Of a DNA stretch of 64,000 nucleotides, positions 1 to 64,000 are shown one piece after another. Position numbers and translations under genes: made by a program. Position 1 is the first letter of the stretch. Each line of letters opens with the position of its first letter. The notes under the pieces are model-generated. The model was given only the letters and a program-made list of their open reading frames with translations, was not told where the DNA came from and ran no database searches. This stretch comes from Gammaproteobacteria bacterium (lineage in GTDB: Bacteria; Pseudomonadota; Gammaproteobacteria; Ga0077536): positions 186,001-250,000 of the forward strand of contig JACQWY010000019.1 of the NCBI GenBank assembly GCA_016209015.1. Direction: 5' to 3'.

Positions 1-3483
<3,483 letters not shown>

Positions 3484-3489
3484 AGGGCC

Positions 3490-3505
3490 GGCGGCGCAGG
3501 CCGCC
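3490..3505. terminator. Hairpin between convergent slmA and the 3510 gene
   Basis: GGCGGC and GCCGCC arms separated by GCAG lie between the slmA stop and the stop of the opposing gene. There is no clear T-tract, so it is only a plausible bidirectional terminator. Confidence 0.35.
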
Positions 3506-3509
3506 TCGC

Positions 3510-4163
3510 TCATTGCCGGGCGCGCAGCTCGTGGAAGCGCTTGATGTCGGCGTCGAACTTCTCGCGCAGCCGATCCTTGTCCGCGCCTTTGTTCACGATG
3601 AACTGCTTGTTCTCTTCAATCTGTTTGCCGAGGTCGTCGATGCTGTTGGCGAGCTTGGGCGGCACCGCCTTGCCGCGCCGCTCGTCGTCCGCGGCCTGCT
3701 GAATGAGCACATCCTGCTGCTTGTGGAGCTTGTCGATGTGGCTCTCGGTGAGCTTGATCTGCGAATCGATGTTCGCGAGCTGACCATCGCGCGACAGCAG
3801 GAGATCCCCTTCCGAGCTGTAGGTGTCGAGCAATACCTTGTCGCGCGCGGCCTGCTTGTGGGCTTCGTCCTCGGCGGCCTTCTTCTGCACCGCCGCCTGA
3901 CGTTCGGCTTCGAGCTCCGCTTCGGTTCGCGCCTTGTCGGTCTTCTTGACCTTGGCACCGCCGGAGCTGACCTGTTCGTGCTCGTCCTGCGAATATTCGG
4001 GGGGCACGACGTTACCGCACTCCCGCACGCCCTCCTTGTTCGTCCAGCATTTGATGGCCTTGCCCCCGCTACTGGCGGCAGGCTTGTTGCCGGCGGCATA
4101 CGCCGTGCCGGCGAGCGCGGCGAGCAGGACGGCGAAGGTGATTTGCGAAAGGGAGCTTGGCAT
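3510..4163 (-). CDS. Secreted coiled-coil protein with DUF4124-like N-terminus, function unknown
   Basis: A 217-residue exported protein. The start is the ATG at 4163 because AGGAGG sits nine bases upstream; an earlier in-frame ATG directly abuts that Shine-Dalgarno sequence. Residues 1-23 form a signal peptide ending in TAYA. A short region with two cysteines (KCWTNKEGVRECG) resembles the start of DUF4124 proteins. From about residue 60 onward the chain is a charged coiled coil rich in Lys, Glu, Ala and Gln. A TATACT hexamer on the minus strand at 4227-4222 may be a -10 box, but no good -35 is present. A periplasmic structural or scaffold role is only a guess. The upstream neighbour on the same strand, pyrE, is about 100 bp away and probably not co-transcribed. 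Confidence 0.75.
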   Translation of the reverse strand: MPSSLSQITFAVLLAALAGTAYAAGNKPAASSGGKAIKCWTNKEGVRECGNVVPPEYSQDEHEQVSSGGAKVKKTDKARTEAELEAERQAAVQKKAAEDEAHKQAARDKVLLDTYSSEGDLLLSRDGQLANIDSQIKLTESHIDKLHKQQDVLIQQAADDERRGKAVPPKLANSIDDLGKQIEENKQFIVNKGADKDRLREKFDADIKRFHELRARQ

Positions 4164-4266
4164 CGATGTCATCCTCCTGTGGTCGGCCGCACGTGGCTGC
4201 GGCATCCGTCGAATGCGCGGCGAGTATAGCAGCGCGCGATGAACCGCCCGTGAATTGGCGATGGTT

Positions 4267-4908
4267 TCAGGCCCCGTACTCGCCGCGATAAGCGGCGATG
4301 GCGGCGAGTTCTCGAGGCCGATCGGCACGCGCGGCAAGGTATTCGACGACGTGCTGGAGCGCGACGATGCTGAAGACCGGCAGACCGTGCCGCTCGCGCA
4401 CTTCCTGCGCGGCCGAGCGCGCGCCCTGTCCGCGCTCCTGGCGATCGAGCGAGATGACGACACCGCAGGGCGTCGCGCCGGCGCCGCCGATGATCGCCAC
4501 CGATTCGTTCACCGAGGTGCCGGCGGAAATGACGTCGTCGACGATCAGCACGCGACCCGCCAACGGCGCGCCGAGCGTCATCCCGCCCTCGCCGTGATCC
4601 TTCGCCTCCTTGCGGTTGAAACAGAACGGCACGTCGCGGCCATGCTTCGTCGCGAGCGCGATCGCGACCGCCGCGCCGAGCGGAATGCCCTTGTAGGCGG
4701 GACCGAACAGCATGTCGAACCCGAGGCCGCTCGAGACGATCGCCGCGGCATAGTATTCGCCGAGCCGGGCGAGCGCGACACCGCTGTCGAAGACGCCGGT
4801 GTTGAAGAAGTAGGGACTCTGGCGACCCGATTTCAAGGTGAAGCTGCCGAAACGCAGGGCCTGACGTTCGATCGCGAATTCGATGAACGCGCGCTGATAA
4901 TTTTCCAT
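4267..4908 (-). CDS. pyrE: Orotate phosphoribosyltransferase
   Basis: Transfers ribose-5-phosphate from PRPP to orotate, giving OMP, the fifth step of de novo UMP synthesis. The 213-residue protein has the expected length and an intact PRPP-binding motif, [13 protein letters not shown], near residue 118. The flexible catalytic loop ([12 protein letters not shown]) carries the conserved Lys and His residues. It is transcribed divergently from the exonuclease III gene, the same pyrE/crc arrangement as in Pseudomonas. Other pyrimidine genes lie at 24-28 kb. Confidence 0.97.
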
Positions 4909-4994
4909 GCCGGGACCCGATCCGCGTGTGTAGAAGTGCCGTTATGATAAGCGTGCCGGCGCGTGCCGGGTATCGGCCTCGCCGCGAGCTTCTC

Positions 4995-5786
4995 ATGAGA
5001 ATCATCAGTCTGAACTGCAACGGCATCCGCTCCGCCTGCGCGAAGGGTTTCTACGCCTGGCTCGAGCGCCAGGACGCCGACGTCGTCTGTCTCCAGGAAA
5101 CGAAGGCGCAGATGGCGCTGCTCGACCGCGCGATCGCCCGGCCGCGCGGTTGGCACACATTCTTCATGGACGCGGAGAAGCCCGGTTACAGCGGTGTCGC
5201 GATCTTCAGCCGCCCCGAGCCCGACGCCGTGAGCTACGGTTTCGCATGGCCGGATTTCGATCGCGAGGGACGCTACGTCCAGGCGGACTTCGGCCGCCTG
5301 TCGATCGCCTCGATCTATCTGCCGTCGGGCTCCTCGAGCCCGGAGCGTCAGGCCGCGAAGTTCGATTTCATGGGGCGCTACCTGCCGCTGCTCGCCGCGC
5401 GGCGCCGCGAGGAACGCGAATACGTGCTGTGCGGCGACTGGAACATCGCGCACAAGCAGATCGATCTGAAGAACTGGCGTTCGAACCAGAAGAACTCCGG
5501 ATTCCTGCCGGAGGAGCGCGCCTGGCTCGACGAGCTGTTCGGCGCGGTGGGCTACGTCGACGCATTCCGGGCCGTGAACGTGGAGCCGGACCAGTACACC
5601 TGGTGGTCGAACCGCGGACAGGCCCGCGCGAAGAACGTGGGGTGGCGCATCGACTATCACATCGTCACGCCCGGTCTCGCCGGCAGCATCCGCAACGCGT
5701 CGATCTATACGGCGGAGCGTTTCTCCGACCACGCGCCGCTCACGCTCGACTACGATTTCTCCCCGGCCGATTTCCGGAAGCGCTGA
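4995..5786 (+). CDS. xthA: Exodeoxyribonuclease III (Crc-like subfamily, catalytic residues intact)
   Basis: AP endonuclease/3'-5' exonuclease of base-excision repair. The ATG at 4995 (263 residues) begins the conserved block MRIISLNCNGIRSA; upstream in-frame codons do not look protein-like. Overall sequence and position beside pyrE resemble Pseudomonas Crc, the catabolite repression protein, which has lost the active site. Here the nuclease residues are present: Glu in CLQETKA, Asp and Asn in CGDWNIAH, Asp in WRIDYHI, and the Asp-His pair in SDHAPL. It is therefore called an active nuclease; a second Crc-like role cannot be excluded. Its stop lies three bases before the end of convergent metW. 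Confidence 0.92.
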   Translation: MRIISLNCNGIRSACAKGFYAWLERQDADVVCLQETKAQMALLDRAIARPRGWHTFFMDAEKPGYSGVAIFSRPEPDAVSYGFAWPDFDREGRYVQADFGRLSIASIYLPSGSSSPERQAAKFDFMGRYLPLLAARRREEREYVLCGDWNIAHKQIDLKNWRSNQKNSGFLPEERAWLDELFGAVGYVDAFRAVNVEPDQYTWWSNRGQARAKNVGWRIDYHIVTPGLAGSIRNASIYTAERFSDHAPLTLDYDFSPADFRKR

Positions 5787-5789
5787 ATC

Positions 5790-6395
5790 TCACAGCACCG
5801 TCTTGCGGCGGAAGCGGTAGATCGCGATCTCGGCGAGCAGGTTCGGCAGGAAGCGCATCGCGAAGCCTGCACGGTGCTCGCTGTCGACGGCCGCTCGCTC
5901 GAGTACCTCGACCCGCTCCGTTGCGCACAAGGCTTCGAAATCGCGGATCGTGCACATGTGGATGTTCGCCGTGTCGTACCACGTGCTCGGCAGATGGCGC
6001 GTCACCGGCATCTGTCCCGTCAGGAGCTGCAGCCGGCATTTCCAATGGCCGAAATTCGGGAACGTCACGATGCCCTCGCGCCCGACGCGCAGCATCTCGC
6101 GGATGACGAGGTGCGGATAGCGCATCGCCTGCAGCGTCTGGGTCATGATCACGTAGTCGAAGGAGTCGTCGTCGAAATCCTGCAGGCCCTGATCGAGGTT
6201 GCCGTGGATGACGTTCACGCCGGCTTCGAGGCAGCGCACGATGTTCTCGCGGTCGATCTCGATGCCGTAGCCGGACACGTTCAGACGGCGACGCAGCTCG
6301 ACGAGCAGCGCGCCGTCGCCGCAGCCGAGATCGAGCACGCGGCTGCCGGGCGCGATCCATTCCGCGATGAGCGCCTGATCCTGGCGGAGACTCAT
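5790..6395 (-). CDS. metW: Methionine biosynthesis protein MetW (SAM methyltransferase fold)
   Basis: A 201-residue class I methyltransferase-fold protein. The SAM-binding motif [12 protein letters not shown] is near residue 20, and the following acidic [11 protein letters not shown] strand fits the fold. MetW proteins accompany MetX in many proteobacteria and are reported to be needed for full homoserine acyltransferase activity. A methyltransferase reaction has not been firmly assigned. The start codon overlaps the metX stop by four bases, so the two are translationally coupled. Confidence 0.93.
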
Positions 6396-7540
6396 GGCCG
6401 GAACTCCGCCCGGATGCGCTCGAAGTAGGTCCTCAGCACCGCGTGGTAGCGCGGGATCTCGAGCAGGAAGGAATCATGGCCGAGCTCGGACTCGATTTCG
6501 ACGTAGCTCACGTCGCGATCGGCGTCGAGCAGCGCGCGGACGATCTCGCGCGAACGCGCCGGCGAGAAGCGCCAGTCGCTGCTGAAGGAGACGACGAGGA
6601 ACTTCGCCTTCGCCTGCTTGACCGCCTGCGTGAGATTGTCGCCGTGGCGCGCGGCCGGGTCGAAATAATCGAGCGAGCGGGTCATGAGCAGATAGGTGTT
6701 CGCATCGAAACGGCCGACGAACGACGTGCCCTGGTGGCGCAGATAGCTCTCGATCTGGAACTCGACGTCGTAGCCGAAGTTGAGCTTGCCGTCGCGCAGC
6801 TCGCGCCCGAAGCGGGCGTGCAGCACGTCGTCGGACAGATACGTGATGTGGCCCAGCATGCGCGCGAGCATGAGCCCGTGCTGCGGCACGACGCCGTGTT
6901 CGTAGTAGCGTCCGCCGTGGAAGTTCGCGTCCGAGCGGATGGCCTGACGCGCGACCTCGTTGAACGCGATGTTCTGCGTCGAGAGCTTCGACGCGGCGGC
7001 GATGACGGCGGCGTGGCGCACGCGTTCGGGGTGATCGATCGACCACTGCAGCGCCTGCATGCCGCCGAGACTGCCGCCGAGGATCGCGGCCCAGCTCCGG
7101 ATGCCGAGCACGTCCGCGAGCCGCGCCTGACTCTCGACCCAGTCGCGAACCGTGACGATCGGAAAATCCGGGCCGTACGCGCGGCCGGTCGCCGGATTGA
7201 TCGACAAGGGTCCCGTCGAGCCCGCGCAACCGCCGAGGTTGTTCGGGCAGACGACGAAGAAGTGATTCGTGTCGACGGGCTTGCCGGGGCCGATGCAGTT
7301 GTCCCACCACCCGGCCTTCGCATCCTCGGCCTTGTGGTAGCCGGCCGCGTGATGGTCGCCGCTCAGGGCGTGGCAGATCAGCACCGCGTTGTCGGCCGCC
7401 GCGTTCAGCGTGCCATAGGTCTCGTAGACGAGCTCGTACCCCGGGAGCGCCGCGCCGCAGTCGAGCTGCAGGGGTTCTTCGAAGAGATGCTTGCGCGGGC
7501 TTACCAGACCGACGCTGTCGGCAGGTATCTCTGTAGGCAT
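6392..7540 (-). CDS. metX: Homoserine O-acyltransferase MetX
   Basis: Activates homoserine by acyl transfer (acetyl- or succinyl-CoA) as the first committed step of methionine synthesis. The 382-residue alpha/beta hydrolase has the nucleophile elbow GGSLGGMQ near residue 151, the N-terminal [11 protein letters not shown] segment, and the C-terminal catalytic Asp and His (SDWRF and ELGHDSF). Gammaproteobacterial MetX with MetW often prefers succinyl-CoA; I cannot decide the donor from reading. First gene of a two-gene operon with metW. Confidence 0.95.
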
Positions 7541-7619
7541 TCGGCTCGGCCCATGGGTGCGAAAGGGAGCGGGAGTGCGAGTCTAAAGTGTGCCACCGCG
7601 CGCCGCAACGCCAGGGCGC

Positions 7620-7925
7620 TCAGGCCTCGCGGGGCAGCCCGCCCAGGGCCGCGTACCAGCCCGGGAGACTCGCGGGACGCTCGACCGCAACGGTCTTGTT
7701 CTGCCCCTTCTCACCCTGGACGAGCGTGACGCGCTGCTGGGGCACGCCGAACTCGCGGGCGAAGAGCGTCACGATCGCGCCGTTCGCCTTGTTGTCGACG
7801 GGCGGGGCGGTGATGCGCACGCGCAGCCGTTCCCCATACAGACCCTCGACGAGCTCGCGCTTCGCCCGCGGCTGGACGCGGAGATCGAGCAGCAGCGTCT
7901 CGCCCTGCCAGCGCTGCCAGCTCAT
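7620..7925 (-). CDS. yggU: YggU family (DUF167) protein
   Basis: A 101-residue small cytoplasmic protein of the widespread DUF167/YggU family, function unknown. The ATG at 7925 precedes MSWQRWQG. The conserved core is VQPRAKRE and the strand-turn ITAPPVDNKANGAIV. Located eight bases downstream of yggT in the conserved yggS-proC-yggT-yggU arrangement. Confidence 0.9.
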   Translation of the reverse strand: MSWQRWQGETLLLDLRVQPRAKRELVEGLYGERLRVRITAPPVDNKANGAIVTLFAREFGVPQQRVTLVQGEKGQNKTVAVERPASLPGWYAALGGLPREA

Positions 7926-7933
7926 CGCCGGGC

Positions 7934-8509
7934 TCAGATGAGGGCGACGCCGAGATCCTTCAGCGGCGCCACGACGAGGATCAGCACGAGCTGCAGGCCG
8001 AGCAGCACGACGAGCGGCGAGAGATCGAGACCGCCGAGCGTCGGCAGCCGGCGGCGTACCGGCCGCAGCAGCGGCGCAATCACGCTCTCTACCACGCCGA
8101 GCACGGGGTTGTACGTGCCGGGTGCGATCCAGCTCGCGACGACGGCGATGAAGATGCCGAAGATGTAGAGGTAGATCCCCTTGCTCAAGAGTTCGGCGAT
8201 CGCGAGCACGAGGAGTCCCGGCGGCCGGATCGAATGACCGACGAGCAGCATCAGCAGGCAGGTGTTGATGATCTGCAGCACGACGAGCAGCAGGACCGAG
8301 GAGCTGTCGATCCGGCCGACGGCCGGGATGTAGCGACGCAGCGGCCGCACCAGCGGATTCGTCACCTTGACGATCGCCTGGCACAGCGGATTGTAGAAAT
8401 CCGCCCGCACGAGCTGGAGGATGAGCCGCAGCATCACCGCCCCGATGTAGAGACCGAAGACCGTGTTCAGCAGGAAGACGAGCGCGTTCGAGAGATAGCC
8501 GCCGCTCAT
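7934..8509 (-). CDS. yggT: YggT family integral membrane protein
   Basis: A 191-residue membrane protein with two YggT repeats. Each has a hydrophobic helix pair around an NPL/NPV-Rxxx-P segment (NPLVRPLRRYIP, then NPVLGVV and LLRPVRRRLP). About four transmembrane helices are visible. YggT members have been linked to osmotic or ion tolerance and, in plastids and cyanobacteria, to membrane-complex assembly; the role here is unproved. ATG at 8509 overlaps the proC stop by one base (TGATG), so translation is coupled. Confidence 0.93.
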   Translation of the reverse strand: MSGGYLSNALVFLLNTVFGLYIGAVMLRLILQLVRADFYNPLCQAIVKVTNPLVRPLRRYIPAVGRIDSSSVLLLVVLQIINTCLLMLLVGHSIRPPGLLVLAIAELLSKGIYLYIFGIFIAVVASWIAPGTYNPVLGVVESVIAPLLRPVRRRLPTLGGLDLSPLVVLLGLQLVLILVVAPLKDLGVALI

Positions 8510-9330
8510 CAGCTTTTCCCCAGTTCCTGCGCGAGCTCGCGGGCCCGGTCGCGCGCGGCGTGCAGCGCCTCGTCGAAGAGCGCGGGCAGGCCGCCGCCCG
8601 TCAGCACGGCGAGCGCGCGTTCCGTGGTTCCGCCCTTGGACGTGACCTGGGCACGCAGCGTCGCAGGGTCGAATTCGGAGCGGCTCGCGAGCTCGGCAGC
8701 ACCGAGGCCCGTTTCGATCGCGAGCGCGCGCGCCGTCGCCGCTTCGAGGCCGAGCGCGGTACCGGCCGCCTCGAGCGCTTCGAGCACGAGGAAGAAATAC
8801 GCCGGGCCGCTGCCCGAGAGCGCGGTGACTGCGTCGATGAGGTCTTCGCGCTCCACCCAGACCGTCTTGCCGACCGCATCGAGGATGCCGGCCGCGACCG
8901 CGCGCTGCGTGCCGTCGACCCCGGGTCCGGCGTAGAGCCCGGCGATGCCGCGGCCGACGAGCGCCGGCGTGTTCGGCATGCTGCGCACGACGGGCACGTC
9001 GCCGAGCCATTCGGCGAGCAGTCCGGTCGTGATGCCCGCGGCGATGGAGAGCATCAGCGGGCGGCGCACCGCGAGCGCCGGCCGCAGCGCTCGGGCGACG
9101 GCCTTCAATTGCTGCGGCTTGACGGCGAGCACGACGACGTCCGCCTCCGCGACGGCCTCGGCGTTGTCGGCGGTCGCGAGCACGCCGTAGCGCTCCGCGA
9201 CGAGCGCGCGCGCCGCCGGCTCGGGATCCGCGACCCGGATGCGCGAGGCCGCATAGCCCTGCGCGAGCAGGCCGCCGAGGATGGCGCGGCCCATGTTGCC
9301 GCCGCCGATGAAGGCTAGACCACGTGCCAT
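8509..9330 (-). CDS. proC: Pyrroline-5-carboxylate reductase
   Basis: Last step of proline synthesis: NAD(P)H-dependent reduction of pyrroline-5-carboxylate. The 273 residues match the family. The Rossmann motif FIGGGNMGRAI is at the N-terminus, VVLAVKPQQL is near residue 70, and the C-terminal signature runs through LSGSGPAYFFLVLEAL and the TSKGGTTE block. Member of the yggS-proC-yggT-yggU cluster. Confidence 0.96.
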   Translation of the reverse strand: MARGLAFIGGGNMGRAILGGLLAQGYAASRIRVADPEPAARALVAERYGVLATADNAEAVAEADVVVLAVKPQQLKAVARALRPALAVRRPLMLSIAAGITTGLLAEWLGDVPVVRSMPNTPALVGRGIAGLYAGPGVDGTQRAVAAGILDAVGKTVWVEREDLIDAVTALSGSGPAYFFLVLEALEAAGTALGLEAATARALAIETGLGAAELASRSEFDPATLRAQVTSKGGTTERALAVLTGGGLPALFDEALHAARDRARELAQELGKS

Positions 9331-9387
9331 GGCGTTCCCTGGAGCATTCGTGAGTGGAGGCGCGAGTTTAGCATCCGCCGTACGGCC

Positions 9388-10083
9388 TCAGCCCTCGGCG
9401 CGCGGCCGCGCGCCGAACAGCGCCGTACCGATGCGGACGATCGTCGCGCCTTCGGCGATCGCCGCTTCGAAATCGCCGGACGTCCCCATCGACAGCGTAT
9501 CGAGCGTCGGGTCGCCGAGTGCGGCGAGCGCCTCGCGTACCCGCCGGAACCCCGCGCGCTGGCGCGCGAAGTCGTCTTCCGGCGCCGGCAACGCCATCAG
9601 GCCGCGCAGGCGGAGCCGCGGCAGCTCACGGCAACAGGCGAGGAGCTCCGGCAGCGCGGCGGGATCGATCCCGCCCTTGCTCGCCTCGCCGCTCACGTTC
9701 ACCTCGACGAGGCACTCCAGCGGCGGGAGCCCGGGCGGGCGCTGGGCATCGAGCCGCTCGGCGATCTTCAGCCGGTCGAGCGTATGGACCCAGGTGAAAT
9801 GCGCCGCGATGTCGCGCGTCTTGTTCGACTGGATGCGACCGATGAAATGCCAGCTCAAGCCCAGCCCCTCCAGGCGCGCTACTTTCGGGAGTGCCTCCTG
9901 CAGGTAGTTCTCCCCGAACGCCCGTTGTCCGGATGCCGCGAGCGCGGCGATCGCTTCCGGCGGCTGCTGCTTGCTGACGGCGAGCAGGCCCACGCTGCCC
10001 GGCGCGCGCCCGTGACGGCGCTCGGCATCCCGGATGCGGGCAAGCACGGTAGCGAGCGGGGCAGCGGCGGCGGGAGTCGTCAT
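9388..10083 (-). CDS. yggS: YggS family pyridoxal-5'-phosphate homeostasis protein
   Basis: PLP-binding alanine-racemase-like barrel protein (COG0325) that buffers pyridoxal phosphate. The PLP lysine is in LLAVSKQQP near residue 35. GENYLQEA, WHFIGRIQSNKT and the C-terminal LSMGTSGDFEAAI are intact. The ATG at 10083 gives 231 residues; a GTG at 10092 would add three. Neither has a clear Shine-Dalgarno. The gene is divergent from pilT, the common proteobacterial arrangement. Confidence 0.95.
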   Translation of the reverse strand: MTTPAAAAPLATVLARIRDAERRHGRAPGSVGLLAVSKQQPPEAIAALAASGQRAFGENYLQEALPKVARLEGLGLSWHFIGRIQSNKTRDIAAHFTWVHTLDRLKIAERLDAQRPPGLPPLECLVEVNVSGEASKGGIDPAALPELLACCRELPRLRLRGLMALPAPEDDFARQRAGFRRVREALAALGDPTLDTLSMGTSGDFEAAIAEGATIVRIGTALFGARPRAEG

Positions 10084-10282
10084 GGCGTGCACTATAATTC
10101 AGCGGCGGTGCTTCGCAGGGCTCGCATGACAACTCACGGCATTGCTTGTTAGAGTTTCGGCGCAGACTGAAGACCACGGGGCAAGCCGCTGTATTTTAGA
10201 AGTGGTTTCGACGCGAGGCGAGCGCCGCGACCACTTCGCGCCGCAGATGCTTCGATTGAGTATGCAATGAAAGGGGCTCGGA

Positions 10283-11317
10283 ATGGACATCGGTGAGTTG
10301 CTTGCCTTCAGCGTGAAGAACGGTGCGTCGGACCTCCATCTCTCGGCAGGTCTGCCGCCGATGATCCGCGTCGACGGCGACGTCCGGCGCATCAACGTCC
10401 CGGCGATGCAGCACAAGGACGTTCACGATCTCGTCTACGACATCATGAACGACAAGCAGCGCAAGGACTACGAGGAGTTCCTCGAGTGCGACTTCTCGTT
10501 CGAAATCCCGGGTCTCGCGCGCTTCCGCGTCAACGCGTTCAACCAGAATCGCGGCTCGGGCGCGGTGTTCCGTACGATTCCCTCGACGATCCTGAGCCTA
10601 GAAGATCTGAAATGCCCGTCGATCTTCAAGGACATCTCGGATTTCCCGCGCGGCGTCGTGCTCGTCACGGGGCCGACCGGATCCGGCAAGTCGACGACGC
10701 TCGCGGCGATGATCAACCACAAGAACGAAAACGAGTACGGTCACATCCTCACCATCGAGGATCCGATCGAATTCGTGCACCAGAGCAAGAAGTGCCTCAT
10801 CAACCAGCGCGAGGTGCATCGCGACACGCTCGGCTTCAACGAGGCGCTGCGCTCGGCGCTGCGCGAGGATCCCGACACCATCCTCGTCGGCGAAATGCGC
10901 GACCTGGAGACGATCCGCCTCGCGCTGACCGCGGCCGAGACGGGCCACCTCGTGTTCGGCACGCTGCACACGAGCTCGGCGGCGAAGACGATCGACCGTA
11001 TCGTCGACGTGTTCCCGGCGGAGGAGAAGGACATGGTGCGCGCGATGCTCTCCGAGAGCTTGCGGGCCGTCATCTCGCAGACCCTGCTGAAGAAGAACGG
11101 CGGCGGACGCTGTGCGGCGCACGAAATCATGATGGGCACGCCCGCCATTCGCAATCTCATTCGTGAGAACAAGATCGCCCAGATGTACTCGGCGATCCAG
11201 ACCGGACAGCAATTCGGCATGCAGACGCTCGATCAGTGTCTGCAGCAGCTCGTGCAGAAGGGTCTCGTCTCGCGCACGGAAGCGCGCATCAAGGCGCAGA
11301 ACAAGGACCTGTTCTAG
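10283..11317 (+). CDS. pilT: Type IV pilus retraction ATPase PilT
   Basis: Hexameric cytoplasmic ATPase that depolymerises type IV pili to power twitching motility. The 344 residues match canonical PilT. The N-terminal PAS-like domain starts MDIGELLAFSV. Walker A GPTGSGKST is near residue 130, Walker B/Asp box TILVGEMRD near 200, and the His box HTSSAAKTIDRI follows. An AGGGG ribosome-binding site lies about seven bases upstream of the ATG. Followed by a hairpin array and two more PilT-family genes. Confidence 0.97.
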   Translation: MDIGELLAFSVKNGASDLHLSAGLPPMIRVDGDVRRINVPAMQHKDVHDLVYDIMNDKQRKDYEEFLECDFSFEIPGLARFRVNAFNQNRGSGAVFRTIPSTILSLEDLKCPSIFKDISDFPRGVVLVTGPTGSGKSTTLAAMINHKNENEYGHILTIEDPIEFVHQSKKCLINQREVHRDTLGFNEALRSALREDPDTILVGEMRDLETIRLALTAAETGHLVFGTLHTSSAAKTIDRIVDVFPAEEKDMVRAMLSESLRAVISQTLLKKNGGGRCAAHEIMMGTPAIRNLIRENKIAQMYSAIQTGQQFGMQTLDQCLQQLVQKGLVSRTEARIKAQNKDLF

Positions 11318-11453
11318 GGAAGCTCTGAATAAGTCCATCCTGGACTTTTCAGAGCACGGTCGGCAAGAAGCGTGGTTCTTGCCGACCTTACGTGAACAAT
11401 GGCTTACGCCACTGTTCACGGCGGCACATCCCTGTGCCGCCGGAAGCTCTGAA
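11318..11453 (+). repeat. Array of four tandem hairpins flanked by a 12-bp direct repeat
   Basis: This fills most of the 203-bp gap between pilT and pilU. Hairpin A: 11322-11337 with 11341-11355 (15 pairs, one bulged T). B: 11358-11369 with 11376-11387 (12 perfect pairs). C: 11392-11403 with 11408-11419 (11 of 12). D: 11420-11428 with 11433-11441 (9 perfect, extendable by one). The sequence GGAAGCTCTGAA occurs at both ends (11318-11329 and 11442-11453). It looks like a non-coding, REP-like or miniature element rather than a simple terminator. It could also attenuate read-through from pilT. Confidence 0.8.
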
Positions 11454-11520
11454 CGCGTGACAGGCCACGGCCCCGGCGCGACGCGTCCGGGCGGTTCGAC
11501 TCAACAGCCGGAGAGCGGAT

Positions 11521-12690
11521 ATGGAACGCGAGCAAGCAATCAAGTACATGCGGGATCTGCTCAAGCTCATGGTGGAGAAGAAGGGCTCCGACCTCTTCAT
11601 CACCGTGGACTTTCCGCCCGCGATCAAGATCGACGGCAAGATCACGCCCGTCTCGAAGACGAAGCTCACGTCCGAGAATACCAAGGCGCTGACTTACGCA
11701 ATCATGAACGACCGCCAGTTGAAGGAGTACGAGGCGACGAAGGAATGCAACTTCGCCATCGCGCCCGCCGGCATCGGCCGCTTCCGCGTCAACTCCTACA
11801 TCCAGCAGGGCTACACGGGCATGGTCCTGCGCACGATCGAGACGAAGGTGCCCACGCTCGACGGCCTCGGGTTGCCGCCGGTCATGAAGGAAATCTCCAT
11901 GACGAAGCGCGGCCTCGTCATCATGGTCGGCGGTACGGGCTCCGGCAAGTCGACCTCGCTCGCGGCGATGATCAACCATCGCAACGAGAACAGCTACGGC
12001 CACATCATCACGATCGAGGACCCGATCGAGTACGTCCATCCGCACAAGAACTGCATCCTCACCCAGCGCGAAGTGGGCGTGGACACGGACGACTGGGAAA
12101 TCGCGCTGAAGAACACGCTGCGCCAGGCGCCCGACGTCATCCTCCTCGGCGAAATCCGCGATCGCGAGACGATGGAATTCGGCCTCGCCTTCGCCGAAAC
12201 CGGCCACCTCGCGATGGCCACGCTGCACGCGAACAGCTCGAACCAGGCGCTCGACCGCGTCATCAACTTCTTCCCCGAGGAGCGCCACCAGCAGCTCTTC
12301 ATGGATCTCTCGCTCAACATGAAGGCCATCATCTCGCAGCGGCTCCTGAAGAAAATCGACGGCAAGGGACGCGTCGCCGCGATCGAGATCATGCTGAATT
12401 CTCCCTTGATCAACGACCTCATCCTGAAGGGCGAAATCCACCAGCTGAAGGAAATCATGGCGAAGTCGAACGAGCTCGGCATGAAGACGTTCGACCAGGC
12501 GCTGTTCGACCTCTACGAAGCCGATCTCATCAGCTACGAGGACGCGATTCGCAACGCCGATTCGATGAACGAGCTGCGCCTGCGCATCAAGCTGCAGGGC
12601 AAGGCAGCGAAGCACAGCGACAAGCTCGCCGGTCTCGACCATCTCTCGCTAGAGCAGACGGTGGAGGAATCCGGCATGATGTTGCGCTGA
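11521..12690 (+). CDS. pilU: Type IV pilus retraction-associated ATPase PilU
   Basis: Paralogue of PilT that cooperates with it in retraction, especially under load. The 389 residues match the longer PilU subfamily. Walker A GGTGSGKST is near residue 136, Walker B/Asp box ILLGEIRDRETM and His box HANSSNQALDRV are intact. The charged C-terminal tail beyond about residue 350 is typical of PilU. Followed 31 bp downstream by a third family member. Confidence 0.95.
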   Translation: MEREQAIKYMRDLLKLMVEKKGSDLFITVDFPPAIKIDGKITPVSKTKLTSENTKALTYAIMNDRQLKEYEATKECNFAIAPAGIGRFRVNSYIQQGYTGMVLRTIETKVPTLDGLGLPPVMKEISMTKRGLVIMVGGTGSGKSTSLAAMINHRNENSYGHIITIEDPIEYVHPHKNCILTQREVGVDTDDWEIALKNTLRQAPDVILLGEIRDRETMEFGLAFAETGHLAMATLHANSSNQALDRVINFFPEERHQQLFMDLSLNMKAIISQRLLKKIDGKGRVAAIEIMLNSPLINDLILKGEIHQLKEIMAKSNELGMKTFDQALFDLYEADLISYEDAIRNADSMNELRLRIKLQGKAAKHSDKLAGLDHLSLEQTVEESGMMLR

Positions 12691-12721
12691 GCGGCACGCG
12701 CGGATCGACCAGGGAGCACGC

Positions 12722-13780
12722 ATGGACATCACTCCGTATCTGAAGCTGCTGCGCGACAAGGAAGGTTCCGACCTCTTCTTCAGCGTCGGCGCACCCGTCA
12801 AGATCAAGATCGAGGGCCAGATAAGCTCCGTCGGCAAGACGGTGCTCACGGCCGAGCTGACGAAAGCCGCCGCCTACGGCGTGATGACGCCGGCACAGAC
12901 CGAGCGCTTCGAGACGACTTACGAATGCGATTTCGCGATCTCGCTCGAGGACAAGTCGGCGCGTTATCGCGTCAACGTCTTTCGCCAGCGCGGCGAGGTC
13001 GGCATGGTCCTGCGCCGCATTCCGTCGGTCATTCCGACCATCGAGGAGCTCGGACTGCCGGAGGTCCTGAAAGCGCTCGTGATGCACAAGCGCGGACTCA
13101 TCCTCATGGTCGGCGCGACGGGCTCGGGCAAGTCGACGACGCTCGCGGCGATGATCAACGAACGCAATCAGAAGATGGCGGGGCACATTCTCACCATCGA
13201 GGATCCGATCGAGTTCTCGCACCCGAACATCAAGGCCATCGTCAACCAGCGCGAGATCGGCGTCGACACGCTGAGTTATCGCGCGGCGCTGAGATCCTCG
13301 CTCCGCGAGGCGCCGGACGTGATTCTGATCGGCGAAATCCGCGATCGCGAGACGATGGAAGCCGCGCTCGAGCTCTGCAACACGGGCCACCTCTGCCTGT
13401 CGACGCTGCATGCGAACAACGCGAACCAGGCCATGGAGCGCGTCATCAATCTCTTCCCGCAGGAGCTGCACAAGCAGCTCTTCCTCGACCTGTCGCTGAA
13501 CGTCCGCTCGGTCATTTCGCAGCGCCTCGTCCAGGGCATGGACGGCTATCGCGTTGCGGCGATCGAGATCCTGATCAACACGCCGCACATCGCGGATCTG
13601 ATCCTCAAGGGCCAGATCGGCAGCGTCAAGGAAGCGATGGAGCAGAGCGGCGCGAAAGGCATGCAGACCTTCGACATGGCGCTCTTCCAGCTCTACAAGG
13701 AGGAACGCATCGATCTCGAGGAGGCACTCAACAACGCCGACTCGCGGACGAACCTCGAAGCCCGCATCAATTTCGGATGA
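12722..13780 (+). CDS. Third PilT/PilU-family ATPase
   Basis: A 352-residue PilT-family hexameric ATPase, start ATG at 12722. The N-terminal region MDITPYLKLLRDKEGSDLFF is PilU-like, but the protein lacks PilU's long tail. Walker A GATGSGKST is near residue 130, followed by ILIGEIRDRETM and HANNANQAMERV, so all catalytic boxes look functional. It is clearly distinct from both neighbours at the protein level, so it is an old paralogue and not a recent tandem copy. It may be an extra retraction motor or a modulator of the other two. Confidence 0.9.
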   Translation: MDITPYLKLLRDKEGSDLFFSVGAPVKIKIEGQISSVGKTVLTAELTKAAAYGVMTPAQTERFETTYECDFAISLEDKSARYRVNVFRQRGEVGMVLRRIPSVIPTIEELGLPEVLKALVMHKRGLILMVGATGSGKSTTLAAMINERNQKMAGHILTIEDPIEFSHPNIKAIVNQREIGVDTLSYRAALRSSLREAPDVILIGEIRDRETMEAALELCNTGHLCLSTLHANNANQAMERVINLFPQELHKQLFLDLSLNVRSVISQRLVQGMDGYRVAAIEILINTPHIADLILKGQIGSVKEAMEQSGAKGMQTFDMALFQLYKEERIDLEEALNNADSRTNLEARINFG

Positions 13781-13792
13781 CGACAGGGGGAC

Positions 13793-14233
13793 ATGCGCGT
13801 GGAACGTCGGGACGTACTATTGGGCATGGGAGCGATGGCGCTCGCCGCCGCCGCGCGCGGCGCGGCCGCGGCCGACGAGCACGCCGCACATCATCATGCC
13901 GCACCGAACGGCAAGCTCGTCGCAGCCGCTTCGGACTGCCACACCGCGGCACAAGTCTGCATCGATCACTGCTTCGAACTGCTGGGCCGGGGTGACAAGA
14001 GCCTCGCCGCCTGCGCACGGAGCTCCTACGAGGTTGCCGCCGTCTGCGCCGCCCTGCAGCAGCTCGCCGCGTCGAGCTCGAAGCACCTCGCCGCCTACGC
14101 AAAAGTCGCCGCGATCGTCTGCAAGGACTGCCGGGAGGAGTGCAAGAACCACGAGGATCATGAACAGTGCAAGAAGTGCGGCGAAGCCTGCGCCGCCTGC
14201 GCGAAGGAATGCGACGCCATCCTCGGCGTCTGA
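13793..14233 (+). CDS. Csp1-like copper storage protein (four-helix bundle, 13 Cys), Tat-exported
   Basis: Small secreted cysteine-rich protein. The N-terminus carries a twin-arginine pattern (ERRDVLLGMGAM), a hydrophobic Ala-rich stretch and a His-rich mature start (DEHAAHHHAA). The rest is a helical bundle with CxxxxxxCxxxC-type spacing. I count 13 Cys after the signal, matching the number in the exported copper-storage protein Csp1 of methanotrophs, where Cys thiolates line the bundle and bind many Cu(I) ions. AGGGGG lies only two bases from the ATG at 13793; a GTG at 13799, eight bases away, is an equally good start. Placed 12 bp behind the third pil ATPase, but the function is unrelated. 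Confidence 0.85.
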   Translation: MRVERRDVLLGMGAMALAAAARGAAAADEHAAHHHAAPNGKLVAAASDCHTAAQVCIDHCFELLGRGDKSLAACARSSYEVAAVCAALQQLAASSSKHLAAYAKVAAIVCKDCREECKNHEDHEQCKKCGEACAACAKECDAILGV

Positions 14234-14311
14234 GACCGTGCCCGGGCGCACGGTGATCCCGGGCGCCCGGCCCGCCTCGCTGCGGCGTTCTTCTGCGGCG
14301 TTGCGCTCCCC

Positions 14312-14983
14312 ATGACCGCTCTCGAAACCCGCGAAGGTGTCGTGCTGCTGCACGGCCTCGGACGTACGGCAGCTTCCATGCGGCCGGTCGAGAAAGCGTT
14401 GCGCGCGGCCGGCTACGTCGTAGTCAACGACGGATATCGCTCGACACGAGAACCGGTCGAGCGGCTGGCCGTCATCGTGGGAGCGGGTATCGCGAAGTGC
14501 CGCGCCGCCGGGGCGACCGACATCCACTTCGTCACCCATTCGCTGGGCGGCATCCTCGTGCGGACCTGGTTCCAGGATCACACCGCGCCCGAGGCACGCC
14601 GCCTCGTCATGCTCGGGCCGCCGAACCATGGCAGCGAGGTCGCGGATCGCCAACGCGGCGCGGCCTGGTACCGCTGGCTCACGGGACCCGCCGGCCAGCA
14701 GCTCGGCACGGAGGCGTCGAGTGCCCCGAACCGCTGCCGGCCGATTCCGCTCGAAATCGGAGTCATCGCCGGCACGGCGAGCGCCGATCCGTGGTTCGCC
14801 GGCTCGTTCGACGGACCGAACGACGGCAAAGTCGCGGTCGCGAGCGCGCGCCTCGCCGGAATGCGGGATTTTCTCACGGTGCCGCGCAGCCACACGTTCA
14901 TGATGCGTTCCGACGTCGTGATCGGGCAGGTGCTCGCGTTCCTGCGCGAGGGACGCTTCGAGGGGGATCGCACCTCGGGTTGA
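14312..14983 (+). CDS. Alpha/beta-hydrolase, triacylglycerol-lipase/PGAP1-like
   Basis: A 223-residue cytoplasmic-looking hydrolase with no signal peptide. VVLLHGLGR forms the oxyanion hole, THSLGGIL near residue 76 the nucleophile elbow, and later acidic and His residues (DGPNDGKV, PRSHTFM) complete a plausible triad. The sequence resembles short lipases/esterases of the PGAP1-like group found widely in gammaproteobacteria. Substrate unknown. No convincing Shine-Dalgarno precedes the ATG. Confidence 0.8.
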   Translation: MTALETREGVVLLHGLGRTAASMRPVEKALRAAGYVVVNDGYRSTREPVERLAVIVGAGIAKCRAAGATDIHFVTHSLGGILVRTWFQDHTAPEARRLVMLGPPNHGSEVADRQRGAAWYRWLTGPAGQQLGTEASSAPNRCRPIPLEIGVIAGTASADPWFAGSFDGPNDGKVAVASARLAGMRDFLTVPRSHTFMMRSDVVIGQVLAFLREGRFEGDRTSG

Positions 14984-15083
14984 TCCGCCCGGGTGCCGCT
15001 GTAATGGGCGATCGAGTAGTATCGCCCCAGCTCGCGAACGGCGCTGTGCCCAGCATTTTCATCCGGTGCCGCGAGCATCGACT

Positions 15084-15644
15084 ATGGAAGAATTCATCTC
15101 CAACTTCGGACTTCTCGGCATCTTCGTCGGCGCAGCGATCGAAGGCGACGTGGCGATCGTCGTCGCCGGCGTCACCGCGAGCCTCGGCCTGCTCGGCCTC
15201 GGGCCGGCGATGGCCGCGGCAATCGCCGGGTGTCTGGTCGCGGATTCCTTCTGGTTCCTGCTCGCGAAATCCCGCGCCGAGGCGATCCGCGCAACGCGCG
15301 TCTACCGCGCCGTCGGCCTGCAGGTCGAGAGTCTCGCGATGCGCCTCGGGCCGTGGCACATCGTCTATTGCCGGTTCATCTACGGCACGCGCATCGCGAC
15401 CATGATGCTGTGGGGTTTGCGCGAGCTCACCTACCGGCATTTCATCGCACTCGACATCGTGGGCTGTCTGGTCTGGGCGCTGCTGCTCGGCACGCTCGGC
15501 TATCTCGGCAGCGAGAGCGCGGAGAAGATGCTCGGTCAGGCCCAGGAGGCCGAGATGTGGCTGCTCGGCTTCATCGCCGCCGTCGTCGGCGCGGTGATCG
15601 CATACAGGAAGGTGAAGCGGCGTCTGCTCGCGCGGCGGACGTGA
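15084..15644 (+). CDS. DedA family membrane protein
   Basis: A 186-residue DedA/SNARE-associated (VTT) protein. These act as membrane lipid flippases, with roles in undecaprenyl-phosphate or phospholipid recycling. The ATG at 15084 (MEEFISNFGLLG) is preferred; a GTG at 15066 would add six residues. Several transmembrane helices and the conserved FxxRF/YGTR segment (YCRFIYGTRI) followed by a Gly-rich helix are visible. Convergent with hpnJ. Confidence 0.88.
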   Translation: MEEFISNFGLLGIFVGAAIEGDVAIVVAGVTASLGLLGLGPAMAAAIAGCLVADSFWFLLAKSRAEAIRATRVYRAVGLQVESLAMRLGPWHIVYCRFIYGTRIATMMLWGLRELTYRHFIALDIVGCLVWALLLGTLGYLGSESAEKMLGQAQEAEMWLLGFIAAVVGAVIAYRKVKRRLLARRT

Positions 15645-15661
15645 GGGTTGCCGATCGTCGC

Positions 15662-15690
15662 AAACAAAAAAAGCCGCCCGAAGGCGGCTT
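15662..15690 (-). terminator. Rho-independent terminator of the hpnI-hpnJ operon
   Basis: On the minus strand AAGCCGCC-TTCG-GGCGGCTT is followed by a run of seven T. It begins about 20 bases after the hpnJ stop. This is the most canonical intrinsic terminator in the window. Confidence 0.92.
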
Positions 15691-15711
15691 GTTCGTCGGT
15701 CTCGTGACGGC

Positions 15712-17145
15712 TCAGGCGCGGTCCTCGCGCTGCGTCAGGAACTGGAAGAACTCCACGCCTTCGCGCAGACGGCGCTTGGTCATGTCCCAGCTGTGCATCA
15801 TTTCCCAGGTGATTTCGCCGATCTTCTTCGGGCGGAAGTAGAACTGCTTGTAGAACGTGGCGAGCGACTCGAAGATTTCCTCGTGCGAGAGGTGCGGGTA
15901 CTCGATCGAGCTCACCTGCAGGCCGTTGTTCGCGACGACGTCGCCCTTCGCGCCGGTCTCCTCGCGCAGCCAGTTGTTCTCCTTCGCCTGCTCGTAGAGC
16001 TTCGTGCCGGGATAGGCGGCGGCGAGCGAGACCTGCATCGTGTGCGGGTTGATCTCCTTGGCGAACTTGATCGTCTCCTGGATCGTCTCCTTCGTCTCGC
16101 CGGGCAGGCCGACGATGAACGTGCCGTGGATCTTGATGCCGAGCTTGTGGCAGTCCGCGGTGAAGCGGCGCGCGAACTCGACGCGCATGCCCTTCTTGAT
16201 GTTGAAGAGGATCTGCTGGCTGCCGGACTCGTATCCGACGAGCAGGAGGCGCAGCCCGTTGTCGCGCAGCACCTTCAGCGTCTCGTAGGGTACGTTCGCC
16301 TTCGCGTTGCAGGACCAGGTCACGCCGAGCTTGCCGAGCAGCTTCGCGGTCGCTTCGGCGCGCGGCAGGTCGTCGGTGAACGTGTCGTCGTCGAAGAAGA
16401 CTTCTTTCACCTGCGGGAAGTATTCCTTCACCTTCGCGACTTCGGCCGCGACGACTTCGGGGCTGCGCGTGCGGTACTTGTGACCGCCGATCGTCTGCGG
16501 CCACAGGCAGAACGTGCAGCGCGACTTGCAGCCGCGGCCCGTATAGAACGAGATGTAGGGGTGCTCGAGGTAGCCGATGAAGTAATCCTCGATCCTGAGG
16601 TCGCGCTTGTAGACGTCGATGACGGACGGCAGCTCGTCCATGTTCATGATGATCGGACGCTCGGGCGTGTGCACGACCTTGCCGTCGGCGACGTACGAAA
16701 TGCCGAGCACTTCGGCCAGCGGCTTGCCGGAGGCGATCTCCTTGATCGTGTAGTCGAACTCGCTGCGCGCGACGAAGTCGATGGCGCGCGAGGCGCTCGC
16801 GGAGGGCTCGGGGTTGACCGCGACGTGCGCGCCCACCATGCCGATCTTCAGCTTCGGGTTCTTCGCTTTCAGCGCCTCGGCGATCTTCACGTCATTGCCG
16901 AATGACGGCGTGCTCGTGTGCAGGATCGCGAGCTCGTAGTCGCCGATGACGGCCTCGATGTCGGCGAGCTTGAGCCCGCGCGCGGGCGCATCGATCAACT
17001 TGCTGTCGGGGATCATCGCCGCAGGCTGCGCGAGCCACGTCGGATACCAGAACGAACGGATTTCGCGCCGCGCCTGATAGCGTGAGCCCGCACCACCGTC
17101 GAACCCGTCGAAGGACGGCGGGTTCAAGAAAAGAGTTTTCATCAT
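15712..17145 (-). CDS. hpnJ: Hopanoid biosynthesis radical SAM protein HpnJ
   Basis: B12-binding-domain radical SAM enzyme of hopanoid side-chain modification. It is proposed to convert the sugar-derived head group of bacteriohopanetetrol to the cyclitol ether after HpnI and HpnK act. The 477 residues include an N-terminal cobalamin-type domain and the [4Fe-4S] motif CKSRCTFC (CX3CX2C) near residue 206, embedded in YTGRGCKSRCTFCLWPQ. Further radical SAM segments include FFDDDTFT and ESGSQQIL. The ATG at 17145 overlaps the hpnI stop by four bases, so hpnI and hpnJ are coupled. HpnJ is rarer than the basic hopanoid genes and indicates complex polar hopanoids. Confidence 0.93.
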   Translation of the reverse strand: MMKTLFLNPPSFDGFDGGAGSRYQARREIRSFWYPTWLAQPAAMIPDSKLIDAPARGLKLADIEAVIGDYELAILHTSTPSFGNDVKIAEALKAKNPKLKIGMVGAHVAVNPEPSASASRAIDFVARSEFDYTIKEIASGKPLAEVLGISYVADGKVVHTPERPIIMNMDELPSVIDVYKRDLRIEDYFIGYLEHPYISFYTGRGCKSRCTFCLWPQTIGGHKYRTRSPEVVAAEVAKVKEYFPQVKEVFFDDDTFTDDLPRAEATAKLLGKLGVTWSCNAKANVPYETLKVLRDNGLRLLLVGYESGSQQILFNIKKGMRVEFARRFTADCHKLGIKIHGTFIVGLPGETKETIQETIKFAKEINPHTMQVSLAAAYPGTKLYEQAKENNWLREETGAKGDVVANNGLQVSSIEYPHLSHEEIFESLATFYKQFYFRPKKIGEITWEMMHSWDMTKRRLREGVEFFQFLTQREDRA

Positions 17146-18296
17146 CGCGACATAGTCTCCTTTAACTCAAGATGCCCATCGCGCGAGACCGTGAAATCGT
17201 GCCCACGCCAGCGGACGCTGCGTCCGCAGAAACAAGCCGCCCAGACCACGAAGCACAACAGATCGCGGAGTACGACGAGGCCGTACGCCGCCGGTCCGTT
17301 GGAACCCAGAATCAGGCGCGCGACATCATGCATCACTATGCGCAGGCCTACAGCGGTGCCCAGCACCGCGAATGCCCAGGTCGGGGAGGCTGTCGTCAGC
17401 GCAACGGCAAGGGCGGCCGGCGTGACGTAAGTAAGGAATGACATAGTGTAACCCAAGGGCTGCACCGCGCGCACCGTTCGCGCCCAACGCAATTCGTGTA
17501 GAAACAATTCCTTGAAACTCACTTCGGCCACGATGTTCTCGACCACATAGGGCACGAGCGCCACCTCATATTGTAGGTCTGAAACGAGCTTGCCCAGCAT
17601 GTAGTCGTCGGCGAGCTCGATGGCGAGGCGCTCGAATCCCCCAATACGCGCGAGGATTTCGCGGCGCACCGCCATGGTCGCGCCGAAGCAGAATTTCAAC
17701 GGGCCGAACTGCAGGGCGACGAGCACGGACGGCAGGAACCACTCGTTCATGAACAGACCGCCGAACGCCGAGGGCAGATCGCGCGTCGGCGTGCCGTGAT
17801 AGAGACAGGTCGCGGCGCCCACTGCGGGTTTCTCGAAAGGCGCGCCGACCGCGCGGAGATAATCCGGCGTGACGCGCATGTCGCTGTCGGCGATGACGAT
17901 CACGTCGTGCTTCGCGAGCTCGAAAGCGTTGGCGACGTTGCAGATCTTGCGGTTCGATCCGATGAGCCGGTCGTTCACGACGAGCGCGAGATCGCGCTCC
18001 GGGAGATCCGCGATCAGTTGCTCGATCACCGGCCGGGCGGGATCGTTGGCATCGGCGAGCGCGAATACCACTTGGAAGACGGGGTAATCCTGCTCGCAGA
18101 ACGAGCGCAGATTGTCGTAGAGCTTCTCGTCGAGACCGTAGACCGGCTTCAGCACGGTGATCGTCGGCAGCGTCCGTGCCGGCACGACGGTCCGCCAGCG
18201 GCGGTGCGCGACGCACCAGATCGCGAGCACGACATAGCCGCAGGCCGCGCAGAAATAAATCCAGGCGAGCGTCGAGAAGAGGGAGTGGAAGGTCAT
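17142..18296 (-). CDS. hpnI: Hopanoid biosynthesis glycosyltransferase HpnI
   Basis: Membrane GT2-family glycosyltransferase that adds N-acetylglucosamine to bacteriohopanetetrol. The 384 residues have an N-terminal membrane helix and the GT-A domain with TVLKPVYGLD, the metal-binding IADSDMRVTP (DxD) near residue 137 and the LADDYMLG acceptor motif. Three to four C-terminal helices follow. It resembles ceramide glucosyltransferase-like HpnI. First gene of the hpnI-hpnJ operon, divergent from hpnK with a 237-bp gap that must hold both promoters. Confidence 0.93.
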   Translation of the reverse strand: MTFHSLFSTLAWIYFCAACGYVVLAIWCVAHRRWRTVVPARTLPTITVLKPVYGLDEKLYDNLRSFCEQDYPVFQVVFALADANDPARPVIEQLIADLPERDLALVVNDRLIGSNRKICNVANAFELAKHDVIVIADSDMRVTPDYLRAVGAPFEKPAVGAATCLYHGTPTRDLPSAFGGLFMNEWFLPSVLVALQFGPLKFCFGATMAVRREILARIGGFERLAIELADDYMLGKLVSDLQYEVALVPYVVENIVAEVSFKELFLHELRWARTVRAVQPLGYTMSFLTYVTPAALAVALTTASPTWAFAVLGTAVGLRIVMHDVARLILGSNGPAAYGLVVLRDLLCFVVWAACFCGRSVRWRGHDFTVSRDGHLELKETMSR

Positions 18297-18533
18297 CGCG
18301 ATTGGTTTTTACCGGGCTGAGCGCGCATAATCCGCTTCAGGTGCGCGCATGGTACCCGCGGTATCGCTCCCGGGAAAGAATTTCGCCACCCCGCCGGCGC
18401 GCGCCGGCCAGCCCCAGGACTCACGTACTCCCGGATTGGTTGCTCTTGAAGACACATCGCCTTCGACTGGTGGCGTGCCGCATGGTTCGTGACGGCGCAT
18501 CGTCGTGAGGCCCCAGCGAACGCCAGAACGATC

Positions 18534-19412
18534 ATGAACCCAGCGCAAGAGCCCGGCCTCATCGTCACGGCCGACGATTTCGGACTGTCCCTGCCGGTGA
18601 ACGAAGCGGTCGAAACCGCGCACCGCGAAGGCCTCCTCACGTGTGCGAGCCTGATGGTCGCGGCGCCCGTCGCGGAGGACGCCGTGCGTCGCGCGCGCCG
18701 TTTGCCGGGCCTCGGTGTCGGCCTCCATCTCGTGCTCGTGGACGGCCGGCCGATGCTGCCGCCGCGCGTCATCCCCGACCTCGTCGGTCCTGACGGTCGC
18801 CTCCGGTCCAACCCGGTCGCAATCGGCGTGAAACTCTTCTTCGACAAGCAGGTTCAGCGCCAGGCGGAAGCGGAAATCCGCGCCCAGTTCGCGCGTTTCG
18901 CCGCGACCGGTCTGCCGCTCGATCATGTCAACGGTCATCATCATTTCCATCAGCATCCGACCGTCGTCGGCATGTTGATCCGGCTCGCGCCCGAGTTCGG
19001 CATCAAGGCCGTGCGCCTGCCGGTCGAGCCGCCGGGGCCCGCGTTCCGGGCCCAGGGCGACGCGGCGGTCATCCGCTACGCGAGCTGGACCTTCTCGGCG
19101 GCCCGCCTGCTGCGCATGCGCGCCCGCCTGAACGAGGCCGGGATCGCGGTCAACGATGCGATGTTCGGCCTCTACGACACCGGCCGCATGACGGCCGATC
19201 GCCTCGACCGCTACCTCGCGGCCCGCCCTGCGGCCGGCGTGAGCGAAATCTACTGCCATCCGGCCGTCCGGCCCTGGATCGGGCCCGACGCCCTGCCGGA
19301 GCACTATCGCTGCGTGGAGGAATTCGAGGCAATCGCCGACCCGGCGCGGCGCGCGCGGGTGCTCGGAGCCGGAGTGAAGCTGATGCCGTTCGCGGGGCTC
19401 GCGAGCCCCTGA
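18534..19412 (+). CDS. hpnK: Hopanoid biosynthesis deacetylase HpnK (YdjC/ChbG family)
   Basis: Deacetylates the N-acetylglucosaminyl head group made by HpnI, giving the glucosamine intermediate used by HpnJ. The ATG at 18534 gives 292 residues. YdjC-family metal ligands are present: the Asp pair in VTADDFGLS and the His cluster in VNGHHHFHQHP near residue 142; the C-terminal YCHPAV is also conserved. Transcribed away from hpnI-hpnJ, so the pathway is split into two divergent units. Confidence 0.92.
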   Translation: MNPAQEPGLIVTADDFGLSLPVNEAVETAHREGLLTCASLMVAAPVAEDAVRRARRLPGLGVGLHLVLVDGRPMLPPRVIPDLVGPDGRLRSNPVAIGVKLFFDKQVQRQAEAEIRAQFARFAATGLPLDHVNGHHHFHQHPTVVGMLIRLAPEFGIKAVRLPVEPPGPAFRAQGDAAVIRYASWTFSAARLLRMRARLNEAGIAVNDAMFGLYDTGRMTADRLDRYLAARPAAGVSEIYCHPAVRPWIGPDALPEHYRCVEEFEAIADPARRARVLGAGVKLMPFAGLASP

Positions 19413-19415
19413 GTC

Positions 19416-19895
19416 CTAACGTGCCGGCAAGGCCGTCGTCCCGTCGACGGAGACAGTCTGCGCCGCGCCCTGCTGCAACTGCTCGAGATACCGCTTCATG
19501 GCCGCGGCCTTGTCCGATCCGCCGCCGAGGAACGCGGGCGCTTCGGTGTAATACTCGATGAGGTCCTCGACCGTACCGACGTCGTTCGGGTCGAGCGCAT
19601 GAGCGCGTTCGAAGGCCGCGCAGGACTTGCGGGCGAGCTCCGTCGCCCGCAGCCAGCTCGACTGCTCGGCGAGCCGGCCATAGGCGCGGCCCAGCCAGTG
19701 CTGGTACTCGGCGCTCTGGGGCACGGTGGCGCTGGCCTGTTCGAAGGACGTGACGGCGGCCTCGAAGCGTTTCGCGTTGAAGGCCTCGACGCCGCTCGCG
19801 AACGCCTCCTTGGCAGTACCGGAGTCGGCTTGGGCCGCGGACATCAGCAGGCCGAGGCCGAGGGCGGCAATCGCGAGGCGGTATTTCGTCTTCAT
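19416..19895 (-). CDS. Small secreted TPR-containing protein, function unknown
   Basis: A 159-residue protein with a signal peptide (residues 1-23, cut near AQADS). One to two tetratricopeptide-like helical pairs follow: FASGVEAFNAKRFEAAVTSF and a second around the RAHALDPNDVG segment. Such short TPR proteins are usually periplasmic adaptors. Convergent with hpnK, three bases apart, with no sign of a functional link. Confidence 0.75.
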   Translation of the reverse strand: MKTKYRLAIAALGLGLLMSAAQADSGTAKEAFASGVEAFNAKRFEAAVTSFEQASATVPQSAEYQHWLGRAYGRLAEQSSWLRATELARKSCAAFERAHALDPNDVGTVEDLIEYYTEAPAFLGGGSDKAAAMKRYLEQLQQGAAQTVSVDGTTALPAR

Positions 19896-20115
19896 CCGGA
19901 CGGTGTCAGCAGGCTGTGGGGCTCTCCGCCACGTCGTGGCAGCGCGGCGAAGTCTACGGGAGAGCGGGACCGTTGGCCAGACGCCGGCATTTCACCGCCG
20001 GTCGGACCCGCGGCATGCCGCGGCCGCGTCCGTCGCCATGCGCTATTATCATGACGCCCTGCCTGACGGCGCGCCCAGCGCCCAGGCATCGCCGCAACCC
20101 CGTCGAGGACGTCCC

Positions 20116-20523
20116 ATGCGCCAAGCCACCGTCGATCTCATCAACCGTTACTACGCCGCCTTCAACGCGGGGGACATGCCGGCTTTCCTCGGCATGCTGA
20201 CCGAGGACGTCGCTCACGACGTCAACCAGGGCGGGCGCGAAACCGGCAAGCGGGCGTTCGCCGCGTTCATGCAGCGCATGAACCGCAGCTACAAAGAGGA
20301 GATCGTCGACATCACTGTCATGACCAACGAGGCTGGCAGCCGCGCCGCAGCGGAGTTCACCGTGCTCGGCAAGTACCTCGTGACGGACGAAGGCCTGCCC
20401 GAGGCGTCCGGTCAGACCTACCGCCTGCCCGCCGGCGCGTTCTTCGAAATCCGCGGCGGCCAGGTCGCGCGCGTGACGAACTACTACAACCTCCCGGACT
20501 GGATCGCCCAGGTCGGCGGCTGA
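20116..20523 (+). CDS. SnoaL-like / ketosteroid-isomerase-related protein
   Basis: A 135-residue NTF2-fold protein, start ATG at 20116 with a GAGG-type site about six bases upstream. The fold signatures are LINRYYAAFNAGDMPAFLGM and the C-terminal FFEIRGGQVARVTNYYN. It belongs to the steroid delta-isomerase-related family whose members are typically followed by a GNAT gene and a nitrilase-like gene, exactly as here (3-bp gap, then a 4-bp overlap). The substrate is unknown; steroid isomerisation should not be assumed. Confidence 0.82.
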   Translation: MRQATVDLINRYYAAFNAGDMPAFLGMLTEDVAHDVNQGGRETGKRAFAAFMQRMNRSYKEEIVDITVMTNEAGSRAAAEFTVLGKYLVTDEGLPEASGQTYRLPAGAFFEIRGGQVARVTNYYNLPDWIAQVGG

Positions 20524-20525
20524 GC

Positions 20526-21134
20526 ATGGCGGTCGGCGTTCGCCTCCTCACGGGCCGCGATCCGGAGCTCGCGCACCGCGTGCCCGAGCTCGCGCGCCTG
20601 CGCATCGAGGTCTTCCGCGATTTCCCCTATCTCTATGCGGGCACGATGGACTACGAGATGCGCTACCTCGCGACCTACGTGAACTGCCCGGACAGCGTCG
20701 TCGTGCTCGTCGAAGACGGTCGGGACGTCGTCGGCGCCTCGACGGGCCTGCCGCTCGTCGCGGAGGACGAGGCTTTCCAGCGCCCGTTCGTCGAACGCGG
20801 TTACGACATCGCGACCGTCTTCTATTGCGGCGAATCCGTGCTGCAGAAGGACTATCGCGGCCAGGGCCTCTACGCGAAGTTCTTCACCGGCCGCGAGCAG
20901 CACGCCCGCGCCCTCGGCGGCATGAAGCTCATCACGCTCTGCGGCGTCGAACGTCCCGTCGATCATCCGCGCCGCCCCGCGGACTACGTGCCGCTCGATG
21001 CGGTGTGGACGCGCTTCGGCTACGTCCGCCATCCCGAGCTCGCGACGACGTTCTCCTGGCAGGATCTCGACGAGCCCGCCGAAACCGCGAAGCCGATGGT
21101 GTTCTGGACGAAAGCGCTGGACGTCGTGGCATGA
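20526..21134 (+). CDS. GNAT-family N-acyltransferase
   Basis: A 202-residue acyl-CoA N-acyltransferase-fold protein. The CoA-binding strand-loop is around CGESVLQKDYRGQGLYAKFF, with the Q/RxxGxG/A-type motif DYRGQGLY. It starts three bases after the SnoaL-like gene and overlaps the carbon-nitrogen hydrolase by ATGA. In other bacteria a GNAT domain is found fused to the same hydrolase family, which supports a shared pathway. The acceptor amine is unknown. Confidence 0.85.
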   Translation: MAVGVRLLTGRDPELAHRVPELARLRIEVFRDFPYLYAGTMDYEMRYLATYVNCPDSVVVLVEDGRDVVGASTGLPLVAEDEAFQRPFVERGYDIATVFYCGESVLQKDYRGQGLYAKFFTGREQHARALGGMKLITLCGVERPVDHPRRPADYVPLDAVWTRFGYVRHPELATTFSWQDLDEPAETAKPMVFWTKALDVVA

Positions 21135-21994
21135 AGGTCGCGGCCGCGCAGTATCCCGTCGATTTCCTCGAGAGCTGGGACGCTTTCGCGGTGAAGCTCG
21201 AGCGCTGGGTCGCGGAAGCGGCCACGAACGGCGCGGACCTCCTGCTCTTCCCGGAATACGCCAGCATCGAGCTCACCTCGCTGTTCGGCGCCGAGGTCTA
21301 TTCCTCGCTGCCGCGTCAGCTCGCCGAGCTGCAGACGATCCTGCCCGATTATCTCGCGCTCTTCGCGGAGCTCGCGCGCCGCACCGGCACGCACGTCTGC
21401 GCCGGCAGCTATCCCGTGCGCCACGCCGACGGTCGCTACACGAACCGCTCGTACTTCTTCTGGCCCGACGGCCGCCACGACTGGCAGGAGAAGCTGCAGA
21501 TGACGCGCTTCGAGCGCGAGCGCTGGCACGTCTCGCCGGGCAACGAGCTCAAGGTCTTCGACACCGATCTCGGCCGGCTCGCGATCAACGTCTGTTACGA
21601 CAGCGAGTTCCCGCTGCTCGCGCGGCGCCAGGTCGAGCGCGGCGCGAATCTCGTCCTCGTGCCGAGCTGCACCGACACCGATGCCGGTTACAACCGCGTG
21701 CGCATCGGCTGCCAGGCGCGCGCGCTCGAGAACCAGTGCTACGTCGTGCAAGCGCCGACGGTCGGTGACTGCGACTGGTCCGAGGCGGTCGATCGCAATG
21801 TCGGCGCCGCGGCGATCTATACGCCCGTCGACTACGGATTTCCTGCCGATGGCGTGCTCGCGCAGGGCGTGATGAACACCGCGATGTGGGTCTATGCCGA
21901 CGTCGATCCCGCCGCGATCGCGAGAGTGCGCGACACGGGCCAGGTCTTCAACTATCGCGACTGGGAAGGCCAGTACGGCCCGCTCGGGAGCTGA
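21131..21994 (+). CDS. Carbon-nitrogen hydrolase (nitrilase superfamily)
   Basis: A 287-residue amidase/nitrilase-fold enzyme. The ATG at 21131 overlaps the GNAT stop. The catalytic triad is visible: Glu in LLLFPEYAS (about residue 43), Lys in EKLQMTRFE (about 123) and the nucleophilic Cys in [11 protein letters not shown] (about 157). Probably hydrolyses an amide C-N bond related to whatever the adjacent acyltransferase makes or uses (inference from coupling). Confidence 0.88.
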
Positions 21995-22009
21995 GCCCGG
22001 CGCGGTGCT

Positions 22010-22029
22010 GCCCGAAGCACCCTTCGGGC
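22010..22029 (+). terminator. Hairpin after the SnoaL-GNAT-hydrolase operon
   Basis: GCCCGAAG and CTTCGGGC arms with a CACC loop, 16 bases after the stop and followed by TTACAC. The stem is perfect but the T-tract is weak. Confidence 0.5.
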
Positions 22030-22101
22030 TTACACTACCGGCGGAGCATCGGCGCGACGCCGAGACACCGAACGATACAGACGCAAACGGAGGAGGGTCC
22101 C

Positions 22102-22533
22102 ATGTTGAAGGAGTTCAAGGAATTCGCCATGCGCGGCAACGTCGTCGACATGGCGGTCGGCATCATCATCGGCGCTGCGTTCGGCAAAATCGTCAGCTCG
22201 CTCGTGGAAGACGTGATCATGCCGCCCATCGGCCTCATGCTCGGCAAGGTCGATTTCAGCAATCTCTTCGTCACGTTGCACGAAGGCACGAAAGTGCCTC
22301 CGCCCTATGCCTCGGTCGCGGCGGCGAAGGAAGCGGGCGCGGTCACGCTGAACTACGGTCTGTTCGTCAACAGCGTGATCAGCTTCGTCATCGTCGCCTT
22401 CGCGGTCTTCATGCTGGTGCGTACGATGAACCAGCTCAAGAAGACCGAGCCGCCGCCGCCGGCCGCGCCCGCGGAACCGAGCGGCGAGGAGAAGGTGCTG
22501 CTCGAAATCCGCGATCTGTTGAAGTCACGCTGA
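22102..22533 (+). CDS. mscL: Large-conductance mechanosensitive channel MscL
   Basis: Homopentameric tension-gated pore of the inner membrane that releases solutes on hypo-osmotic shock. The ATG at 22102 has AGGAGG five bases upstream. The 143 residues contain the N-terminal amphipathic helix, the pore helix TM1 ([20 protein letters not shown], about residues 15-34), a periplasmic loop, TM2 ([17 protein letters not shown]) and a charged C-terminal bundle after a Pro/Ala linker. Confidence 0.97.
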
Positions 22534-22586
22534 TAATCGCGTGAGCCGGCACGCGCGCCGGCTCTGCCCGCACGAGGGAGCCGCTC

Positions 22587-23384
22587 ATGCCCGCATTCAC
22601 CATCGGCAACGTCACGCTCAACTACCAGATCGACGGTCCCGCCGCCGCGCGCCGCACTGTCGTGCTCTCGAATTCGCTGTCCTCGAATCTGCGCATGTGG
22701 GTGCATCAGGTGCCCGCGCTCGTCGGCGCCGGATTCCGCGTCGTGCGCTACGACAGTCGCGGCCACGGGCTCTCGTCCGCGCCTCCCGGACCCTATTCGA
22801 TCGCCGATCTCGCGACCGACGCGATCGCCTTGATGGACGCGCTCGCGCTCGGTCGCGTGGATTTCTGCGGGCTCTCCATGGGCGGCATGGTCGGCCAGTA
22901 TCTCGGCACGCATCATGCGCAGCGGCTGCACACGCTCACGCTGTGCGCGACGGCCGCGCACATGGGGCCGCGCGAGCTCTGGGACCAGCGCATCGCGACC
23001 GTGCGCGAGAAGGGCATGGCCGGCGTCGCGGACGCGACGATCCAGCGCTGGTTCACCGAGGCGAGCCGTGCGGCGCTTACCGACGACGTCGCGCAGGTGC
23101 GCGCGCAAGTGCTCTCGACGCCCGTCGAAGGCTATTGCGGCTGCTGCGCCGCGATCCGCGACATGGATCAGCGCGAGTCGATCCGCGCCATCGCCGTTCC
23201 GACGCAGATCATCGTCGGCGCGGACGATCCGAGCACGCCGGTCGCGGCCTCCGAGCTCATCCACGAGCGCATCGCCGGCTCGCGGCTCGCGATCATCCCG
23301 GCCGCGCAGCACTTCCTGAACGTCGAGCAGGTCGGCGCTTTCAATGGCGCGCTGCTCGATTTCCTGAACGCGCATCCCGTCTGA
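22587..23384 (+). CDS. Alpha/beta-hydrolase, 3-oxoadipate enol-lactonase-like
   Basis: A 265-residue hydrolase resembling PcaD, which opens 3-oxoadipate enol-lactone in the beta-ketoadipate pathway. Features are LSNSLSSNLRMW, RYDSRGHGLS, the nucleophile elbow FCGLSMGGMVGQ near residue 95, an Asp in VGADDPST and a His in AAQHFLNVE. No other aromatic catabolism gene is nearby, so the pathway assignment is weak. It may be a general esterase. The next gene starts four bases after its stop. Confidence 0.75.
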   Translation: MPAFTIGNVTLNYQIDGPAAARRTVVLSNSLSSNLRMWVHQVPALVGAGFRVVRYDSRGHGLSSAPPGPYSIADLATDAIALMDALALGRVDFCGLSMGGMVGQYLGTHHAQRLHTLTLCATAAHMGPRELWDQRIATVREKGMAGVADATIQRWFTEASRAALTDDVAQVRAQVLSTPVEGYCGCCAAIRDMDQRESIRAIAVPTQIIVGADDPSTPVAASELIHERIAGSRLAIIPAAQHFLNVEQVGAFNGALLDFLNAHPV

Positions 23385-23388
23385 GCCC

Positions 23389-23736
23389 ATGGCGAAGCGC
23401 CGCGCCGTCCGGCCTCCCGACGGCGCGAACCGCAACGAGCGCGTGTGGGCGGTGGTCGCCGCGATTCCGACGGGCCGCGTCGCGACCTACAAGCAGATCG
23501 CCGCGCTCGCCGACTGTCCGGGCCCGACGGGTGCGCGCCAGGTCGGTTACGCACTCGCCGCGCTCGCGGACGGCACGCGCATTCCCTGGCATCGGGTAGT
23601 GAATTCGCGCGGCCGCGTCAGTCCGCGCGGCGCGAGCGACGTGTCCGGGCGCCAGCAGAGCCTGCTCGGCGCGGAAGGCGTAGAATTCGGTCTCGACGGC
23701 GCGATCGACCTCGCGCGCTACGAATGGCGGCCCTGA
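23389..23736 (+). CDS. Alkyltransferase-like protein (ATL), MGMT DNA-binding domain with Trp in place of active Cys
   Basis: A 115-residue protein equal to the C-terminal domain of O6-alkylguanine-DNA alkyltransferase. The helix-turn-helix (VATYKQIAAL) and the active-site strand are present, but the PCHRV signature reads PWHRVV near residue 67. ATL proteins with this Cys-to-Trp change bind O6-alkylguanine, flip it and recruit nucleotide excision repair. Not a catalytic methyltransferase. Confidence 0.9.
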   Translation: MAKRRAVRPPDGANRNERVWAVVAAIPTGRVATYKQIAALADCPGPTGARQVGYALAALADGTRIPWHRVVNSRGRVSPRGASDVSGRQQSLLGAEGVEFGLDGAIDLARYEWRP

Positions 23737-23762
23737 TCGCGCGCGGCCGCCGAGGAGCCTCG

Positions 23763-24158
23763 ATGCAAAGCCCAGCCCCCGCCCGGCGCCGCTTCACCGG
23801 ACCGATCTTCGCGCTCGTCGCCTCGGCCGTGATCATCGCCCACCGCGTGCTCGTCGGAACGAGCGCGCCGGCCGTGATGTGCGAGACGGATCTCGCGCCC
23901 GCGAAAGCGGACGCCGTGATGCTCGGGGCGAGCTGGTGCCGGTATTGCGGCGACGCGCGGCGGCTCTTCACCGAGAAGCACGTCAGCTACTGCGAATACG
24001 ACGTCGAGGAATCGCAGCGCGGCGCGGAGTTGTATCAGAAGAGCCGCTTGCAGGGACTGCCCATCATCTACATCGGCCAGTCGATGTTCGTCGGCTTCGA
24101 TCGCGACGCCCTGATGCAGGCCATCCAGGCCTTGCCCAAACCGCCGCTCGGCACCTGA
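23763..24158 (+). CDS. Membrane-anchored glutaredoxin-like protein
   Basis: A 131-residue protein with a basic N-terminus and one hydrophobic helix (about residues 13-30) followed by a glutaredoxin fold. The redox motif is CRYC in GASWCRYCGDAR, followed by the cis-proline segment QGLPIIYIG. The start ATG at 23763 has AGGAG about seven bases upstream. Probably a periplasm-facing thiol-disulfide protein; the partner is unknown. Convergent with the pyrK-like gene seven bases away. Confidence 0.8.
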   Translation: MQSPAPARRRFTGPIFALVASAVIIAHRVLVGTSAPAVMCETDLAPAKADAVMLGASWCRYCGDARRLFTEKHVSYCEYDVEESQRGAELYQKSRLQGLPIIYIGQSMFVGFDRDALMQAIQALPKPPLGT

Positions 24159-24165
24159 TCCCCGG

Positions 24166-25047
24166 TTACTGGAACACCACGCTCGCCGCGTCGAACACCG
24201 GCCCGTCCACGCATACCCGCTTCATCGCGCGTCCGGCGGGCGTCTCGACGCCGACCACGCAGCCCGCACAGCCGCCGACCGCGCAGGCCATGTATTCCTC
24301 GAGCGAGATCCGTCCGGGCAGCGCGTAGTCGCGGCACAGCGCCGCGACGGCTTTCAACATCGGCGTCGGGCCGCAGGCGAACACTTCGACTTCCGCGCGC
24401 GCGTCCGCCGGCAGCGCCTCCAGCCAGGTGCGCGCGAGATCGGTCACGTAGCCTTCGAAGCAGCCCGGGAACCCCGCGCCGCTCGCGAGACGGCAGGCGA
24501 TACCCCAGTCCTCGAGCAGCGGCATCGTCGCAATCGTCGCGGGCGGCACGCCCGGCACCATGATCCGCGAGGGCCGTGCCTGGAACGGGAACGGCACTTC
24601 GGAGCCCATGATGACGAACGGCGCGAGCGTCTTCTCGCGCTTCATCGCCTCGGCGAGGAATACCATCGGCGGGATGCCGACGCCGCCGCCGATGAGCAGC
24701 GGCCGGCGCTTGCCCGACGGCTCGAACGGCACGCCGATCGGTCCGAGCAGGTTCAACTGCTCACCGGGCTTCGCCTGTGCCAGCAGTTCCGTGCCGTGGC
24801 CGTGGACCTTGAACAGGATCTCGATTTCGCCGCGCGCCGGATTCGCCCGCATGATCGACATCGGGCGGCGCATGGGCAGTCGCGGCGCGCAGCGCACGTG
24901 CAGAAACGAACCGGGCAGGGCGCGCGCGGCGATGCGCGGCGCGGCGAGCTTCATCCAGTGCTGACGGCCGGCGTGTGCGACCGATTCCAGCACCTCGGCG
25001 TCCTCGACGAGGATCGTGTCGCGATGCGGCCGCGCGGGCATGTTCAT
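24166..25047 (-). CDS. PyrK-like iron-sulfur/FAD reductase subunit (dihydroorotate dehydrogenase electron-transfer type)
   Basis: A 293-residue ferredoxin-reductase-fold protein. Start ATG at 25047 with GGAG eight bases upstream. The FAD site is around RRPMSIMR, the NAD-binding GGGVGIPP is near residue 124, CGPTPML lies toward the end and the C-terminal [2Fe-2S] cluster has Cys spacing CX4CX2CX12C (ACAVGGCAGC, then RVC). Known PyrK transfers electrons from PyrD type 1B to NAD. It follows pyrC' by about 20 bp, but no pyrD is present in the window, so its partner may be elsewhere or may not be PyrD. Confidence 0.85.
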   Translation of the reverse strand: MNMPARPHRDTILVEDAEVLESVAHAGRQHWMKLAAPRIAARALPGSFLHVRCAPRLPMRRPMSIMRANPARGEIEILFKVHGHGTELLAQAKPGEQLNLLGPIGVPFEPSGKRRPLLIGGGVGIPPMVFLAEAMKREKTLAPFVIMGSEVPFPFQARPSRIMVPGVPPATIATMPLLEDWGIACRLASGAGFPGCFEGYVTDLARTWLEALPADARAEVEVFACGPTPMLKAVAALCRDYALPGRISLEEYMACAVGGCAGCVVGVETPAGRAMKRVCVDGPVFDAASVVFQ

Positions 25048-25067
25048 GGCGTCGTCTCCGGGCGCGC

Positions 25068-26357
25068 TCAGCGGCGCGCGTCGAGGCCATCGTGGACGAT
25101 GCGTCCATCGACGATGGTCATCATCACCTTGCCGGTGAGCTTGCGGCCGAGCCAGGGTGAATTCTTGCCGGCGCTCGCGAGCGCGGCCGCGCTCGCCGTC
25201 CATTCCGCGCGCGGATTGAACACGCAGATATCCGCCGGCTGGCCCGGGCTCAGATCGCCGCCCGTCTGTCCGAGCACGCGGTGCGGTGCGACGCTCGCCG
25301 CGCGGATCGCAGCCGGCAGATCGAACAACCCGCGCTCCGCGCATTCGAGCAGCGCCGGCAGGAAAGCGTCGAGCGTCGAGGCGCCGGCTTCCGTCAGCAT
25401 GAAGGGCGCTGCCTTCGCGTCCGCGTCGTGTGGTTCGTGATAGGGACAGATCGCGTCGATCTGCCCGCGCTTCACGCCGAGGCCCAGGCCCGCGCGATCG
25501 CGCTCGGAGCGGAGCGGCGGACGCACGTGGAGATTCGCGTCGTAGCCGTCGACGTCCTCGTCGGTGAAGCAGAGGTTCATGATGCCGACGTCGGCGCTGA
25601 CCGGCAGACCCGCCTTGCGCGCATCCGCGATCACTTTGACGGACGCCGCGCTCGACAGCCGGCAGAAGTGCGCGGTCACGCCCGTCTCGGCGACGAGCGC
25701 GATGTCGCGCTGGATGGCGATCGTCTCCGCGGCGCCGGGAATGCCGGCGACGCCGAGCCGCGTGCTCGTCGCGCCCTCGTGCATCGCGCCCTGGCGGCCG
25801 AGCCAGTGATCCTCGGACTGCAGGAAAACGGTGAGCCCCGCCGTCGCGGCGTAGGCGAGCGCGTTGCGCAGCACCGTCGTGTCGACGATCGCGCGCTCGA
25901 CGTTCGTCACGCCGACGCAGCCGCCGTCCTTCAAGGCCTGCATCTCGGCGAGCACCTTGCCCTCGAGACCGACGGTCAACGCGCCGAGATAGCGCACCCG
26001 CGCCGCGCGCGTACGCGCAGCACGCTGGTTCACGTGCTCGGCGACCGCGGGCGTATCCATGACAGGCTGGGTATCGGGGGTGCAGACGATCGTCGTGAAA
26101 CCGTTCGCGGCGGCCGCGCGCGCCTCGCTCGCGATCGTCGCCTTGTGCTCGAAGCCCGGCTCGCGCATGCGCGCACCGAGCTCGACGAAACCGGGGCAGA
26201 CCACGAGGCCCGCCGCGTCGATCACCCATTCGGCGTTGAAGCCGCGCGGCGCGCGGCCGATCGCGGCGATGCGGCCGTGGTCGACGAAGACGTCGCAGAT
26301 TTCGTCGCGCTCGTTCGCCGGGTCGATGACGCGCCCGCCGCGGATGCGGATGGTCAT
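25068..26357 (-). CDS. pyrX: Non-catalytic dihydroorotase homologue PyrC' (PyrX type), ATCase partner
   Basis: A 429-residue member of the class I dihydroorotase family. The metal-binding HxH of active enzymes is replaced: the segment reads [15 protein letters not shown], with no His. In Pseudomonas the corresponding pyrC' product is catalytically dead but required to assemble active aspartate carbamoyltransferase with PyrB. The ATG at 26357 overlaps the pyrB stop by four bases, consistent with stoichiometric co-assembly. An active dihydroorotase must be encoded elsewhere (inference). Confidence 0.9.
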
Positions 26358-27328
26358 GCCGCGCTCCCCACGGCCTGCGTGCCCATCACCATCGACATCA
26401 CGGCCATGCGCACCGCGATGCCGTTCGTCACCTGCTGGAGGATGACCGACTGCAGACCGTCGGCGACGGCCGAGTCGATTTCGACGCCGCGGTTGATCGG
26501 CCCGGGGTGCATGACGATCGCGTCCTTCGCGGCGAGTTTGAGCCGCTTCTCGGTGAGACCGTAGACGCGGAAGTATTCGTGCGCGCTCGGCAGAAGCGCG
26601 CTCTGCATGCGCTCCTGCTGGAGGCGCAGCATGATCACGACGTCGGCGTCGGCGATGCCTTCGTCGAAACGGTGGAATACCTTCACGCCCATGGCCTCGA
26701 TTTGCGGCGGGATGAGCGTGCGCGGGCCGACGACGCGCACTTCCGGCACCCCGAGGATCTTCAGCGCGTGGATCTCGGAGCGCGCGACGCGCGAATGCGC
26801 GACGTCGCCGACGATCGCGACCGTGAGATCCTCGAAGCGCTTCTTGAGCCGGCGGATCGTGAAGCAGTCGAGCATCGCCTGTGTCGGGTGCTCGTGGCGG
26901 CCGTCGCCGCCGTTGACGACGCTGATGTGCGGTGCGACCTGGCTCGCGATATAGGCCGCGGCGCCGCTCGTCTGATGCCGCACGACGAACATGTCGCACT
27001 GCATGGCCTCGAGGTTGCGCAGCGTGTCGGCGAGCGATTCGCCCTTCTTCGCCGAGCTCGATTCGATGTTCAGGTTCAACACGTCGGCCGAGAGGCGCTT
27101 CGCGGCAAGATCGAAAGTCGTGCGCGTGCGCGTGCTCGGCTCGAAGAAGAGATTCACGACGGTCTTGCCGCGGAGCAGCGGCACTTTCTTCACGGCGCGG
27201 TCGCCCACCGGCGCGAAGCGCTCGGCGTTGTCGAGGATTTGCGTGAGGAGATCGCGGGACAAGCCCTCGATGCCGAGGAAATGTTTCAGGCGACCCTCGG
27301 CGTCGAGCTGGATGTTGGCCTGTCTCAT
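26354..27328 (-). CDS. pyrB: Aspartate carbamoyltransferase catalytic subunit
   Basis: Condenses carbamoyl phosphate with aspartate, the committed step of pyrimidine synthesis. The 324 residues include the carbamoyl-phosphate site [11 protein letters not shown] near residue 65, HPTQAMLD near 145 and the C-terminal [10 protein letters not shown]. The N-terminal extension before [10 protein letters not shown] fits the pseudomonad type, which carries regulatory nucleotide sites and pairs with PyrC'. Follows pyrR by 38 bp. Confidence 0.96.
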
Positions 27329-27366
27329 GTCCGTGCTGAGCTGAACGCGCGCGTCGCACGCGGCGT

Positions 27367-27876
27367 TTAGTGTTTCGCTTTCGTGAATTCGAGCCTGAGC
27401 GGCTCCGGCCCGGTGAGTTTAGCATGCTCGCGCGCGGTCAAGGAGAGATGCGCACCGACGACGTCGGCCTGGATCGGCAGCTCGCGCCCGCTGCGTGCGC
27501 ACAGCACGGCGAGCGAGATCGAGGCCGGCCGGCCGTAATCGAAAATCTCGTTCATCGCCGCGCGGATCGTGCGGCCCGTATAGAGGATGTCGTCGACGAG
27601 CACGAGATGCCGATCGTCGACGTCGAACGGCAGGTGCGAGGGCTCGACCGTCGGGTGCATGCCGATGCGGCTGAAGTCGTCGCGGTAGAACGCGATGTTG
27701 AGCTCGCCGACCGGCTGCTCGAGGCCGAGCAGGGCATGCAGGCGCCGCGCGATCCACACTCCGCCGGTGCGGATGCCTATCAGCGCGGGGTCCTGGATTT
27801 CGAGCGCGGCGAAGCGCTCGCTGAGCGCCGTCGCCATGCCGGCGATCAGTGCTTCGATGTCGTAGTCCTGAGCCAT
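27367..27876 (-). CDS. pyrR: PyrR: uracil phosphoribosyltransferase / pyrimidine regulator
   Basis: A 169-residue PRTase-fold protein with the PRPP motif [16 protein letters not shown] near residue 90 and the uracil-site segment [10 protein letters not shown] near 34. In Firmicutes PyrR binds pyr mRNA to attenuate transcription; in Pseudomonas-type operons it precedes pyrB and regulates it by a less clear mechanism. The 38-bp pyrR-pyrB gap is too short for a full attenuator. One base separates it from ruvX. Confidence 0.94.
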
Positions 27877-27877
27877 T

Positions 27878-28303
27878 TCAATGCGTCCGTTCCACAGTTT
27901 GATGTTCGAGCCAGCTCGCGAGGATGAGCGCCGCGGCGCGCGCGTCGAGCCCGGGTCCGCCCGTGCGCGGTCCGGCCTGCAGAGCCCCGTGCGAGGACAG
28001 CGTCTCGTCCACGAATTCGACCGGCAGCCGGTAGCGCGCGTGCAGGCGTCGCGCGAAGCGCTCGACGGCGGGCTTCAGCGCGTGCGGGGCGCCGTCGGCA
28101 GTTCGAGGCATGCCGACGACGAGCTTCTCCGGCTGCCATTGCGCGATGAGCCGCGCGAGCGCGTTCCAGTCCGGCTGGCCGTGTTCCGCGGGCAGCGTCG
28201 CGAGCGGATTCGCCGTCGCGGTGAGCGTCTGTCCGACCGCCACGCCGATGCGCTTCTCGCCGAAGTCGAAACCGAGCGCGGTCAGGATGCCGGCCGGGCT
28301 CAC
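27878..28303 (-). CDS. ruvX: Holliday-junction resolvase-like protein RuvX/YqgF
   Basis: A 141-residue RNase H-fold nuclease of the YqgF family, implicated in 16S rRNA 5'-end processing and junction resolution. The signature ALGFDFGEKRIGVAVGQT is at the N-terminus, with VVGMPR and VDETLSSHGA farther on supplying acidic residues. The start is a GTG at 28303 overlapping the yqgE stop (GTGA). Confidence 0.94.
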   Translation of the reverse strand: MSPAGILTALGFDFGEKRIGVAVGQTLTATANPLATLPAEHGQPDWNALARLIAQWQPEKLVVGMPRTADGAPHALKPAVERFARRLHARYRLPVEFVDETLSSHGALQAGPRTGGPGLDARAAALILASWLEHQTVERTH

Positions 28304-28860
28304 GCGTGGCCGACGTCCTGCGAGAGCAGTACGAGATCGATGCCGAGCTTCGCCGCGGCGCGCTCCCAGCGGCTCTCCGGCGGCGCGCGGAAGATGATGT
28401 CCGCGTCGGCCGGGCCGCTCAGCCAGGCGTTCTGCGCGATCTCCTGCTCGAGCTGCCCGGCGCCCCAGCCCGCATAGCCGAGTGCGACGAGCGTTTCGCG
28501 CGGTCCGCTGCCGTTCGAGATCGCTTCGAGGATTTCGCGCGAGGTAGAGACGCCGACCTCCTCGGAGACATGGATCGTGGAGCCCCAGTCCGTGCCGGGC
28601 CGGTGGATGATGAAGCCGCGATCGCGGTGCACCGGTCCACCCTGGAAGACGGGCTGCTGATTGATGGCGGGGTTCTCGCTCTCGAGCTGCATCTGCGCGA
28701 GCACTTCGCCGAGATCGATGTTCATCGGCCGGTTGATGACGATGCCCATGGCCCCGTCGTCGTTGTGCGCACACACGAGCGTCACCGTCCGCGAAAAGTT
28801 CGGATCCGCGAGCGAGGGCATCGCGATCAGGAAGTGATTCGTCAGATCGAGCGTGCGCAT
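28300..28860 (-). CDS. yqgE: YqgE/AlgH family protein (DUF179)
   Basis: A 186-residue member of the DUF179 family. The ATG at 28860 begins MRTLDLTNHFLIAMPSL, the conserved N-terminus, followed by VCAHNDDGAMGIVINRP and FQGGPVHRDRGFI. In Pseudomonas the homologue AlgH has been tied to alginate and exoproduct control, but the biochemical role is unsettled. Always neighbour to ruvX in gammaproteobacteria. Confidence 0.94.
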   Translation of the reverse strand: MRTLDLTNHFLIAMPSLADPNFSRTVTLVCAHNDDGAMGIVINRPMNIDLGEVLAQMQLESENPAINQQPVFQGGPVHRDRGFIIHRPGTDWGSTIHVSEEVGVSTSREILEAISNGSGPRETLVALGYAGWGAGQLEQEIAQNAWLSGPADADIIFRAPPESRWERAAAKLGIDLVLLSQDVGHA

Positions 28861-28956
28861 GTCCCTAGTATTCCCGCGCCGGGGCGCGGTGACAAGGGAA
28901 GCGGAACCCGCGCCGGGCAAAGGATCGTTGCGCCCGCACCACGCGCACGACAGGGC

Positions 28957-29970
28957 TCAATCGTGGGCCGTGAACTGCTCCGAGGCGAGGAACTTCCAGG
29001 TCCGCGTGACGTGCAGGACGTCGACCTGCTTGCGGATGTCGTCGGGGAACTGCGCGAACGGCGCCGCGAGCTCGACGATGCGCACCGCCGCGTCGTCGAG
29101 CACCTTGTGACCCGAGGACTTGCGCACGACGATTTCGATGACCGTGCCGTCCGGCCTGAGCGCGACGTCGAGGAGCAGACTCCCCGAGAGCTTGCGCTGC
29201 CGCGCTTCGTCCGGGTAGTTGAGATTGCCGATGCGCTCCACCTTCGCGCGCCAGGCCTCCATGTAGGCCGCGTACTGGTATTCCTGGGTGCTCGCCGAAA
29301 TGAATTTCTGGCGCGGCCGCTTCGCACGCGTCTCGAGGCGTTGCTGCAACTCCGAGTTCAGGCTCGCGAGCGCGAAGGAGCGCGTGATGAGCTGCTCGGC
29401 GGTGGGCAGCGGCGGGCTGTCGATCGCGGCGTGAGCCTGCACCTCGGGCGTGCCGCCGGCGGCTTCGGCGGGCGCGGTCTCCGCGGTCGGCGCGGGCGTC
29501 GGCTTCGGCAGCTCCGCGATCTGGGCGGGCTGCACGAGCTTCGCCTCCTTCGGCGGTGCGGCCTTTTCCTTCTTCGGTTTCGGCGCGGGCGGTGCGGGCG
29601 GGGCCGCGACGGGCGGTGCCGGAGTCTCGGCCGGCGCCTCCGCCGGCTGCGGCGGCGCCGCGGCCGCGGCGACCGCGGCGACGGGCGCGGGGATCGGCGC
29701 TTCGGTGGGCGTCGAGGGACGCTCCGCGGTCTCGCTGTCCCCACCGCCCTTGAGGTTCGCCTGGGCGAGCAGATCCGCTTTCTCGGGCGCCGTGTCGGAT
29801 TTTTGATTGACGAGCGTGACGTCGAGCGACTCGTAGCGCGCTGGGCGTTTCTTCTCCGGCGCGAAGCTCACGCCGAGCACGATCATCGCGTGCACGATGA
29901 TCGCCACGCAGAGCGTGAGCCCGAGACGGTCGGAGGGCTGGATCGGTCGTCCCAGGGCGGCTGTCGTCAT
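28957..29970 (-). CDS. tonB: TonB-family energy transducer
   Basis: A 337-residue inner-membrane protein. The N-terminal anchor helix is LGLTLCVAIIVHAMIVLGV (about residues 18-36). A long Pro/Ala/Lys-rich periplasmic spacer covers about 70-170, and the C-terminal TonB domain has GNLNYPDEARQRKLSGSLLL and GTVIEIVV near 265-295. Couples proton-motive force to outer-membrane transporters, or to pilus function: tonB3, in the same gshB-yqgE setting of P. aeruginosa, is linked to twitching. Start ATG at 29970. Confidence 0.9.
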   Translation of the reverse strand: MTTAALGRPIQPSDRLGLTLCVAIIVHAMIVLGVSFAPEKKRPARYESLDVTLVNQKSDTAPEKADLLAQANLKGGGDSETAERPSTPTEAPIPAPVAAVAAAAAPPQPAEAPAETPAPPVAAPPAPPAPKPKKEKAAPPKEAKLVQPAQIAELPKPTPAPTAETAPAEAAGGTPEVQAHAAIDSPPLPTAEQLITRSFALASLNSELQQRLETRAKRPRQKFISASTQEYQYAAYMEAWRAKVERIGNLNYPDEARQRKLSGSLLLDVALRPDGTVIEIVVRKSSGHKVLDDAAVRIVELAAPFAQFPDDIRKQVDVLHVTRTWKFLASEQFTAHD

Positions 29971-30029
29971 GCGCGTCTTCACCCGGAGTGCTGGTGCATG
30001 GACAACGTGACCGGTCGCACGTTCCTCGA

Positions 30030-30989
30030 TCAGGATTTCGCGGCGAGCCGCATCGCTATCGCGGCCATGAGGCCGTCCGCGATCTTCACGCCGAACTGAC
30101 CCTCGAGCTCGCGCGCGCAGGTCGGGCTCGTGACGTTGATCTCGGTGAGATACGAGCCGATGACGTCGAGGCCGACGAACAGCAGGCCGCGCTTCCTGAG
30201 CTCGGGTCCGACGCGCGCGCAGATCTCGCGATCGCGCGGCGTGAGCGGCCGGCCCTGGCCCGTGCCGCCCGCGGCGAGATTGCCGCGCAGCTCGCCCTGC
30301 GCCGGGATGCGTGCGAGCGCATAGGGCACGGGCTCGCCGTCGACGATCAGCACGCGCTTGTCGCCGTCGAGGATCTCCGGCAGGTATTTCTGCGCCATGC
30401 AGTAGCGGCTCTCGTGCTCCGTCAGCGTCTCCATGATCACGCTCGTATTCACGTCGTCGGCGCGCACGCGGAAGATCGAGCTGCCGCCCATGCCGTCGAG
30501 CGGCTTCAGCACGATGTCGCCGAACTCGGCGAGGAAGCTCCGAATCTCGCTGTGACGGCGCGCGACGAGCGTCGGCGGACAGACGTCGGCGAACCAGGCG
30601 GTGAACAATTTTTCGTTCGCGTCGCGCAGCGAGCGCGGATCGTTCACGACGAGCACGCCCGCGGCCTGCGCGCGTTCGAGCAGATAAGTCGCGAAGATGT
30701 ATTCGGTGTCGAACGGCGGATCCTTGCGCATCAGGATCACGTCGAGATCCGTCAGCGGCCGGCGCACGGCCTCGCCCTTGAACTCGTACCAGTCGTGGTA
30801 ATCGTCCGCGACCATGAGCGGCCGCATCGTGGCGAGCAGATGACCGTCGCGCAGCGCGAGATCGCGCATCTCCATGTACTCGATGTCCCAGCCGCGGGCC
30901 TGGGCGGCGAGAAGCAGCGCGAGTGTGGTGTCCTTCTTCGGCTTGATCCCGGCAATGGGATCCATGATGACGCCCAGTTTGACCGACAT
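30030..30989 (-). CDS. gshB: Glutathione synthetase
   Basis: ATP-grasp ligase joining gamma-glutamylcysteine and glycine. The 319 residues start at ATG 30989 (MSVKLGVIMDPI). Family blocks include MRKDPPFDTEYI near residue 92, VLKPLDGMGGSSIF in the ATP-grasp core and GLDVIGSYLTEINVTSP for metal and substrate. Divergent from hemC. Confidence 0.96.
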   Translation of the reverse strand: MSVKLGVIMDPIAGIKPKKDTTLALLLAAQARGWDIEYMEMRDLALRDGHLLATMRPLMVADDYHDWYEFKGEAVRRPLTDLDVILMRKDPPFDTEYIFATYLLERAQAAGVLVVNDPRSLRDANEKLFTAWFADVCPPTLVARRHSEIRSFLAEFGDIVLKPLDGMGGSSIFRVRADDVNTSVIMETLTEHESRYCMAQKYLPEILDGDKRVLIVDGEPVPYALARIPAQGELRGNLAAGGTGQGRPLTPRDREICARVGPELRKRGLLFVGLDVIGSYLTEINVTSPTCARELEGQFGVKIADGLMAAIAMRLAAKS

Positions 30990-31008
30990 GATTTCGCGAG
31001 ATATCCGG

Positions 31009-31037
31009 TTGCTCTGCAGGAAATGACACCTTAGCAT
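31009..31037 (+). promoter_or_regulatory. Candidate sigma70 promoter for hemC
   Basis: TTGCTC (31009-31014) and TAGCAT (31032-31037) are separated by 17 bases, about 55 bases upstream of the hemC start. Matches are only 3/6 and 4/6, so this is tentative. Confidence 0.3.
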
Positions 31038-31090
31038 ACGTCGCGCCCTACGGGGCTGGACACTGCTTCTCCTACACAGCGTTGCATCAC

Positions 31091-32035
31091 ATGGATCGAG
31101 ACCCGAATCTTCCCGCACGCCTGCGTATCGCCACCCGGGGCAGCCGCCTGGCGCTCTGGCAGGCGGAGCACGTGAAGGCCTTGCTCGAAGACCGTCATCC
31201 CGGCCTCGTCGTCGAGCTCCTGGTCATGAAGACCACGGGCGACAAGATCCTCGACACGCCGCTCGCGAAGATCGGCGGCAAGGGGCTCTTCACGAAGGAG
31301 CTCGAACAGGCGCTGCTCGCCAACGAGGCCGACATCGCCGTGCATTCCATGAAGGACGTGCCCGTCGCGCTGCCCGCGGGCCTGCATCTTCCCGTGATGC
31401 TCGAACGCGAGGATCCGCGTGATGCACTCGTCGCGCCGCGCTACGGCGATTTCGCGCGTCTGCCGCACGGCGCGATAGTCGGCACCTCGAGCCTGCGCCG
31501 CAAGAGCCAGCTTCTCGCCGTGCGTCCCGATCTCGAGCTGCGCGACTTGCGCGGAAACGTCACGACGCGCCTCGAAAAGCTGGCAAGCGGCGAATTCGAT
31601 GGTATCGTGCTGGCGAGCGCGGGTTTGAGGCGCCTCGGTCTCGGCAATCGCATCACGAGCTGTTTCGAGCCGGACGTCATGCTCCCCGCGATCGGCCAGG
31701 GCGTGATCGGCATCGAATGCCGGGAAGGCGATCGCGCAGTCGAGGCGGCCATCGCGCCGCTCGACGATCGCGATGCGCACGATGCGGTGAACGCTGAGCG
31801 CGCGCTGAATGCGGAGCTCGACGGCGGCTGCCAAGTGCCCATCGCGGGACACGCGCGGCTGCGCGGTGACGATCTCTATCTCGAGGGGCTCGTGGCGAGC
31901 CTCGATGGCCGCCGCTCGGTGCGGCGCGCGGCCCAAGGCGCGCGGACGCGGGCCGCGGCGATCGGCGAAGCGCTCGGTCGCGCATTGCGCGATGCCGGCG
32001 CGGCCGAGATACTCGCCGAACTGGATTTGCAGTGA
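31091..32035 (+). CDS. hemC: Porphobilinogen deaminase (hydroxymethylbilane synthase)
   Basis: Polymerises four porphobilinogens to hydroxymethylbilane. The ATG at 31091 gives 314 residues; a TTG at 31082 is an alternative. Motifs include RIATRGSRLALWQAE, HSMKDVP near residue 80, and GTSSLRRKSQLL near 130. The cofactor-attaching Cys is in LDGGCQVPIAGHA near residue 242. First of four consecutive haem genes. Confidence 0.97.
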   Translation: MDRDPNLPARLRIATRGSRLALWQAEHVKALLEDRHPGLVVELLVMKTTGDKILDTPLAKIGGKGLFTKELEQALLANEADIAVHSMKDVPVALPAGLHLPVMLEREDPRDALVAPRYGDFARLPHGAIVGTSSLRRKSQLLAVRPDLELRDLRGNVTTRLEKLASGEFDGIVLASAGLRRLGLGNRITSCFEPDVMLPAIGQGVIGIECREGDRAVEAAIAPLDDRDAHDAVNAERALNAELDGGCQVPIAGHARLRGDDLYLEGLVASLDGRRSVRRAAQGARTRAAAIGEALGRALRDAGAAEILAELDLQ

Positions 32036-32057
32036 CAAGCGTCGGAGGTTAGCGCCG

Positions 32058-32843
32058 ATGACTCGGCCGCTGGAGGGCTACGCAATTCTCGTCACCCGAC
32101 CGGAAGAACAGGCGCACGGCCTCATTGACGAGATCGAGAAGCAGGGCGGGCTCGCAGTACTCGCGCCCATGATCGTAATCCGTGCGCTCGGCGACACGCC
32201 GGCGTCGCGCGAAGCGATCGACAAGCTCGCGGATTATCACGTCGTCATCTTCATCAGCCGCAATGCCGCGGACATCGGCATGCAGCTCGTCAAGTCGCGC
32301 AACAAGTCGTTTGCCGGGCTGCAGGTGTACGCGGTCGGCGTCGGCACCGGCGCGCGGCTGAAAGAGCTCGGCGTCACGGGCGTGCACACGCCGAAGGGCG
32401 AGTTCAGCTCGGAGGGGCTCCTCAAGATGCCCGGTCTCTCGGCGCACGAGATCGAGGGCAAGCGCGTGCTGATCATGCGCGGTGCCGGCGGGCGCGAAGT
32501 GCTCGCGCACGGCCTGCAGCAGCGCGGCGCGCACGTCGACTACTGCGAAGTCTACGAACGCATCGTGCCGCCGCAGCCGCTCGGCGAGGTGCTGAAGAAG
32601 TACGGGATCACGAAACCCGACATCGTCTGCATCACGAGCCTCGAAGCGGTGACGAACCTCGCGGAGAAGATCGATCAGGAAGGCCTCGAGCTGCTCTACG
32701 ACGTGCCGCTGCTCGTGGTCGGCGCGCGCACCGCGCACGAGGTCGAGCGCCTCGGCTTCACCGAGCCGCCCGTGATGGTCGAGAATCCGGGCGATCAGAG
32801 CATCGTCGAGGCGCTGATCGAGTGGGTCGAAGACGAGCGATGA
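32058..32843 (+). CDS. hemD: Uroporphyrinogen-III synthase
   Basis: Closes hydroxymethylbilane with D-ring inversion to uroporphyrinogen III. The ATG at 32058 has GGAGG about nine bases upstream. The 261 residues show the two-domain HemD pattern: ILVTRPEEQA at the N-terminus, VIFISRNAADIG, and the C-terminal DIVCITSLEAV and VVGARTAHEVERLG. Overlaps hemX by ATGA. Confidence 0.95.
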   Translation: MTRPLEGYAILVTRPEEQAHGLIDEIEKQGGLAVLAPMIVIRALGDTPASREAIDKLADYHVVIFISRNAADIGMQLVKSRNKSFAGLQVYAVGVGTGARLKELGVTGVHTPKGEFSSEGLLKMPGLSAHEIEGKRVLIMRGAGGREVLAHGLQQRGAHVDYCEVYERIVPPQPLGEVLKKYGITKPDIVCITSLEAVTNLAEKIDQEGLELLYDVPLLVVGARTAHEVERLGFTEPPVMVENPGDQSIVEALIEWVEDER

Positions 32844-33880
32844 CCGACGCGGCTGCTGACTCCGGCAGCGTTGCCCCGAGTTCCGCCGCGCCGCGCTTCC
32901 ATCCGGCCTATGCGATCGCCGGCGCGATCGCACTCGTCGCGGCGGTCGCCGCCTACGGCGCGTGGCGCTTCCATCAGGATTTCCAGACCCGCCTCGACGC
33001 CATCACCGCCTCGCTCGACGCGGCGAACGCCGAACGGCAACGCCTCGCCGGCGCGCTCGACACGCTGCGCCGTGATGCGGCGGACCAGGCCGGAGCGGCC
33101 GCGCGTGCCGAAGCCGAGCGCAAGGCGCTCGCCACCCAGCTCACGACCCTGAAGGACGCGGCCGGCCGCGGCGCGCCGACGTTCGACGCCACGATCGCCG
33201 AAGCGGAATATCTCGCCTTCCTCGCCGCCCAGCGCCTGAGCGCGGATTACGACCCGGCGGGCGCGGTCGCCGCGCTCGACTCCGCCGATGCGCTGCTCGC
33301 CACGGCGAACCGTCCCGAGCTTGCCGGCGTGCGCGAGCAGATCGCCCGTGACCGGGAAGCGCTCGGCCGGGTCGACGTGCCGGACGTCCGCGAGCTCGCG
33401 CTCGAGCTGACGCGCGCCGAGCACGCGATCGACGGCCTGCCGCTGCGCGAGGTCGGCACGGCGCCGCTCGCCGCGCCCGAAGCCCCGGGGCGGCCGACCG
33501 GCTGGCGCGGGGTGCTCGACGGCATGTGGCACGATCTCCTCTCGCTCGTCGAAGTGCGCGATGCCGCGCCCGGCGACGCGCTGCTGCTCGATCCCGCGCG
33601 CCGCGCCCTGCTCCGCCAGGATCTCCGCCAGGAGCTCGCCGTCGCGAAATACGCCGCGCTCCGCCGCGACACGGGAGAATTCCGCGCTGCGGCCGGCGTC
33701 GTGCTCGCCGCCCTGAAAACCGGATTCGCGACCGGCGACGCTGCGGTCGCCGCGCTCATGAGTCGCCTCGAGGACGCCCGGAAGCTCGAGCTCGCCCCCG
33801 CTCTGCCCGTACCCGGGAGCCTCGCCGCGCTGCGCGCCCGGGCCGCCGCGGCCGCGACGCCCGAGGGTACCGGCCGGTGA
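32840..33880 (+). CDS. hemX: HemX-like membrane protein (uroporphyrinogen-III C-methyltransferase-like)
   Basis: A 346-residue single-pass inner-membrane protein. The helix is AYAIAGAIALVAAVAAYGAW (about residues 26-45), followed by a coiled coil (about 50-110) and a helical periplasmic domain. Despite the old name there is no SAM methyltransferase motif. The hemC-hemD-hemX-hemY order is standard in gammaproteobacteria, and the proteins are thought to organise tetrapyrrole enzymes (inference). Overlaps hemY by GTGA. Confidence 0.9.
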   Translation: MTDAAADSGSVAPSSAAPRFHPAYAIAGAIALVAAVAAYGAWRFHQDFQTRLDAITASLDAANAERQRLAGALDTLRRDAADQAGAAARAEAERKALATQLTTLKDAAGRGAPTFDATIAEAEYLAFLAAQRLSADYDPAGAVAALDSADALLATANRPELAGVREQIARDREALGRVDVPDVRELALELTRAEHAIDGLPLREVGTAPLAAPEAPGRPTGWRGVLDGMWHDLLSLVEVRDAAPGDALLLDPARRALLRQDLRQELAVAKYAALRRDTGEFRAAAGVVLAALKTGFATGDAAVAALMSRLEDARKLELAPALPVPGSLAALRARAAAAATPEGTGR

Positions 33881-35091
33881 AGATCCTCGTCGCGGCGCTC
33901 GCGGCCCTGCTCGTCGCCGTGCTCGCCGCCTACGGCATCGGGCAGCTCCCCGGCACCGTGACGTTCCTCGCCGGCGGCAGGATCGTCCGCGTCTCGCTCG
34001 CGTTCTTCATCGTCGCCGGCCTCGTCGCGAGCGTGCTCGCCTGGTTCCTCGTGCGGCTCCTCTATCGCACGCTCACGCTGCGCCGGCGCCTGACGCGCTG
34101 GCGGGCCGAGCGTCGCCGCCGCCGTGCCGAGCGCACGCTGCACCAGGGCCTGCTGGCGCTCGCCGCCGGCCGTCATCGCGAAGCCGAGAAGCTGCTCGTG
34201 AAGAGCGGCGGGACCGGCATCGCGCCCGCCATCCCCTATCTCGCCGCCGCCGAGGCCGCCGAGGCCCAGAACGCGCCCGAGCGGCGCGATCGCTTCCTTG
34301 CGCTCGCCGCGCTCGAAGCGCCGGATGCGGAGCTCGCCGCGACGCTCAGGCGGGCCGAGTTCGAGCTCGCGAACCGGCGCTACGGTGAGGCGCGCGCCGC
34401 GCTCGAGTCGCTCGCGGACCGCCATCCCGGCAATGCCCGCGTCCTCGCGCTGCAGTTGCGGCTCTACGACACGACGGGCGACTGGCCGGCGCTCGCGAAG
34501 CTGCTGCCGGTGCTGAAACGCTTCAAGGCCCTGCCCGCCGATGCCCTCCAGCTCCTCGATCGGCGCACCGCCGAGGCGCTGCTCGCCGGGCCGGTCGGGA
34601 CGCGCGAGGCACTCGACGCGCTGTGGCGGGAGCTGCCGAAAGCGGCGCGCGCCGATCATCGCGTGCGAGTGGCCTACTGCGCGCGGCTGTATGGCCAGGG
34701 CCGGACCGAGGAAGCGGAGCGTCTCCTCGCGAAGCTGCTGGACGAGTCCTGGGAAGCGGGGCTCGTGCGTCTCTATGGCGAACATCCGGGCGGCGATCCG
34801 GCGGCGCGCCTCGCGCGCGCGGAACGCTGGCTCGCGGGACGCGAGGACGATCCGGAACTGCTGCTCGCGCTCGGCCGTCTCTCGATCGCGAGCCGCCTGT
34901 GGGGCAAGGCGCGGGATTATCTCGAAGCGGGTCTCGGCATCCGCCCCGAGCCGCTCGCCTGCGAGCTGCTCGCGCAGGCTTACGAGGGACTCGGCGAGGC
35001 GGCGAAGGCGGCGCAGTGCCGGCGCCGCGGGCTCGGCATCGCACTGCAGGCGCCGGACGGACCGCCCGCGCTGGCGGCGCCGGGCGGCTGA
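33877..35091 (+). CDS. hemY: HemY-like TPR membrane protein
   Basis: A 404-residue protein starting at a GTG in the hemX stop. Two N-terminal membrane helices (about 1-25 and 38-62) flank the conserved GQLPGTVTF segment, followed by an Arg-rich stretch and TPR-like helices to the end. This is the proteobacterial HemY of unknown biochemical role, not protoporphyrinogen oxidase. Confidence 0.92.
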   Translation: MKILVAALAALLVAVLAAYGIGQLPGTVTFLAGGRIVRVSLAFFIVAGLVASVLAWFLVRLLYRTLTLRRRLTRWRAERRRRRAERTLHQGLLALAAGRHREAEKLLVKSGGTGIAPAIPYLAAAEAAEAQNAPERRDRFLALAALEAPDAELAATLRRAEFELANRRYGEARAALESLADRHPGNARVLALQLRLYDTTGDWPALAKLLPVLKRFKALPADALQLLDRRTAEALLAGPVGTREALDALWRELPKAARADHRVRVAYCARLYGQGRTEEAERLLAKLLDESWEAGLVRLYGEHPGGDPAARLARAERWLAGREDDPELLLALGRLSIASRLWGKARDYLEAGLGIRPEPLACELLAQAYEGLGEAAKAAQCRRRGLGIALQAPDGPPALAAPGG

Positions 35092-35107
35092 GCCGGCGAG
35101 CGCCGGC
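35092..35107. terminator. Hairpin between convergent hemY and parA-like gene
   Basis: GCCGGC arms with a GAGC loop start one base after the hemY stop and end three bases before the opposing stop. No T-run; a bidirectional terminator is plausible. Confidence 0.4.
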
Positions 35108-35109
35108 CC

Positions 35110-35766
35110 TTACTCGGGCAGACTCCGCGGACTGTTCAGCCAGCGCGTCAGCGGCGCCCAGTGCTCGCGATCGAGCGCGGTCGCCATCGGCGCGAACTCG
35201 AAGATCGACAAGCCCCGCTCCGCGGCGCGCAGATAGTTCACGCTCGCGCGGATGAGCGCGAGGAACGGCAGCTTCTTTCCCGACGGCAGCTTCAGCCCTT
35301 CGAGGTATTCGCCGAGCTCGGTCGCGGCGAGCGAGCCCTCGCGGGCGCGGTTCGCGATCGTCGCGACTTTCACCTCACCCTTCTCCACGGCCTTGACGCG
35401 GAACAGCTCGTCGAGGAAGCGCTCGGCGGCGCGCAGGTCGACCGGCGACGGCACGACCGGGATGACCACCGTCTGGGCACGCCGCACGAGTGCGCCGAGA
35501 TCCTCGCCGTGCGTGCGCGCCGGCGCGTCGAGTATCGTCACGTCGACACCGGACGGCAGCCGCGCTCCGCTGTGAAAGGCCTCCACGCTCTTGATGGCGG
35601 GGCGGTCGTCGCCGCGCGCGGCGAGCCAGTCGATGCTCGACCCCTGGGGATCGAAATCCGCGAGCGCGACGCTCGAGCCGCGGTCCGCGTAATAGCCGGC
35701 GAGATTCGTGGCGATAGTGGTCTTGCCGCTGCCGCCTTTGGAATTCAGGACGAGTATCGTACGCAT
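35110..35766 (-). CDS. Orphan ParA/MinD-type ATPase
   Basis: A 218-residue deviant Walker ATPase. ILVLNSKGGSGKTTIATNLA at the N-terminus carries the signature Lys (KGGSGKTT); DFDPQGSS and VTILDAPAR follow. The length fits short ParA proteins that position cellular cargo (plasmid, carboxysome, chemoreceptor or pilus type). No ParB partner is adjacent, so the cargo is unknown. ATG at 35766; a TATACT -10-like hexamer lies at 35803-35798 on this strand. Confidence 0.85.
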   Translation of the reverse strand: MRTILVLNSKGGSGKTTIATNLAGYYADRGSSVALADFDPQGSSIDWLAARGDDRPAIKSVEAFHSGARLPSGVDVTILDAPARTHGEDLGALVRRAQTVVIPVVPSPVDLRAAERFLDELFRVKAVEKGEVKVATIANRAREGSLAATELGEYLEGLKLPSGKKLPFLALIRASVNYLRAAERGLSIFEFAPMATALDREHWAPLTRWLNSPRSLPE

Positions 35767-35863
35767 GCAGAGCTCCCCCGGGTCTCGTGGATGACTGAGT
35801 ATAGCCGCCGCCCCTCGACGCGGAGGGGCGACGCAGATCAATCCGGCGCGCCGACGGCGCGGC

Positions 35864-36757
35864 TCAGCCGGCGCGCTCGCTCCGCGCGCGGTCACGCCGT
35901 TCGATCAGGCGCTCCACGACGGGATTGAGGATCAGCTCCATGGCGAGCACGTACTGACTCGCGGGCACGACGATCGTGTCCGGCGAGGACATGAACGCGC
36001 CCTGCAGCATCTCGAGCAGATAGCGGAAATCGACATCCACCTTGCGGCGGTTCGCGATGTGGATCACGACCATGCTCTGATCGTTCGTCGGGATCTCGCG
36101 CGCGGTGAACGGATTCGAGGTGTCGATCGTCGGGATGCGCTGGAAATTGATGTCCGTCCGCGAGAACTGCGGGCAGATGTAGTGCACGTAATCCGGCATG
36201 CGGCGCAGGATCATCTGCGTCGCGGTCTCGGCGCTGTAGCCGCGCACGGTCTGGTCGCGGTGGATTTTCTGAATCCATTCGAGATTGATGATGGGCACGA
36301 CGCCGACGAGCAGGTCGCAGAAGCACTGCACGTCGTGACGATCGGTCTTCAGCCCGCCGTGCAGGCCTTCGTAGAACAGCAGGTCCGTCGCCTCGGGCAG
36401 ATTCTCCCAGCCCGTGAACGTCCCGGGCCGTCCACCGTAGTGATGCGCGTCCTCCTGGGTGTGGAGGTAGTGCCGCCGGAGGCCCGTGCCGGATTCCGCA
36501 TAGGAGCGGAACAGCGACTCCAGCTCGTCGAACAGATTGCCCTCCGGGCCGAAATGGGTGAGCGTCATGCCGAGACGCGCGAACTTGTCGACCTGTTTGC
36601 CCATTTCCGAACGGTCGTAACGGTGGAAGCTGTCGCCTTCGACCACGGCGGGCGTGAGCCCGATGCGCGCGAAGATGTGCTCGAACGCGAGCTTGACGCT
36701 CGAGGTTCCGGCGCCGGACGAACCGGTGACGGCGACGATGGGATGGAGCTCGGACAT
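35864..36757 (-). CDS. prkB: Phosphoribulokinase
   Basis: ATP-dependent phosphorylation of ribulose-5-phosphate to ribulose-1,5-bisphosphate, the Rubisco substrate. The 297 residues match the proteobacterial octameric type: P-loop TGSSGAGTSS near residue 11, EGDSFHRYDR near 40, HFGPEGN near 68 and YEGLHGG near 128. Related genes also occur in some non-autotrophic gammaproteobacteria, so it does not prove a Calvin cycle. The cbbQ/cbbO pair at 53-56 kb makes a working cycle more credible. Transcribed divergently from the MsbA-type gene. Confidence 0.93.
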   Translation of the reverse strand: MSELHPIVAVTGSSGAGTSSVKLAFEHIFARIGLTPAVVEGDSFHRYDRSEMGKQVDKFARLGMTLTHFGPEGNLFDELESLFRSYAESGTGLRRHYLHTQEDAHHYGGRPGTFTGWENLPEATDLLFYEGLHGGLKTDRHDVQCFCDLLVGVVPIINLEWIQKIHRDQTVRGYSAETATQMILRRMPDYVHYICPQFSRTDINFQRIPTIDTSNPFTAREIPTNDQSMVVIHIANRRKVDVDFRYLLEMLQGAFMSSPDTIVVPASQYVLAMELILNPVVERLIERRDRARSERAG

Positions 36758-36930
36758 GGCGTTCGCCTGGGCGTCGTGTCGTTATGGTTGGCGCGGCTCT
36801 GGCCTGCCGCTGCGGGGATTCTAGCAGGCCGGCGAAAAAGCAGGCGAGCGCGGCCGCCGTCGGCGCGGTACGACCCGGCTCCGCGCCCCTCCGGAGTGCA
36901 AAATCGCCGGTCCGCAGGCATTATGCGCCC

Positions 36931-38688
36931 GTGAAAATCACCGACCTGCCGTCCTCGGCCATCTACCGCCGCCTCCTCGGATACACGACACCCCACCGCC
37001 GGGTCTTCCTGCTGGCCATCCTGTGCATGGTCGCGCTCGCGGCGACGGAATGGATCCTGCCGGCGCTCCTGAAGCACCTCGTCGACGAGCAGCTCGGCCA
37101 GTCGGTGCGCGAGCTGTCGTTCCTCATTCCGATCGCGCTCGTCGTGCTGTTCCTGGTCCGCGGGCTGCTGAGTTACGGCAGCTCGGTCGGTCTCGCGTGG
37201 GTGTCCTACCGCGTGATCACGGATCTGCGCGAGCTGATGTTCCGGAACATGATCGCGCTGCCCTCCCGCTTCTTCGATCTGCACACGAGCGGCGCGATGA
37301 TCTCCAAGTACTCCTTCGACGTGACGCAGGTCTCGCAGGCCTGCACGCGCGTGCTGCAGGTGATGGTGAAGGACAGCCTCGTCATCGTCGCGCTGCTCGG
37401 CTACCTCTTCTACATCAACTGGCGGCTCGCGGCCTTCCTGATGGTGCTCGCGCCGCCGATCGGCTACGTCGTGCGTTTCGTCTCGCGGCGCATGCGCGAG
37501 ATGAGCCGGCGCCTGCAGCACGCGATGGGCGAGATGAACCAGATTCTGGAAGAAGCGATCGGCGGCAACCGCGAGGTCAAGGTCTTCATCGGACAGGACT
37601 ACGAGAGCGGACGCTTCGATCGCGCAATCAATGCCGCGCGCCAGTTCCAGATGAAGGTGAACAACGCGGCGGCCGCGACCGAGCCGCTGATCCAGCTCCT
37701 CATCGCGGTCGGCATCGGCTGCATGATCGTGCTGGCGCTCCGCGAGTCCGCGAACGGCCAGATGTCGCGCGGCGACTTCGTGTCCTTCGTCACCGCGACC
37801 GCGCTGCTGCTGCCGCCGGTCAAGCGTCTCACCGCGGTGAACGAATTCCTGCAGCGTGGCCTCGCGGCGGCGGAGAGCATCTTCGGACTCATCGACGAGC
37901 CGCCGGAGTCGGATACCGGCACGCTCGCGCCGGCGCGCGTCCGCGGCGAGATCACGTTCCGCGACGTGACGATCGCCTACGACGGTGCGCCCGTACTGAC
38001 GGGTCTGAATCTGCATCTGGCGCCGGGTGAATCCGTCGCCTTCGTCGGCGCCTCGGGCGGCGGCAAGACGAGCCTCATCCATCTCGTGCCGCGCTTCTAC
38101 GAAGCGGCGGGCGGCGAAGTGCTGATCGACGGCGTGCCGATTGCGACATTGACGCTCACCGCGCTGCGCGCCGCGATCGCCTACGTCGGGCAGCACGTCG
38201 TGCTGTTCAACGACACCGTCTACAACAACATCGCCTACGGCGCGCTGCGCAGTGCGCCGCGCGACGCCGTGCTCGCCGCGGCCGAAGCCGCGCACGTGAC
38301 GGAGTTCGTGAGCCAGATGCCGCAGGGCTTCGAGACGCTGATCGGCGAGAACGGCGTGCGCCTCTCGGGCGGGCAACGTCAGCGCATCGCGATTGCGCGC
38401 GCGCTCCTGAAGAACGCGCCCATCCTCATCCTCGACGAGGCGACGTCTGCGCTCGACAGCCGCTCGGAGCGCCGCATCCAGGATGCGCTCGCGACCGCGC
38501 GCAGCGGGCGCACCTGCCTCATCGTCGCGCATCGCCTGTCGACGATCGAAGGCGTCGATCGCATCGTCGTGCTCGACCAGGGCCAGGTCGTGGAGACCGG
38601 CACGCACGCCGAGCTGCTCGCGCAGGGTGGTGTCTACGCCCGTCTGCACCGCAATCAGCGCGACGGGGATTTCGCCGCGCTGAGCTGA
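36931..38688 (+). CDS. msbA: Lipid A/ABC exporter, MsbA type
   Basis: Half-transporter flippase moving lipid A core across the inner membrane. The GTG at 36931 gives 585 residues, the usual MsbA length; upstream open sequence is not protein-like. Residues 1-320 hold six membrane helices. The ATPase domain has Walker A VGASGGGKTS near residue 373, signature RLSGGQRQR near 480 and Walker B ILILDEATSALD near 503. No LpxK neighbour is seen, so the substrate could be another lipid, possibly a hopanoid (speculation). Confidence 0.9.
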   Translation: MKITDLPSSAIYRRLLGYTTPHRRVFLLAILCMVALAATEWILPALLKHLVDEQLGQSVRELSFLIPIALVVLFLVRGLLSYGSSVGLAWVSYRVITDLRELMFRNMIALPSRFFDLHTSGAMISKYSFDVTQVSQACTRVLQVMVKDSLVIVALLGYLFYINWRLAAFLMVLAPPIGYVVRFVSRRMREMSRRLQHAMGEMNQILEEAIGGNREVKVFIGQDYESGRFDRAINAARQFQMKVNNAAAATEPLIQLLIAVGIGCMIVLALRESANGQMSRGDFVSFVTATALLLPPVKRLTAVNEFLQRGLAAAESIFGLIDEPPESDTGTLAPARVRGEITFRDVTIAYDGAPVLTGLNLHLAPGESVAFVGASGGGKTSLIHLVPRFYEAAGGEVLIDGVPIATLTLTALRAAIAYVGQHVVLFNDTVYNNIAYGALRSAPRDAVLAAAEAAHVTEFVSQMPQGFETLIGENGVRLSGGQRQRIAIARALLKNAPILILDEATSALDSRSERRIQDALATARSGRTCLIVAHRLSTIEGVDRIVVLDQGQVVETGTHAELLAQGGVYARLHRNQRDGDFAALS

Positions 38689-38716
38689 GGAAGCTCCGGA
38701 CCTGGTCGGAGCTTCC
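38689..38716. terminator. Hairpin terminator between convergent genes
   Basis: GGAAGCTCCG (38689-38698) pairs perfectly with CGGAGCTTCC (38707-38716) across an eight-base loop, immediately after the MsbA stop and four bases before the opposing stop. Its GGAAGCTC start resembles the hairpin array at 11318. Confidence 0.6.
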
Positions 38717-38720
38717 CTGA

Positions 38721-39239
38721 CTATTCCTCGTGCTCGCGAGGCACCGGTGCCGGTGCCGCCGCGGGTGCCGGATGCGCGGCGTGATCGTGCGCGGCGGCCG
38801 GTGCCGGCTTCGCGGGCGCATTCGCATCCTGGGCCACGACGATCGTGATGCGTTCCGAAGTCACGGGCGGCTTGTGCGGCATGTGGTTGTGGTCGCCGAG
38901 CAGGATCTGCAGCGTGTGCTTGCCCGAGGACAGATTCACCTCGGTCTCGGTCTGGCCGCCGCCGAAGTGGATGAAGTGCTCGTTCGTGGGAATGGCCTTC
39001 GTGAGATCGGGCAGCTCGGAATCGATCACGAGATGGAAGTGCCCGGTCTTCTCCTTCTGTACGCCGGCCGGGGCGACGCCCCAGTCCTTCTGCAGGCCGA
39101 AGACGACTTTCACGGGATTCGTGACGGTCGCGCCGTCCTGCGGCGCGATGAGATAAGCCTGATGGACGTCCGCCGCGAGCGCGACGCCCGGCAGCGCGAG
39201 GCTGCCGGCGAGCAGCAGCGCAGATTTCAGTGTGGGCAT
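38721..39239 (-). CDS. Secreted DUF4399 protein
   Basis: A 172-residue exported protein. The signal peptide ends near residue 22 (VALAAD). The DUF4399 core has GHFHLVID, EHFIHFGGGQTE and GKHTLQILLGDHNHMPH. This His-rich pattern is conserved in the family, whose function is unknown; metal binding is possible. The C-terminus is Ala/Pro/His low complexity ending PREHEE. Confidence 0.85.
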   Translation of the reverse strand: MPTLKSALLLAGSLALPGVALAADVHQAYLIAPQDGATVTNPVKVVFGLQKDWGVAPAGVQKEKTGHFHLVIDSELPDLTKAIPTNEHFIHFGGGQTETEVNLSSGKHTLQILLGDHNHMPHKPPVTSERITIVVAQDANAPAKPAPAAAHDHAAHPAPAAAPAPVPREHEE

Positions 39240-39330
39240 GAGAACTCCTCCGGAATACGATCACCCGGGCGCGCACCTGCGCCCGGTCCGCGATTGTGGC
39301 GCTCGCGTGCCGGGCTTGGCAACGCGGCAC

Positions 39331-41304
39331 TCAGCGTGGATTCACACGGAAATTCCGCACGCGTCGTTCGAGCCGGACGATGGGCAGCGGCGCATCCGCA
39401 TAGCGCAGCAGCACGTAGAGATCCGTTATCGCCCCGACCTCGGCGGCGAGATCCGCGCGCGCCGCGGCGACGCGTGTCGCGAAATCGCGTGGACCTTCCG
39501 CGGGCCGGCGCACCAGACCCGCACGGGCGAGCCGCGCACAGAAGCGTGCATAGGCGGCCGCCGCGCGGTCGCGCGGCGGCGTGCGCGCGCGGAGCACGAA
39601 CAGCGCGAGCCCGGCCATTCCGATCGCGAGCGCGGCGATCATGAGCAGCGCGAGCCCGCTGCGCCCGAGCTCCGGCAGGCCGAGCGACGCGACGAGCGCG
39701 CGCTGCTGCGGCGCTTCGAAGCCGAGTACCCACTGCCCCCAGCGGTAATTCGCAGCATCCCAGAGCGCCCGCGCGCCGCGCCACACACGCAGGGGCGCGG
39801 CGTCGGCATCGAGCGTCGTGCGCGGCGCGTTGCGGGCGAGCCCGGCGTTCAGACCGAGCGAGACGCGCTCGGGCGCGACCGCCGCGGTCGGATCGACGCG
39901 CACCCAGCCCCGGCTCGCACCGTAGATCTCGACCCAGGCGTGCGCGTCGCGCTGACGGACCTGGAAGTAATCGCTGATGGCGTTGAACTCGCCGCCCTGG
40001 TAGCCCGTGACGAGGCGCGCCGGCACGCCGCCCGCGCGCATCAGCACGGTAAACGCGGCCGCATAGTGCTCGCAGAAGCCCTCGCGCGTCCCGAACAGGA
40101 AGGCGTCGACCGCGTCGCCGGTGAGCGGCGGGGGGGTGAGACTGTATTTGAAGGGCTCGTCGTGGAAGTGCGCGAGCGTGCGCGCCACGAAGTCGTCCGT
40201 CGAGCGCGAGGCCGCACGCAATTCCTGCGCGAAGGCGCGGGCGCGCGGATGGAAGCCGGGCGGCAGCGCGAGTGCCTGCGCGCGCTGCCCGGGCGTGATC
40301 GCCGGCAGACGATAAGCCGTCGCCGACTCGAGGGTATAGCGCACGGGCGAGGTCAAAGGACGCGCGGCGAGCAGCCGGGAGTCCGCGGTCGCACGGCCGG
40401 GCGCGTCGCCGGTGTTCGTCGCGGCATCGAGCAGGAGAAGATTGCGCGTGTTCGAGGGCTCGAGCGTGATCGTGTAGCGATAGCGCGGGCCTTCCACGAT
40501 CACCGGCGGCACGGGCCCGCGTGCGCCCTGCCCCGCGCGCCACGTCGTGCCGTCCGTGTCCCACAGCACGGGGCCGCGCCAGTAGAGATCGCGGGCGCGC
40601 GGCGGCTCGCCTTCGAAAGCGACGCTGAACGCGAGCTCGTCCGTCAACGCGAGGCTCGTCAGTCCGCCGAGCGACAGCTCCTCGGCGAGGCCGGCGACCG
40701 CGCCGCCCGCGCGCTGCGGCAGGCCCCACAGCGGGCCGGGCAGGCGCGGGAAGAGCAGGAAGGCGATGATCATCAGCGGCAGGCTCTGCGCGACGAGCCG
40801 CGCGGCGAGCGCGAAGCTCGCCCGCGCATCGTCCGCGCCGTCCGCGGTGTGGCGCACGAGGCCCGCGGTCACGATCAGCACGACGAGCGTCATATAGCCC
40901 GCCGTCAGCATCGACTGCGAGTAGAAGAAGTTCGTCGCGACCAGGAAGTAGGCGATGAACGAAAGCACGTAGAAATCGCGCTCGGTGGACGCTTCGAGCG
41001 TCTTCAGGCCGAGCAGCACGGCGAGCAGGGTCACGCCCGCGTCGCGCCCGAGCTGGCCGTGATGCACGGCGAGCACGCCGAGCAGCGTGCCGATGCCGAT
41101 CACGTGCTTCACGAGCGAGAGCAGCGGCCGGCCCCGCCCCGGCAGCGGCAGGCGGCCCGCGGCACCGAGCAGGCGCCACAGCACGAGCGTGCCGAACGCT
41201 GCCGCGAGTCCCGGCCCGAAGCGCAGTGCGTGCGGCGCGAGCGCGAGCGCCGCGACCGCGCTCACCGCGTAGAGATCCCGCCGCGCGAGTCCGTCCGCGT
41301 TCAC
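39331..41304 (-). CDS. tgpA: TgpA-like membrane transglutaminase
   Basis: A 657-residue inner-membrane protein starting at a GTG overlapping the DUF58 stop (GTGA). About six N-terminal helices (residues 10-190) precede a periplasmic transglutaminase-like domain with the catalytic Cys in EGFCEHYAAAF, His in RDAHAWVEIY and Asp in VRVDPTAA. A further helix near 560-580 and a cytoplasmic C-terminal helical domain follow. Part of the conserved MoxR-DUF58-TgpA operon, essential in P. aeruginosa, with an unclear envelope role. Confidence 0.92.
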   Translation of the reverse strand: MNADGLARRDLYAVSAVAALALAPHALRFGPGLAAAFGTLVLWRLLGAAGRLPLPGRGRPLLSLVKHVIGIGTLLGVLAVHHGQLGRDAGVTLLAVLLGLKTLEASTERDFYVLSFIAYFLVATNFFYSQSMLTAGYMTLVVLIVTAGLVRHTADGADDARASFALAARLVAQSLPLMIIAFLLFPRLPGPLWGLPQRAGGAVAGLAEELSLGGLTSLALTDELAFSVAFEGEPPRARDLYWRGPVLWDTDGTTWRAGQGARGPVPPVIVEGPRYRYTITLEPSNTRNLLLLDAATNTGDAPGRATADSRLLAARPLTSPVRYTLESATAYRLPAITPGQRAQALALPPGFHPRARAFAQELRAASRSTDDFVARTLAHFHDEPFKYSLTPPPLTGDAVDAFLFGTREGFCEHYAAAFTVLMRAGGVPARLVTGYQGGEFNAISDYFQVRQRDAHAWVEIYGASRGWVRVDPTAAVAPERVSLGLNAGLARNAPRTTLDADAAPLRVWRGARALWDAANYRWGQWVLGFEAPQQRALVASLGLPELGRSGLALLMIAALAIGMAGLALFVLRARTPPRDRAAAAYARFCARLARAGLVRRPAEGPRDFATRVAAARADLAAEVGAITDLYVLLRYADAPLPIVRLERRVRNFRVNPR

Positions 41305-42251
41305 GGGCCGCCGAACAGCGCGAGCGCTTCGAGACAACGCTCGCGCTGCGCAGGACCGCGTGCCGCGGGAATCGCGAGCCCCGGCAGCAGCAAGGCATAG
41401 GCGAGGCCGGCCTGCTCCGCGTCCAGCACCCAGCGCGCGAGTTGCGAGAGCCGCGGCTCGATACCGCCGGCCGCGGCCGCCGCGTCCCAGCTCAAGCTCG
41501 CCGTCGTCCCGCCCAGGCCCTCGAAGCGCTTCACGAGCACCTCGCCGTGCCGCGCGAGGCTCTTCCAGTGGATCGCGCGCGTGGCATCGCCCGGCACGTA
41601 GTCGCGCAGGCCCGCGAAGTCGTCGTGGCCCGCGCCGCCGCCGCCGCGGTGATCCGTGCCGCCACCGCCGCCGATCGGCAGCGGCAGGCGGCCGATCGGT
41701 CGTGGGTAGACGAGACAACGTGCCGCCGCCGGCAGATAGGCCCAGGCGCGCAGCACGCCGAGCGGATAGACGCTCTCGAGCTTCACGCGCTCGAGTGCGA
41801 GCCAGCCGCGCTGCGCGCTCGGGATCGCGACGGTGACCTCGTCGATCGCAGCGGCGGCGAGCGCGTGACGGCTCACGGCGCCGCGCTCCGGCGGACCGCG
41901 CCAGCCGGGCCGGCGGCCCGCGACCGCGACGGCATCGACGCCCGGCCGTCGCGGCCCCGCGCGGTTGTCCAGACGCAGCGCGAACAACGCGTCCTCGCCC
42001 GCGAACACCGGGCGCGTCTCCACGCCGACGAGCGCGAGGCCCGCGAGATTGCGCCAGGTGTGCAGCATGCCGACGAGGAGCAGCCCGCCGAGCAGGAACG
42101 CGAGCAGATAGGCGAGCGCATTGTCGTAGTTGATCGCGCCCGCCAGGATCAGCAACTGCGCGAGTCCGAACAGGAGGCCGTGGCGCGTGAGGAAGATATA
42201 GACCGAGCGGCGGTCGAGCGTCGCGGGCGCGCTGACCGTGAGCGCGTTCAA
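41301..42251 (-). CDS. DUF58 domain membrane protein
   Basis: A 316-residue protein with two N-terminal helices (about 28-65) and the DUF58 signature DYVPGDATRAIHWKSLAR near residue 220. DUF58 resembles von Willebrand factor A folds and is the habitual partner of MoxR ATPases. A Gly-rich insert (residues about 195-212) precedes the signature. ATG overlaps the moxR stop by four bases. Confidence 0.92.
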   Translation of the reverse strand: MNALTVSAPATLDRRSVYIFLTRHGLLFGLAQLLILAGAINYDNALAYLLAFLLGGLLLVGMLHTWRNLAGLALVGVETRPVFAGEDALFALRLDNRAGPRRPGVDAVAVAGRRPGWRGPPERGAVSRHALAAAAIDEVTVAIPSAQRGWLALERVKLESVYPLGVLRAWAYLPAAARCLVYPRPIGRLPLPIGGGGGTDHRGGGGAGHDDFAGLRDYVPGDATRAIHWKSLARHGEVLVKRFEGLGGTTASLSWDAAAAAGGIEPRLSQLARWVLDAEQAGLAYALLLPGLAIPAARGPAQRERCLEALALFGGP

Positions 42252-43201
42252 GGGATCGGCACGGCCTCGCGGAGCGCCGCCCCGAGCGCCGGGCCGTGGC
42301 TGCCGTCCGTCGCGCGCAGGCGATGCACGACGACCGCGCCGAGCACGGCCTGGAGGTCCTCGGGCAGCACGTGATTGCGCCCCCCGGTCAGCGCCCAGGC
42401 CTTCGCCGCGCGCAGCAGCGCGAGCCCGGCGCGCGGCGAGAGCCCCGTCGCATAGCGCGGCGAGCCGCGCGTATAGGCGAGCACGTCCTGCACGTAGGCG
42501 AGCAGCGGATCGGCGACGTGCACGTTCTGCACCTGCTGCTGCAGCGCTTCGAGGACGGCGTGATCCATCATCGCCGGCAGCCGCGCGATGAGCGCGCGCC
42601 GATCCTCGCCGCGCAGGAGCGCACGCTCCGCGCCGCGATCGGGGTAGCCGAGCGAGATGCGCATGAGGAACCGATCGAGCTGCGATTCCGGCAGCGGGAA
42701 CGTGCCCGCCTGATCCGTCGGATTCTGGGTCGCGATGACGAAGAACGGCGCGGGCAGCGGATGCGTCACGCCCTCGATCGTCACCTGCCGCTCCTCCATC
42801 GCCTCGAGCAGCGCGCTCTGCGCGCGCGGCGTCGCGCGATTCACTTCGTCGGCGAGCAGCACGTGCGTGAAGATCGGCCCGCGCTGGAAATGGAAGTGCT
42901 GCGTCGTGCGGTCGAAGATCGACACGCCGAGCAGATCCGCCGGCAGCAGATCGCTCGTGAACTGCACGCGCTGGAAGCCGAGCCCGAGCAGACGGGCGAG
43001 GAGGTGCGCGAGCGTCGTCTTGCCGACGCCGGGTTGATCCTCGATCAGGAGATGCCCGCCGGCGAGCAGACAGGCCAGCGCGAGCCGGAGCGCCTCGGGC
43101 TTGCCGAGGATGACCTGCTCGGCGGCGGCGAGCAGGCGGGCGATCGCGCCGCCGGCCGCCGCGACGCCGGCCTCGACGCGGCCCGTGCCTTCGGGGCTCA
43201 T
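42248..43201 (-). CDS. MoxR-family AAA+ ATPase
   Basis: A 317-residue AAA+ chaperone-like ATPase. Walker A EDQPGVGKTTLAH is near residue 55, Walker B VLLADEVNRATPRAQ near 117, sensor 1 IATQNPTDQAGTFPLPE near 160, followed by the lid domain. Likely remodels or activates the VWA/DUF58 partner encoded downstream. First gene of the moxR-DUF58-tgpA operon. Confidence 0.94.
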   Translation of the reverse strand: MSPEGTGRVEAGVAAAGGAIARLLAAAEQVILGKPEALRLALACLLAGGHLLIEDQPGVGKTTLAHLLARLLGLGFQRVQFTSDLLPADLLGVSIFDRTTQHFHFQRGPIFTHVLLADEVNRATPRAQSALLEAMEERQVTIEGVTHPLPAPFFVIATQNPTDQAGTFPLPESQLDRFLMRISLGYPDRGAERALLRGEDRRALIARLPAMMDHAVLEALQQQVQNVHVADPLLAYVQDVLAYTRGSPRYATGLSPRAGLALLRAAKAWALTGGRNHVLPEDLQAVLGAVVVHRLRATDGSHGPALGAALREAVPIP

Positions 43202-43203
43202 GC

Positions 43204-44535
43204 TCAGTCGCCGGCGATCGTCATGGCGTCGATGAGGATCGAGCCGCTGCGCGTGCTGCCGCGCAGATCGAGATCCGCGCCCGTCGCGACGATGCCCAGG
43301 TACATCGACTGCAGCGTGCCCGCGATCGTGATCTCCTCGACCGGGTACTGGAGCGCGCCGTTCTCGACCCAGAACCCGCTCGCGCCGCGCGAGTAGTCGC
43401 CCGTCACGAGATTGATGCCGAAGCCCATGAGCTCGGTGACGAGCAGGCCGCAATCGAGCTTCTTCAGCATCGCCTCGAAGTCGTCGCCCTGATCGCTCAC
43501 CGTGAGATTGTGCGTGCCGCCGGAGTGGCCGGTCGGTTCCATCTTCAGCCGGCGCGCGCTGTAGCCGTCGAGCAGATAGGTGTTCAACACGCCGGCCGCG
43601 ACGATGTCGCAGTCGCGTGTCGCGACGCCTTCGCCGTCGAACGGCGCGCTGCCGAGCGCAGCGGCGAGATGCGGTTCCTCGCGGATCGTCACGAACGCCG
43701 GCATCACGGCCTGCCCGAGCCTGCCGCGCAGGAACGAGGCCTCGCGGTAGAGGTTGTGCCCCGAGGCGGCGGCGAGCAGGTGGCCGACGAGGCCGCCCGC
43801 GATACGCGACTCGAAGAGCACCGGCGCCGTGCAGGTCTTCAACTTGCGCGCACCGAGCTTCGCGACCGTACGCGCGGCGGCCGTCGCGCCCACCGTCTCC
43901 GGCGCTTCGAGCTGCGTCGCGTCGCGCGCCGCCGTGTACCAGTAGCCGCGCTGCATCGCGCCGTCCGCGCTCGCGACCGCCGTGCACGACAGCCCGTGGC
44001 GCGTGCCGGTATAGGCGCCGAGAAAGCCGTCGGAATTCGCATAGACGCGGTAGCCGCGGTAGCGGCTCACCGAGGTGTCGTCGACCTGCGCGATGCGCGG
44101 ATCCGCGGCGGCCGCCGCGGCGTCGGCGCGCTTCGCGAGCGCGGTCGCCGCCGCGACGTCGAGATCCCAGGGATGGTCCAGATCGAGGTCCGGAACGTCG
44201 CGGGCGAGGTATTCCGGGGCGATCAGGCCGGCATAAGGGTCGGCCTCGGCGTGACGGGCGATCGCGTCCGCGGCCGCAACGGTCGCGGCGATCGCGTCCG
44301 CGCCGAAATCCGTCGAGCTTGCCGAGCCCTTGCTGCCGCCGCGGTAGACCGTGATCGCGAGCGACTTGTCGCGATGGTGCTCGATCGTCTCGAGCTCGCC
44401 GTTGCGCAGCGTGACCGAGAGACCTTCGCCGGCGCTGATCGCGACCGCGGCCGTCGCGCCGAGCGCACGCGCGGCGTCCACGGCGTGCGCGGCGGCGTCG
44501 CGGGCGAGCTCGAGAGGGAAGAGGGACGTGTCCAC
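43204..44535 (-). CDS. pmbA: Metalloprotease-related TldE/PmbA
   Basis: A 443-residue U62-family protein, partner of TldD in peptide maturation and CcdA degradation. The GTG at 44535 is chosen because the length then matches the family; a TGGTGAG-like site precedes it. Conserved blocks include HHRDKSLAITVYRG, FLRGRLGQAVMP and GTHNLTV. TldE lacks the catalytic metal motif of TldD, as expected. No tldD in the window. Confidence 0.92.
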   Translation of the reverse strand: MDTSLFPLELARDAAAHAVDAARALGATAAVAISAGEGLSVTLRNGELETIEHHRDKSLAITVYRGGSKGSASSTDFGADAIAATVAAADAIARHAEADPYAGLIAPEYLARDVPDLDLDHPWDLDVAAATALAKRADAAAAAADPRIAQVDDTSVSRYRGYRVYANSDGFLGAYTGTRHGLSCTAVASADGAMQRGYWYTAARDATQLEAPETVGATAAARTVAKLGARKLKTCTAPVLFESRIAGGLVGHLLAAASGHNLYREASFLRGRLGQAVMPAFVTIREEPHLAAALGSAPFDGEGVATRDCDIVAAGVLNTYLLDGYSARRLKMEPTGHSGGTHNLTVSDQGDDFEAMLKKLDCGLLVTELMGFGINLVTGDYSRGASGFWVENGALQYPVEEITIAGTLQSMYLGIVATGADLDLRGSTRSGSILIDAMTIAGD

Positions 44536-44587
44536 GGGCGACTCACCAGGAAAGGGACTTCGCCGATTGTAGCCGAGAAGCCGCGCG

Positions 44588-45937
44588 TCACGCCGGCCGG
44601 CCCATCTCCTTCCAGAGTTTCGAGGCGAGACGGCCGAGGCCCGCGACGCCGAGCACGAGCACGGCCCACAGCGCATAACGCTGCCACGGCACCGGCGGGC
44701 GCAGCGCGCGTTGGCCCGCGAGCTCCTGCTGCTCGCCGAGCCGCGCCGGCGCGACGGGCGGCGGCTGCGCGCCGAACAACGAGGCGAACGTCGCGCCGCT
44801 CGGCCGCACGCCGAGGCCGCCGAACGCGAGCCGGTAGGGTGGCGCGCCGGAATTCACGAACACGAGCGGATCGCCGCGCCAGCCGAGCTTCAGCACGGGC
44901 GCGGCGGCCGGGGCGCCCTCGGGCACGGCCGGCCTCACGCGCCAGTGGCGGCCCGTGACCTCGGGCAACGCGACCGGCGCGCTGCGCAGCTTGCGGCCGC
45001 CGGCCTCGTAGTCGTAGACGAGGCCGCGATGCACGTCGCGCCACTCGGATTGCGGTGTGCCCCGCACCTGCACGACGGCCTCCATCACGGTGTTCGGCGA
45101 GGCGAACGCGAGATCGAACATCACGACCGGGAAGAAGCCGCCGGTATCGTATTCCCAGGCCCCTTCCGCGCCCGGGCGGCCCTGCAGCTCGAGCCGCTGA
45201 AGCGGCTCCGCGGGCGGCGCGGCTTGCGGCGGCACGGGCAGCGCCTCGACGCGTTCGAGCTTCGCCTCGGCACCCGGCCAGTCGAAGCGCAGGTAGCGAC
45301 ACTTCATGGCGGGCATCGCGTAGCCGTCCTGGCGCAGCCGGTGCACGCCGGCCTGGAGATCCGCGAGCGTCGCGCCGGCGAGGCCGCTCCAGTGATCGAG
45401 GTCGGCGCTGCATTCCGGCTTCAGCGCGACGACGAGCGGCTTCGGCGTGGACGTCCACACGAAGCGCAGCGTCTCGATGCGCGTGGTGAGCGCGCTCGCG
45501 TCGAGGAGATAGCGCGTGGCGGGCTCCCCGGCCGCGGGGGCATCCGTCACGTCGACGACCGCGCCATGGGCATCGACGTGGACGTGCAGCGCTGCACCCG
45601 TCGCCGGCGCGTCTGCGGCGGGCAGCGGGAAGAGCGGCAGCGGCACGGCCGCGGCCGGCGCGGGCTTCGGCAGCGGCGCGTGCAGGTTCAGGGCGTGCTG
45701 CACGACGCGATCGCGGGCGTCGAAGACGCGCAGATCGCCGCGATCGGTGCGCGTGAGTCCGCGATACACGGCGGCCGGCAGCCTGAGGCCGTAGAACGCC
45801 TCGTTGCCGTCGGTGAGGATTGGAATGGCGTAGGCGAAATCCTTCGGCCTCGGCGCCGTGATCGGCGGCGGGACGTCGGGCGTCGCGGTCGCGGCGGGAG
45901 CGAGCAGCGCAATGCCGAGCAGGGCTGCACGCCTCAT
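44588..45937 (-). CDS. DUF3999 exported membrane-anchored protein
   Basis: A 449-residue protein with an N-terminal signal (residues 1-20, ATATP) and a single C-terminal helix (WAVLVLGVAGLGRL), leaving a large periplasmic domain between. Matches DUF3999, which almost always accompanies DUF2339, as here (4-bp overlap). Function unknown; the topology suggests a periplasmic partner of the polytopic protein upstream. Confidence 0.85.
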   Translation of the reverse strand: MRRAALLGIALLAPAATATPDVPPPITAPRPKDFAYAIPILTDGNEAFYGLRLPAAVYRGLTRTDRGDLRVFDARDRVVQHALNLHAPLPKPAPAAAVPLPLFPLPAADAPATGAALHVHVDAHGAVVDVTDAPAAGEPATRYLLDASALTTRIETLRFVWTSTPKPLVVALKPECSADLDHWSGLAGATLADLQAGVHRLRQDGYAMPAMKCRYLRFDWPGAEAKLERVEALPVPPQAAPPAEPLQRLELQGRPGAEGAWEYDTGGFFPVVMFDLAFASPNTVMEAVVQVRGTPQSEWRDVHRGLVYDYEAGGRKLRSAPVALPEVTGRHWRVRPAVPEGAPAAAPVLKLGWRGDPLVFVNSGAPPYRLAFGGLGVRPSGATFASLFGAQPPPVAPARLGEQQELAGQRALRPPVPWQRYALWAVLVLGVAGLGRLASKLWKEMGRPA

Positions 45938-48618
45938 GGCGCGGCCCCGGCGCGGCGCGGCGGCAGGGGCGAGAGATAACCGATGAGCAGCATCAATCCT
46001 CCGGTGGCCAGGAACGAGACGATGCGCCCGATCGTACCCGTTCCGGCGAGGTCGATGAGGAAGAGCTTCACGGTGAGGAGCCCGAGCAGCCCGGCGCCCG
46101 CGAACCACGGTTCGCGCAGCCCGCGGCGCGAGGCGAAGTGCATCACGCCGAGCGCGGTCACGCCCCAGAAGACCGCGAGCGCGGCCTCGAACACCGGCGA
46201 GCGCGCGAGCGCGCCGAGGTCGAAGGGCACGCCCCCGAGGTGGTGGACGGCGCGACCGAGCGCGGCGTTCGCGACGAGGAACAGCGTGCCGCCGACGATC
46301 GCCGGCAGCGCCCAGGCCGGCAGGTGCGGCAGACGCGCGTCGGCCATCGTCCGGCGCGCCCACAGTGCGGCGGCGATGACCGCGACGCCCTGCAGCAGCT
46401 CGAGCGGATTCGCGAGCGGCAGCCAGGGCAGCGGTGTCGCGCCGCCGGGCTCGGTGCAGGCATAGAGCGCCCAGCCGAGCAGGAAGGCCGCGAGCCCGCC
46501 CGCGGCGAGCCCGGTGTAGACCGGCGCATGGCGGACGACGGGCCAGGCGAGGCGAGGCCCGAATTTCGCGAGCGCACCCAGCGCCGCAGCGGCGAGCGCC
46601 GGCCAGGCGACGAACGCCCAGGTCGAGGCCCCGGGCAGCGTCGCGGCCATCGCGCGCGAGGCGCTGAACGCCGCGATGAAGCTCGCGACCAAGAGCCCGC
46701 CCGCGTGCCCGAGCTCGACCGCGCGGCGCGGCCACAGCGTCTCCTCCGCGCGCAGCAGGCCGTACCACACGGCGAGCGCGAGCGGCCAGGCGAGGCCGCC
46801 GAGATCCGCGAGCACCTGCCGCGTCGGATGGTTCAGATACGCGCCGCCCGCCGCGAGCGTGACGATCGCGAGATGCAGCAGGCTCGCCTGGCGCATCGCC
46901 GTCCAGGCCGGGTGTGCGAGGCGGGCGAGCGCGGCGAGCGAGACGGAGGAGAAGACGAGCGCGGTCGCCTCGCGAAGCTCGTGGGCGACGTGGCGATCGA
47001 TCTCGGCGAGCCCCGCGACATACCACCAGCCGAGGCCCCACGCGAGCAGCACCGCGCGCAGCGGCCGCTCGGCCGGCGGCAGCGCGTCCGCGTAACGCTC
47101 GCTGCACCAGCTCGTGAAGAAGCCGGCGGCGGCGATGAACGCCGCGCCGAGGCAGGCGGTATTGAGCACCGGCAGATCGCCCGCGTGACGCAGACCGTCG
47201 TAGTGCGCGACGAAGGCGACGGCGGCGCCGATCTGCAACAGCAGCGCGAACCAGCGCGCGAGCGTCCGCCCCTGGTGCAGCGCGACCCAGTAGATCCCGG
47301 CCGCCTCGAGCGCCCACGTCGCGGCCGTCACGCCCGCCGCGAGCGCGAACGGCACGGTCAGGGTGAGGAAGATGACGCCGAGCGCGAGCTGCGCCTCGGG
47401 CAGCCGCCGCGATTCCGCGCCCCAGCGCTTCCAGCTCGTCGCGGCGAGCGCGAGGTAGACGCCGCCGAGCGCGAGCGCGGAGAGCGCCGCGCCGTATTCC
47501 ATGTCGCGGACGAGGCCGTACTGCAGGCCGAAGCCGACGACCGGCAGACCGAAGACGAGCGTGCCGTCGACGTAGCCCTCGAGCGCGACGGGCACGCGCC
47601 GCGCGAACAGCACCGGGATGACGAGATAGAACGCGTAGAAGAGCACGAGGAAGGGCTCGGTCGTCGCGAAGTGCTCCGGCCGGTAGCTCGTCACGCCCCA
47701 GGCCGTCGCGATCACGAACGTGAACATGAAGCCGAGCCAGTTCAGGATCCGCCAGGCCTTGAACCAGGCGATCGCGAAGATGCCGGCGTTCAGGAGCGCG
47801 TAATACGAGAACAGCGCGACGTGGCTGCCGCCGCCGCTCGAGATCAGGACCGGCGCGAGGAAGCCGCCGATGCTGCCGGCGACGGCGAGCGCGCGCGCGT
47901 CCTGCAGGATTGCGAGCAGCGCCGAGAACGCGACGAGCCCGAGCATGAGTCCGAACGCGAGTGATGCCGGCAGGACGTGATAGAGCCGCAGCGCCGCGAA
48001 CACCGTGAGATACATGACGCCGACGCCCGCGCCCTGCAGGAGCAGCGCGAACGCCGCACGCTCGAGGCGCTTCCGCCAGCCGACCGCGACGAGCGCGAGG
48101 CCGCCGGCGGCGACAGCGGCGAGGCGCACTTCGATGGGCAGGATCGCGTGCTCGGCCGCATACTTCAGCAGGAACGCGACGCCGAAGAACAGCACGACGA
48201 CGCCGGCTTTCGCGACGACGTTGCCGGTCGTGAAATACGCTTTCGCCGCGTCGAATGCGCGCGTCAGCGGATCGGGCGGCAGCGACGCACGCGGCGCAGG
48301 CGCTGGCGCGGGCCGCGGGGCGGTGATGCGCGCAGGGGTCCCGTCGAACCAGGGATCGCGGACGGCCGGTGCCGGCGCGGGCGGCGGCTCGGTTGCGGCG
48401 GGCGCTTCGGCTTCGACCGCAGGGGGCGGCGTGGCCACGGGTTCGGGCCGCGGCGCGCGCGCGAGCTCCGCGAGCCGGCGCTCGAGCAGCTTGATCCGGC
48501 TGTCGAGCTGGCGCGTGTAGCCGAACACGAAACCGAAAGCGAAGCCGACGAGGCCGCCCCACTCGCGGTTCCCCGCAAAGCCGATCACGGCGAACACCAG
48601 TGCGAGGATCCACGGCAT
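45934..48618 (-). CDS. DUF2339 polytopic membrane protein
   Basis: An 894-residue protein. It has an N-terminal membrane segment with FAGNREWGGLVGFAFGFVFG, a short coiled coil, a Pro/Ala-rich linker (about 55-105), and then a continuous array of more than twenty predicted membrane helices with recurrent GA(V/L) patches. DUF2339 proteins have no established function; transport or envelope sensing is speculative. Coupled to the DUF3999 gene. Confidence 0.87.
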   Translation of the reverse strand: MPWILALVFAVIGFAGNREWGGLVGFAFGFVFGYTRQLDSRIKLLERRLAELARAPRPEPVATPPPAVEAEAPAATEPPPAPAPAVRDPWFDGTPARITAPRPAPAPAPRASLPPDPLTRAFDAAKAYFTTGNVVAKAGVVVLFFGVAFLLKYAAEHAILPIEVRLAAVAAGGLALVAVGWRKRLERAAFALLLQGAGVGVMYLTVFAALRLYHVLPASLAFGLMLGLVAFSALLAILQDARALAVAGSIGGFLAPVLISSGGGSHVALFSYYALLNAGIFAIAWFKAWRILNWLGFMFTFVIATAWGVTSYRPEHFATTEPFLVLFYAFYLVIPVLFARRVPVALEGYVDGTLVFGLPVVGFGLQYGLVRDMEYGAALSALALGGVYLALAATSWKRWGAESRRLPEAQLALGVIFLTLTVPFALAAGVTAATWALEAAGIYWVALHQGRTLARWFALLLQIGAAVAFVAHYDGLRHAGDLPVLNTACLGAAFIAAAGFFTSWCSERYADALPPAERPLRAVLLAWGLGWWYVAGLAEIDRHVAHELREATALVFSSVSLAALARLAHPAWTAMRQASLLHLAIVTLAAGGAYLNHPTRQVLADLGGLAWPLALAVWYGLLRAEETLWPRRAVELGHAGGLLVASFIAAFSASRAMAATLPGASTWAFVAWPALAAAALGALAKFGPRLAWPVVRHAPVYTGLAAGGLAAFLLGWALYACTEPGGATPLPWLPLANPLELLQGVAVIAAALWARRTMADARLPHLPAWALPAIVGGTLFLVANAALGRAVHHLGGVPFDLGALARSPVFEAALAVFWGVTALGVMHFASRRGLREPWFAGAGLLGLLTVKLFLIDLAGTGTIGRIVSFLATGGLMLLIGYLSPLPPRRAGAAP

Positions 48619-48708
48619 GTCGCGCTCCTTTCGCGAGTGGATGGCGTGCCGCGCATTCCGCGCGCGGCGTGGCTAGTGTACTGAGCGTGGCGGGGAGGCG
48701 AAACGGAC

Positions 48709-48738
48709 GCGCGGCGCGGCAGCAGGGCCGCGCCGCGC
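48709..48738 (-). terminator. Hairpin downstream of the 48748 gene
   Basis: GCGCGGCGCGGC (48709-48720) pairs perfectly with GCCGCGCCGCGC (48727-48738) across a six-base loop, ten bases after the stop of the minus-strand gene. A short TTT follows on that strand. Confidence 0.6.
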
Positions 48739-48747
48739 AAGCGCCGA

Positions 48748-49248
48748 TCAGCTCGCGCGACGGCGCAGCAGCGGCAGGAAGCCGAACGCGGAGAGCAGCA
48801 TGAACACGGACGGCGGCAGCGGCACGACGCCCGAAGCGGTCACTTCGCCGAGATGCGTGAACGTGCCGTTCGCCGACCAGCCGCCGTTCCAGGCGAGCGT
48901 GCCCGCGCCGAGCAGCGTGCGCTGCGTGCCGCTGAAATAGACCTCGGCCCACTGGAACGAGAGCGGCTGCGTCACGTAGTTCAGCGCGACGGTGAAAAGG
49001 CCCTGCGCGGGCGCGGCGACCGGGCCGCCCATCACGAGCGTGCTGCCGGTGTTCTTCGTGACCGTCCACGCGGACGTCGCGCCGGCGAAGCCCACGCCGC
49101 CGAAGCTCAGGTTCGCCGGGTCATCGGCGAAGAAGAAAATCTCGTTCGTGTTGAAGTCGTTCGTGAAGCTCTGATTGAGCGTGCTCGCCGCGACGTCCAG
49201 ACCGGCGAGGAGGGCCGCGACGACGACGAGGGAACGCAGGGTAAACAT
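48748..49248 (-). CDS. Exported protein with PEP-CTERM-like (VPLPP) sorting tail
   Basis: A 166-residue exported protein. It has a signal peptide (residues 1-21, DVAAS), a beta-rich Asn/Thr/Gly-rich middle and a tripartite C-terminus. The tail is VPLPPSV, a hydrophobic helix (FMLLSAFGFLPLL) and RRRAS. This is the layout of PEP-CTERM proteins handled by exosortase/archaeosortase-type systems; VPLP is a known variant of VPEP. No exosortase or EPS gene is nearby. Cysteine-free. Confidence 0.8.
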   Translation of the reverse strand: MFTLRSLVVVAALLAGLDVAASTLNQSFTNDFNTNEIFFFADDPANLSFGGVGFAGATSAWTVTKNTGSTLVMGGPVAAPAQGLFTVALNYVTQPLSFQWAEVYFSGTQRTLLGAGTLAWNGGWSANGTFTHLGEVTASGVVPLPPSVFMLLSAFGFLPLLRRRAS

Positions 49249-49400
49249 AGAATCCTTCCTTTCGAATCGCTACGCGACATGCGCTGTGCCCCGTGTCGAG
49301 CAAGGCAGGTGCCAGCGCGGCGGCGGCAGGCGGCCCGGTGTGACCGCCGTCGCGATCGAGTCTGCGAAAGAGTGCGCTCGCGCACATCGCGGCCGCGGGG

Positions 49401-49416
49401 TGTGACGGACGTCACC
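49401..49416. promoter_or_regulatory. CRP/Vfr-like site
   Basis: TGTGA-N6-TCACC matches the CRP/Vfr consensus TGTGA-N6-TCACA at nine of ten positions. It lies in the divergent gap between the PEP-CTERM-like gene (start 49248) and uvrD (start 49543). Which gene it controls, if any, is unknown. Confidence 0.4.
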
Positions 49417-49542
49417 GGGGGCCTTTGTGACGCAAGTCCGCCGCCCCGCGCGCCCGATCGCGCCGTGTCGCGGAACCCCCGCGCCTGTCGCCGGACAGCG
49501 ACGAATCTGGGCGCGACGCGGTCGCGCCGGTAGAATCCACGG

Positions 49543-51696
49543 ATGAATCCCGAACGCCTGCTCTCCTCATTGAACGCCGCGCAGCAGAGCGCCGTCACGA
49601 GCGCCGCGCCGCAGACGCTGGTCCTCGCCGGCGCCGGCAGCGGCAAGACGCGCGTGCTCGTGCATCGCATCGCCTGGTGTCTGGACACGGGCCTCGCCGC
49701 GCCGGGCGGCATCCTCGCCGTGACGTTCACGAACAAGGCCGCCGCCGAGATGCGCGGGCGCATCGAAGCCCTGCTCGCGCGGCCCGTCGGCGGCATGTGG
49801 GTCGGCACGTTCCACAGCATCGCGCACCGGCTGCTCCGCGCGCACTGGCGCGAAGCGAAGCTGCCCGAGCACTTCCAGATCATGGACAGCGACGATCAGC
49901 AGCGCGTCGTCCGCCGCGCGATCCGCGCACTGAACCTCGACGAGGATGCCTGGCCGCCGAAGGAAGCGCAGTGGACGATCAACGGCTGGAAGGACGAGGG
50001 CAAGCGCCCCGATCACATCGACATCCAGGGCGACGCGACGCTGAAGACGCTCGTCGACATCTACCGCGAATACGAAACGGCCGCAGCGCGCGCCGGCCTC
50101 GTCGATTTCGCGGAGCTGCTGTTGCGCGCCTACGAGCTGCTCCGCGACACGCCGGGGCTGCTCAGGCATTACCAGGAGCGTTTCCGCCATCTGCTCGTCG
50201 ATGAGTTCCAGGACACGAACGCCATCCAGTACGCCTGGCTCAGGCTCCTGACCGGCGAACAAGGCGATCTCTTCGCGGTCGGTGACGACGATCAGTCGAT
50301 TTACAGTTGGCGCGGCGCGCAGGTCGAGAACATGCAGCGCTTCCGCAAGGACTATCCGCGTCATGCGCTCGTCCGCCTCGAGCAGAACTACCGCTCGACG
50401 GGCAACATCCTCAACGCCGCGAACGCGCTGATCGCGCGCAACTCGAGCCGGCTCGGCAAGAGCCTCTGGACGGACGGCAAGAGCGGCGAGCTGCTCAAGC
50501 TCTACGCCGCCTACAACGATCTCGAGGAGGCGCGCTTCTGCGTCGATCGCATCAAGAGCTGGCATCACGGCGGCGGACGCTACGACGAGTGCGCGATCCT
50601 CTATCGCGTCTCGGCGCAGTCGCGCGTGATGGAAGACGCGCTGCGCCAGGCCGACGTGCCCTACCGCGTGCACGGCGGCTTCAAGTTCTACGAGCGCGCG
50701 GAAATCAAGGACGCGCTCGCCTATCTCCGCCTCGCCGCGAACCGCGCCGACGACGGCGCGTTCGAGCGCATCGTGAACGTGCCGACGCGCGGCGTCGGGC
50801 AGCGCAGTCTCGAGGACGTGCGTCAGGCCGCGCGCCGCGAGAACGTGAGCCTGTGGGAGGCGGCGCATCGTCTGTGCGCGACCAAGGAGCTCGGCGCGCG
50901 CGCGGTGAACGCCTTGAAGGCCTTTCTCGAGCTCATCGCGCGCCTCGCCCACGACATCGTCGATCAGCCGCTCGACGCGATCATCGACACGGCGGTCGCG
51001 CACAGCGGGCTCGTTGATCACTACAAGAAGGAGAAGGGCGATCGCGGTCTCGATCGCATCGAGAACCTGGAAGAGCTCGTGACTGCCGCGCGCGACTTCA
51101 CGCCCGACCCGGACGCGCCGGAGATCCCGCTGCTGTCGGCGTTCCTGAGCCATGCCGCGCTCGAAGCGGGCGAAGGCCAGGCCGCGGCGGACGAAGATTC
51201 CGTCCAGCTCATGACGCTGCATTCCGCGAAGGGTCTCGAGTTCCCGCAGATCTATCTCGTCGGCATGGAGGAAGGACTCTTCCCGCATCAGCGCTCGAGC
51301 GACGACATCTCGCGGATCGAGGAGGAGCGGCGCCTCTGCTACGTCGGCATGACGCGCGCCATGCAGCAATTGACGCTGTCCTACGCCGAGAGCCGGCGCC
51401 TGCACGGCTCGGACTACTATCCGCAGCCGTCGCGTTTCCTGCGCGAGATCCCGAGGGAGTTCATCGAGGAAGTACGGCTCGGCGGACGCATGGCGACGGG
51501 TGCCGTGCCGCCGCGTTTGGAAGAGGATTCAGGTGTCGGTCTCAAGCTCGGTCAGCGCGTGCTGCACAAGACGTTCGGCGAGGGCGTGGTGCTGCATTTC
51601 GAGGGCCGCGGCGCGCAGGCCCGCGTGCAGGTGAATTTCCCCGGGGCGGGAACGAAGTGGCTGGTCGCGGCCTACGCCGGGCTCGAGGCGGTGTGA
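49543..51696 (+). CDS. uvrD: DNA helicase II UvrD
   Basis: Superfamily 1A 3'-5' helicase for nucleotide excision and mismatch repair. The 717 residues match UvrD. Walker A AGAGSGKTRVL is near residue 29, VTFTNKAAAEMRGRI follows, then the Walker B region LVDEFQDTN, FAVGDDDQSIYSWRGA, LEQNYRS, and motif VI YVGMTRAMQQ. The C-terminal Tudor-like domain (KLGQRVLHKTFGEGVVL) is present. There is no Shine-Dalgarno; TAGAAT lies seven bases before the ATG, so the transcript may be leaderless. Confidence 0.97.
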   Translation: MNPERLLSSLNAAQQSAVTSAAPQTLVLAGAGSGKTRVLVHRIAWCLDTGLAAPGGILAVTFTNKAAAEMRGRIEALLARPVGGMWVGTFHSIAHRLLRAHWREAKLPEHFQIMDSDDQQRVVRRAIRALNLDEDAWPPKEAQWTINGWKDEGKRPDHIDIQGDATLKTLVDIYREYETAAARAGLVDFAELLLRAYELLRDTPGLLRHYQERFRHLLVDEFQDTNAIQYAWLRLLTGEQGDLFAVGDDDQSIYSWRGAQVENMQRFRKDYPRHALVRLEQNYRSTGNILNAANALIARNSSRLGKSLWTDGKSGELLKLYAAYNDLEEARFCVDRIKSWHHGGGRYDECAILYRVSAQSRVMEDALRQADVPYRVHGGFKFYERAEIKDALAYLRLAANRADDGAFERIVNVPTRGVGQRSLEDVRQAARRENVSLWEAAHRLCATKELGARAVNALKAFLELIARLAHDIVDQPLDAIIDTAVAHSGLVDHYKKEKGDRGLDRIENLEELVTAARDFTPDPDAPEIPLLSAFLSHAALEAGEGQAAADEDSVQLMTLHSAKGLEFPQIYLVGMEEGLFPHQRSSDDISRIEEERRLCYVGMTRAMQQLTLSYAESRRLHGSDYYPQPSRFLREIPREFIEEVRLGGRMATGAVPPRLEEDSGVGLKLGQRVLHKTFGEGVVLHFEGRGAQARVQVNFPGAGTKWLVAAYAGLEAV

Positions 51697-51702
51697 GAGG
51701 GG

Positions 51703-51732
51703 CGGAAGGCGGCGCCGTGACGCCGCCTTCCG
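51703..51732. terminator. Strong hairpin between convergent uvrD and cytochrome c
   Basis: A perfect 12-bp stem (CGGAAGGCGGCG with CGCCGCCTTCCG) and six-base loop, between the uvrD stop and the opposing stop. Bidirectional terminator. Confidence 0.75.
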
Positions 51733-51742
51733 GAGACGGGAC

Positions 51743-52696
51743 TTATTTGCTCGCGGCGGCGGCCATGTAGTCGACCGCGGCCTTCACGTCGTCGTCGGCC
51801 AGATCCGGACGGCCGCCGCGCGGCGGCATCATGCCGGCCTGGCCCATGAAGCCTTCGATCGCGTGCTTGTAGAGCATATCCTTGCCCTGCGCGATGCGCG
51901 GACCCCAGGCCCCGGCGTCACCGTACTTCGGCGCGCCCGCGGCGCCCGTCGCGTGGCAGACGTAGCACGTGCCGTCGAACGTCTTCTTGCCCTTCTCGTC
52001 GCCGCCCGCTGCGGCCTGTGCAGTCGCAGCCGGTGCCGCGGCCGCGGCTTCGGCGGGCTGCTCTGCCGCGGCTTCGGCCGGCGCGGCGGCAGCGGGTGCT
52101 GCGGCCTCGGCCTTCGGACCGCCCGCGGCTTCGACCATGTAGTCGACCGCGGCCTTCACTTCCTCGTCCTTCAGCGTCGCCATGCCCCCGCGCGGCGGCA
52201 TCATGCCGGCCTGGCCGGTGAAGCCTTCGAGCGCATGCTGGTGGAGGAGATCCTTGCCCTGCGCGATACGCGGCGCCCACGCCGCGGCATCGGCGAACTT
52301 CGGCGCGCCCGCGATGCCGGCCTGATGGCACACGGAGCAGATCTTCTTGTACGTCTCCTCGCCCGTCATCGCGGTCGCGGCGGCGGCCGGCGCGGCGGCG
52401 GGGGCCTCGGCGGGTGCGGCGGCCGGCGCCGGGGCGGCCGCGGCCGTCTCGGCAGGTGTCGCGGCGGGTGCTGCCGCGCCGGCCGCGGGGTTCGTCACGG
52501 TCGCGGGCTGGCCCGACGTATTCGCGCTGCCGACGGGGGCGACGCGGGCGGCGATGTCGGTCTCGGCAGTCGAACCGGCCTTCGGCGGTCCGTACATGAT
52601 ATTGACGCCGACGATGATGGCGACGGCGAGCGCGATCGCGACCGTGAGCATCACGGCGAAATTGCTATTCCCGTGTTCGTAGTGTGGGTTGTTCAT
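51743..52696 (-). CDS. Diheme cytochrome c5-like protein with duplicated domain
   Basis: A 317-residue membrane-tethered cytochrome. The ATG at 52696 is chosen because it begins the short polar start before the N-terminal helix [20 protein letters not shown] (about 15-34). Ala/Pro-rich linkers (about 65-110 and 190-230) separate two nearly identical c5 domains with haem motifs CSVCH near residue 121 and CYVCH near 244. Each ends [11 protein letters not shown], with a Met that can be the sixth iron ligand. Likely carries electrons in the periplasm to a terminal oxidase or reductase. A TATAAT box lies 71 bases upstream. Confidence 0.9.
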
Positions 52697-52766
52697 GCTG
52701 GTACTCGTTGCTGGACTGGCTGGAGGGAGTGCCACGCAGCGGCGCTGCGGCGCCGGGGGCGCGGCC

Positions 52767-52772
52767 ATTATA
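52767..52772 (-). promoter_or_regulatory. -10 box candidate for the diheme cytochrome
   Basis: Perfect TATAAT on the minus strand, 71 bases upstream of the cytochrome start, but with no recognisable -35 at 16-18 bases. Confidence 0.35.
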
Positions 52773-52868
52773 GCGGAATCACTTTCACCGGCCAGACGTG
52801 CGCCGGCCCCGCAAATGCGCGAACATGACGCGGCCCGCGACTGTCCCATCAGCATGCACGAGGATCCC

Positions 52869-53678
52869 GTGACGAACGCCATCCGCACCGAAGAAAATCT
52901 CTTTCTCGACGAGCCCTATTACGAGCCGGGCGGCGACGAAGTCGCGGTGTTCACGGCGGCGTATGCGCACAATCTGCCGATCCTGCTGAAGGGTCCCACG
53001 GGCTGCGGCAAGACGCGCTTCATCCACTACATGGCCTGGCGCCTGCAGCGACCGCTGATTACGGTGGCCTGCCACGACGATCTCACGGCCTCCGATCTCG
53101 TCGGCCGCTATCTCATCCGCGGCGGCGAGACGGTGTGGCTCGACGGCCCGCTCACGCGTGCGGTGCGCGCGGGCGCGATCTGTTATCTCGACGAAATCGT
53201 CGAGGCGCGCAAGGACACCTCCGTCGTCATCCATCCGCTGTGCGACGATCGCCGACTCCTGCCGATAGACAAGCTCGGCGAATTGCTCATCGTGCCGCGC
53301 GAATTCTCGCTCGTCGTCTCCTACAACCCCGGTTACCAGAGCGTGCTCAAGGACATGAAGCAGAGCACGCGCCAGCGCTTCGTCGCGCTCGAATTCGACT
53401 ACCCGCCGGAGGAGAAGGAAGTCCAGATCGTCGTCAAGGAGTCCGGCGTCGACGCCGACCTCGCGCAGCGCCTCGTGCGCTTCGGTCACATGACGCGCAA
53501 CCTCAAGGGCAACGGTCTCGACGAGGGCGCGAGCACGCGCCTCCTCGTCAACGCGGCGAAGCTCGTGAACGCGGGCGTCGCGCCCGCGACGGCCTGCGAC
53601 AACGCGATTGCGAGCACGCTCACCGACGACGCCGAGCTGCTGCATGCGATCCACGATTTGAGCCGCGCGGTGTTCTGA
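52869..53678 (+). CDS. cbbQ: CbbQ/NorQ-type AAA+ ATPase
   Basis: MoxR-type AAA+ motor that with CbbO activates Rubisco, or with NorD matures nitric oxide reductase. The GTG at 52869 (269 residues) has a GAGG site close upstream; the ATG at 52854 would add five residues and lacks one. The N-terminal block EEPYYEP-like reads [15 protein letters not shown], then Walker [11 protein letters not shown] near residue 40 and [15 protein letters not shown], both hallmarks of CbbQ. One-base overlap with cbbO. Confidence 0.88.
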
Positions 53679-55768
53679 TGTCGGCGACGGGCCGCTCCGC
53701 GGCCGACGAATACCAGGCGCTCGTCGCCGAGTTCGGCGCGCTCGCCGCCGGCGGGCATCTCGATCCCGAGCTCGCGGATCTCGATGCCGAACAGCTTGCG
53801 TTCGTGCGCCACTGGGCACGCGTGATCAACGTCTCGAGCGGCGCGCTCGCCGTGCATTTCCTCGATCGCGCCGCGAACGCCGCGCGCCTCCTCGATGCTC
53901 CGCAACGCGAGGAATGGATCGTCGGCGCGCTCGACGTCTTCGACGCGCGCGGGCTCGGCGCCGGCATGGCCGCGTTCGACGCACTGCCGACGGACGCCGC
54001 GCCGCTGCCGAAGGGTTTCACCGGCCGGCTCGCCGACGTCACGGTGCGCCTCGGTCATTTCGTGCACGGTCTCGGCGGCCGCGCGTTGAATCTCGCGCCG
54101 TCCGAGAACGCGTTCACCGATACCGAGACCGTGTATCTGCCGGCGGAAATCGGCGAGCACGCGGATCTGCCCGCGGTGGCGCGCCGCTATCGCCTGCTCG
54201 CGGTATTCCTGTGGGCGCAGAACCGCTACGGCACCTGGCGCCGCGCCGCCGTGCAGGGTCTGCTCGACTGTCCGCGACCCGAGCTCGAATGGCCGGTGTT
54301 CGAGCGCCTCGAATGTCTGCGCCTCGAAGCCTGTCTCGCGCGCGATCTGCCGGGCCTCGCACGCGATCTCGCCGCCGAGCAGTATCCCGAAGACGAAGCG
54401 CTCTGGGCGCCGTGGCGGGCGCTCGCCGCCGAGCTCCTCGCGCCGGGTGCGAGCGCGCTCGATTCGCTGGCGCTGCTGCCGCGCGCGATCGCTTTGCCCC
54501 TGCCGCGGCCGCGCAGCTACCAGGGCGCGATCAATCCGGCGCGCGTGAACGAGGTGATGGAAATCCGTCTGCCGCAGGAGCAGGCGAAGCTGAAGGAAGC
54601 GCTGAACAATCTCGAGGACGATCTCGTCGGCGAGGAAATCGAGATGGAAGGCGGCGGCGCGCCCGATCCGCGGCGCTTCGAATTGAAGCCGCCGCAGGCG
54701 GGCGGCGGCAGCAGTCTCTCCTACGGCGACAAGGAAGTGGAGCTCTCGCCGGAGCTCCAGCAGCTCATCGACTCGATCCTCCAGGACCTGGGCGAGCTCA
54801 CGCCGGAGGAGCTCGACGAACATGCGCGCAACGCGCCCGAGCCCGGCGAGGACGACCAGGGCGCGCAGAACGAGCCGCTCGACGCCGAACCGCCCGGCAA
54901 GGTGTATTTCTATCCGGAATGGGATTACGCGCGGCAACGCTTCCGCGAGGCTTATTGCCGGCTCACCGAGAGCGAGGTCATGCCCGGCGATCCCGCGTTC
55001 ATCGCCGAGACGCGCCGCAAGTATCGCGGGCTCTCGCAATCCATCCGTCGCGTCTTCGCCGCGATCCAGAGCGACAACCAGCGCCTGAAATCGCAGACCT
55101 TCGGCGACGATCTCGATCTCGACGCGATCGTCGAGGCGCAATCCGATCTGCTGCGCGGCGACGAGCTCTCGGAGCGCCTCTACATGCAGTTCCGGCGCCT
55201 CGGCCGCAATGTCGCAGTGATGTTCATGGTCGACATGAGCGGCTCGACGAAGGGCTGGGTGAACGACGCGGAACGCGAAGCGCTGCTCTTGCTCGGCGAG
55301 GCGATCGAAACGCTCGGCGATCAATACGCGATCTACGGTTTTTCCGGCCGCACGAACCAGCGCTGCGAAATCTATCGCATCAAGTCCTTCGAGGAGAAGA
55401 ACATCGATCTCGTCGAGCGGCGCATCAGCGGTATGGGTCCGAAGACCTATACGCGGATGGGTGTGGCCATTCGTCATCTCGGCGCGCTGCTCGCCGAGGC
55501 GCCGGCGCGCTCGAAGCTTCTCATCACGCTCTCCGACGGCAAGCCCGAGGACTACGGCAGCTATCGCGGCCGCTACGGCATCGAGGACACGCGGCATGCG
55601 CTGCTGGAGGTGAAGCGCGGCGGCATCCACGCCTTCTGTATCACCATCGACAGGGAAGCGCAGGACTATCTGCCCTACATGTACGGCGAGGCGAACTACA
55701 TCGTCATCGACAGCGTCCACAAGCTGCCGTACAAGGTCGCGGACATCTATCGCAAACTGACGACCTGA
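53678..55768 (+). CDS. cbbO: CbbO/NorD-type VWA protein
   Basis: Adaptor partner of CbbQ. The 696 residues have an N-terminal helical domain, an acidic linker (about 300-420) and a C-terminal von Willebrand A domain with the MIDAS motif MVDMSGSTKG near residue 517. TRMGVAIRH and TLSDGKPEDYG supply the remaining metal positions. The VWA domain is thought to contact Rubisco in CbbQO activases. No Rubisco or norCB gene is in the window, so the client is not proved. Its 3' end overlaps the convergent GGDEF-EAL gene by 22 bp. Confidence 0.88.
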   Translation: MSATGRSAADEYQALVAEFGALAAGGHLDPELADLDAEQLAFVRHWARVINVSSGALAVHFLDRAANAARLLDAPQREEWIVGALDVFDARGLGAGMAAFDALPTDAAPLPKGFTGRLADVTVRLGHFVHGLGGRALNLAPSENAFTDTETVYLPAEIGEHADLPAVARRYRLLAVFLWAQNRYGTWRRAAVQGLLDCPRPELEWPVFERLECLRLEACLARDLPGLARDLAAEQYPEDEALWAPWRALAAELLAPGASALDSLALLPRAIALPLPRPRSYQGAINPARVNEVMEIRLPQEQAKLKEALNNLEDDLVGEEIEMEGGGAPDPRRFELKPPQAGGGSSLSYGDKEVELSPELQQLIDSILQDLGELTPEELDEHARNAPEPGEDDQGAQNEPLDAEPPGKVYFYPEWDYARQRFREAYCRLTESEVMPGDPAFIAETRRKYRGLSQSIRRVFAAIQSDNQRLKSQTFGDDLDLDAIVEAQSDLLRGDELSERLYMQFRRLGRNVAVMFMVDMSGSTKGWVNDAEREALLLLGEAIETLGDQYAIYGFSGRTNQRCEIYRIKSFEEKNIDLVERRISGMGPKTYTRMGVAIRHLGALLAEAPARSKLLITLSDGKPEDYGSYRGRYGIEDTRHALLEVKRGGIHAFCITIDREAQDYLPYMYGEANYIVIDSVHKLPYKVADIYRKLTT

Positions 55769-58551
55769 GCGGGACGCGTCGCGAGCTCCCGCCAGCACGG
55801 ATCCGCCGGCCAGGCCCGCACCCAGTCGGCGATCTCCGCCGCCGGCATCGGCTCGGCGATCCCGAAGCCCTGCACGAGCGGACAGCCGAGCTTGAGCAGC
55901 GCCGCGCCGTGCGCGACGCTCTCGACGCCTTCCGCGATCGGCTCGCGCTGGAAGGCGCGCGCGAGACCGAGCACCCCGGTGACGATCGCGAGATCGTCGT
56001 CGTCCTCGAGCATGTCCTGCACGAAGCTGCGGTCCATCTTGATCTCCTCGACCGGCAGCCGGCGCAGATAAGTCAGCGAGGAATAACCCGTCCCGAAATC
56101 GTCGAGCGCGAAGCGCACGCCGAGCGCGCGGCAGCCGGCCATGATCGTGGTGACGCGTTCGAGGTCCGCGAACGCACTCGTCTCCAGCACCTCGAGCTTG
56201 AGCGCAGCGGCCTCGGCCTCCGGATGCGCGGCGAGGATCGCCTGCAGCCGCTCGACGAAATCCTTGCGCTGCAGGTGATAGGGGCTCACGTTGACGCTCA
56301 CCTCGAGACGGAGACCGGCGGCGCGCCAGGCCGCGAGATCCTGCAGCGCGCGCGCGAGCACCCATTCGCCGATGTCGACGTCGAGCGGATGACCCTCGAC
56401 GATCGGCAGGAAGTCGATCGGCGGCAGCAGACCCTGCGCCGGATAGCGCCAGCGGATCAGCGCTTCGACGCCGACGACCGTGCCGGTCGCGAGATTGACC
56501 TTCGGCTGGTAGTGCAGCTCGAACTCGCCGCGCGCGAGCGCCTGGCGGATGCGCTCCAGATTCGCATGGCGGCCGCGCACGTCGCGATCGTGATCGGCGT
56601 CGAAGACGTGATAGCAGTTGCGGCCGGCGAGCTTCGCCTCGTACATCGCCTGATCGGCCTGCCGCAGGAGGTGATCGGCGTCCACGCCCTCGCCCTGCGG
56701 ATAGTAGGTCACGCCGAGGCTCGCCGAGACCTGCAGCGCGTTGCCGTCCACTTCGATCGGACTCGCGGCGGCGGCGAGCACGCGCCCCAGCAGCGCTTCG
56801 CTGCCGCCCGCATCGCCGAGATCCGGCAGCACCGCGACGAACTCGTCGCCGCCGAGCCGCGCGAACGTGTCGGCCTCGCGCAGCGCCTCGCGCATGCGCG
56901 CCGAGACGGCGACGAGCAGGCGATCGCCGACGTCGTGACCGTGCACGTCGTTCACCGTCTTGAAGCCGTCGAGATCGAGGTAGGCGACGGCGAGCTGCGT
57001 GGCATGGCGATCCGCCTGCGCCATCGCCTGCCGCAGGCGATCGCCGAGCAGCAGCCGGTTCGGCAGACCGGTCAGCGCGTCGTAGTGCGCGCTGCGTTCG
57101 AGCTGGCGCTCCTGCTCTTTCACACGCGTGATGTCCGAGAACAGCGCGACGTAGTGCCGGGGCCGGCCGTCCTTCCCCGGGACAGCGCTGATGGTCTGCA
57201 GCGCGGCGTAGATCTCGCCGCCGCAGCGGCGGTTCCAGACTTCGCCCGACCAGCGGCCGGTCGCGACGAGCTCCTTCCACATCGCGACGAAGAACGACCG
57301 ATCCTGGATGCCGGAGTTGAGCATGCGCGGGTTGCGGCCGAGCACTTCATCGCGGGTATAGCCCGTGATGCGCGTGAACGCGTCGTTGACGTCGATGATC
57401 GCGCCGTCGGCTGCCGTGATCATGATGCCCTCGCGCGCATGCGTGAACACGCTCGCCGCGAGGTGCAACTGCTCTTCCGCGCGTTTGCGCTCTGTGACGT
57501 CGCGCGCGGAGCCGACGGTGCCGATCACGGTTCCGCTCGCGTCGTAGAACGGCGCTTCGTGGATCTCCAGTACGAGCGGCTGGCCCTGCACCGTGCCGGT
57601 CGCTTCGAAGATCGCGGTGCTGTGTGTCACGAGCGGACTCGCGCCGGCAGGGCTGGCGATCGGGCCGAAGGCGTGCCACTGCGGATCGTCGGGATGCCGC
57701 GAACGCTCGCGGTCCGCGAAGTAGTCGTCGGTGCGGCCGACCGGCTCTTCGGTGTCGGCCGCGTTCAGCAGCCGGCCGCACAGCGCTTTGTTCGCGAAGA
57801 GATAGCGCCGGTCGGGATCCTTGGCCCAGATCAGATCGGGAACGTTGTCGCACATGAGCCGGAGCAGCACGGCGAGCTCGCGGGCGCGGGTCTCGCTCGC
57901 CCGCAACGCTTCCTCGGTGCGTTTGCGGGCGGTGATGTTCATCGATGTGCCGAGGGCGAGCAGCGGCGCGCCGCTCGCTGCGCGCGACGAGACGCGGGCA
58001 CGCGTGTGGATCCAGTGCGTCCCGCCCGCGGCGTCGACCAGGCGGTACTCGAAATCGAACGGGCGCGCGCCGGGCGCGAGTCCCTGCTCGATGCGCGCGA
58101 TGAGCGGCGCGCGGTCCTCGGGATGGACGTGGTCGATCCACCCCTCGAGCGTATCGAGCGCTTCGTGGGGAAAGATGCCGAGGCTGGCGAGCTGCGACTC
58201 GTCGTAGATCAGCCGCCGGGTATTGATATCGAGCTCCCACAACACGATCTGCGTGACGTCGATCGCCATGGCGAGGCGGCCCTCGGTGCGCAGCCGGCTG
58301 TCGTTGAGCAGCGCGCGATCGCGGCCGTAGGTCTCGGTGAGCACGCGATCGAGGAGACCGAGCGCCGCCGGCGCGACGAGGCCGGAAGCGACGAGACCGG
58401 TGAGCAGGTAGTCGGCAGTGATGGTCCTGTTCAGCAGGAGGTCCATCAGCGCGACGATGAGCAGCGCGCCGCTGACGGTGCCGGTGACGAGCGCGACGTT
58501 CAACCGCCAGCCGCGAAGCCGGCGGAGCATGGGCAGAAGAGGACGGTTCAC
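55747..58551 (-). CDS. PAS-GGDEF-EAL membrane protein (c-di-GMP turnover)
   Basis: A 934-residue signalling protein. The GTG at 58551 has GGGAG seven bases upstream; an ATG at 58530 is an alternative. Two N-terminal helices (about residues 12-60) are followed by about three PAS/PAC modules (about 95-220, 235-370 and 375-490). The GGDEF domain has LGGDEFVAV near 565 and the EAL domain has EALIRWRYP near 694, with NVSPYHLQ, DDFGTGYSS, KMDRSFVQ and AEGVES intact. Both catalytic sets look complete, so it may make and degrade c-di-GMP under PAS control. The ligand or cofactor is unknown. Confidence 0.92.
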   Translation of the reverse strand: MNRPLLPMLRRLRGWRLNVALVTGTVSGALLIVALMDLLLNRTITADYLLTGLVASGLVAPAALGLLDRVLTETYGRDRALLNDSRLRTEGRLAMAIDVTQIVLWELDINTRRLIYDESQLASLGIFPHEALDTLEGWIDHVHPEDRAPLIARIEQGLAPGARPFDFEYRLVDAAGGTHWIHTRARVSSRAASGAPLLALGTSMNITARKRTEEALRASETRARELAVLLRLMCDNVPDLIWAKDPDRRYLFANKALCGRLLNAADTEEPVGRTDDYFADRERSRHPDDPQWHAFGPIASPAGASPLVTHSTAIFEATGTVQGQPLVLEIHEAPFYDASGTVIGTVGSARDVTERKRAEEQLHLAASVFTHAREGIMITAADGAIIDVNDAFTRITGYTRDEVLGRNPRMLNSGIQDRSFFVAMWKELVATGRWSGEVWNRRCGGEIYAALQTISAVPGKDGRPRHYVALFSDITRVKEQERQLERSAHYDALTGLPNRLLLGDRLRQAMAQADRHATQLAVAYLDLDGFKTVNDVHGHDVGDRLLVAVSARMREALREADTFARLGGDEFVAVLPDLGDAGGSEALLGRVLAAAASPIEVDGNALQVSASLGVTYYPQGEGVDADHLLRQADQAMYEAKLAGRNCYHVFDADHDRDVRGRHANLERIRQALARGEFELHYQPKVNLATGTVVGVEALIRWRYPAQGLLPPIDFLPIVEGHPLDVDIGEWVLARALQDLAAWRAAGLRLEVSVNVSPYHLQRKDFVERLQAILAAHPEAEAAALKLEVLETSAFADLERVTTIMAGCRALGVRFALDDFGTGYSSLTYLRRLPVEEIKMDRSFVQDMLEDDDDLAIVTGVLGLARAFQREPIAEGVESVAHGAALLKLGCPLVQGFGIAEPMPAAEIADWVRAWPADPCWRELATRPAQVVSLR

Positions 58552-58831
58552 GGGCTTGCTCCCGCCGACGGCAGGCGGCCGCCCGTACGACGCCGCGCGT
58601 CGGATGGACTGGATCTGATGGCAGCTTCCTCGTTGTATTCTGCCCCGCACGCTGCGCAGCGATCCTTCGGCGCGGTCGGAGTCGGGCATACTCCAGCCAT
58701 CACTATGCGCCCGGCCGCAGGCCAGAGCATGATGGGAATCAATCGAATGCGGAGCGCAGCACGCCTCGTGCACGGGCCGGCAGGCAAATCAAAACCTTCG
58801 TCAGACCGGCACTTGCGTCGCGGCCTCGCGG
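58552..58831. other. Non-coding gap upstream of the GGDEF-EAL gene and tRNA-Arg
   Basis: No convincing gene. It must contain the promoter of the GGDEF-EAL gene, but I see no clear -35/-10 pair on the minus strand. Short open frames here have no recognisable protein features. Confidence 0.5.
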
Positions 58832-58860
58832 TTTACCCCCGCCACGTTAGCGTCTAAGAT
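58832..58860 (+). promoter_or_regulatory. Candidate promoter of tRNA-Arg
   Basis: TTTACC (58832-58837) and TAAGAT (58855-58860) with a 17-base spacer, followed by the GC-rich discriminator GCCGGGG and about 42 bases before the tRNA. Each hexamer matches consensus at four of six; spacing and position support it. Confidence 0.45.
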
Positions 58861-58902
58861 GCCGGGGCCGTCCGGTCCGCCGACGCGTCATTTCCCTCCC
58901 AC

Positions 58903-58979
58903 GCGCCCGTAGCTCAGTTGGATAGAGTGTTGGCCTCCGAAGCCAAAGGTCACAGGTTCGAATCCTGTCGGGCGCGCCA
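58903..58979 (+). tRNA. tRNA-Arg (anticodon CCG)
   Basis: A 77-nt cloverleaf with encoded CCA. The acceptor GCGCCCG pairs with CGGGCGC. The D-arm contains AGCTCAGTTGGATAGAGT, the anticodon stem TTGGC/GCCAA encloses loop CTCCGAA, and the T-arm is ACAGG-TTCGAAT-CCTGT. Anticodon CCG reads CGG codons. Confidence 0.97.
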
Positions 58980-59021
58980 AATCAAAAATATGCCGGCCTC
59001 GAGCCGGCATATTTTTGATTT
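58980..59021 (+). terminator. Long hairpin terminator of tRNA-Arg
   Basis: The last A of CCA begins a 19-bp perfect inverted repeat (58979-58997 with 59003-59021) around a five-base loop. The GCCGGC core followed by ATATTTTTGATTT makes a good intrinsic terminator. Part of it is repeated at 59162. Confidence 0.85.
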
Positions 59022-59054
59022 GAAGTGCCCCAGGTGAGAGCCTGCGGTTCGACC
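58992..59054 (+). repeat. 63-bp direct repeat, copy 1 (terminator plus tail)
   Basis: Identical to 59162-59224 at 61 of 63 positions (differences at 59040-59041). It begins with the GCCGGC terminator core and ends TGCGGTTCGACC. Offset is 170 bp. Confidence 0.92.
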
Positions 59055-59147
59055 GATTCGCGAAGCGAATCGGGACGCGCGCAGCGCGCCCCGCAGGGGT
59101 GAGCGCACGCAACAAGCGTGCGCGAATCAATCCTGTCGGGCCTTCCA
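59041..59147 (+). other. Hairpin-dense insert ending in a tRNA 3'-end-like remnant
   Basis: Between the two direct repeats lie two perfect hairpins: CCGATTCGC-GAA-GCGAATCGG (59053-59073) and GCGCACGC-AACAA-GCGTGCGC (59103-59123). Both are enclosed or followed by GC palindromes. Then GAATCAATCCTGTCGGGCC.. with TTCCA (59124-59147) resembles the tRNA-Arg T-arm and 3' end, which read GAATCCTGTCGGGC..CCA. No protein gene is visible from 59022 to 59340. Confidence 0.6.
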
Positions 59148-59161
59148 GAGCGACGAACGCA

Positions 59162-59224
59162 GCCGGCCTCGAGCCGGCATATTTTTGATTTGAAGTGCCC
59201 CAGGTGAGAAGCTGCGGTTCGACC
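59162..59224 (+). repeat. 63-bp direct repeat, copy 2
   Basis: Second copy of the terminator-plus-tail block. It keeps the GCCGGC-CTCGA-GCCGGC stem and T-run but lacks the 5' A-rich arm. Located upstream of the antiporter gene. Confidence 0.92.
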
Positions 59225-59340
59225 AGCGGCCGCACGGAAAGAGGTCCGCTCCCCGGAACGATCGTGCCGGCGCATGGCCGAAACGCTACGGGTGGCGCGC
59301 CAGGCAGCCACGTTTACCGCTTCCCCAGCCCGGAGCGCTC

Positions 59341-60543
59341 GTGTCAGACACTTCACCGATCAGCGTGGGCGCGATACTTCTCACGGCGTGTCTCGTCGCG
59401 ATTGTCTCGCAGCGCCTGCGTATTCCCTACAGTGTCGGCCTGCTGCTCGCCGGCGTCGCGCTCGCGCTCGCGCCGTGGACCATCGACCTTCCGCTCACGC
59501 GCGAGCTCATCTTCAGCGTCTTCCTGCCGCCGCTCGTGTTCCAGGCGGCGATCGAACTGCGCTGGCTGCACTTCCGGCGCAATCTGCCGCTGACGCTGCT
59601 GCTCGCCTTACCCGGTGTGGTGATTTCCGCGGGCGTGGTGGCCGTGGGTGCCTACGCGCTGCTCGGCTGGAGCCCGCTCGGGGCCGCGTTCTTCGGCGTC
59701 CTCATCGCCGCGACGGACCCGGTCGCGGTCATCGCCACGTTCAAGACCTTGAACACCGAAGGGCGATTGAAGCTCCTCGTCGAGTCCGAGAGTCTGTTGA
59801 ACGACGGCACGGCGGCCGTCGGTTTCGGCGTGCTGACGGGGCTCGCGGCGGGGGCGGGCACGTCTCCACTCGCGATCGGCGGTGAGCTCCTCTCGTCGAT
59901 TTCCGGCGGCGTGGCGAGCGGCGTCGCGACTGCCGGACTCTTGCTCGTGGTCGCGGGGCGTACCGAGGACCATCTCGTCGAAATCACGCTCACGGCGCTT
60001 GCCGCGTACGGGTCGTTCTTCATCGCCGAGCACTTCCACGTCTCCGGCGTGCTCGCTTCGCTCAGCGCGGGACTCGTGGTCGGCAACCAGGGATGGAAAG
60101 GCGCGATATCCGGGCATGGTCGCGATCACGTGCTGGCGTTCTGGGATTTCGCGGCCTTCCTCATGAACTCGGTGGTGTTCATCCTGATCGGCGGCCACGA
60201 GGCGCACCAGCCGCTCGCGCGCGTCGGCGCCGCTGCCGCGATCGCCGCCGGTCTCGTGCTCCTCGGGCGGGCCTGCGCGGTCTATCCGCTCGCCGCGCTC
60301 GTCCGCCGCACCGGCCAGCGCATCGATGCGCGCTACCAGCACGTGCTGTTCTGGGCTGGTCTGCGCGGCGCGATGGCACTCGCACTGGCACTGTCGCTGC
60401 CCCCGACCCTCGCCGAGCGCGGCGAGATCATCGCCGTCACGTTCGCGGTCGTCGGCTTCTCGATCGTCGTGCAGGGCCTGACCATGCCCTGGCTCGTGCG
60501 CCGGCTCGGGCTCGTGCGTTCCGCGCCGAACGAGCCGGAATGA
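59341..60543 (+). CDS. Na+/H+ antiporter, CPA1 (NhaP-like) family
   Basis: A 400-residue inner-membrane antiporter with about twelve helices and no long cytoplasmic tail. The ion-binding region ATDPVAVIATFK is near residue 123 and ESLLNDGTAAVGF near 148 (the ND motif of CPA1). The Arg-containing FWAGLRGAMALALALSL near 340 is also typical. The GTG at 59341 has GGAG about five bases upstream. Likely sodium or pH homeostasis. Confidence 0.92.
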   Translation: MSDTSPISVGAILLTACLVAIVSQRLRIPYSVGLLLAGVALALAPWTIDLPLTRELIFSVFLPPLVFQAAIELRWLHFRRNLPLTLLLALPGVVISAGVVAVGAYALLGWSPLGAAFFGVLIAATDPVAVIATFKTLNTEGRLKLLVESESLLNDGTAAVGFGVLTGLAAGAGTSPLAIGGELLSSISGGVASGVATAGLLLVVAGRTEDHLVEITLTALAAYGSFFIAEHFHVSGVLASLSAGLVVGNQGWKGAISGHGRDHVLAFWDFAAFLMNSVVFILIGGHEAHQPLARVGAAAAIAAGLVLLGRACAVYPLAALVRRTGQRIDARYQHVLFWAGLRGAMALALALSLPPTLAERGEIIAVTFAVVGFSIVVQGLTMPWLVRRLGLVRSAPNEPE

Positions 60544-60552
60544 CGTTTCCGA

Positions 60553-61497
60553 TTACGGCGCTCCCCGCAGTGCGCAGGCGTGATTCGTATTGCCCTGCTC
60601 GATCTGCAGCGTCGCGTGATGGATCTCGAACTCGTGCTCCAGCGTCTCGACGATGTCGTCCATGAACGCATCGCCCGGATAGCCACCCGGAATGACGAGA
60701 TGCGCGGTGAGCGCGGTCTCCGTCGTGCTCATGCCCCAGACGTGCAGGTCGTGGATGTCGGTCACGCCGGGACGGCCGCGCAGGTAGGCTTCGATCGCGG
60801 CGAGGTCGACGTGCGTCGGCACGGCACTCAGCGCGAGGTGCAGGGCTTCGCGGAGCAGGCTCCACGCGCCGGCCACGATGACCGCGACGACGCCGAGCGA
60901 GACCGCGGGATCGAGCCACAGCCAGCCGGTCAGCGTGACGACGAGGCCCGCGACCGCGACGCCGAGCGAGACCATGGCGTCCGCGAGCATGTGGAGATAG
61001 ACGCCGCGCACGTTCAAGTCCCGCGCGCGGCCGCGCGCGAAGAGCCGGGCCGAGACGCCGTTCACCACGATCCCGACGAGCGCGACGACGGTGACCGTCG
61101 TACCGGACACCGGCGGCGGCGCGAACAGACGATGCGCGGCTTCCCAGGCAATCGCGCCGCAGGCGATGAGCAGCAGCGCCGCGTTGCCGAGCGCGGCGAG
61201 GATCGAGGTGCTGCGCAGGCCGTAGGTGAAGCGGCCGGCCGGCGCGCGCTTCGACAACAGCATTGCGCCCCAGGCGAGCAGGAGACCGAGCACGTCCGAG
61301 AGATTGTGGCCGGCATCCGCGACGAGGGCCGTCGAATTCGCGACGAAGCCCGCGCCGAGCTCGACGAGCACGAACGCGGCATTCAGGGCGAACGCGAGCC
61401 GGAATGCCGCCTCGTGACCGCCGGGTCCGGGCGCGGGATCATGGGCGTGAGGGCCGTGGCCGGTACGGCGGTGCGGATGATCGTGATGGGCTGCCAT
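60553..61497 (-). CDS. Cation diffusion facilitator (zinc/cadmium/cobalt exporter type)
   Basis: A 314-residue CDF transporter. A His-rich cytosolic N-terminus (HHDHPHRRTGHGPHAHD) precedes six membrane helices. The Zn-site signatures are DAGHNLSDVLG near residue 60 and YLHMLADAMVSLG near 167, followed by a C-terminal cytoplasmic ferredoxin-like domain with DIHDLHVWGMS. Resembles CzcD/ZitB. Confidence 0.93.
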   Translation of the reverse strand: MAAHHDHPHRRTGHGPHAHDPAPGPGGHEAAFRLAFALNAAFVLVELGAGFVANSTALVADAGHNLSDVLGLLLAWGAMLLSKRAPAGRFTYGLRSTSILAALGNAALLLIACGAIAWEAAHRLFAPPPVSGTTVTVVALVGIVVNGVSARLFARGRARDLNVRGVYLHMLADAMVSLGVAVAGLVVTLTGWLWLDPAVSLGVVAVIVAGAWSLLREALHLALSAVPTHVDLAAIEAYLRGRPGVTDIHDLHVWGMSTTETALTAHLVIPGGYPGDAFMDDIVETLEHEFEIHHATLQIEQGNTNHACALRGAP

Positions 61498-61576
61498 GGA
61501 CGTGCGCGTCGCTCGGGGTCTCGGCCGACATCATAGCGAGCCCGCCGCCGCATGGGTCACCCGGAAACGGGTCGCT

Positions 61577-61957
61577 TCAGTGCAGACCGGCGGCCGCGCT
61601 CCAGATGCGCAGCACGAGGAGCGTCGCGCCGCCCGCCGCGAGCCGGCCGTTCGCCCGTGCGAGCAGCGCGTCGAGGCCGGTCTCGCGGGTGTTCCAGGCG
61701 AAAGCGACCGCGCGCGGCGCCGCGGCGGTGCGCAGTGTCGCGGCCGCGAGTCCCGCCTCGCCCGCGAGGGCCGCACGGAGGACGTCGTCGCTCACCGTCC
61801 CGTCGATGCCGAGATAGGCGATGTCGAGTCCTTCGCGCAGGGCCTGCTGCTCGACGGCGTAGTCGTAGACGACCGCCACGCGATCCTCGACGCAGTGTCC
61901 GCAGCCGAACGCGTGGCCCGCCGCGAGGCCGAGCAGGGCGCCGAGGCGCTTGTTCAT
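61577..61957 (-). CDS. Small CGHC protein coupled to nirK, function unknown
   Basis: A 126-residue protein with a hydrophobic N-terminus (LGALLGLAAGHAFGCG) that may be a signal or lipoprotein-like leader. Immediately after it comes CGHCVEDR, a CxxC motif with an intervening His, followed by an alpha/beta region (VVYDYAVEQQALREG, VAFAWNTRETG). The ATG at 61957 overlaps the nirK stop (ATGA). The motif and coupling suggest a copper- or heme-related periplasmic accessory protein; this is inference. Confidence 0.7.
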   Translation of the reverse strand: MNKRLGALLGLAAGHAFGCGHCVEDRVAVVYDYAVEQQALREGLDIAYLGIDGTVSDDVLRAALAGEAGLAAATLRTAAAPRAVAFAWNTRETGLDALLARANGRLAAGGATLLVLRIWSAAAGLH

Positions 61958-63378
61958 TCGACCGCCTTCACCGCCTTGCCGCGCGCGTCGAACCAGTGGA
62001 AGTAGCGCACGAGATGATTGATCTCCGCTGCGGAGAGCCCCTGGTCCGGCATCGCGAGCGTGAACTTCTTCTGCAGCGCCTGGGCCTCGGCATCGTGCTT
62101 CAGCAGCTCCGCGGGATTCGCGAGCCAGCGCGCGAGCCACTCGTCCGTGCGCCGCGTCGTCACGCCGAGCAGATCCGGGCCGAGCTTGTCGCCGCCGCCG
62201 ACGGAGTGACAGGCGATGCATTTGCCCTCGAACGCGAGCTTGCCCTTCACCGCCTCGGGCTCGACGGGCGTCGCCGTCTCCGGAATGTTGTGATGCTCGA
62301 GATCGCCCGATTCCGCCCCGCCCGTCGCATCCACGAGGCCGACCGCGCCCTGCGATGCGTTCGCGAAGTGATGGTCGACGATGATGTACTTCCCGGCGTC
62401 GGGAATGCGGAATTCGACGATCGCGCTGCTGCTCGAGCCGAGCAGCACGGTCTGCATGCCGCGCAGCTCGTTGTAGGGATTTCCGTCGAGCCACACGCGA
62501 TCGAAGATCGCGCCGACGACGTGGAAGCTCGAGGTGTTGCTCGGCCCGACGTTCAGCACGAACAGGCGCACGCGCTCGCCCGGCTTCGCGACGAGGGGAT
62601 GCTCGACGAGCCCGTTGTAGCGGCCGTTGAACACCGTGTAAGTCGGCGCCTTCGTCTTCACGCGCTCGGTGTCGAGCACGTTCAGCACGCCGCCGCCGAT
62701 CTTCCGGCCCTCGGGGTCGGGCTTCGTGTAGAACTCGCTCTGAACGACCACGAATTCGCGATCGACCTTTGTCGGGTAGCCCTCGCGCGGCTCGACGATG
62801 ACGACACCGTACATGCCCGACGCGATATGCTCGAGGATCATGGGCGTGCCGCAGTGATACATGAACACGCCCGGATAATTCGGCGTGAAGTCGAACGCGA
62901 TCGTCTGGCCCGGCGCGATCGAGCGGTACTTGTCCTGCGGCGAGACCATCGCGGCATGGAAGTCCATCGAGTGCATCATCGGCGCGGCGAAGGACAGTGC
63001 GCCCGGCGCGACTTAGTCGCTGCGGTTCGTCATGCTGAAATGAATGCGATCGCCGACCCGCGCGCGGACGATCGGCCCGGGGACCCGGTCCCCGAACGTC
63101 CAGGCGCTGTAGGAAACGCCGGGTGCGATCTCGATCACCTTGTGGCTCGTGTCGATCGCGATCGTCTTCTCGGGCGCGGGATCGAGCGGCTGGACCAGCG
63201 GTATCGCGCTCAGCGCCGGGCCGCTCGCGAACGCTCCGGTGTGTCGCGTGGTCGAAAGCTTCGCGGGCGCGGATTGCAGATCCATCTTCGCTTCATCGAA
63301 GGGATCGGTCGCGGCCGACACGGTGGAAGTGGCCAACAAGAACGCGAGCGCGCCGTGGCGCGACGAGAACTGGAACAT
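61954..63378 (-). pseudogene. nirK: Copper nitrite reductase NirK with C-terminal cytochrome c domain, interrupted by in-frame TAA
   Basis: Periplasmic reduction of nitrite to nitric oxide. Start ATG 63378 with GGGAGG upstream and a signal peptide ending STVSA. The frame is open for 121 codons, stops at TAA (63015-63013) after FSMTNRSD, then continues in the same frame for 352 codons. Sense reading resumes with VAPGALSFAAPMMHSMDFH, so only that codon breaks the protein. Downstream the type 1 and type 2 copper ligands are present (HSMDFH, YHCGTP, EHIASGM, SFHVVG). A C-terminal haem c motif KCIACHS lies near codon 386, as in three-domain NirK. GAA-to-TAA is the simplest explanation, either a nonsense mutation or a sequence error. 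Confidence 0.88.
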
Positions 63379-63600
63379 CGACGGACCTCCCAATGCACCT
63401 GGCATCGCGGTCCGTCGCAAGCGCTCAATCGGATGGTGTCTCTGGCACAGCCAGTGCCGGAACTATAGTGGCTCGCGGCGGGCCCGGCCAGCGCAAGCCA
63501 TACCCGACACGCGCGCGGCGAGGCGTGAAATCGCGGCACGGCGCACGGATATTCCGCGGCGATCGTCGTTACATTCCGATCCAACGGGCGAGGAGGGACG

Positions 63601-64000
63601 GTGAGCAAAGCGAAAAACGGCATTCCATCCGCGCCACCGAGTCCATTCGAGAACACCTGCGAGCTCGGGCAAGCGCTCACGGCCGCCGCTCGCGAAGCGC
63701 CGGTCGAGTCGACGGCGGGCGTGATTCTGTTCGTCGACGTCACGGGCAGCACGCGCCTGTACGCCTCGCTCGGCGACGAGCAGGCGCACGGCATCCTCGA
63801 CGCGTGTCTGCGTCAGTTGACGGATCTCGCGGCGAAATCCGGCGGCCGCGTCGTGAAGACGATGGGCGACGGGCTCATGGCGCTGTTCGAGACCGCGGAC
63901 GCGGCGCTCGACGGCGCGATGCACATGCAGCTCGGCGTGAGCGCGCGCCCGCCCGGCGGTTATCCGATCGCCATCCACGTCGGCATCAATCAGGGCCCGC
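63601..64000 (+). CDS. Class III adenylate/guanylate cyclase domain protein (3' partial)
   Basis: An open frame from GTG 63601, with AGGAGG four bases upstream, runs off the window. The 133 visible residues begin with a short linker and then a nucleotide cyclase homology domain: GVILFVDVTGSTRLYASLGD (metal-binding Asp) near residue 40 and KTMGDGLMALFETAD near 90. Makes cAMP or cGMP if the unseen residues are intact. Divergent from nirK with a 222-bp shared upstream region. Confidence 0.85.
   Translation, partial: MSKAKNGIPSAPPSPFENTCELGQALTAAAREAPVESTAGVILFVDVTGSTRLYASLGDEQAHGILDACLRQLTDLAAKSGGRVVKTMGDGLMALFETADAALDGAMHMQLGVSARPPGGYPIAIHVGINQGP

Follow-up and report, generated by a model that had tools for sequence, protein, structure and literature searches.

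A Csp1-family copper-storage protein with a twin-arginine leader, encoded behind pilT/pilU-family genes in a gammaproteobacterium

The stretch of DNA analysed here (64,000 nucleotides, hereafter the window) carries on its plus strand, at positions 13793-14233, an open reading frame of 146 codons for amino acids (ATG at 13793, stop at 14231-14233). Its product contains 13 cysteines, at residues 49, 56, 60, 74, 85, 110, 113, 117, 126, 129, 133, 136 and 140. Cysteine accounts for 0.97% of the residues encoded by 19 other genes of the window (64/6631), and at this background the binomial probability of at least 13 cysteines in 146 residues is ~2.4e-9. Since GC content at the three codon positions (0.71/0.52/0.82) is gene-like, the frame was taken to be a real gene, which we call csp1. 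The translation begins with a twin-arginine leader (residues 1-27, ERRDVLLG..., 13793-13873): reading by eye, R5-R6 is followed by a hydrophobic stretch and by a putative cleavage site after residue 27 (A-A-A followed by D), so that the twin arginine pointed out in the initial annotation is indeed there; it is shared by 41 of the 43 family members that were aligned. The mature protein, which contains no methionine, would start with a short His-rich stretch (DEHAAHHH..., 13874-13906; low pLDDT) and continue as a four-helix bundle (13910-14224; helices at residues 40-65, 69-93, 99-120 and 124-144 in an AF2 model built on a 43-row alignment).

Upstream of csp1, three pilT/pilU-family ATPase genes lie in tandem at 10283-13780 on the same strand (10283-11317, 11521-12690 and, pilU-like, 12722-13780; TIGR01420 scores of 504.3, 452.4 and 420.8 bits, respectively) and csp1 starts 12 bp past the third. 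Downstream is an alpha/beta hydrolase gene (14312-14983, plus strand; PF00561 28.7 bits, cut-off 25.8), and a DedA-like gene is also among the neighbours. No copper efflux or resistance gene was found near csp1 among 10 window proteins scanned. The interval 13300-14500 gave no promoter-like or terminator-like match, which is little informative since shuffled sequences give just 0.1; read-through transcription from the pilU-like gene into csp1 is possible.

The window protein matches the NCBIfam model TIGR04401 ('Csp1 family four helix bundle copper storage protein', curated cut-off 100 bits) with 131.9 bits over model positions 2-150 of 151. In a sequence search of the PDB, MtCsp1 of Methylosinus trichosporium OB3b was hit far more strongly (5fjd, E 1.2e-22) than the Csp3 proteins (4.6e-4 for 5fig, or weaker), and the cytosolic Csp3 identity was rejected on this difference together with the presence of a leader. 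When the protein is aligned with MtCsp1, all 13/13 cysteines fall in register, and His59 corresponds to the entrance His36. The Csp1-like cysteine count and helical spacing that had been noted from the letters of the DNA are thus borne out, and the protein is an ordinary member of an already known exported family.

Conservation within the family was assessed on the alignment of 43 rows (the window plus 42 loci), whose rows had mostly been retrieved by patterns covering the final cysteines, so that this end is biased. Loci L012-L015, L019-L023, L050 and L059 were left out of it, as were L042, L066 and L072, which duplicate other loci exactly or nearly so; also not used were L006 and L024-L037 (under the Csp1 cut-off) and L077 and L079-L100 (tblastn E 6e-10 or weaker). 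The entrance histidine is present in 43/43 rows and all 13 cysteine columns are kept in 35/43, a somewhat favourable count because the minus-strand loci L013-L015 and L019-L023, with 14, 13, 14, 12, 12, 12, 10 and 11 cysteines respectively, stand outside the alignment. As a separate observation, the Csp1-family copies at L004, L005, L017, L018, L038, L055 and L067 lack both of the final two bundle cysteines and the copy at L016 lacks one of them.

The AF2 model is of high confidence from residue 41 onwards (block pLDDT 94-99), with lower values for residues 21-30 (53) and 31-40 (76). It superposes on 5fjd_A with a Z-score of 21.8 and an rmsd of 1.3 A over 110 residues (41% identity); the closest folds (Foldseek, VIA-align) are Csp1 and then Csp3 (Z about 17-20). 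The four-helix bundle expected by the initial annotation is therefore what the model gives. It follows that the predicted bundle is lined with cysteines, and these would point inward because their register is that of MtCsp1. At the copper entrance, Leu63, Arg66 and Leu71 replace Met40, Met43 and Met48 of MtCsp1. These methionines are termed 'largely conserved' in a passage of PMC5171941. Methionine occupies the three places in 4, 0 and 20 of the 43 rows, respectively, so that variation of the entrance is common in the family, and since the TIGR04401 cut-off is exceeded without them, the entrance methionines are not defining for Csp1. We predict that with a non-Met entrance the rate of Cu(I) release differs from that of MtCsp1; the natural leucine at the Met48 place would allow the role of entrance residues in release to be compared with MtCsp1.

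It was also asked of the compared loci what surrounds csp1 elsewhere. Searching 99 loci (many with 1.5 kb flanks only) with 11 window proteins other than Csp1 (tblastn) gave matches in L060, L069 and L073 only. The sole PilT-family match, in L060, lies ~3 kb from its csp1; the pilT/pilU-csp1 arrangement was seen in none of these 99 other loci, and a conserved synteny was rejected. The papers retrieved on Csp1 in combination with pilT or type IV pili do not mention copper storage. We take the link of csp1 to pilus genes to be chance or read-through. Other genes do recur: in 57 clustered loci, TonB-dependent receptor genes of two kinds are found near csp1 (8 and 5 loci), as are TolQ/ExbB- and TolR/ExbD-like genes (7 loci each), with L040-L058 among these loci. 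One of the two receptor kinds scores over a siderophore-receptor cut-off, and the other recurrent-neighbour proteins were annotated below theirs. Further neighbour clusters occur in 17, 12 and 12 of the 57 loci, where some frames overlap csp1; annotation covers the TonB and Tol/Exb clusters. In L044 (region 4618-6336), for example, a TolR/ExbD-like gene (5378-5794) precedes csp1, which starts at 5866, and in L047 (region 3388-6444) a TonB receptor gene (3388-5688) precedes csp1, which starts at 6001. The L047 receptor, whose TIGR01778 score is under the cut-off, contains a CPNHMNSP stretch reminiscent of copper receptors of the OprC/NosA kind. In the host genome the same TonB copper receptor model gives 91.7 bits, below its cut-off of 472.45.

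The host genome contains one TIGR04401 match and no match to PF03860 at E 0.001. A search of 36 genomes from the host's order, which all belong to one family, gave matches over the TIGR04401 cut-off in 4, and 14/369 genomes of its class have such a match. A first contig scan with the single protein gave no relative and a plasmid collection gave no match; a second scan, of named genomes, gave 62 loci, of which 39 (E 4e-19 or better) include Gallionella, other Nitrosomonadales, Magnetospirillum, Hyphomicrobium, Rhodoplanes, Methylotenera, a zetaproteobacterium and a Bdellovibrio. That Csp1 also occurs in bacteria other than methanotrophs has already been published, as passages of PMC12510493, PMC6769254 and PMC7558416 indicate, and the first of these calls it rare. 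In a tree of 53 rows, which takes in L012-L015, L019-L023 and L050, the window copy groups with Gallionellaceae/Nitrosomonadales (modest support, 81/40 for 9 rows and 87/83 for 19 rows) and apart from the other copies of the host's family. This topology suggests that csp1 may have been transferred from Gallionellaceae, although a single clade for the four copies of the host's family is not rejected (AU P 0.092). None of the papers searched names a copper storage protein together with Gallionella. One Gallionella MAG (STB_51) carries a near-identical pair of csp1 genes on different contigs (L039 and L042).

Unexpectedly, the host also encodes a copper membrane monooxygenase (CuMMO) of the methane/ammonia type. 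A PF02461 gene (324 bits) was found on a contig other than that of csp1, and the locus around it (L111; contig C28, ~187.5-190.6 kb) contains a complete xmoC-xmoA-xmoB set (8946-9776, 9906-10730 and 10730-11989). All three subunits exceed the cut-offs of the bacterial AMO models (AmoC_BACT 372.7/319, AmoA_BACT 331.9/290, AmoB_BACT 533.9/336); TIGR03078 (307.4/280.6) and TIGR03079 (439.6/394.9) are also exceeded, and TIGR03080, for the A subunit, stays under its cut-off (297.4, cut-off 318.15). The products match both pMMO and AMO structures, pMMO slightly better, and the alignments keep the pMMO register at the N-terminal histidine and HVH of the B subunit and at D-H-H of the C subunit, which we take to be metal-ligand residues of pMMO. 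Downstream of xmoCAB are an esterase-like gene, a gene for a secreted protein of no assigned function and CopC- and CopD-like genes, the last two below their cut-offs. A XoxF-like methanol dehydrogenase gene (L112, 1372-3252, minus strand), encoding a PQQ dehydrogenase whose best match is to XoxF structures (6dam, 920.8 bits), is present as well, and the PQQ alcohol dehydrogenases of the host over the TIGR03075 cut-off are four in all. No match to PF13447 (HAO-type) was obtained in the host, an uninformative result since the controls were equally silent. Given xmoCAB and the XoxF-like gene, oxidation of C1 compounds or short alkanes by the host is possible, and ammonia may be the substrate instead. 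The 'non-methanotroph-like context' of the initial annotation therefore holds for the neighbouring genes but is not supported for the genome.

Whether Csp1 and CuMMO go together was examined with tables that count matches over the TIGR04401 cut-off. Among 369 genomes of the class, PF02461 is present in 4/14 Csp1 carriers and in 6/355 others (Fisher P = 2.4e-4), and with the host removed the numbers are 3/13 and 6/355 (P = 0.0026). These P values overstate independence because just 3 families are common to the 13 families with Csp1 and the 8 with CuMMO. A looser count (E 0.001 or better) gives PF02461 in 6/29 Csp1-matching genomes vs 4/340, the 29 also taking in weak matches, some of them resembling Csp3 or confined to the leader. 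Within the family of the host, CuMMO (PF02461) is found in 12/36 genomes and Csp1 in 4/36, the host being the only one with both (Fisher P = 1.0). A link is thus suggested across the class, and none is seen within the host's family. In the double carriers G208, G063 and G172, the 7-12 kb around csp1 contained no CuMMO gene when inspected by eye. Near csp1 of G172, whose genome has PF02461 twice, we noticed a cupredoxin-like frame (L124, 2056-2613, minus strand; by eye).

As an overall explanation we favour a Csp1-type copper-storage protein, Tat-exported and acting as a periplasmic store or buffer of Cu(I) (probability about 0.88). The family, the cysteine register and the predicted fold are directly supported; from there we infer export, Cu(I) binding, a storage role and a client. 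Judging from its leader, the protein probably folds in the cytosol and is then exported via Tat. By analogy with MtCsp1 and the gonococcal Csp, each monomer could bind about a dozen Cu(I) ions on the 13 inward cysteines of the bundle, with copper presumably entering and leaving at its open end, past the retained His59 and the residues that stand in place of the methionines. For the Csp1 family about 13 Cu(I) per monomer and a tetramer would be expected. In the periplasm such a protein would buffer or store Cu(I), keep its toxicity low and provide copper to cuproenzymes of the periplasm or membrane. Kinship thus supports periplasmic Cu(I) storage or buffering well; the absence of copper genes among the immediate neighbours and of all the MtCsp1 entrance methionines speaks against it.

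It is very unlikely that the protein instead belongs to the wider DUF326 group, as a four-helix protein rich in cysteine that has a different metal or function. DUF326 (PF03860) does touch one cysteine segment of the protein, but with 13.3 bits it stays below the Pfam gathering cut-off of 20.4, whereas the match to the Csp1 model is full-length and the Csp1 structures match; the best HMM match is to Csp1, not DUF326. Less probable still is the supply of copper to a nitrite reductase of the window, the role that the initial annotation had considered. The same 64 kb do contain a gene for a NirK-like multicopper protein that carries a cytochrome c at its C-terminus (61954-63420, minus strand; Cu-oxidase and Cytochrom_C domains) and, adjoining its end, a gene for the small CGHC protein that had also been noted (61577-61957, minus strand), which has a leader-like start. 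However, both are 47-48 kb from csp1, the NirK-like gene at 48 kb; it scores 193.9 bits against TIGR02376, under the equivalog cut-off of 296.3, its frame is broken by an in-frame TAA (63013-63015; explained by gene decay, by recoding of the stop or by an error in the assembly) and the TIGR02376 cut-off is exceeded nowhere in the host genome. The 'copper nitrite reductase' thus stands as a NirK-like gene and not as an intact equivalog, and NirK was dropped as a client of Csp1.

The two remaining alternatives concern what the store is for. With a likelihood that we place slightly short of even, the protein is mainly a detoxifying periplasmic buffer that takes up Cu(I) when copper is a stress and serves no enzyme in particular. 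Deletion of the gonococcal csp gene is reported to increase copper sensitivity (passages of PMC12510493); three of the four Csp1 carriers of the host's family lack CuMMO, no PF02461 match was obtained in 13/17 Csp1 carriers tested, and the patchy presence in the class fits an accessory trait. A buffer of this kind sits less well with neighbours among which no copper resistance gene was seen, and with a description of MtCsp1 as upregulated along with pMMO genes and as a Cu store for pMMO (in PMC6747150), against which stands the statement of a 2026 transcriptome study that csp expression was similar across all tested conditions (in PMC12811070). A dedicated store for the host's CuMMO, as proposed for MtCsp1 and pMMO, is possible but clearly less probable. 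The complete xmoCAB with CopC- and CopD-like genes downstream, the XoxF-like gene and the class co-occurrence, with or without the host, argue for it; the single overlap in the host's family, the small number of shared families, the lack of gene linkage (csp1 and CuMMO being on different host contigs) and 11 CuMMO genomes of the family without a Csp1 match, some of them incomplete, argue against it. General buffering of Cu(I) would require no particular client; were there one large client in the host, the CuMMO on the other contig would be the likeliest, a tentative assignment at best. Improbable, finally, is the conjunction of a Met-free, Leu-gated Csp1 from a Gallionellaceae-like donor, set behind pilT/pilU genes and holding copper in the periplasm for slow release to a little-known CuMMO of Gammaproteobacteria; if true, a store-client pair would have been put together independently of the classical methanotrophs. 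With a single-copy Csp1 together with CuMMO and a XoxF-like dehydrogenase in one bacterium, from a family in which no other genome searched combines Csp1 with CuMMO, the store-for-monooxygenase idea becomes testable there.

Among known systems, MtCsp1 (PDB 5fjd/5fje) shares with the window protein the register of 13 cysteines, the entrance histidine and the fold. The window protein differs in having no equivalents of Met40, Met43 and Met48, and, the host having one TIGR04401 match, no Csp2-like paralogue is seen in its genome. By sequence, the Csp1 proteins nearest to the window copy, at no more than 56% identity, come from Gallionellaceae and further Nitrosomonadales (among L039-L058); in loci of Gallionellaceae and their kin, genes for TonB receptors or for TolQ/ExbB- and TolR/ExbD-like proteins recur near csp1, whereas in the window they do not. 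Neisseria gonorrhoeae, which encodes the Csp1 homologue NGO1701, has to our knowledge no CuMMO. NGO1701, a Tat-leader member of the Csp1 family outside methanotrophs with N-terminal histidines, resembles the window protein with its putative Tat leader; it is reported to have 15 cysteines, compared with 13 here, and to bind ~15 Cu(I) when purified (passages of PMC12510493). The cytosolic Csp3 proteins have a similar fold but, unlike the window protein, no leader, and their sequence match to it is far weaker than that of Csp1; leucine at the Met48 place is a feature that the window protein has in common with MtCsp3 and BsCsp3, as described in part of PMC5171941.
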